From the IMG/VR virus record IMGVR_UViG_3300035070_003441, positions 1 through 21,745 of that record: a stretch of 21,745 nt of DNA; one strand, written 5' to 3'. A program made the translations under genes and the position numbers. Positions 1 to 21,745 of this stretch are shown piece after piece (the first letter of the stretch is position 1; each line of letters starts with the position of its first letter). The notes under the pieces were generated by a model, which made no database searches, was not told the DNA's origin, and saw only the letters and a list, made by a program, of their open reading frames with translations. This DNA is from a virus.

Positions 1-1399
1 CCGGCGCCACCATCGCGCGCGGCTCCGTCACCGGCTCCGGCGTGTCGAGCGCGATCAGCTCCTGTTCGTCGTCCCATTCCCGTTCGCTGCTGATCAGGCC
101 GCGGCGCTTGCCTTCCTCAAACAGGCCGCGCGGCGACAGGGCGCGCGCGGTGACCATCTTGGTCAGCACCTGCATGGATTCGTTCGGCGTCGTGTCCGGG
201 TCGAGGTCGGCGTGGATCGTGACCTTGCCGCCCTTGGCGTCGCCGCGGTAGCTGGCGATCACGTCGAGCAGGGCCGCCATCGCGTCGGCGAAGTCGCGCA
301 CCCATCCAGCGAGCACGCTGTTCGATTGCGCCGCTTCCTCGCCCGCCTGCGTGGCCGTCTTGGTCGCCGCGCCCGGTTCGATCAGCTTGGCGCCGGTGGC
401 CTTCATCTGCTGTTCGAGGTCGAGTAGCGACTGCCGGCCCGCGCCGATGGCCTGGCCGGAGTGCTCGACGAACATCAGTTTGCCTTGCGGGTTGCTGATC
501 CTGACCGCAGCCTTGGCGCCGATGGGGATGCTGGTCTTCTCGTCGTCGATGCCGATCGCGCACAGGATCGGCACCGATGCCACGTCGATCAGGCTGTCAT
601 TGCTGCACTGCTTGGCCCAATGCTTTGCGTTGAGGTAGGCCAGTTCGCGAAGCGGCGGAATCGCGCACATCGGTTCTGTCTTGCCGGTGTAGAACGTCGC
701 CAGCGGGATCGCATCGACGCCCATCGCCACCTGCTCGACCAGTGCCCACTGGTGCTTTCCGTCGTTGGTCCGCACCTTCTCGAACGTCCGCACGCTGACC
801 GACGCGCCGGGCGTGGCGTCATAGACCCGGATCTGAGGAACGATCTCGTCGCCGAAGTCGCCGGGCTGCGTGCGGCTCCAGGTGACGCGCAACTGCGACA
901 GCTTGTTGTCGGCGCCGATCTTCCAGCCCAGCACCCGGCCGGGCGTCAGCAGGATGCAATAGGGCCGCACGCCGGACGCGCGCTGGTCGGCCTGCGTGCG
1001 CACTTCGAGCGCAATCGGCGCCTCGACCAACACATGGGCCAGGCCGAAGGCGAGGCCAGCGCGGAACCACGCCCGGGCGAAAACGTGCCCGTTCGCGTCC
1101 TGCATGTCCATGTTCGGCCACACCTCGTCCTTGATCCAGGACAGCACCTCGTCGTCGCCGACTTCCTCGCCGAACACCCGCCCGGTGAGCTGGCGGATGG
1201 TCTCGTCGGTGGCCGGAAACAGCGTGGCCAGCTTGAGCCTGGCGTCATAGTCCGCGCGGTCTTCGAGCGACCAGCGCGGGAGGTACTTTTCGCCAGCTGC
1301 GCGCATCGCTCGCGTGCCGCCGAGTAGCGTCTCGATGAGTTCCCAGTCTGGCTGCATTGCACTGACGCGCGGGTCGGCGTCGTCCACCTTGATGGCCAT
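1..1399 (-). CDS. DUF4055 phage portal-like protein (partial, runs off left edge)
   Basis: An open frame of 466 codons begins at an ATG one base after the terminase stop and stays open to the window edge, so the C-terminus is missing. The N-terminal part reads MAIKVDDADPRVSAMQPDW, then a GGTRAMRAAGEKYLPRW block and a LFPATDETIRQLTGRVFGE block. I recognise this as the DUF4055 family, which sits directly downstream of terminase in many phages and acts as the portal (the dodecameric ring at the capsid vertex through which DNA is packaged). The family call comes from memory of its pattern and from gene order. The frame is unbroken and has the high-GC codon use of its neighbours. The plus-strand open frames across this stretch are antisense shadows. 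Confidence 0.82.
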   Translation of the reverse strand, partial: MAIKVDDADPRVSAMQPDWELIETLLGGTRAMRAAGEKYLPRWSLEDRADYDARLKLATLFPATDETIRQLTGRVFGEEVGDDEVLSWIKDEVWPNMDMQDANGHVFARAWFRAGLAFGLAHVLVEAPIALEVRTQADQRASGVRPYCILLTPGRVLGWKIGADNKLSQLRVTWSRTQPGDFGDEIVPQIRVYDATPGASVSVRTFEKVRTNDGKHQWALVEQVAMGVDAIPLATFYTGKTEPMCAIPPLRELAYLNAKHWAKQCSNDSLIDVASVPILCAIGIDDEKTSIPIGAKAAVRISNPQGKLMFVEHSGQAIGAGRQSLLDLEQQMKATGAKLIEPGAATKTATQAGEEAAQSNSVLAGWVRDFADAMAALLDVIASYRGDAKGGKVTIHADLDPDTTPNESMQVLTKMVTARALSPRGLFEEGKRRGLISSEREWDDEQELIALDTPEPVTEPRAMVAP

Positions 1400-1400
1400 G

Positions 1401-2687
1401 TCAGAAGATCCTCAGTGGTTGCGCGGTCGCCGTGCGCTTGACGATGGGCCAGCGGTGCGCCAGGAAATAGCCCGCAGCGTCGGGCGCGTGATCCATGCCG
1501 GCCGACTTGTCGGGTTCGCCGCTGGTGTCATATGCCTGTTGCTCGATGCACTCGGTCAGCGTCGGGCAGGCGTCGGTGTTGACCTTCCACGAGCGCGCGC
1601 CCGCACCGTTCAGAACCAGCGCATTGACCGAGTTCACGCGATCGCGCACCGCCGGGTTGCTGGCGTTCGCGCGGACGGTGAACCCGGCCTGGCGCAGGAT
1701 GGATAGATCGGACTCGCTGGCGTCCTTGCTGCTGGTGTTGCCGCCGCTGGCGTCCGGGTAGATCGTGATCGGGTGCTCCTGGAATCGCTCGCGCAGAACG
1801 CGCGCCATCGTCGGCGTGTCGCGCACCTTGCACACCTCGGCCAGCGTCAGCGGCTTGTCATCGCGGATAACGGACACGATGGCCGTCATGTTCAGCACGT
1901 TGAAGTCCATCCCGATGTGCAGCGCTTCGCCTGGCCGGATCCGCTCGGGCGTGTGGTTCAACCGCCGATCGAAGTTCGGGTAGACCGCGCCACTGGTCAG
2001 GTTGACGAACTTCCCGTCCAGGTAGGCATCGATCAGTTGCGGCGGGTAGCTCGCGCGCAGGGATGGGATGTAGTCGGGCGGGAGGTTCTTGCCGTTCTCG
2101 TAGGTGCTGGCCTGAACGATCCCGTACAGCTCGGCGACCTCTGGCCGCTCGCGCGGTTGCTTCACGAACTGGTCATAGGTGAACCGGAATCCCTCGGGTG
2201 TCGTCGCCACGTCCACGCCGTTGACCAGCCCCGGCTTGACGACACGCAGGCGCGCGATGATCTTGCGCCAGGCCATCTCGGCCTTGGGCTTGGGCAGGAT
2301 GTCCAGCTCGTCGATTGCCGCCTTGCCGATCTTGAAGCCCACGATGTCGCTGGGCTTGTCCATGCTGCGGCAGATGATGGTCGTCAGCACACGTTGGCCG
2401 CGCCGAAGCGTCACCTCATGCACGCCCTGCTTGATCGTGGCCGTCAGCCCCCACTGATCGGCGACTTCCTCCACGGTCGGATAGAAAATGTCGCGGATGT
2501 GGCCATAGGTCGGCGCGAAATAGCCCGCGGCAACGCCCTTGTGCTCGTAGGCGTGCGCGCATAGTGCGCTGCTGATCGTCCACGTCTTGCCAGATCCGAA
2601 GCCGCCCACGAATGCGCGGAACTTGTGGTTCATCGCCATGAATCGCGCCTGCGGCCCGTTCATGATCGAGTCCACTTCAAGGGTCAC
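1401..2687 (-). CDS. terL: Terminase large subunit
   Basis: This is the DNA-packaging motor ATPase and headful/cos nuclease, 428 residues from the GTG used here. The Walker A motif GGFGSGKT lies at residues 28-35 and a Walker B-like IDELD around 125-129. The C-terminal RNase H-like nuclease shows GMDFN (Asp261), YPDASGG (Asp312) and MDHAPDAAGY (Asp403), the usual three acidic metal ligands. Length is normal for the family. The GTG start overlaps terS by 11 bp; an in-frame ATG at 2663 (MNGPQARF), eight codons in, is an equally plausible start. The next gene downstream is the portal, as expected for a packaging module. Confidence 0.93.
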   Translation of the reverse strand: MTLEVDSIMNGPQARFMAMNHKFRAFVGGFGSGKTWTISSALCAHAYEHKGVAAGYFAPTYGHIRDIFYPTVEEVADQWGLTATIKQGVHEVTLRRGQRVLTTIICRSMDKPSDIVGFKIGKAAIDELDILPKPKAEMAWRKIIARLRVVKPGLVNGVDVATTPEGFRFTYDQFVKQPRERPEVAELYGIVQASTYENGKNLPPDYIPSLRASYPPQLIDAYLDGKFVNLTSGAVYPNFDRRLNHTPERIRPGEALHIGMDFNVLNMTAIVSVIRDDKPLTLAEVCKVRDTPTMARVLRERFQEHPITIYPDASGGNTSSKDASESDLSILRQAGFTVRANASNPAVRDRVNSVNALVLNGAGARSWKVNTDACPTLTECIEQQAYDTSGEPDKSAGMDHAPDAAGYFLAHRWPIVKRTATAQPLRIF

Positions 2688-3036
2688 GGGGCACGCTCGC
2701 GTCGATGATGCGGATATTGACGCGCGTCGGCATTTGCAGCGCCTCGTCCTGAACTTCCTCCACCGTCTTTTCGCGCCACTTGGCCCGCGCCTTGAGCCAG
2801 AAGATCATCGCTGCGGTGTCGTTGCCCTTGGTGGCCTTGGTGAACAGCGCCTTGGCCACGGCGGCGTTCGCCTTGGTGGTCGCGGTGTCCAGTTCCTTGC
2901 GGTAGTGCTTGCGCAGCGTCTTCAGGTCGATGGCCAGGAACGCGGCAATCTCTGCCTGCGGCAAGCCAACGAGGCCCGCCAGCGCGTCGACCTGTGCGCG
3001 CGTGCCTTCGGTGGGCTTGTGGGCAGGGTTGGCCAT
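2677..3036 (-). CDS. terS: Terminase small subunit
   Basis: A 119-residue protein directly upstream of terL. The N-terminal half (GLPQAEIAAFLAIDLKTLRKHYRKEL, about residues 23-49) is a helix-turn-helix of the type small terminases use to bind the packaging site. It is followed by a helical segment rich in Ala and Lys (TKANAAVAKALFTKATKG) that would form the oligomerisation core, and a WLKARAKWREK motif common in this family. Its ATG overlaps the stop of the upstream methyltransferase gene (TAATG), suggesting translational coupling. Identification rests on size, domain pattern and position. Confidence 0.88.
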   Translation of the reverse strand: MANPAHKPTEGTRAQVDALAGLVGLPQAEIAAFLAIDLKTLRKHYRKELDTATTKANAAVAKALFTKATKGNDTAAMIFWLKARAKWREKTVEEVQDEALQMPTRVNIRIIDASVPRDP

Positions 3037-3899
3037 TACGCGGGCTCCTCGGCCATGCCGACAAACATCGCCTCGTCTATCTCAACAGGCCCGCATCTGG
3101 CCACGGCGCGCTTGGCGTCTCCCTTCAGGAACACCAGCACGTTCTGGTGCGTCTTGCCGAGCTTGCGGCTCGTGCTGAATTGCTTGCCCGCGCGGATCGG
3201 CAGCGATCCGGCCGCGGTTATCAAGATTGCCTCGTTGTAATAGGCCAGCCCAGCGTCGCGGAACGCCTGCACGGTATCGCCCACAAAGTCGATGTATGCG
3301 CCCTTTTTGTCGCGCACCTCGCCGACGACGAAGCAGGCGAACGAATCCGGCCGCAATAGCGCGCAAGCCTTGGCGATGATCTCGAAGTAGGCGACGCGGA
3401 AAGCGGCATAGTCCATTGTGGACAGGTCCGCGGGGTCGTCGCTGTAGACCTCAAGGTCAGCGTATGGCGGGCATGAAAACACCATGTCGGCCGCAACGTC
3501 CGCGCAGTGCTTGTCGATGTTACGGCTGTCCCCGCATACCCACGCGGGCGGGCGCTCATCATCGCCGCATAGCTCGCTACCCTGCGCCCGGTTGGCCTCC
3601 ACCTGCTCCTGGCGCAGCTCACAGCCCAGGTACTGACGGCCAACCTTTGAGGCCACGATTCCGCGCACTGAGCCGCCCGCGAACGGGTCAAGGATCAGCC
3701 CGCCCGGAGGGCTGAACCAGCGATAGGCGATCTCGCAAAGCACCGGGTCAAAGATGCTCGTCCCGCTGCCGGCTTCGCTGTCCTGCCCGGCGCCATAGGC
3801 CAGCCCGGCGCCATAGGCCAGCCCGGCGCTTGCGTCTGCCTTCGCCCGATCAAGCGGCATTGCTGCCCCCCCCGGAATGGCGTTTGGGTTACGGCTCAC
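3036..3899 (-). CDS. DNA N4/N6-methyltransferase, C-terminal half of a ParB-methyltransferase unit
   Basis: The S-adenosylmethionine site DPFAGGS is at residues 71-77 (motif I) and the catalytic SCPPY at 142-146 (motif IV), giving an amino-methyltransferase acting on adenine N6 or cytosine N4. The block GTSIFDPVLCEIAYRWF just before motif I is typical of phage proteins in which a ParB-like domain is fused to this enzyme. Here it is a separate frame. I chose the GTG at 3899 because it overlaps the ParB-like stop as GTGA, the junction style used through this operon, and has AGGG about 8 bases upstream. An ATG at 3860 is an alternative, with a G-tract at the ribosome-binding position. The frame is actually open upstream to 4151, so one -1 shift would fuse the two genes. 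The N-terminus carries the 18-bp repeat as LAYGAG twice. Confidence 0.82.
   Translation of the reverse strand: MSRNPNAIPGGAAMPLDRAKADASAGLAYGAGLAYGAGQDSEAGSGTSIFDPVLCEIAYRWFSPPGGLILDPFAGGSVRGIVASKVGRQYLGCELRQEQVEANRAQGSELCGDDERPPAWVCGDSRNIDKHCADVAADMVFSCPPYADLEVYSDDPADLSTMDYAAFRVAYFEIIAKACALLRPDSFACFVVGEVRDKKGAYIDFVGDTVQAFRDAGLAYYNEAILITAAGSLPIRAGKQFSTSRKLGKTHQNVLVFLKGDAKRAVARCGPVEIDEAMFVGMAEEPA
3786..3829. repeat. 18-bp in-frame tandem repeat (2.4 copies)
   Basis: The unit CCCGGCGCCATAGGCCAG occurs at 3786-3803 and 3804-3821, with a partial third copy to 3829. It lies in the N-terminus of the methyltransferase frame and encodes LAYGAG twice. Being a multiple of 3, copy change would alter linker length but not frame. 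Confidence 0.95.
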
Positions 3900-4660
3900 A
3901 ACGGCCGCCCTGCGCCATTGCCGCGCTGCTTTTTGCTGTAGTCGCACGCTGGCCTGGCGCTGCCGCCTGGCGCTGCCGCCTGGCGCTGCCTGTCGAATCG
4001 TTCGCTTTGCCCCTGCGTGCCGCTGTAATTCAATGTCCCGTCCTTGTTCCTCGTCACGGTTGGCGGGTGGGGCGGTGTTCCTTGCCCCCCCCCGCGCCCA
4101 AGTTCGCTCTTGATGCCCAGCGCCAGCCAGGCGCGCTTTCGGTCCTGCCACCAGCCCTCGCGCGCGTTCAGCACTGAGAACGGCGGCAGCATGAAACGAT
4201 CGGATAGCTTGCCGGCCCCTACCTCTTGGCTTGCCTCGCTTTCCTCCGGGTCCATCAGCGCCAGTTCCTCATCGCTGAACCCGAGCAGGCTCACGTCGAA
4301 GCCGGCGTCCGTCAGCTCGGAGATTTCGAGCCGCAACATCTCATCATCCCACCCGGCATTCAGCGCCAGCTTGTTGTCGGCGATGACATAGGCCCGCTTC
4401 TGCGCCTCGCTCAGGTGCGCCAGTTCGATCACGGGCACGGTGTCCATGCCCAGCTTGCGCGCCGCCAGGATGCGGCCATGCCCGGCGATCACGCCGTTTG
4501 CACCGTCGACCAGCACCGGATTTGTGAACCCGAACTCACGGATGCTGGCCGCGATCTGCGCCACCTGTGCGTCGGAGTGCGTGCGGCTGTTGCGGGCATA
4601 CGGAATCAGATCCGCGACGGCCACGGCTTTGTAAGGGGGGAAATTCACGCTACCTGCCAT
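3896..4660 (-). CDS. ParB/Srx-like domain protein, N-terminal half of a ParB-methyltransferase unit
   Basis: A ParB N-terminal-like domain covers about residues 10-110: DLIPYARNSRTHSDAQV, then GVIAGHGRILAARKLG with GHGR at 60-63 and the usual ADNKLALNAGWD. In phages this domain commonly precedes a DNA methyltransferase. Residues about 155-185 (FMLPPFSVLNAREGWWQDRK..., then GIKSELGRGG) match what is normally the start of the methyltransferase part of the fused protein, so the break falls inside the usual linker. After three glycines encoded by a 9-G tract the tail is low complexity and ends in a TGA overlapping the methyltransferase GTG. Start candidates are TTG 4681, ATG 4660 (used here) and GTG 4648, which has the best-spaced AGG. 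It overlaps Rz1 by 11 bp. Confidence 0.82.
   Translation of the reverse strand: MAGSVNFPPYKAVAVADLIPYARNSRTHSDAQVAQIAASIREFGFTNPVLVDGANGVIAGHGRILAARKLGMDTVPVIELAHLSEAQKRAYVIADNKLALNAGWDDEMLRLEISELTDAGFDVSLLGFSDEELALMDPEESEASQEVGAGKLSDRFMLPPFSVLNAREGWWQDRKRAWLALGIKSELGRGGGQGTPPHPPTVTRNKDGTLNYSGTQGQSERFDRQRQAAAPGGSARPACDYSKKQRGNGAGRPL
3954..3990. repeat. 13-bp out-of-frame tandem repeat (2.8 copies)
   Basis: The unit CTGGCGCTGCCGC occurs at 3954-3966 and 3967-3979, and 11 of 13 bases again at 3980-3990. It lies in the 3' part of the ParB-like gene. Thirteen is 1 modulo 3, so gain of one copy, or loss of two, would move the ParB-like frame into the methyltransferase frame, which is open here. 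Confidence 0.95.
4085..4093. repeat. Homopolymer tract of 9 C (G9 on the coding strand)
   Basis: A run of nine G on the coding strand is read as three glycines in the ParB-like gene. Gain of one base would place ribosomes in the downstream methyltransferase frame. A second run of eight (3866-3873) lies at the methyltransferase N-terminus. Tracts of this length are prone both to slippage in cells and to sequencing error. Confidence 0.95.
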
Positions 4661-4979
4661 GATCGAAGTTGAACTGCTCAACGCACCGAATCAGCTCGCG
4701 GTGCGCCTCTTGGCACACGACGACCTCGCCGAGCGCATCGGATGCGAGCAACACAGCATCGGCGCAGGTCTTGATGGGCATCGGGTCAACGCCCTTGCAC
4801 AGCACTAGCGCCCGGTCGAGGCACTGAATGATCGGGCACTTCGCCTGCGGCGGCGCTTCTGGTGGCTTCGGCCTGAGCCATGAGCATGCTTGCAAGCTCA
4901 TCAGGCACAGGACACTCAGCGAGGCTCGGCGCAGCGCTAACGCCTTGCCGGGCGCGTTCCTTTCCCCGATCTCGCGCAT
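4650..4979 (-). CDS. Rz1-like outer-membrane spanin lipoprotein
   Basis: This frame begins inside the Rz-like gene in another frame and runs past its end, the classical embedded Rz/Rz1 arrangement. The N-terminus has basic residues (ALALRRA), a hydrophobic stretch SLSVLCLMSLQ and a Cys in an LQAC lipobox-like site. A proline-rich segment follows (RPKPPEAPPQAKCP), the hallmark of o-spanins. The predicted product is 109 residues from the ATG at 4979, longer than lambda Rz1, with extra Cys residues in the C-terminal half. Spanins fuse inner and outer membranes in the last step of Gram-negative lysis. The exact start is uncertain because the ribosome-binding site is poor. The frame is open upstream to 5516, but that part is antisense-free shadow of the endolysin gene. 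Confidence 0.78.
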   Translation of the reverse strand: MREIGERNAPGKALALRRASLSVLCLMSLQACSWLRPKPPEAPPQAKCPIIQCLDRALVLCKGVDPMPIKTCADAVLLASDALGEVVVCQEAHRELIRCVEQFNFDHGR

Positions 4980-5154
4980 CCTGCGCAGCCACAAAACGGC
5001 GCTCCGCATCGACGGTCGCGGCTGGCTTGTCGGCGGCGATGACCAGTTGCCGCTGGGCTTCGTCGAGGGCGGCTGACTTGTAGCGCCAGTCGCAAACGAA
5101 GTACCCGCCCGCGAAGGCAAGCAGAAGCACGGCAACGGTAGACCATCCCGACAC
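4786..5154 (-). CDS. Rz-like inner-membrane spanin
   Basis: A 122-residue protein with one N-terminal membrane segment (TVAVLLLAFAGGYFVCDW, about residues 6-23), followed by a charged, helical periplasmic region rich in Ala, Gln, Arg and Glu, as in i-spanins. It begins one base after the endolysin stop (GTG at 5154) and contains the out-of-frame Rz1-like gene. It would span the periplasm with the Rz1-like lipoprotein to disrupt the outer membrane after the cell wall is degraded. Sequence conservation in this family is low, so the call rests on topology and position. Confidence 0.82.
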   Translation of the reverse strand: MSGWSTVAVLLLAFAGGYFVCDWRYKSAALDEAQRQLVIAADKPAATVDAERRFVAAQDARDRGKERARQGVSAAPSLAECPVPDELASMLMAQAEATRSAAAGEVPDHSVPRPGASAVQGR

Positions 5155-5155
5155 A

Positions 5156-5749
5156 CTACGCCCTCCCGACTTCGGTCAAGGCTTCCTCGCACAGCGCGGC
5201 CTCGGCCTCTCGGCGACGCAGCAGGCCGGCGAGCCCCTTGCCTTCCCAGATGCGCCGCATCGACAGGAACGCGCGGGCCATGCCGGCGTAGTCCTTGCGG
5301 ACCACCAGCGGCTGCAGCTCGCGCATCTCGCGGCGACGGTCGAGCGCGTCGCCGGCCTTTTTGGTCAGCGACGTGCCACGGTTGTAGGCCAGCGAGATCA
5401 GCGCGGCCTGTGCTTTCGGATGCAGTCGATGTGATCCTGGCCATGCGACCTTGACTGCTGCGAACGTCAGCGAGAGCGTCTGCGCGAGGCGTGAATCGGC
5501 CTGCTGCTGGCTCCACACTGTGCCGCGCTTGACGTCGGCGCCTGTCTGTCCGTACCCAATCGTCCAGGGATCGCCGGATAGGTGCCGCAGGTGCTCTGGC
5601 ACGCCAGCGCCCCGTCCGATCTGCTCGGCAGCCTTCGGCCCCAGCGCCTTGGCCAGCGGGCTGGCCGGGTCCGGGTAGGCCACCAGATAGCAGCCCTCCT
5701 CAGCCTTGATCAGCCGCTGGGCGACGGTCAGGGCGATGTCATCGTTCAC
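5156..5749 (-). CDS. Endolysin, T4-type lysozyme (glycoside hydrolase family 24)
   Basis: A muramidase that cleaves the N-acetylmuramic acid-N-acetylglucosamine bond of peptidoglycan. The catalytic triad can be placed as Glu18 (IKAEEG), Asp27 (YPDPA) and Thr69 (WTIGYGQT), followed by AQAALISLAYNRG, the conserved helix of the family. About 35 extra residues (ASPLAKALGPKAAEQIGRG...) separate Asp from the WTIGYG strand compared with T4 lysozyme. The 197-residue product has no signal peptide or N-terminal membrane anchor, so export should depend on a holin. The GTG start overlaps the upstream stop as GTGA. Confidence 0.93.
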   Translation of the reverse strand: MNDDIALTVAQRLIKAEEGCYLVAYPDPASPLAKALGPKAAEQIGRGAGVPEHLRHLSGDPWTIGYGQTGADVKRGTVWSQQQADSRLAQTLSLTFAAVKVAWPGSHRLHPKAQAALISLAYNRGTSLTKKAGDALDRRREMRELQPLVVRKDYAGMARAFLSMRRIWEGKGLAGLLRRREAEAALCEEALTEVGRA

Positions 5750-5910
5750 GGCCCGCCGTCCTCGTGCTCATCCCGCTGCCGCTCCGGCGGGCTACACCAG
5801 TTGATCGCCGCGCGCTCGCGGTTCTGGTGCCGGCGGATGTCCACCGCGATCAGGCCAGCGAGCACCCCGCCGGCAAGCAGAATCCCGAGCATGGCGAGCA
5901 TCCCGTTCAT
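5746..5910 (-). CDS. Small single-membrane-segment protein, possible holin component
   Basis: A 54-residue frame with ATG at 5910 overlapping the upstream stop (ATGA), and its own stop overlapping the endolysin start (GTGA). The N-terminal half is hydrophobic (MLAMLGILLAGGVLAGLIAV, about residues 4-23); the C-terminal half is strongly charged (DIRRHQNRERA... then PPERQRDEHEDGG). Position immediately before endolysin and topology suit a small holin, pinholin or antiholin, but I cannot assign a family. Confidence 0.65.
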   Translation of the reverse strand: MNGMLAMLGILLAGGVLAGLIAVDIRRHQNRERAAINWCSPPERQRDEHEDGGP

Positions 5911-6170
5911 GGGTTGAGGGTGGCCTTGCTGTGCCGCTCAAGCAGAGCCATGTATTGGTCGCGAAACTGCTCAAGGTCGGCGATCTGCCGCTGCTGCAGC
6001 GCCACCTGAGCCTGTAGCGCCTGGATCTCTGCGACGTGTGCGCGCTGCATGTACGGTTCGACTACCTTGCGGTTGGCCGCAAACATCAACACCGCGCCCA
6101 TGATCAGGCCGAGGCCGAAAATCCCGCCCATCGGCCCCGCGAGTTGGTTTGCGATCTCGGCGTCGATCAC
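5907..6170 (-). CDS. Membrane protein with coiled coil, putative holin
   Basis: An 87-residue protein starting at GTG 6170, 10 bp after the upstream stop. After a short polar N-terminus (VIDAEIANQLAG) there is one glycine-rich membrane segment (GGIFGLGLIMGAVLMFA, about residues 15-32), then a Gln/Ala/Leu-rich helix (AEIQALQAQVALQQRQIADLEQ) that looks like a coiled coil. It stands two genes upstream of endolysin. Single-span proteins with a cytoplasmic coiled coil are often holins or lysis accessory proteins, but this is an inference from place and topology. An upstream in-frame extension to 6251 is unlikely since it overlaps the preceding gene. Confidence 0.65.
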   Translation of the reverse strand: MIDAEIANQLAGPMGGIFGLGLIMGAVLMFAANRKVVEPYMQRAHVAEIQALQAQVALQQRQIADLEQFRDQYMALLERHSKATLNP

Positions 6171-6180
6171 GGGCGCCCCG

Positions 6181-6681
6181 TTACTTCTTGCGGTCTGCGC
6201 TGAACCGCGCAGCGCCGCATGCGTAGGGTGATGGGCTGGAAATCCAGCCATCGCGCGTCCACCGCTCGGCCACGCCGCCGCCGTTGTATAGCTGCGCAGC
6301 GGTCACGCCACGCCGTACGATCAGGTCGGCACCGTCGACCGCATCGAATGCCAACCACTGCGAACTGGGGTTCCTGCCTTCGACCGGGAAAACATAGGCC
6401 ACGCCGGGGGCGCCAGGGCACGCGCCGCGGAACGCAAACACGGTCGAGTGCGAGCAGGTGCCGAAGCACCGGACGCCGGCCGGGATCACGTCAAGCTCGC
6501 CCGGGCAGGCAATGTCGACGTTGACGTGATCCGCGCCGAAGCGGCTGAACACCACGGCGCAATCGCCGTTGGGTGTCACGTAGCGACCGGATGCGCTGCT
6601 CGGGATCTGCGTCGGAAGCGGGAGCGGCGAGGCGAGCGCCGCGGAGATGCACAGCAGGAACAGCAAAGCGGATCGGATCAT
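6181..6681 (-). CDS. Exported Cys-rich protein of unknown function
   Basis: 166 residues with a clear Sec signal peptide: MIRS, hydrophobic core ALLFLLCISAALA, cleavage expected after ALA near residue 17. The mature part carries six Cys (41, 59, 72, 76, 88, 155), an even number that could form three disulfides in the periplasm. The ATG overlaps the previous stop as ATGA, so it is co-translated with the genes between the late-regulator-like gene and the lysis genes. I do not recognise a family. Possible roles are a periplasmic lysis regulator, superinfection exclusion, or a lysogenic-conversion protein; the sequence does not decide. An upstream extension to 7149 is a shadow of the preceding genes. 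Confidence 0.75.
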   Translation of the reverse strand: MIRSALLFLLCISAALASPLPLPTQIPSSASGRYVTPNGDCAVVFSRFGADHVNVDIACPGELDVIPAGVRCFGTCSHSTVFAFRGACPGAPGVAYVFPVEGRNPSSQWLAFDAVDGADLIVRRGVTAAQLYNGGGVAERWTRDGWISSPSPYACGAARFSADRKK

Positions 6682-7082
6682 GGCACCTTCCATCCGTTCA
6701 TCGCATTGGCGAACGTCACGTAGTCGTCGAGCAGCGGTTTGCCCTTCGCCGACCACCAGGTGTCGAATGCATCGTCGGCCTTGTTCAGCGCACGCCAGCC
6801 GGCGCGGACCGCCTGCATCACGGCTTCCGCCTTGACGCCTCCGAGGCCGCGCACCGCGCCGGTGGCGAACTCGACAAGCTGGGCGTTTTCTCGGATGAAC
6901 TGCGCCACGCGCGTATCGTCCGGCTCCCAATCCTTGATGCGATTGCCAAGGAACGTGAGCGCAGAGTGCCAGGCGTTGGCTTCGGCCAGGATCTGGGTCG
7001 GGTCGGGCAACTCGGCCAGCAGATCGCGCACGCGGGCGCGCTTCCCGCTCCACCAATCGGAGAACTTGCGAAAGATGCTCAC
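6678..7082 (-). CDS. Hypothetical protein, helical and soluble
   Basis: 134 residues from a GTG that overlaps the previous stop (GTGA); its own stop overlaps the exported-protein start (ATGA). Trp-rich (DWWSGKRARV, WHSAL, DWEPDD, GWRALN, DTWWSAKG) and mostly helical in pattern, with no hydrophobic segment long enough to cross a membrane and no signal peptide. I do not recognise it. Tight coupling to the exported protein suggests the two may work together, but that is context only. Confidence 0.7.
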   Translation of the reverse strand: MSIFRKFSDWWSGKRARVRDLLAELPDPTQILAEANAWHSALTFLGNRIKDWEPDDTRVAQFIRENAQLVEFATGAVRGLGGVKAEAVMQAVRAGWRALNKADDAFDTWWSAKGKPLLDDYVTFANAMNGWKVP

Positions 7083-7354
7083 GCTTGCGACTCCTTTTCA
7101 GGTGTCTGCAGGGTGAGGGTGTTGGCTGGTAAGTCGCGACGCGCGGCATTTACCACCTGCACCACGCGGGCATGGGTGACGCCAAGGATTGCTCCGACCA
7201 GGCGAACGGACATGCCGCATTCGACCACCGCGCGCACCATCAGCGCGTCGCGCTCCCGGCGCATGGCCTGGAACGCCACGGCCGCCGCAGTGGCCGCGTC
7301 ATCGAGCCGCAGGCCGGCGCGGTGCATCTTGCTCGTCAGCTCCATGCGGTTCAT
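7079..7354 (-). CDS. Helix-turn-helix protein in the lambda Q position
   Basis: 91 residues with a helix-turn-helix like sigma-70 region 4 at about residues 46-70 (CGMSVRLVGAILGVTHARVVQVV): a first helix, a G-V-T turn and a recognition helix. The N-terminal part is Arg- and Ala-rich helix. ATG 7354 is chosen because it overlaps the upstream stop as ATGA. It lies between the replication genes and the lysis genes, where lambdoid phages carry their late-gene activator or antiterminator, so a role in switching on late transcription is a reasonable inference. It has no similarity I recognise to lambda Q itself. Confidence 0.72.
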   Translation of the reverse strand: MNRMELTSKMHRAGLRLDDAATAAAVAFQAMRRERDALMVRAVVECGMSVRLVGAILGVTHARVVQVVNAARRDLPANTLTLQTPEKESQA

Positions 7355-7524
7355 CCCTCGGTCCCCCGTAGAACCTGGTCTTTCGCGAGTTCGAGAATCC
7401 CCAGCGCGGCCACACCGCCCCAGGTGAACGCCGCGCGCAGTGTCTTGGTCGCTACCTGCTCGCAGCTCACATCCTCGAACACGGTGCCGAAGGTGCGGAT
7501 GACGTCTGTTGCGCTGCCGGTCAT
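7351..7524 (-). CDS. Small hypothetical protein
   Basis: A 57-residue frame with ATG at 7524 overlapping the methyltransferase stop (ATGA) and a stop overlapping the next start (ATGA). The sequence begins MTGSATDVIRTFGTVFEDVS and ends ELAKDQVLRGTEG. The middle (LRAAFTWGGVAALGILELA) is moderately hydrophobic but too short and interrupted for a confident membrane segment. Function unknown; the exact overlaps at both ends are the main support that it is real. Confidence 0.62.
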   Translation of the reverse strand: MTGSATDVIRTFGTVFEDVSCEQVATKTLRAAFTWGGVAALGILELAKDQVLRGTEG

Positions 7525-8186
7525 GCGATCAACCTACCCTGCCGCTGCGCGTCTTGGATGCGGCGGCAGGCGATGTCGAAATACTTGGGTTCGCGCTCGA
7601 TGCCGATGAAACTGCGGCCAAGGTTCATGCACGCGACGCCCGTGGTGCCGCTGCCCATGAATGGGTCGACGACTAGTTCGCCGTCAAGCGACGCACGATT
7701 AACTATCCAAATCATCAAGCGTGTCGGCTTCGGACACGGGTGACCGTTTTTGTCAGCCAGTTCGTTCCACTGAACAGACTGTGGCAATTTTCTATTTTTG
7801 TGCGGGTCTTTTCCGTAATACAGAATCGGCTGAGACGTATTCGTTCCCCACCGACAAAAACCAGCGCCCGCTGGGTTATAAATAGCTCCTATTTCGTCGG
7901 GAGGAGGATACGAAAAACAGTTCCGATTTCCAGGCGTTATGACAACTCGGCTAGCCATCTGTAAGCATTTCTTGATAACCGCGACGCATACCGATCTGAC
8001 ATATTCAGGAGAATCAACGAACCCAGAGTAAGCAACTTTACCCATTGAGGTCGGCCCGTGTTCGCCAAGATGAACCCCATACGGCGGATCAGTAATCACC
8101 GCGTCCACCTTCGGGAGCGTCGGCAAAATGTCGCGGCAATCGCCGAGGTAAAGCGTGGCGTTTCCGATGACTTCGATTCGGCTCAT
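7521..8186 (-). CDS. Site-specific DNA methyltransferase (N4-cytosine or N6-adenine, beta-type order)
   Basis: 221 residues. Catalytic TDPPY is at residues 32-36 (motif IV) and the SAM-binding DPFMGSG at 174-180 (motif I), followed by FIGIEREPKYFDIACRRI (motif II region). Motif IV before motif I is the beta arrangement common in phage amino-methyltransferases. The ATG at 8186 has GGAG eight bases upstream and overlaps the previous stop as ATGA. No restriction nuclease is adjacent, so this is probably an orphan enzyme, likely protecting phage DNA from host restriction. Residues about 42-165, where target recognition is expected, are encoded by distinctly AT-rich DNA (about 47% GC over 7741-7980 by hand count), unlike the flanks. 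Confidence 0.9.
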   Translation of the reverse strand: MSRIEVIGNATLYLGDCRDILPTLPKVDAVITDPPYGVHLGEHGPTSMGKVAYSGFVDSPEYVRSVCVAVIKKCLQMASRVVITPGNRNCFSYPPPDEIGAIYNPAGAGFCRWGTNTSQPILYYGKDPHKNRKLPQSVQWNELADKNGHPCPKPTRLMIWIVNRASLDGELVVDPFMGSGTTGVACMNLGRSFIGIEREPKYFDIACRRIQDAQRQGRLIA

Positions 8187-8593
8187 TTCGCCAACTCCGT
8201 CGCGCACTCGTTCCTGTGATCCGCCGCACGCGGGCACCGCTTGTCGCCGCAGGTCGGGCAAAGGTTCATGCGGAAGCGCAGAAACAAACCGATCCCGTTC
8301 GGGCCTGCTTGCTCCTTGTCGCACCTTTCACACCAGCACTCGACGACACCCGCCAGCTCCGTCAGCTCCCGCATCAACTGCGGATCGTTCGTGATCTGCG
8401 CAAACCGCAGCACGTCAGCGCGCGGCAGCCACCGACACCCGGCGCATTGCCAGCCCTCAAGCACCGGCACAGGCGTCGCGCGGTCGCCGGTTGACCACGA
8501 TTTGCACGGCTGCGACATGCGGTGCGGGATCAGCTCGCCGGAGGGGTGTTCGTAGGCGACGAACTCGGGGCGGTTGTGGCAGGCGGGGGTCAC
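8183..8593 (-). CDS. Cys-rich protein, probable zinc-binding
   Basis: 136 residues from a GTG at 8593 overlapping the RusA-like stop (GTGA), with GGAGGGGG a few bases upstream. Cys pairs appear as WQCAGCRW, ECWCERCDKE and CPTCGDKRCPRAADH, forming at least two likely zinc sites. It resembles small phage proteins carrying several knuckles but I cannot name the family. It lies among replication and recombination genes and upstream of a methyltransferase, so nucleic-acid binding is plausible. The frame stays open further upstream to 8656 but that part is a glycine-rich shadow. Confidence 0.7.
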   Translation of the reverse strand: MTPACHNRPEFVAYEHPSGELIPHRMSQPCKSWSTGDRATPVPVLEGWQCAGCRWLPRADVLRFAQITNDPQLMRELTELAGVVECWCERCDKEQAGPNGIGLFLRFRMNLCPTCGDKRCPRAADHRNECATELAK

Positions 8594-8949
8594 GACACCC
8601 CCTCCGTCACCACCTCCACCGCCTTCACCGCCCCTTTCCGCTGCGCATACCGCCACTCGACACGCGGGTCGCGGTCATCCACGCCGAGCCGATCGGCCAC
8701 CCCATCCCGGACGGCCTTTAGGGCCGATTGCAAATTGTCGTCATCGAGCATGCGCGGGCTGATCCGCGTCAGCGTGACCACACAGGGCAGCGGACAGCCA
8801 GGGACCAGCATGGCCGCCGTGCGCCGCTGGAGCCGCACGCGCTTGGCCTTCACCCGCCAGTGGTCGCGCTGGTTGGCCTCGCTCACAGTTGTGAGTGGAA
8901 GGTGGGTGGTGGTCGGCGGGTGCCTCTCATCGTAGACAGGCGTAGACAT
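8590..8949 (-). CDS. RusA-like Holliday junction resolvase
   Basis: 119 residues. The central motif LDDDNLQSALKAVRDGVADRLGVDD (acidic cluster at 69-72 and Asp91-Asp92) matches the RusA pattern, in which Asp residues bind metal and a D-x-D-N ... K-a-v-x-D-g-l ... D-D signature is diagnostic. RusA resolves four-way junctions made during replication and recombination and is found in lambdoid nin regions, which corresponds to this position. The start is ATG 8949; the first codons contain two copies of the GTAGAC repeat described separately. Confidence 0.8.
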   Translation of the reverse strand: MSTPVYDERHPPTTTHLPLTTVSEANQRDHWRVKAKRVRLQRRTAAMLVPGCPLPCVVTLTRISPRMLDDDNLQSALKAVRDGVADRLGVDDRDPRVEWRYAQRKGAVKAVEVVTEGVS

Positions 8950-9156
8950 CTTTGTCTCTTAGGTAAGTATCTGATTTAGATAAGAAAACAAGTAAAAAGT
9001 GAAATCGTAGACACTATTGATTTCTGTTGGCGGATTGATCCATGATTCCCGGCTGAAATCTTGGTTGTCTATTTGTCTACGATTTCTGGTTTCGTCAGCA
9101 CTGGCGCGACTTCACGTCGTAGACGGTTGTGTCTACGAGTTGTCTCCGCTGTCTAC
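8932..9156. repeat. Iteron-like cluster of CGTAGACA repeats, candidate origin
   Basis: The hexamer GTAGAC, or its complement GTCTAC, occurs seven times in 225 bp: GTAGAC at 8932, 8942, 9007 and 9119, and GTCTAC at 9075, 9131 and 9151. Most extend to CGTAGACA. A 13-bp perfect inverted repeat is formed by 9001-9013 and 9074-9086, and an 8-bp one with a 6-bp spacer by 9117-9124 and 9131-9138. The region covers the start of the RusA-like gene, a 183-bp AT-rich gap (8950-9132) and the end of the primase gene. Iterons beside a primase-helicase suggest a replication origin or a regulatory site; no function is proven. Confidence 0.75.
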
Positions 9157-11385
9157 GGTTTCGTCGACAGCCACCCACGCCTTGCGGACACGGCCTGCGG
9201 GCGAGCGGATCTCGACCAGCGCAATCGACCCGCGCGACACCAGGGCGTCGAGCACCATCCGGCGCTGACGCGGTTCGAGCGCGTCGAACTTGCGGCTGTA
9301 CCGTGGCAGCTCGGCCTCAGTGCGCCCGCGCTTGCCGGCTATCTCGATCACCCGACGGGTGTCGGCCTGCCACTGCGCGAACTTCCCGCCGTGCATGTTC
9401 TCGCGCACGGCCTGGACGGTGCGCGCGGTCCAATGGCGGATGAACTGCACCGCCCATTCGGCCTCATATCGTCCGATCGTCGGCGCGTAGGGGTCGAAGG
9501 ACACGGACAGGATGAGGGCGACGCGCATCGCCTTCTCTACGCTGCGCACTTCCAGCTCGGCCATGCCCTCTTGTTCCAGCAGGTCGGCGCTGGCGATGGT
9601 CTCGCGCATGTAGGCGTCAAACACCGCCTGCGCGGCTGGCAGGATCGGAACATCGGTCAGCACCGGCTTCGCATCCGGGGCGGCCTCGACCGCGGCAAGG
9701 TTCCCGCGCTGGCTATGGTGGGTGCGGATGGATTTCAGCCAGTCGACGACGTGCTCCGGGCAGTCGGTGGCGAGCGGTGCGCCCGGCATCGTCCGGCCGA
9801 TGTCCGTTTCGATGCAGATCAGGCGCGAGAGGAACCCGCCCTCGATGCTCTGCTCGGTCAGAGATCCGTAGAACGTCCGCGGGGTGGTCATCCCCAGCAG
9901 TGTGAGCGCCGGGTTGTGGACCACCTGGCCGAGCGCCTTCTCGATCTGGTCGCGCGTGGCGGACAGCATGGACAGCGCCTTGGGGCGCATGGTCCCGTGG
10001 AGGTTGCCCCACGCCTCGACCAGGCTGGTGACGGCCGATCGCGCCATGAACGCGCCCTCGGCCTGGATGTTGCCGAGCAGCGCGCCAATCTCATCCATCA
10101 CCGTGATCTGTGCCGGCTGCAGCAGCAGCGACGACACCACGGCCGAGTCAGAGCTGAACCCGGAACGCCCGATCAGTTGCGGCCACTCTGCCGCGGTCAG
10201 CGCCGCGTGAATGGCCGTGCGCGCATGTTCCTTGCCGCTGCCGGACTTGCCGACGTTGACCAGGTACAGGCTGGAGAAATTGTTCCGGCTGGTGCGGTAG
10301 CGCCGGCCACATGCGGCAGCGCCGAGCGCCAGGGCCGCGGAGACGGCGAACACCGGCTGGGGCCGCGGTGCGGTTGCGTTGGTCCACCGCACGAAATCGC
10401 CGAGCGCGCCCGGCAGTTCCAGCAATCCGCCCACCGGATCCGCGGCCTTCGGTTGCGCCAGCGTCACCGCTTCAATCGGAACGGCCACCGGCTGCGAGCC
10501 GGGCCAGCCAGCGTCACGCGCCCAGAAGAACAGGGATTCGATGTGCAGGCCAGAGCGCCGGCCGAAGCTCGCCCACCGTTTGCGGTGCTCGGTCTCGTTG
10601 AACTTGGCAGAGCCGGCCGCCCACTCGCACCACAGGCCGAACGCTTCCGGCGCATCGGTGGAGTGCAGCGCAATGCCGACCTGAAACCACACCTCATGCG
10701 GGTTAGGGTCCAGGTACTTGAGCGCCGCGCGGATGTCGGCTAGGCGCTGTGGGTCGATGAACCCAACCGCCCGGCCAGCCGGCGTCACCACCTCGGCCGA
10801 TCGCGGAGCACTCAGCCACGCTGGCGTGGGCGCGATGGTCCCGCCAGCCACCGGGTCCGCCTCGGCGTCCCACACGTAGCGCTTGCCGCTCATGTGGCCG
10901 GATGGCTCGACGACGATCAAGCCGCCGTCTCCCTTGACGTCCACGCCGCGGCCCGGGGAGCGCACCACCCGATCGGGATCGTGCGCGAATACCAGGTGCC
11001 GGCCACCGCCGCCCGTGTTGGCGCACACCGTGTCCGGCTCGCCGCCGTGCTTGTCGCACAGCGCCTGCCAGGTGATGTCCCCACCGTTTCGCGGGTCGAT
11101 GTCGATCACCACGATGCCGGACGCGGCACCCGTGGCAATCCCGACGTGCATCTGCGGGTGCTGTTGCCACCATCGGGCCAGCACGTCCGCGTCCCGGGTG
11201 GCCGAGTGCGCGCCGTTGCGCGCCAGCATGGCATATGGGTGCTTGCCCGGTGATGGGCAATCGTGGCGACCGCACGAGCAGTGCCCGTTGTCGATCCAGT
11301 GCAGCGGGATCACCGCCCAGCCGATGGCGGCATAGGCCAGCGCGTATTCGCCGGGTGTCGTCGGCTCTGTCGCGGGTGCCGCCAT
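9133..11385 (-). CDS. Primase-polymerase / helicase replication protein (Prim-Pol, PriCT-2, DUF3987-like)
   Basis: 750 residues. The N-terminal Prim-Pol domain shows GWAVIPLHW, a Cys/His cluster near residues 36-50, the metal-binding VVIDIDPRNGG (Asp95, Asp97) and GGGGRHLVF (125-133). A PriCT-2-like segment follows (WFQVGIALHST ... FGLWCEWAAGSAKFNE, about 233-268). The C-terminal half is a DUF3987-like ATPase with Walker A GKSGSGK at 379-385 and a Walker B-like TVMDEIGALLG. It would prime and unwind phage DNA, the counterpart of lambda O/P. The ATG at 11385 overlaps the upstream stop (TGATG) with AGGGA about 9 bases before it. The stop codon itself lies in the repeat cluster. Confidence 0.9.
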   Translation of the reverse strand: MAAPATEPTTPGEYALAYAAIGWAVIPLHWIDNGHCSCGRHDCPSPGKHPYAMLARNGAHSATRDADVLARWWQQHPQMHVGIATGAASGIVVIDIDPRNGGDITWQALCDKHGGEPDTVCANTGGGGRHLVFAHDPDRVVRSPGRGVDVKGDGGLIVVEPSGHMSGKRYVWDAEADPVAGGTIAPTPAWLSAPRSAEVVTPAGRAVGFIDPQRLADIRAALKYLDPNPHEVWFQVGIALHSTDAPEAFGLWCEWAAGSAKFNETEHRKRWASFGRRSGLHIESLFFWARDAGWPGSQPVAVPIEAVTLAQPKAADPVGGLLELPGALGDFVRWTNATAPRPQPVFAVSAALALGAAACGRRYRTSRNNFSSLYLVNVGKSGSGKEHARTAIHAALTAAEWPQLIGRSGFSSDSAVVSSLLLQPAQITVMDEIGALLGNIQAEGAFMARSAVTSLVEAWGNLHGTMRPKALSMLSATRDQIEKALGQVVHNPALTLLGMTTPRTFYGSLTEQSIEGGFLSRLICIETDIGRTMPGAPLATDCPEHVVDWLKSIRTHHSQRGNLAAVEAAPDAKPVLTDVPILPAAQAVFDAYMRETIASADLLEQEGMAELEVRSVEKAMRVALILSVSFDPYAPTIGRYEAEWAVQFIRHWTARTVQAVRENMHGGKFAQWQADTRRVIEIAGKRGRTEAELPRYSRKFDALEPRQRRMVLDALVSRGSIALVEIRSPAGRVRKAWVAVDETVDSGDNS

Positions 11386-11603
11386 CACTGATGATTCCCT
11401 CGCGCGCCGCCCGGGCGCGCCGTGATTCCCTCGACTTCCAGGCGGCGCAAGAGGACGGTGGCCTTGGCTATCTCGGAAAGTGCCCACTCATGAAGCACAT
11501 CGCGCACAATCTCGGATCTGTCTTTACCGGTGGCCCGGCACGCTGCATCAAGCGCCGCGTCGGCCTCGACAGTCACCTTTGCCCGCAGGTCTCGCAGGTC
11601 CAT
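11385..11603 (-). CDS. Ribbon-helix-helix-like DNA-binding protein
   Basis: 72 residues with the pattern of an Arc/CopG-type protein: a short strand KVTVEADA, a helix AALDAACRATG and a second helix DRSEIVRDVLHEWALSEI. Such proteins bind DNA as dimers and usually autoregulate. It heads the primase operon and its stop overlaps the primase start (TGATG), so it may control that operon. Its start codon lies only 4 bp from the start of the divergent plus-strand gene, so any promoter must lie within that gene's coding region or transcription must come from further upstream. Confidence 0.72.
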   Translation of the reverse strand: MDLRDLRAKVTVEADAALDAACRATGKDRSEIVRDVLHEWALSEIAKATVLLRRLEVEGITARPGGARGNHQ

Positions 11604-11607
11604 TCAC

Positions 11608-11826
11608 ATGCCCCGCAAGCGCAAGCTGCCGCCCGGCGTCGTCTCACTCGACGAGTTCCGCGAGCGCAGGCGCCTGGCCCGGGTGCGCGCCAACGCACGC
11701 GCGTTCATGGCGCTACCGGAGGCCGAGCGACGGCGGCAGTTGATGGAGATGTTGGGGCTGACGGTGACGGTGGACGGCGAAACGGTGGGCGAAAAAAGGC
11801 CGGGCGACGAAGCACCCGGCCTGTAA
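11608..11826 (+). CDS. Small basic/charged hypothetical protein
   Basis: 72 residues from ATG 11608: MPRKRKLPPGVVSLDEFRER, then alternating Arg/Ala/Glu helix (RVRANARAFMALPEAERRRQLMEMLG) and an acidic tail. AGG lies about 9 bases before the start. The helical charged pattern suggests a nucleic-acid or protein binding helix bundle; no family recognised. It is the only plus-strand gene left of the immunity region and is divergent from the RHH gene with just 4 bp between start codons. Its 3' end carries the minus-strand terminator. The opposite strand frame is poorer, so I consider this one more likely real. Confidence 0.55.
   Translation: MPRKRKLPPGVVSLDEFRERRRLARVRANARAFMALPEAERRRQLMEMLGLTVTVDGETVGEKRPGDEAPGL
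11792..11821 (-). terminator. Intrinsic terminator for the leftward early operon
   Basis: On the minus strand GGCCGGG (11821-11815), a 10-base loop and CCCGGCC (11804-11798) form a 7-bp all-GC stem followed directly by TTTTTT (11797-11792). It lies 58 bp after the stop of the zinc-protein gene and before the RHH-primase operon. Its place matches lambda tR1, which is overcome by antitermination. Confidence 0.82.
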
Positions 11827-11878
11827 ATGACAACCGCCCTGCAATCAGCCTCCGGTCCCATGAACTGACTTGCGGAGG

Positions 11879-12067
11879 TCATTGGCTTGACCCCGGCACG
11901 CTACGCCCTGCCGCATACCGCTTTGCGGTAATCCTGCCCTTGCGCAGCCTGGCGGCCTCTTGCTTTTCATCGGCCAGCGCGCGGCTGCATGCGCTGTGGA
12001 TCAGCAGAGCCGTCGACTTTCCGCAGACGAAGCAAACACCGGTGCGCTTGCGAGTGATCCTTTTCAT
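11879..12067 (-). CDS. Small zinc-knuckle-like protein
   Basis: 62 residues from ATG 12067, one base after the Cro-like stop: MKRITRKRTGVCFVCGKSTA, then LLIHSACSRALADEKQEAARLRKGR. The CFVCG...HSAC spacing can hold one zinc ion (Cys-Cys-His-Cys), and the ends are basic, which suits nucleic-acid binding. It occupies the position of lambda cII, second gene of the leftward operon, but shows no similarity to CII. A longer start at 12115 (MCLKAKASKK) exists but overlaps the Cro-like gene by 47 bp. Confidence 0.62.
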   Translation of the reverse strand: MKRITRKRTGVCFVCGKSTALLIHSACSRALADEKQEAARLRKGRITAKRYAAGRSVPGSSQ

Positions 12068-12068
12068 C

Positions 12069-12260
12069 TCAGGCGGCCCGCCTTGCTTCTTGCTCGCCTT
12101 GGCCTTCAAACACATCCGGGCGAAGCAGTCGCAGGTACATCAAGCGCGCTCGCGGGATGCCTTCTTTGCGCCACTCGCTGACGGATGGCGGCTGCACGTC
12201 GCACATGCGGGCAACCTCTGCGGTCCCGCCAAGTGCATCAATGATCTTGTTCGCGTCCAT
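12069..12260 (-). CDS. Cro-like helix-turn-helix repressor
   Basis: 63 residues from ATG 12260: MDANKIIDALGGTAEVARMC, then DVQPPSVSEWRKEGIPRARLMYLRLLRPDVFEG. This is the Cro/YdaS-type pattern, with a short first helix, G-G-T-A-E-V-A and a recognition helix PPSVSEW, ending without a second domain. It is transcribed away from the CI-like gene, with an operator in its promoter, as expected for Cro. An ATG three codons earlier (12269) lies inside the predicted -10 hexamer, so 12260 is preferred and the mRNA may be almost leaderless. Confidence 0.85.
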   Translation of the reverse strand: MDANKIIDALGGTAEVARMCDVQPPSVSEWRKEGIPRARLMYLRLLRPDVFEGQGEQEARRAA

Positions 12261-12267
12261 GCCTGCC

Positions 12268-12297
12268 ATCTTAGGTGCACCTAACCTTAGCAGTCAA
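12268..12297 (-). promoter_or_regulatory. Leftward promoter of the Cro-like operon (PR-like)
   Basis: On the minus strand a -35 box TTGACT (12297-12292, five of six bases to consensus), an 18-bp spacer and a -10 box TAAGAT (12273-12268). The perfect operator 12271-12284 fills the spacer and the first -10 bases, so a bound repressor would block polymerase. The likely start of transcription falls at or close to the ATG at 12260. Confidence 0.68.
12271..12284. promoter_or_regulatory. Repressor operator, perfect 14-bp palindrome
   Basis: TTAGGTGCACCTAA is its own reverse complement. It lies just upstream of the Cro-like start, within its promoter, and recurs with small changes at three other places in this immunity region, which marks it as the operator of the CI/Cro-like regulators. 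Confidence 0.85.
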
Positions 12298-12310
12298 TAG
12301 GCGCCCCTAC
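12297..12310. promoter_or_regulatory. Degenerate second operator copy
   Basis: ATAGGCGCCCCTAC keeps the TAGG and CCTA half-sites with the same 4-bp centre spacing and matches 10 of 14 bases of the operator TTAGGTGCGCCTAA. It sits between the -35 box of the leftward promoter and the CI-like gene, 26 bp from the perfect operator. Confidence 0.5.
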
Positions 12311-12334
12311 CGCTTGTCGGGATAGCTTCGTGCC

Positions 12335-12556
12335 ATGCTCAAAGACCGATTACAGCAGGCGATGGATGCAGGCCAAGGACTGACGCAAGCCGGCCTGGCT
12401 GGCGCATGCGGCATCCGCCCGCCATCGGTAAGCGACTGGGTCAGTGGTGAGACGAAGACGATCAAAGGCACCAACCTGCTGCGCGGTCAGCGTGCCGCGC
12501 TACCGTTCGTCGGAAAGTTAGGTGTGCCTATTGCATCACGGCTTAGGTGCGCCTAA
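12335..12556 (+). CDS. CI-like repressor reduced to its DNA-binding domain
   Basis: 73 residues from ATG 12335. Residues 1-50 form a normal CI-type helix-turn-helix domain: MLKDRLQQAMDAGQGLTQAG, LAGACGIRPPSVSDWVSGET and the family's usual K-x-I-K-G-x-N-L-L-R. Full CI repressors of this type continue with a linker and an S24 peptidase/dimerisation domain to about 220 residues. Here the frame runs on as GQRAALPFVGKLGVPIASRL and stops inside an operator at 12556. No peptidase-like sequence follows, and the next gene begins at 12601. It is either a deletion remnant or a minimal repressor. It diverges from the Cro-like gene. Confidence 0.72.
   Translation: MLKDRLQQAMDAGQGLTQAGLAGACGIRPPSVSDWVSGETKTIKGTNLLRGQRAALPFVGKLGVPIASRLRCA
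12518..12531. promoter_or_regulatory. Third operator copy
   Basis: TTAGGTGTGCCTAT matches the operator at 12 of 14 positions relative to TTAGGTGCGCCTAA. It forms a pair with the copy at 12543, 25 bp away start to start, close to the 26-bp spacing of the pair at 12271/12297. Confidence 0.78.
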
Positions 12557-12559
12557 TCT
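12531..12559 (+). promoter_or_regulatory. Possible rightward promoter (PL-like)
   Basis: A -35-like TTGCAT (12531-12536), a 17-bp spacer and a -10-like TAATCT (12554-12559). Both boxes match consensus at only three bases, so the sequence alone is weak support. Placement between two operators and 42 bp before the first gene of the rightward operon is the main argument. Confidence 0.4.
12543..12556. promoter_or_regulatory. Fourth operator copy
   Basis: TTAGGTGCGCCTAA differs from the perfect palindrome by one central base. It contains the stop codon of the CI-like frame and overlaps the proposed rightward promoter, so it should control the plus-strand early operon (OL-like). Confidence 0.82.
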
Positions 12560-12600
12560 CTCCCCATCGACGCCGCACAGCGCGGCAGAGGGGAAGGCAG

Positions 12601-12762
12601 ATGGAAACGATCAAGATTGACGGCATCACATACAACGTCATCAAGACGGCGCCCATCAAAGAGTTTGCGGGCCGCTACTCCATGACCCTCCAACGCCCCA
12701 AAGGCAAGCGCTACTACTTCGCCGTCAAGTACGAAAACGGCGCAATCAGCAGCGCGGTCTAA
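12601..12762 (+). CDS. Small hypothetical early protein
   Basis: 53 residues from ATG 12601 with a strong AGAGGGGAAGG site upstream. The sequence (METIKIDGITYNVIKTAPIK ... RPKGKRYYFAVKYENG) alternates beta-strand-like segments with basic turns and could be a small beta-barrel. It is the first gene of the rightward operon, where lambda carries N, but it is not the Arg-rich peptide type of N. Function unknown. Confidence 0.75.
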   Translation: METIKIDGITYNVIKTAPIKEFAGRYSMTLQRPKGKRYYFAVKYENGAISSAV

Positions 12763-12773
12763 CCCCGCTTGTC

Positions 12774-12793
12774 GATGCGCCTTCTGGCGCATC
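12774..12793. other. Perfect 8-bp hairpin between early genes
   Basis: GATGCGCC (12774-12781) and GGCGCATC (12786-12793) pair exactly around a TTCT loop. It follows the first early gene by 11 bp and has no T-tract, so it is not a standard intrinsic terminator. An RNA processing, stability or antitermination element is possible. Confidence 0.6.
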
Positions 12794-12821
12794 AGCAAGC
12801 CGAGAGGCGAGGAGAGTGACG

Positions 12822-13199
12822 ATGGACACCAGCATCAACGCCAACACGGTCTACAGCGATTGCTACTGGACCGACGACAGCCGGAACGCATTCCGCGAAG
12901 CAGTCAAGGCCGAGGGTCTGCGCCAGGTCATGGCGTCGGATGAATCGCAGGCCGAGCTTCTAGCGGAAAAGATTTTCGCGCAGCACATCCGCCTGTTGCG
13001 CACCAACCCGGCCGAGTTCGCCAAGCGCTGCGTCGAGATGATCGAAGAAGCAGCCGAGGATTTCGCCGAGACGACCATCGTGGCCCGCGTCATGGAGTTC
13101 TGCGACACGCCGAAAGCGGAAGGCATGAGCGTTCGCGAGATGGTCGAGCATGTGCTCAGTGATCAGTTTTCACCGTGGGCGGAGGGCAAAGGGCCGTGA
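12822..13199 (+). CDS. Hypothetical early protein
   Basis: 125 residues from ATG 12822, with GGCGAGGAGAG just upstream. An N-terminal stretch TVYSDCYWTDDSRNAFREAV is followed by long amphipathic helices (ESQAELLAEKIFAQHIRLLR, FAKRCVEMIEEAAEDFAETT). Acidic and soluble, with no membrane segment or recognised domain. Its stop overlaps the next start as GTGA. Confidence 0.75.
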   Translation: MDTSINANTVYSDCYWTDDSRNAFREAVKAEGLRQVMASDESQAELLAEKIFAQHIRLLRTNPAEFAKRCVEMIEEAAEDFAETTIVARVMEFCDTPKAEGMSVREMVEHVLSDQFSPWAEGKGP

Positions 13200-13378
13200 G
13201 CGCAACCATCGAACAGTGCTGCGGCGGTCTGAGCATCAAAGACGCAGACGGGTGGTCCGTCGCTGTGGTGATCCAGCGAGATCCGCATCCGGTTCACGGC
13301 GGCGGTATCTCGCGCGAGGAATGCGAAGCGCGGGCGCGAGTTATCGCGGAAGCGCTGAATGCGGCTGGTTTGGTTTGA
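13196..13378 (+). CDS. Small hypothetical protein
   Basis: 60 residues from GTG 13196, overlapping the previous stop (GTGA), with GGAGGG about 10 bases before it. The sequence runs MSATIEQCCGGLSIKDADGW, then a short beta-like stretch SVAVVIQRD and a helix SREECEARARVIAEALNAAG. Not recognised; the overlap and ribosome site support translation. Confidence 0.65.
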   Translation: MSATIEQCCGGLSIKDADGWSVAVVIQRDPHPVHGGGISREECEARARVIAEALNAAGLV

Positions 13379-13397
13379 CAACCCAAGGAGAATCGCA

Positions 13398-13784
13398 ATG
13401 GGCATCCTATATTTCCCAACCGACCGTTACGGCTCGGTCACGCGCAATACCGAACAGCCGCACGCCGTTGAGCGTTTGGCCGCGTGGCTGCGCAAGGTTG
13501 CGCACATTCGCGCCAGCGCTTCGCTCGGCTGCGAGGCGACGCTCGAACAGGCTCCGAACATCATCCCGTTGTCGCGCCACTACACCAAGGGCGAGGCGAT
13601 GGCGCGCAGCGTTCGCGACTACTGCAACATGCGCGGCTATTCGCGGACGATCTGCAAGGACGCGATCCGCGTCGGGATCATGCGGATTCGCGAGGGGAAA
13701 AGTGTTTCGACCGCGATTGCGTCGGCAAAAGTCAGGGCCGATTTCGCGCATCAGCATGCGGGCAATGGGCCGGATGCCGCATGA
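13398..13784 (+). CDS. Hypothetical protein
   Basis: 128 residues from ATG 13398, which has an ideal AAGGAG site; an in-frame ATG at 13359 lies within the previous gene and is rejected. The C-terminal half reads MARSVRDYCNMRGYSRTICK, then IRVGIMRIREGKSVSTAIASAK, a helical, Arg-rich pattern that could bind nucleic acid. No family recognised. Confidence 0.72.
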   Translation: MGILYFPTDRYGSVTRNTEQPHAVERLAAWLRKVAHIRASASLGCEATLEQAPNIIPLSRHYTKGEAMARSVRDYCNMRGYSRTICKDAIRVGIMRIREGKSVSTAIASAKVRADFAHQHAGNGPDAA

Positions 13785-13810
13785 GCATCCACAACTGAAA
13801 GGAACTGGAA

Positions 13811-14017
13811 ATGGCTATCAAGATCATCCGCGCGTCCGACCCGATCACGGTTGACCGCCACAGCCTGACCGGCTGCGAGATCGCGGCCAGCATTGCATGC
13901 GCGCTGCGCTGGTTCCGCAACGGCAGCAGCGCAGCCAAGGCCATCGAGCAGGGCCAGAAGCGCGCCCGTGAACTGGCCTGGGGTTCTGTTGGCCCGGCGC
14001 CGAAGGGGGCCGCATGA
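13811..14017 (+). CDS. Small hypothetical protein
   Basis: 68 residues from ATG 13811, with AAGGAA about 9 bases upstream. MAIKIIRASDPITVDRHSLT is followed by a helix GCEIAASIACALRWFRNGSS and a basic helix AAKAIEQGQKRARELAWG. No recognised domain. Stop and next start overlap as ATGA. Confidence 0.65.
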   Translation: MAIKIIRASDPITVDRHSLTGCEIAASIACALRWFRNGSSAAKAIEQGQKRARELAWGSVGPAPKGAA

Positions 14018-14220
14018 AACCCGCCGCCAAGCCCCGCGCCAAGTCGCGCACGCCCTGGCGATTCAACCCGATGTGCATCACGCCGCGCGCCATCGCCATT
14101 TTCGCCGAGCACCAGCGCAACCCCACCGCATGGCGCCGCGAGCGCATCGCCGAGCGGGACATCGACAACACCAACCCGCCAGAAACCAACCCCGAATCCG
14201 ACCTGTATCGAGGCCCGTGA
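14014..14220 (+). CDS. Small basic hypothetical protein
   Basis: 68 residues from ATG 14014 overlapping the previous stop. The N-terminus is very basic (MKPAAKPRAKSRTPWRFNPM) and the middle is Arg-rich (HQRNPTAWRRERIAERDIDN), with a polar proline- and asparagine-rich tail. Nucleic-acid binding is possible, but no family is recognised. Confidence 0.6.
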   Translation: MKPAAKPRAKSRTPWRFNPMCITPRAIAIFAEHQRNPTAWRRERIAERDIDNTNPPETNPESDLYRGP

Positions 14221-14222
14221 AC

Positions 14223-14648
14223 ATGAACAACACCGCTAACATCCTGCCAATGGCGCCCGCACTGTTCGAGTGCGCCGCTGAGGCGCTGATTCAGGCCAAG
14301 GCAGCGGAGATCGCCGCCAACCTGCGCCGGCTGGAAGCCGAGCGCGACGTGCTGCACCTGCTCGGCGAGATCGATGCCGAGGGCACGCACAAGAGCACCA
14401 GCGGCAACTACACCGTGACCGTGCGCAGCAGCATGAACCGCACCATCGACCGCGATGTGCTGACGCAGATCGCGCCGCAGATCCCGGAGCAGATCGCCAA
14501 GCGCCTGTTCAGGTGGAAGCTGGAACTCGAACTCCGCGAGCTGCGCTACGTCCAGGACAACGAGCCGGAGCTGTACGGCATCGTCGCCCAGGCCATCACG
14601 ATGAAGCCGGCCAAGCCGGCCGTCACCGTCGAACGGGTGGAGGGCTGA
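14223..14648 (+). CDS. Hypothetical phage protein, helical with beta hairpin
   Basis: 141 residues from ATG 14223; a GTG at 14217 overlapping the previous stop is an alternative. Helices (ALFECAAEALIQAKAAEIAA, NLRRLEAERDVLHLL) flank a short sheet STSGNYTVTVRSS, followed by NRTIDRDVLTQIAPQIPEQI and a RWKLELELRELRYVQD segment. I have seen this pattern as a conserved gene of unknown role near phage recombination genes. It directly precedes an inserted HNH gene and the ATPase/DUF669 pair. Confidence 0.75.
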   Translation: MNNTANILPMAPALFECAAEALIQAKAAEIAANLRRLEAERDVLHLLGEIDAEGTHKSTSGNYTVTVRSSMNRTIDRDVLTQIAPQIPEQIAKRLFRWKLELELRELRYVQDNEPELYGIVAQAITMKPAKPAVTVERVEG

Positions 14649-14649
14649 G

Positions 14650-15195
14650 ATGCCAGCCGCCTTGAACATCGCTGGGCAACGCTTCGGGCGATTGGTCGCC
14701 ATCTCGCAAGGCGAGGCAGACAAGCACGGCAAGCGGATTTGGTTGTTTGTCTGCGACTGCGGAAAGCAAAAGGAGATCACGGCATCAAGCGTGACAAGCG
14801 GCAAGACAAGCTCTTGCGGATGCCTTCATCGCGAATCGAGTGCAAGCCGGGCGAAGCAAGCTGGCGCCGCGCGCGCCAAGACGCTGACGACTCACGGAAA
14901 GTCTGGAACGCCGGAGTACTACGTCTGGAAATCGATGCGGGCGAGGTGCAACAACAAAAGCGATTTGGACTACCCCGCTTATGGCGGCCGAGGGATTCGC
15001 GTCTGCGCTCGATGGGATGACTTCGCGAACTTCCTGGCCGACATGGGTGAGCGCCCGAGCGACAAACACAGCATCGACCGCATCGACACGAACGGCAACT
15101 ACGAACCAAGCAACTGCCGTTGGGCTGACGATTTTCAACAAGCAAACAACCGACGCAAACGCGGAACCGGCGAGTACGCAAAAAGGGCAGCATGA
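14650..15195 (+). CDS. HNH/AP2-type homing endonuclease-like protein
   Basis: 181 residues from ATG 14650, with GGAGGG upstream. The N-terminal part GQRFGRLVAI ... WLFVCDCGKQKEI ... KTSSCGCLHRES has two Cys pairs, a zinc finger typical of this group. The C-terminal nuclease-like part shows YYVWKSMRARCNN, YPAYGGRGIRVCARWDDFAN, then HSIDRIDTNGNYEPSNCRWAD, the familiar pattern of phage free-standing HNH-related endonucleases. Base composition is lower in GC than the neighbours. It lies between an unknown gene and the ATPase gene, overlapping the latter by ATGA. These genes move by homing and are usually neutral to the phage. Confidence 0.82.
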   Translation: MPAALNIAGQRFGRLVAISQGEADKHGKRIWLFVCDCGKQKEITASSVTSGKTSSCGCLHRESSASRAKQAGAARAKTLTTHGKSGTPEYYVWKSMRARCNNKSDLDYPAYGGRGIRVCARWDDFANFLADMGERPSDKHSIDRIDTNGNYEPSNCRWADDFQQANNRRKRGTGEYAKRAA

Positions 15196-15974
15196 TGTCA
15201 ATCTCACTGAAAAACCTGACGCGCGGCAAGCGCATCCGCGCCCCCAAGGTCGTCATCTACGGCGGCCCGAAGATCGGAAAGAGCACGTTTGCGTCGCAGA
15301 TCCCCGGCGCTGTGTTCATCCAGACCGAGGAAGGCCTGGACGCGCTCGATGTGACTTCCTTCCCGCTGGCGACGAAGTACCAGCATGTGTTGGACGCACT
15401 GCGCGAACTGTCCACGCAAGAGCACGACTTCAGGGCGGTTGTCTTGGACTCGCTCGATTGGACGGAAACGCTGTTGTGGGATCACTTGTGCCAGCAGCAC
15501 AACGTGAAAAGCATTGAACTCGTCGGTGGCGGATTCGGGAAAGGGTACATCGAAGCCGTAAAGCTCTGGCGCGATCTTCTGGACGCGCTCGACTACCTGC
15601 GCAACGAGCGCGGGATGGTGGTCGTGCTGATCGCTCACGACGAATCGCGCCGCATGGACCCGCCCGACGGCGAGCCGTACAACTACGCCGCGCTGAAGCT
15701 CCACAAGCACGCCGCGGCGGTCGTCCAGGAATGGTCCGACTGCATTGGCTACGCCACCGAAAAGCTTTTCACGCGCAAGGATGACGTTGGCTTCAACAAG
15801 AAGCACGTCCGTGCCATCGGCTCCCAGAACCGCGTTCTGGTAGTCGGCAAGAACCCGGCCTATGTCACCGGCAACCGTTACGGAATGCCAGACGAAGTGC
15901 CGTTTGACTGGTCGTCTTTTGTCAACGCTTTGGCAGATGCGACCGCAACCCCGGCCGCCGCCCTGGCGGCCTGA
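15192..15974 (+). CDS. AAA ATPase, Sak4/RecA-like recombination protein
   Basis: 260 residues. Walker A is GGPKIGKST at residues 24-32, with FIQTEEGLDALDV following and a Walker B-like AVVLDSLDW; VVVLIAHDESRRM is a sensor-like strand. This is the AAA_24-type ATPase found in many phages beside DUF669 single-strand-binding-like proteins, where it is considered a Sak4-type single-strand annealing or recombination protein. The start is ATG 15192 (ATGA overlap) or the adjacent ATG 15195. Together with the next gene and the nuclease and helicase downstream it forms a recombination module. Confidence 0.85.
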   Translation: MMSISLKNLTRGKRIRAPKVVIYGGPKIGKSTFASQIPGAVFIQTEEGLDALDVTSFPLATKYQHVLDALRELSTQEHDFRAVVLDSLDWTETLLWDHLCQQHNVKSIELVGGGFGKGYIEAVKLWRDLLDALDYLRNERGMVVVLIAHDESRRMDPPDGEPYNYAALKLHKHAAAVVQEWSDCIGYATEKLFTRKDDVGFNKKHVRAIGSQNRVLVVGKNPAYVTGNRYGMPDEVPFDWSSFVNALADATATPAAALAA

Positions 15975-16006
15975 ACCAACCAACCAACGAACAGGAACTA
16001 ACGAAC

Positions 16007-16510
16007 ATGGCAAACCTGACCGGCCTCATCGACTACAACGCAAGCCCCGAATCGCAGTTCTCTGCGCTCCCGAGCGGCGAATACCCGGCCCTGATCACGG
16101 ACAGCACCGTGAAGCAGACCAAGAAGGGCGACGGTTCATACCTGGAGCTGACCTATCAGATCGTGGATGGCCCGTATCGCGGGCGCCAGTTGTGGGCGCG
16201 CGTGACCCTGGCCAACCCGAACTCGACCGCCGTGCAGATCGGCCAGCAGCACCTCGCGCAGTTGCGCCACGCAACCGGGCAGCTCCAGCTCACCGACAGC
16301 CAGCAGTTGCACAACATCCCGCACGTCATCCGCGTGGAGCACAAGCCGGCGAGCGGCGCCTATGGCGAGAGCAACGAGGTGCGCGAGTTCAAGGCGCTGA
16401 ACGGCGCGGCTCCGGTCGCTCAGGCTCCCCGCCCCGCCCAGGCTGTCACCGCCAACGTGGCATCGCCGGCCAATGGCGCCGGCCTGCCTTGGCAGCGCAA
16501 CGCGGCCTGA
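16007..16510 (+). CDS. DUF669 protein, single-stranded-DNA-binding-like
   Basis: 167 residues. The core LPSGEYPALITDSTVKQTKK, then YLELTYQIVDGPYRGRQLWARVTLAN and IGQQHLAQLRHATG, is the DUF669 pattern (OB-fold-like strands). The tail ends in a Pro/Ala-rich linker and GAGLPWQRNAA, a disordered tip like those of single-strand-binding proteins. It follows the ATPase by 32 bp, which contains three AACC repeats, and has AGGAA before the ATG. The ATPase-DUF669 pair is a recurring phage unit for single-strand DNA handling. Confidence 0.88.
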   Translation: MANLTGLIDYNASPESQFSALPSGEYPALITDSTVKQTKKGDGSYLELTYQIVDGPYRGRQLWARVTLANPNSTAVQIGQQHLAQLRHATGQLQLTDSQQLHNIPHVIRVEHKPASGAYGESNEVREFKALNGAAPVAQAPRPAQAVTANVASPANGAGLPWQRNAA

Positions 16511-16524
16511 TCCATCACGGCGTG

Positions 16525-16542
16525 GCCCCGGCCAGACGGGGC
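16525..16542. other. Small GC hairpin after the DUF669 gene
   Basis: GCCCCG (16525-16530) and CGGGGC (16537-16542) pair around a 6-base loop, 14 bp after the DUF669 stop. No T-tract follows. It may protect or attenuate the mRNA; function unproven. Confidence 0.45.
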
Positions 16543-16568
16543 AAACCTACCAAGCGCGAGCACGAACA

Positions 16569-16742
16569 ATGCCCATTTACGCAGTCACCAACACCGAAAC
16601 CCAGAAGACACGCCTGGTTGACGCTCCGAACGCCGCGCAGGCGGCCCGGCATGTGGTCAAGACCTCCCACGCCATCGCCATTCCATCGCCGGCTCAGTTG
16701 ATCGAGCTGACGAAGGCTGGCGTCGAAGTTGAAGCGGCCTGA
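16569..16742 (+). CDS. Small hypothetical protein
   Basis: 57 residues from ATG 16569: MPIYAVTNTETQKTRLVDAP, then a helix NAAQAARHVVKTSHAIAIPS and PAQLIELTKAGVEVEAA. The pattern (strand, polar turn, Ala-rich helix, S-x-A-I-A-x-P-S) recurs as a small conserved phage protein of unknown role near recombination genes. No strong ribosome-binding site is visible, only GCGCGAG about 8 bases upstream. Confidence 0.7.
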   Translation: MPIYAVTNTETQKTRLVDAPNAAQAARHVVKTSHAIAIPSPAQLIELTKAGVEVEAA

Positions 16743-16752
16743 GCGCACACCC

Positions 16753-17325
16753 ATGGCCACCATCCCGCAATCAGTCACCAGCCCGACACCCTCGGACATT
16801 GCCAGATTTAACCGCAAGGTCGAACGCTCAGAACAAGGCTGCTGGATGTGGGTCGGAGCGATGCGCCCGAATGGGTACGGCAACTTTAACCTTGGCAACA
16901 AGACCACCGGCGCGCATCGCGCCGCGTGGATTCTTGCAAACGGCCCGATTCCCGATGGCTTGCAAGTCTTGCACAGGTGCGACGTACCAAGCTGCGTAAA
17001 TCCGTCGCATCTGTTCCTTGGGACTCAGGAAGACAACATGCAAGACATGATCGCGAAGGGCCGGCAAGGAAGCTACGCAAGGATTGGCGAAGCAAACCCG
17101 ATGTACGGGAGACGCCACTCTGAAAAGACAAGAGCCATGATTTCTGCGGTCCACCGCGGTCTGCACGCTCGCGAAAAGCACCCGCGCGCAACGATCACCG
17201 AGAAGACAGCGCAGGAAGTGAAACGGCTACGCACCGAAGGGCTCACATGCCCAAGCATTGCGCAGGCGCTTTCGATTTCAATTCATGTTGTGCGCAACAT
17301 TGCCGGGGGCAAGTCATGGCGCTGA
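16753..17325 (+). CDS. HNH homing endonuclease with NUMOD3-like and helix-turn-helix tail
   Basis: 190 residues from ATG 16753. The HNH core is CWMWVGAMRPNGYGNFN, AHRAAWILANGPIP, VLHRCDVPSCVNPSHLFLGT and QEDNMQDMIAKGRQ, with the catalytic His in LHRCD and the Asn/His of NPSHL. It is followed by a NUMOD3-like motif (EANPMYGRRHSEKTRAMIS) and a C-terminal helix-turn-helix (VKRLRTEGLTCPSIAQALSI) that would read the target site. It is lower in GC than its flanks and overlaps the nuclease gene by 10 bp, as expected for an inserted free-standing homing gene. It is the second such gene within 2.1 kb. Confidence 0.9.
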   Translation: MATIPQSVTSPTPSDIARFNRKVERSEQGCWMWVGAMRPNGYGNFNLGNKTTGAHRAAWILANGPIPDGLQVLHRCDVPSCVNPSHLFLGTQEDNMQDMIAKGRQGSYARIGEANPMYGRRHSEKTRAMISAVHRGLHAREKHPRATITEKTAQEVKRLRTEGLTCPSIAQALSISIHVVRNIAGGKSWR

Positions 17326-18398
17326 TTACCACCGCCGAGCAAGACCCCACGCTGGCCGCGATTGATTCCGCTATGCAGCGCGCGGCAAGCTTGGAGCAGC
17401 CGCGCGGATACCTTGGCGCCTCAAGTATCGGCCAGCCGTGCTCGCGGCGCCTTTGGTATTCGTTTCGATGGGCGACCAGTGAGACGTTCGACGCTGCGAC
17501 GCTGTACCGCTTCGACGACGGCCACCGTACCGAAACAGTGCTCGCAAATCGCTTGCGAATGGTGCCCGGTGTCGAGCTTCACACCATCGAACCGACCAGC
17601 GGCCAGCAATTCGCGGTAGTTGCTGTTGGCGGGCACTTCCGCGGCCACATGGACGGCGCCATCCGCGGCCTGTTGCAGGCGCCGAAGACGTGGCATGTAT
17701 GGGAGGCGAAAGCGGTCGGCGACGACAAGCTGGCCAAGCTGCGCAAGCTGAAAGCGGAACGCGGCGAGAAGGCTGCACTTGCCGCATGGGATGACGTCTA
17801 CCACGCCCAGGCGCAGGTTTACATGCACTACACCGGCATGACGCGCCACTATCTGACCGTAGCGAGTCCAGGCGGGCGGGTTACTGATTCGGTGCGGACA
17901 GACTACGACCGCACCGTTGCCGACGGCCTTGAACACAAGGCGCTTCGGATTGTTGAATCGCCAACCCCGCTCGCGGGCATCAGCCAAGACCCCGCTTGGT
18001 ACCAGTGCAAGATGTGCCCCGCCGCGAACCTCTGCCACCGCGGCGAAGGCGTGCAGGTCAACTGCCGGACGTGCGTCCACGCCACGCCAGAACTCGACGG
18101 CAACGCCCGCTGGTCCTGCGCTCGCCACAAGCGCGACCTGTCCGTCGACGAGCAGCGCGCCGGGTGCGCCGAGCATCGGCTCATCCCCGATCTGATCCGG
18201 TGGGCCAAGGTGGTTGATGCCAACGAGGCCGAGAACTGGATCGAGTACGAAACGCCCGACGGCGGACGGTTCCGCAATGGTGGCGAGAACGGATGGACCA
18301 GCGCAGAGCTTGCGCTCGGTCCGAAGGTGGCCGAGTTGGTCGCGGATCCGGTGCTGGCCGCGCTGCGCAGCGACATGGGCGCGAGGGCTGTGGCGTGA
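17316..18398 (+). CDS. Cas4/RecB-like PD-(D/E)XK exonuclease with probable Fe-S cluster
   Basis: 360 residues from ATG 17316. The nuclease core is DDGHRTE (His70), GHMDGAI (Asp113), VWEAKAV (Glu130-x-Lys132) and the QxxxY element in YHAQAQVYM. One Cys (42, IGQPCSRRLWY) before the core and three after it (231, 234, 240, in CKMCPAANLC) match the four-Cys Fe-S arrangement of Cas4 and AddB. A further Cys pair (250/253) and CARHKRD...C follow and may bind zinc. It would degrade DNA ends to expose single strands for the upstream ATPase/DUF669 pair. Confidence 0.85.
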   Translation: MALITTAEQDPTLAAIDSAMQRAASLEQPRGYLGASSIGQPCSRRLWYSFRWATSETFDAATLYRFDDGHRTETVLANRLRMVPGVELHTIEPTSGQQFAVVAVGGHFRGHMDGAIRGLLQAPKTWHVWEAKAVGDDKLAKLRKLKAERGEKAALAAWDDVYHAQAQVYMHYTGMTRHYLTVASPGGRVTDSVRTDYDRTVADGLEHKALRIVESPTPLAGISQDPAWYQCKMCPAANLCHRGEGVQVNCRTCVHATPELDGNARWSCARHKRDLSVDEQRAGCAEHRLIPDLIRWAKVVDANEAENWIEYETPDGGRFRNGGENGWTSAELALGPKVAELVADPVLAALRSDMGARAVA

Positions 18399-19132
18399 TC
18401 CACTACCACGGCACCCCCATAACTCCAGACGCCGCCGCTGTTGAGGCACTGATGGCCGGGCATGCGTTTGTTTCATTCGCGCGTCCGGATCAGCTTGGGC
18501 TTGTCGTCGACGTCTGCCAGTCTTTCGCGATCGACAACGGGGCGTTCAGCGCATGGCGAGCTGGCGCCGCAGTCACCGACTGGTCTGGCTACTACACCTG
18601 GGCGCGTGACTGCATGCGCATCCCGTCCTGCGACTTCGCGGTGCTTCCCGATGTCATCGACGGCGATGAGGCTGCAAACGATGCGCTGCTGGCCGAGTGG
18701 CCATTGCCTCGCTGGTTTGGTGCTCCCGTCTGGCACATGCACGAGAGCATCGACCGGCTGTTGCGTTTGGCGCAGACCTGGCCGCGCGTGTGCATTGGAT
18801 CGTCTGGCGAGTTCGCACGCATCGGAGATGCCAAGTGGTGGGGCCGCATGGGCGGCGCAATGCACGTGCTTTGCGACGACGACGGGTACCCAATGTGCCG
18901 GCTGCACGGGCTGCGGATGCTGGATCCAGCCGTGTTCACCCGCCTCCCGTTTTCCAGCGCAGACAGCACCACCATCGGGCGCAACGTCGGCATAGATTCA
19001 CGCTGGACCGGCGCCTACACGCCGCCCAGCAAGCCAGCCCGGGCCGCGCTTCTGCGGGCGCGCATCGAGGCGCACAACGCCCCGCCGCTTGTGCCAGAGC
19101 ACGCGCCAGTGCAGGTTGGGTTGTTCGCATGA
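18395..19132 (+). CDS. Queuine tRNA-ribosyltransferase (TGT)-like protein, DUF7221-type
   Basis: 245 residues from GTG 18395 (GTGA overlap). Conserved blocks are IHYHGTPITP, SFARPDQLGLVVDVCQSFAIDNGAFSAW (broken here for length), CDFAVLPDVIDGDE, GAPVWHMHES, RVCIGSSGEFA and LPFSSADSTTIGRN. This matches phage proteins annotated as TGT-like (NCBI name, from memory, DUF7221), a TIM-barrel related to the enzymes that exchange guanine for a 7-deazaguanine. Asp in LPDVIDGD and SSADST are candidate catalytic residues. No preQ0/preQ1 biosynthesis gene is in the window. It could modify phage DNA or RNA, or salvage a base; the substrate is unknown. Confidence 0.72.
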   Translation: MIHYHGTPITPDAAAVEALMAGHAFVSFARPDQLGLVVDVCQSFAIDNGAFSAWRAGAAVTDWSGYYTWARDCMRIPSCDFAVLPDVIDGDEAANDALLAEWPLPRWFGAPVWHMHESIDRLLRLAQTWPRVCIGSSGEFARIGDAKWWGRMGGAMHVLCDDDGYPMCRLHGLRMLDPAVFTRLPFSSADSTTIGRNVGIDSRWTGAYTPPSKPARAALLRARIEAHNAPPLVPEHAPVQVGLFA

Positions 19133-20877
19133 TCCTCCGCCCCTACCAACAAGCTGCCATCGACTGCGCTTGGCAGTGGATGCGCACGAACCCCGGCAAC
19201 CCGGCGATTGTCATCCCCACAGGTGGCGGCAAGTCGCCGGTGATGGGTGCGATGGCGCGACAGGTCGCTGAGGCCGGCGGGCTGGTGGGCGTGTTGGCGC
19301 ACGTCAAGGAACTGGTGGAGCAGAACCACGCAAAGCTCCGCGCCATCTGGCCCGAGGCGCGCGCGGGGATCTACAGCGCCAGCATGCGCCGCCGTGACCG
19401 CTTCGACCCGATCCTGTTCATGCAGGTGCAGTCGGTCGCCAAGCGTGCGCCACAGCTCGGCCGCTTCGACCTGCTGCTGATCGACGAGGCGCACCGCGTC
19501 CCGCTGACCGGCGACGGCCAGTATCTGCAGTTCATCGACGGTTGCCGACGCTTCAATCCGGATCTGCGCGTGGTCGGCTTGACCGCCACCCCGTACCGCC
19601 TGCAGGGTGCCGCGGTGCCCGTGTGCGGCCCTGACAACGTGCTGACCGACATTGCCTATGAGGCCCGCATCGGCGACCTGATCGCGGACGGCTACCTGTC
19701 CAAGCTGGTCAGCAAAGCGGGCCGGGCGCGCGCCGACCTGTCGGGCGTCCACACCCGCGGCGGCGAGTACGTCGAGGCCGAACTCGCGCGCGCCGTGGAC
19801 CGCACGGAACTGGTCGAGGCTGCCTGCGACGAGCTATGCGCGCTGGCAGCCGACCGCCGCGCGTGGATCGTGTTCGCGGTGACGGTCGCCCACGCCGAGC
19901 ACGTCGCCGACGCGCTCAAAGCCCGCGGGATTGCGGCCGGCATCGTCCACGGCGGCACGCCCAAGCCCGAGCGCGAGCGGATCATCGCCGACTATCAACG
20001 CGGCGCCCTGCGCGCCCTGGTCAACGTTAACGTGCTTTCGGAAGGCTTCGACGCGCCGCACATCGACTGCGTGGCGATGCTGCGCCCCACCAAGTCCCCC
20101 GGCCTGTACTACCAGCAGGTAGGCCGCGGGCTTCGCCTGGCGCCCGGCAAGACCGACTGCCTGGTGCTCGACTTCGCCGGGAATGCGATCGAACACGGGC
20201 CGGTGGACGCCATCACCGTGAGCCGTCCGCGCAAGGCTGGCCAGACTGGCGAGGTGAAGACCGGCGCGGCCAAGGAGTGCCCGCAGTGCTCGGCGGTGAT
20301 CGCCGCCGGCTGCGCGACCTGTCCCGAATGCGGGCACGAGTTCCCGGCGCGGGAGGTGTCCCACTTCGCCGCCCCGGTTGGCGCGCCGATCCTGAGCGCC
20401 GAGCGTGTCACGCGCTGGCACGACGTCCACGCCGTCGAGTATGACGAGCACATCGGCAAGTCCGGCGTGCCGACGCTCCAGGTCACCTACGTGTGCGGGT
20501 TCATCCGCTTCCGCGAATGGGTGTGCTTCGAGCACACCGGCCAGCCACGCGCCCGCGCTGTCTCGTGGTGGGCGCAGCGCCACCCGAACCCGCGCCAGTA
20601 CGAGGGCGCCCCAAACACCGTCGCGGACGCAGCCGCCCGCGCCAACACACTGACCAAGCCCGCCCGCATCCATGTCAGCGAGGCGAGCAAGTACCCGGAG
20701 ATCGTCGCCTATGAGTTCGCCACCCGTCCTGACGCCGCTGCAGAAGGCCGAGCAGATCCAGTCGCTGAAACACGCGCTGGCGGTGCTGGAGTCGCTGCCC
20801 ACCTCGACCCCGTGCGCGGCATGCGTCGAGTTCTCGGCGGGATTTTGCAGCCAGTTCCGCGCGACCGTGCCGCCTGA
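19129..20877 (+). CDS. DEAD/DEAH-box superfamily 2 helicase
   Basis: 582 residues from ATG 19129 (ATGA overlap). Motif Q/I: RPYQQAAI and PTGGGKS (30-36); motif II: DEAH (119-122); motif III: TATP (152-155). The second domain carries VNVLSEGFDAP (motif V) and YQQVGRGLRLAPGK (motif VI). A zinc ribbon CPQCS...CATCPECGHEF follows the helicase core. This is the UvrB/ResIII-like phage helicase usually found with recombination genes. The last roughly 55 residues, after YPEIVAYEF, are low in complexity (Ala/Arg/Gly/Pro) and are overlapped by another gene, so the true C-terminus may have been extended. Confidence 0.92.
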   Translation: MILRPYQQAAIDCAWQWMRTNPGNPAIVIPTGGGKSPVMGAMARQVAEAGGLVGVLAHVKELVEQNHAKLRAIWPEARAGIYSASMRRRDRFDPILFMQVQSVAKRAPQLGRFDLLLIDEAHRVPLTGDGQYLQFIDGCRRFNPDLRVVGLTATPYRLQGAAVPVCGPDNVLTDIAYEARIGDLIADGYLSKLVSKAGRARADLSGVHTRGGEYVEAELARAVDRTELVEAACDELCALAADRRAWIVFAVTVAHAEHVADALKARGIAAGIVHGGTPKPERERIIADYQRGALRALVNVNVLSEGFDAPHIDCVAMLRPTKSPGLYYQQVGRGLRLAPGKTDCLVLDFAGNAIEHGPVDAITVSRPRKAGQTGEVKTGAAKECPQCSAVIAAGCATCPECGHEFPAREVSHFAAPVGAPILSAERVTRWHDVHAVEYDEHIGKSGVPTLQVTYVCGFIRFREWVCFEHTGQPRARAVSWWAQRHPNPRQYEGAPNTVADAAARANTLTKPARIHVSEASKYPEIVAYEFATRPDAAAEGRADPVAETRAGGAGVAAHLDPVRGMRRVLGGILQPVPRDRAA

Positions 20878-20923
20878 GTTCCAGGCGCAGGGCTGCGAAC
20901 ATTTTTGTGAGGTTCCGTTCTGA
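20711..20923 (+). CDS. Small Cys-rich protein overlapping the helicase end
   Basis: 70 residues from ATG 20711, in a different frame from the helicase whose last 167 bp it overlaps. MSSPPVLTPLQKAEQIQSLK leads into a helix, then CAACVEFSAGFCSQF, VPPEFQAQGCEHFCEVPF. The CxxC...C...GC.xF.xxPF ending is a recurrent pattern of small phage Cys-rich proteins and looks more natural than the helicase frame here. Probably zinc-binding; function unknown. The start may alternatively lie at 20672. Confidence 0.7.
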   Translation: MSSPPVLTPLQKAEQIQSLKHALAVLESLPTSTPCAACVEFSAGFCSQFRATVPPEFQAQGCEHFCEVPF

Positions 20924-20964
20924 TGAATACCGAAGCGCGCCCGACGCGCAAGGATGGTGAGTGA
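20923..20964 (+). CDS. Possible 13-residue coupled peptide
   Basis: ATG 20923 overlaps the Cys-rich gene's stop (TGATG) and the frame MNTEARPTRKDGE ends in a TGA overlapping the next ATG (TGATG). It may be a leader used for translational coupling, or merely the remnant of a lost gene. Support is only the two exact overlaps. Confidence 0.25.
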   Translation: MNTEARPTRKDGE

Positions 20965-21395
20965 TGGAGCTTGGAAAAGAACCCGGCGTGCAAGGGCTGG
21001 TGCAGCTCGGGCGGAATGCGATTGAGCGTGTGGCGCAACTTGAGTCCGAAAATTCTTATTTGCGCGCGGCCAATAGCGACGGCGCTGCGCTGCTACAGAA
21101 ACTGCGCGACCGCATCGCCACGCTCGAAGCCGAGCGGGAGCGGAATGAGCCGGTGGCAACTGTGTGCGTCAAACGAACTGGGTTTAATGCCGGCATCGAA
21201 TGGGGCGCTATCCGGGATGGCGTGATGATGAACGATGGAGATCTGCTCTACGCCCACCCGCTCGCCCTGCGCGATCCGACCGATGATGAGTGCCGCGAGA
21301 TTCGACGTCTTGCGAAGAACGAAGAATGCGACGGGTCGAAGGTCTGCGAAGGCCGCGCGATGTTCAACGCCGTCCGCGAGGTGATGACGAAATGA
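20964..21395 (+). CDS. Hypothetical protein with coiled coil
   Basis: 143 residues from ATG 20964. The N-terminal part (NAIERVAQLESENSYLRAAN, LLQKLRDRIATLEAERER) is a leucine-heptad coiled coil. The C-terminal part has EPVATVCVKRTGFNAGIEWG and GDLLYAHPLALRDPTDDE, a segment (E-P-V-A-x-V ... L-Y-A-x-P) I have seen in many phage proteins of unknown function. Soluble, no membrane segment. Stop and next start overlap as ATGA. Confidence 0.75.
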   Translation: MELGKEPGVQGLVQLGRNAIERVAQLESENSYLRAANSDGAALLQKLRDRIATLEAERERNEPVATVCVKRTGFNAGIEWGAIRDGVMMNDGDLLYAHPLALRDPTDDECREIRRLAKNEECDGSKVCEGRAMFNAVREVMTK

Positions 21396-21514
21396 GCAAC
21401 GAAAATTGGACGGCCACAGATTGCGGCAAGTACATCCGTGTGCGCGCGCCAAATGGCGGAACGTGGATGAAGTCGCGGCGGGATGAGCGGGTTGTGAGGA
21501 GGAAGGCGGCGTGA
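21392..21514 (+). CDS. Small hypothetical protein
   Basis: A 40-residue frame from ATG 21392 with exact overlaps at both ends (ATGA before, GTGA after). It contains WTATDCGKYIRVRAPNGG, then TWMKSRRDERVVRRKAA, a basic tail. No family recognised. Confidence 0.55.
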   Translation: MSNENWTATDCGKYIRVRAPNGGTWMKSRRDERVVRRKAA

Positions 21515-21741
21515 GCGTCCACATCTATTCTCCGCACGGCTACTATCTTGCACAGATAAGGCCAGCCGGCTGCCGAAAATGGCGAACGATCAAGGGCGCG
21601 CGCGGAGATCGCAAGTTCCGCTCGGTCAGCAAGGCGGTTATCGCTGCCGCAAAGAGCATGAAGAAAGGCCTGCGCGCCCGCGTGATTTTCTGCGCCGATT
21701 GGCACGAGCCGATGGTTGCGTGGGAGGCCAGGTGGACTTGA
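21511..21741 (+). CDS. Small basic hypothetical protein
   Basis: 76 residues from GTG 21511 overlapping the previous stop, with GGAGG about 8 bases upstream. MSVHIYSPHGYYLAQIRPAG, then RKWRTIKGARGDRKFRSVSK and a helix AVIAAAKSMKKG. It has the look of a small beta-sheet and helix domain with high Lys/Arg content, possibly a single-domain DNA-binding protein of the arm-binding type; this is only a resemblance. It ends five bases before the window edge; a GTG at 21732 could start a further gene. Confidence 0.65.
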   Translation: MSVHIYSPHGYYLAQIRPAGCRKWRTIKGARGDRKFRSVSKAVIAAAKSMKKGLRARVIFCADWHEPMVAWEARWT

Positions 21742-21745
21742 AAAT

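Follow-up and report, generated by a model that had tools for sequence, protein, structure and literature searches.

Does the linker between a phage ParB-like gene and the adjoining DNA methyltransferase (MTase) gene act as a switch and, if so, which of its repeats does the switching? The question is raised by the window, an uncultured-virus contig of 21,745 bp taken at its full length, which encodes terminase, lysozyme and primase-polymerase proteins. The preliminary description of this DNA had pictured the linker as an ON/OFF switch between a fused ParB-MTase enzyme and two separate proteins. Comparison with relatives bears out the variable tract and repeat lengths, and the shifts of frame that they cause, but not a toggle between fused and split forms in the window itself.

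The ParB-MTase junction

The ParB-like gene (nt 3896–4660, minus strand) codes for 254 aa from an ATG at nt 4660, a TTG at nt 4681 being a possible alternative start. Its product has a CTPase/ParB fold and matches phrog_15396 (E = 2.7e-69) and phrog_498 (E = 2.4e-59), while the match to PF02195 (E = 2.9e-5) falls slightly under the Pfam cut-off. The long form of the MTase gene (nt 3036–3899, minus strand) specifies 287 aa with the N-terminus VSRNPNAIPGGAAMPLD, and matches phrog_12517 (E = 4.9e-99), phrog_498 (E = 4.8e-83) and PF01555 (E = 2.8e-11). Its core is of the N6_N4 type, and the DPFAGG and CPPY motifs are invariant in the family alignment. The two domains are not carried by one polypeptide in the window but by two frames that share a GTGA overlap (nt 3896–3899, minus strand), where the ParB stop (TGA, nt 3898–3896) lies over the MTase start (GTG, nt 3899–3897). 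Relatives show ATGA, TAATG or ATGGCTAA at the equivalent place. In the neighbourhood scanned, terminase subunits lie on one side of the unit and lysozyme on the other, and a search of its own genome found no other copy, the record being a single virus contig.

Several repeats lie at this junction, all on the minus strand. A G9 tract (site A, nt 4085–4093) closes the ParB core (SELGR followed by GGG) and opens the ParB tail, and has counterparts of G7 to G15 in relatives. Within the tail are three perfect 13-bp units (nt 3952–3990). A G8 tract (site B, nt 3866–3873) follows in the MTase N-terminus (NAIPGG), 5 nt before an internal ATG (nt 3860–3858) from which a short form of 274 aa is predicted (nt 3036–3860), indifferent to tract length. 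Further on, 2.5 copies of an 18-bp repeat (nt 3785–3829) encode GLAYGA in the N-terminal linker of the MTase. The two G tracts are the only runs of seven or more of any base in the 21.7 kb. All of these tracts, the overlap and the 13-bp repeat could be read in the sequence as first described, except that the G8 tract, placed at first just downstream of the linker, sits inside a conserved MTase N-terminus. The 18-bp repeat was no part of that description.

Other features of the window are recorded here in their own right. Overlapping frames beside the lysozyme gene (nt 4650–5154, minus strand) have, by eye, the look of a putative Rz/Rz1-type spanin pair. A second N6_N4 MTase gene (nt 7521–8324, minus strand; phrog_67, E = 2.7e-50) has no long tracts nearby. 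Two HNH endonuclease-like genes (nt 14650–15195 and nt 16729–17325, plus strand; phrog_374 and phrog_1872) lie amid replication genes and are possibly homing endonucleases.

The open overlap upstream of the MTase

It had been noted that the MTase frame is open for 252 bp upstream of its GTG start, and this is correct (it is open from nt 4151), as is the arithmetic by which a gain of 1 nt, a gain of 13 nt or a loss of 26 nt in the overlap would join both frames. The open stretch says nothing alone, because about half of comparable shadow-frame stretches of 84 codons are also open (50% in the window's own ParB core, 53% in relatives). Substitutions are more telling. Between the window and L003, a relative with 90% MTase identity, the overlap shows 4 synonymous and 0 nonsynonymous changes when read in the ParB frame and 1 and 3 when read in the fused (MTase) frame; against the more distant L004 the counts are 8 and 4 in the ParB frame and 1 and 11 in the fused frame. 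The counts thus identify the overlap as sequence that codes for ParB and show no constraint on the fused frame.

Close relatives of the window

A near-identical copy of the window was not found. The three closest relatives (L002, L003 and L004, with MTases 94%, 90% and 80% identical to that of the window) all encode two separate proteins, as the window does, yet their repeat lengths differ. The site A tract is G9 in the window, G7 in L002, G9 in L003 and absent from L004, and the site B tract is G8, G9, G9 and G11 in the same order. There are three 13-bp units in the window and L002 and two in L003 and L004, and in L002 and L003 the 18-bp repeat is one unit shorter than in the window, with the frame kept. 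The expected variation at the junction was thus present, without the change of architecture that was to accompany it.

What these lengths alter can be read from the ends of the two proteins. With three 13-bp units the ParB-like protein ends in the tail PGGSARPACDYSKKQRGNGAGRPL, which is kept in split relatives and matches the tail of the distant, tract-free L131, L103 and L081; with two units, the tail is read in a different frame. Similarly, the N-terminus of the long MTase form (MxRxPNAIPGG) is retained in tract-free L131 (MSRNPNAIPGGSAIPLD), and the site B tract is therefore MTase coding sequence. Site B is in frame with the MTase in the window (G8), L004 (G11), L168 and L170 (both G9) and L166, and out of frame in L002 and L003 (both G9), L011 (G10) and L162/L163 (G10).

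One stretch of the ParB tail is unusually similar between the window and L004: at nt 3899–3980, 70 of 75 nt are identical (93%), while identity is lower around it (59/75 in the preceding 75 nt, 233/300 in the MTase core), and the two genomes read the stretch in different frames. Is it a recombination cassette, or is it held by constraint at the DNA level?

G tracts across the family

Tract enrichment was assessed in 182 unique loci recovered by protein similarity alone, all loci in the study being metagenomic consensus contigs. The linkers, 42.6 kb in all, contain 56 runs of G8 or longer; the domain cores (233 kb) contain 0, and 690 kb of flanking sequence holds 12 (2 of G and 10 of C). Tracts are about 200-fold commoner in the linkers of relatives than in their flanks, and dinucleotide shuffles gave 1.9–3.8 expected runs against 36 observed. 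The linker runs are carried by 38 of the 182 loci and recur at three sites: site A (SE[LE]GR-GGG, at the ParB core end), site B (NAIP-GGG) and site C (FGQDLMRGEHVV-GGG), the last in the MTase N-termini of other subclades. Outside the ParB-MTase unit, L124 has three C8–C9 runs within 80 nt (nt 5158–5240).

Tracts go together with broken frames. Of the 45 loci with a run of G6 or longer, 26 have conserved linker motifs out of frame, as against 9 of the 134 without (p = 4e-12); once kinship was corrected for, in an earlier locus set, the contrast was between 6.6 and 0.1 independent pairs (median p = 0.016), with 19 changes of frame state. Tract-free relatives keep the FGQDLM motif in frame in 19 of 20 cases. 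Tracts are rare among the prophage relatives, which come from 80 bacterial genomes (L201, L245 and L277 have them), and the tract-free loci are in frame, split ones included. The peptide upstream of the tract has a pN/pS of 0.06 in out-of-frame and 0.08 in in-frame loci, values from motif-picked loci that are biased towards conservation; this purifying selection, persisting even out of frame, argues that OFF states are not permanent. Site A and site C tracts persist in both L176 and L277, only about 74% identical in DNA, so that tracts are retained in the long term while their length changes.

Gene architecture also varies. A single polypeptide contains both ParB and MTase in most of the prophage relatives and in about half of the viral ones, and at least 18 interchanges between fused and split forms can be placed on the MTase tree (FastTree), many branches of which are weak. 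An AlphaFold2 model of the fused relative L006 (23 sequences, pLDDT 74.6) has a ParB/Noc-like fold, a disordered linker (residues 183–233, pLDDT < 50) and a Rossmann MTase, and Foldseek matched the model of the fused relative to Noc (7nfu). A search of solved structures by sequence returned only matches limited to the motif-I stretch of other MTases. As the modelled linker is disordered between two folds, its sequence, frame and length would be free to change without harming either domain.

Near-identical and cousin pairs

Two pairs of contigs catch a change of tract length against an otherwise almost unchanged background (99.8–99.9% identity). Over the 3,601 bp common to L284 and L285 there are 4 substitutions and only one indel, of 2 nt, which lies in the site C tract; G9 puts MAKTNYARTFGQDLMRGEHRVGG in frame with the MTase, and G7 puts it out of frame. 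L162 and L163 have 3,196 bp in common, with 2 substitutions and, as the only indel, G9 against G10 in a similar tract. In both pairs the tract is near the end of one contig (57 and about 150 nt); the contigs concerned are L162 and L285. Tract lengths are equal in L112/L115, L125/L127, L087/L089 and the identical L043/L044, some of these pairs being out of frame; such reproduced lengths speak against random error and likewise against a switch that works very fast. The sequences compared indicate that slippage-driven frame variation is real across the ParB-MTase family, including between near-identical phages.

Among cousins, L017 (G10, fused) and L042 (G8, split) differ at site A and are about 91–92% identical, and L006 and L007, a sister clade, are fused with in-frame G9 and G11. 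The idea that fusion follows tract length thus finds an example in L017/L042, though not in the window's close relatives. L109/L118 (94%) were considered as a further fused/split pair and dropped, their linkers being unrelated.

A tract beside an internal start

The G8 tract of the window is placed at the Shine-Dalgarno position for the internal ATG at nt 3860 (GGGGGGGG-CAGCA-ATG). This arrangement recurs: no more than 12 nt past 44 of the 67 tracts at sites other than A there is an ATG or GTG from which the MTase frame runs open to the core, mostly at a spacing of 1–5 nt. Starts in the other two frames follow 7 and 5 of these tracts, control positions give 14%, and an MTase start follows only 5 of the 32 site A tracts. 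The duplex of G8 with the 16S tail has a calculated energy of -10.1 kcal/mol, against -12.2 kcal/mol for AGGAGG. The start beside the tract is the source of the strongest rival explanation and equally the basis that makes a two-form enzyme possible.

Alternative explanations

According to that rival, poly-G is merely a strong Shine-Dalgarno sequence for the MTase; the enzyme starts after the tract, the upstream frame drifts freely and nothing is switched. The starts lying 1–9 nt past the 44 tracts and the favourable pairing with the 16S tail are what it predicts, and about half of the tract loci are out of frame, near the expectation for neglect. Tracts of G8 to G15 are, however, no better as ribosome-binding sites than GGAGG, and site A tracts mostly precede no MTase start. 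Nor would a neglected frame explain why tract-free relatives, split prophages among them, hold the upstream peptides in frame, or why FGQDLMRGEHVVG and MxRxPNAIPGG are conserved in out-of-frame loci (motif-picked, and so biased). We regard this explanation as unlikely, though it deserves to be taken seriously. Much less probable is the toggle first proposed, in which the G9 tract and 13-bp repeat of the window would switch the product from a fused ParB-MTase to a pair of proteins and back. The frame arithmetic, the alternation of fused and split forms in the family, the L017/L042 pair and the fused L006 and L007 speak for it, but the window and its three close relatives are all split, the open overlap is at chance level with its substitutions fitting the ParB frame, and joining the frames here would scramble the conserved ParB tail.

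Errors of consensus or assembly are usually found in homopolymers, the data consist of metagenomic consensus contigs and the L162 and L285 tracts are close to contig ends. To explain the pattern, about half of all G7–G9 tracts would need to be wrong, while tract lengths, both in and out of frame, recur when near-identical contigs of separate samples are compared; the existence and enrichment of the tracts are not in doubt, and the difference in 13-bp units is not a homopolymer error. This account is therefore very improbable. We give equally little credence to slippage of the ribosome or the polymerase on the G run, by which one allele would yield both frames and DNA length would hardly matter. 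It would explain both why the upstream peptide is conserved where it is out of frame and why lengths are equal in several near-identical pairs, but tract length and context vary widely (G7–G15), and bacterial slippage is best known on A/T runs.

Proposed mechanism

On balance we favour, with some reserve, a contingency locus: a two-gene phage DNA-modification unit with slippage-prone linker repeats, its predicted components being a ParB-like protein and an orphan N6/N4-type MTase. The likelier switch in the window would be the G8 tract at nt 3866–3873 rather than a fused/split toggle. Translation starting at the GTG, where it would be coupled to ParB termination, would continue into the MTase or not depending on this tract, which is at present in frame and would give the long form. 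With the tract serving as Shine-Dalgarno sequence, the ATG 5 nt beyond it would always yield the short form. A change of tract length thus probably alters which enzyme form is made; since the internal ATG may supply MTase in every state, such a switch could also have little effect. The G9 tract (nt 4085–4093) and the 13-bp repeat would set whether the conserved tail of ParB is retained and ParB ends at the MTase start, an ending that would keep the genes translationally coupled. In cousin lineages, a similar tract change may determine whether ParB and MTase are made as one fused protein or apart. Phages of one population would then differ in the form or dose of their MTase and, as a consequence, in how their DNA is methylated, which would serve as a bet against restriction by the host. 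The protein products, the methylation and the reversibility of switching are what we infer from the alleles observed.

More generally, and more tentatively still, poly-G in widespread phage orphan MTases may double as the Shine-Dalgarno sequence for a short form that is always made and as a slippage switch for an N-terminal extension or a whole ParB-like domain, so that the isoform is varied rather than turned simply ON or OFF. Phase variation of methylation counts as a device of bacteria; should phages have it in their own enzymes, one burst would contain particles of differing methylation, a ready hedge against host restriction. The locus also makes gene-calling and 'pseudogene' calls in metagenomes unreliable, and the family offers many natural alleles: in frame, out of frame, fused and split. 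The open-access literature searched, coverage of which was incomplete, yielded no description of an MTase that is encoded by a phage and varies in phase.

Comparison with known systems

ParB-CTPase fusions have been surveyed (PMC12704722), and met2 of the Wolbachia phage WO is a ParB-N6_N4 MTase fusion (PMC3089641). The phage fusions of phrog_498, which both parts of the window's unit match, agree with the unit in their two domains and in domain order, whereas the window and about half of its relatives carry two overlapping genes, here with linker G tracts that shift the frame. The cultured Microcystis phage Mae-JY30 (PP438422) is closer in layout, with a split ParB/MTase whose ParB ends in a ATGGCTAA overlap and an MTase core 72% identical, but it has no G tract and its frames are intact. 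In the poly-G MTases of Helicobacter pylori, a change of tract length fuses two reading frames, and in a G9 case they are joined by the gain of a base (PMC12003011). The present family resembles these and other bacterial MTases that vary in phase through simple sequence repeats (type III mod) in having a homopolymer in the 5' part of the gene or between frames, at a frequency near the MTase 5' coding region that exceeds chance, and in that its length changes the frame, as it does between the near-identical L284/L285 and L162/L163. It differs from a type III mod phasevarion, with Mod and an adjacent Res, in that hmmscan returned ParB, PF01555 and phage families. Here the MTase is phage-encoded and without a restriction enzyme; it has a ParB-like partner, and an internal start adjoins the tract.
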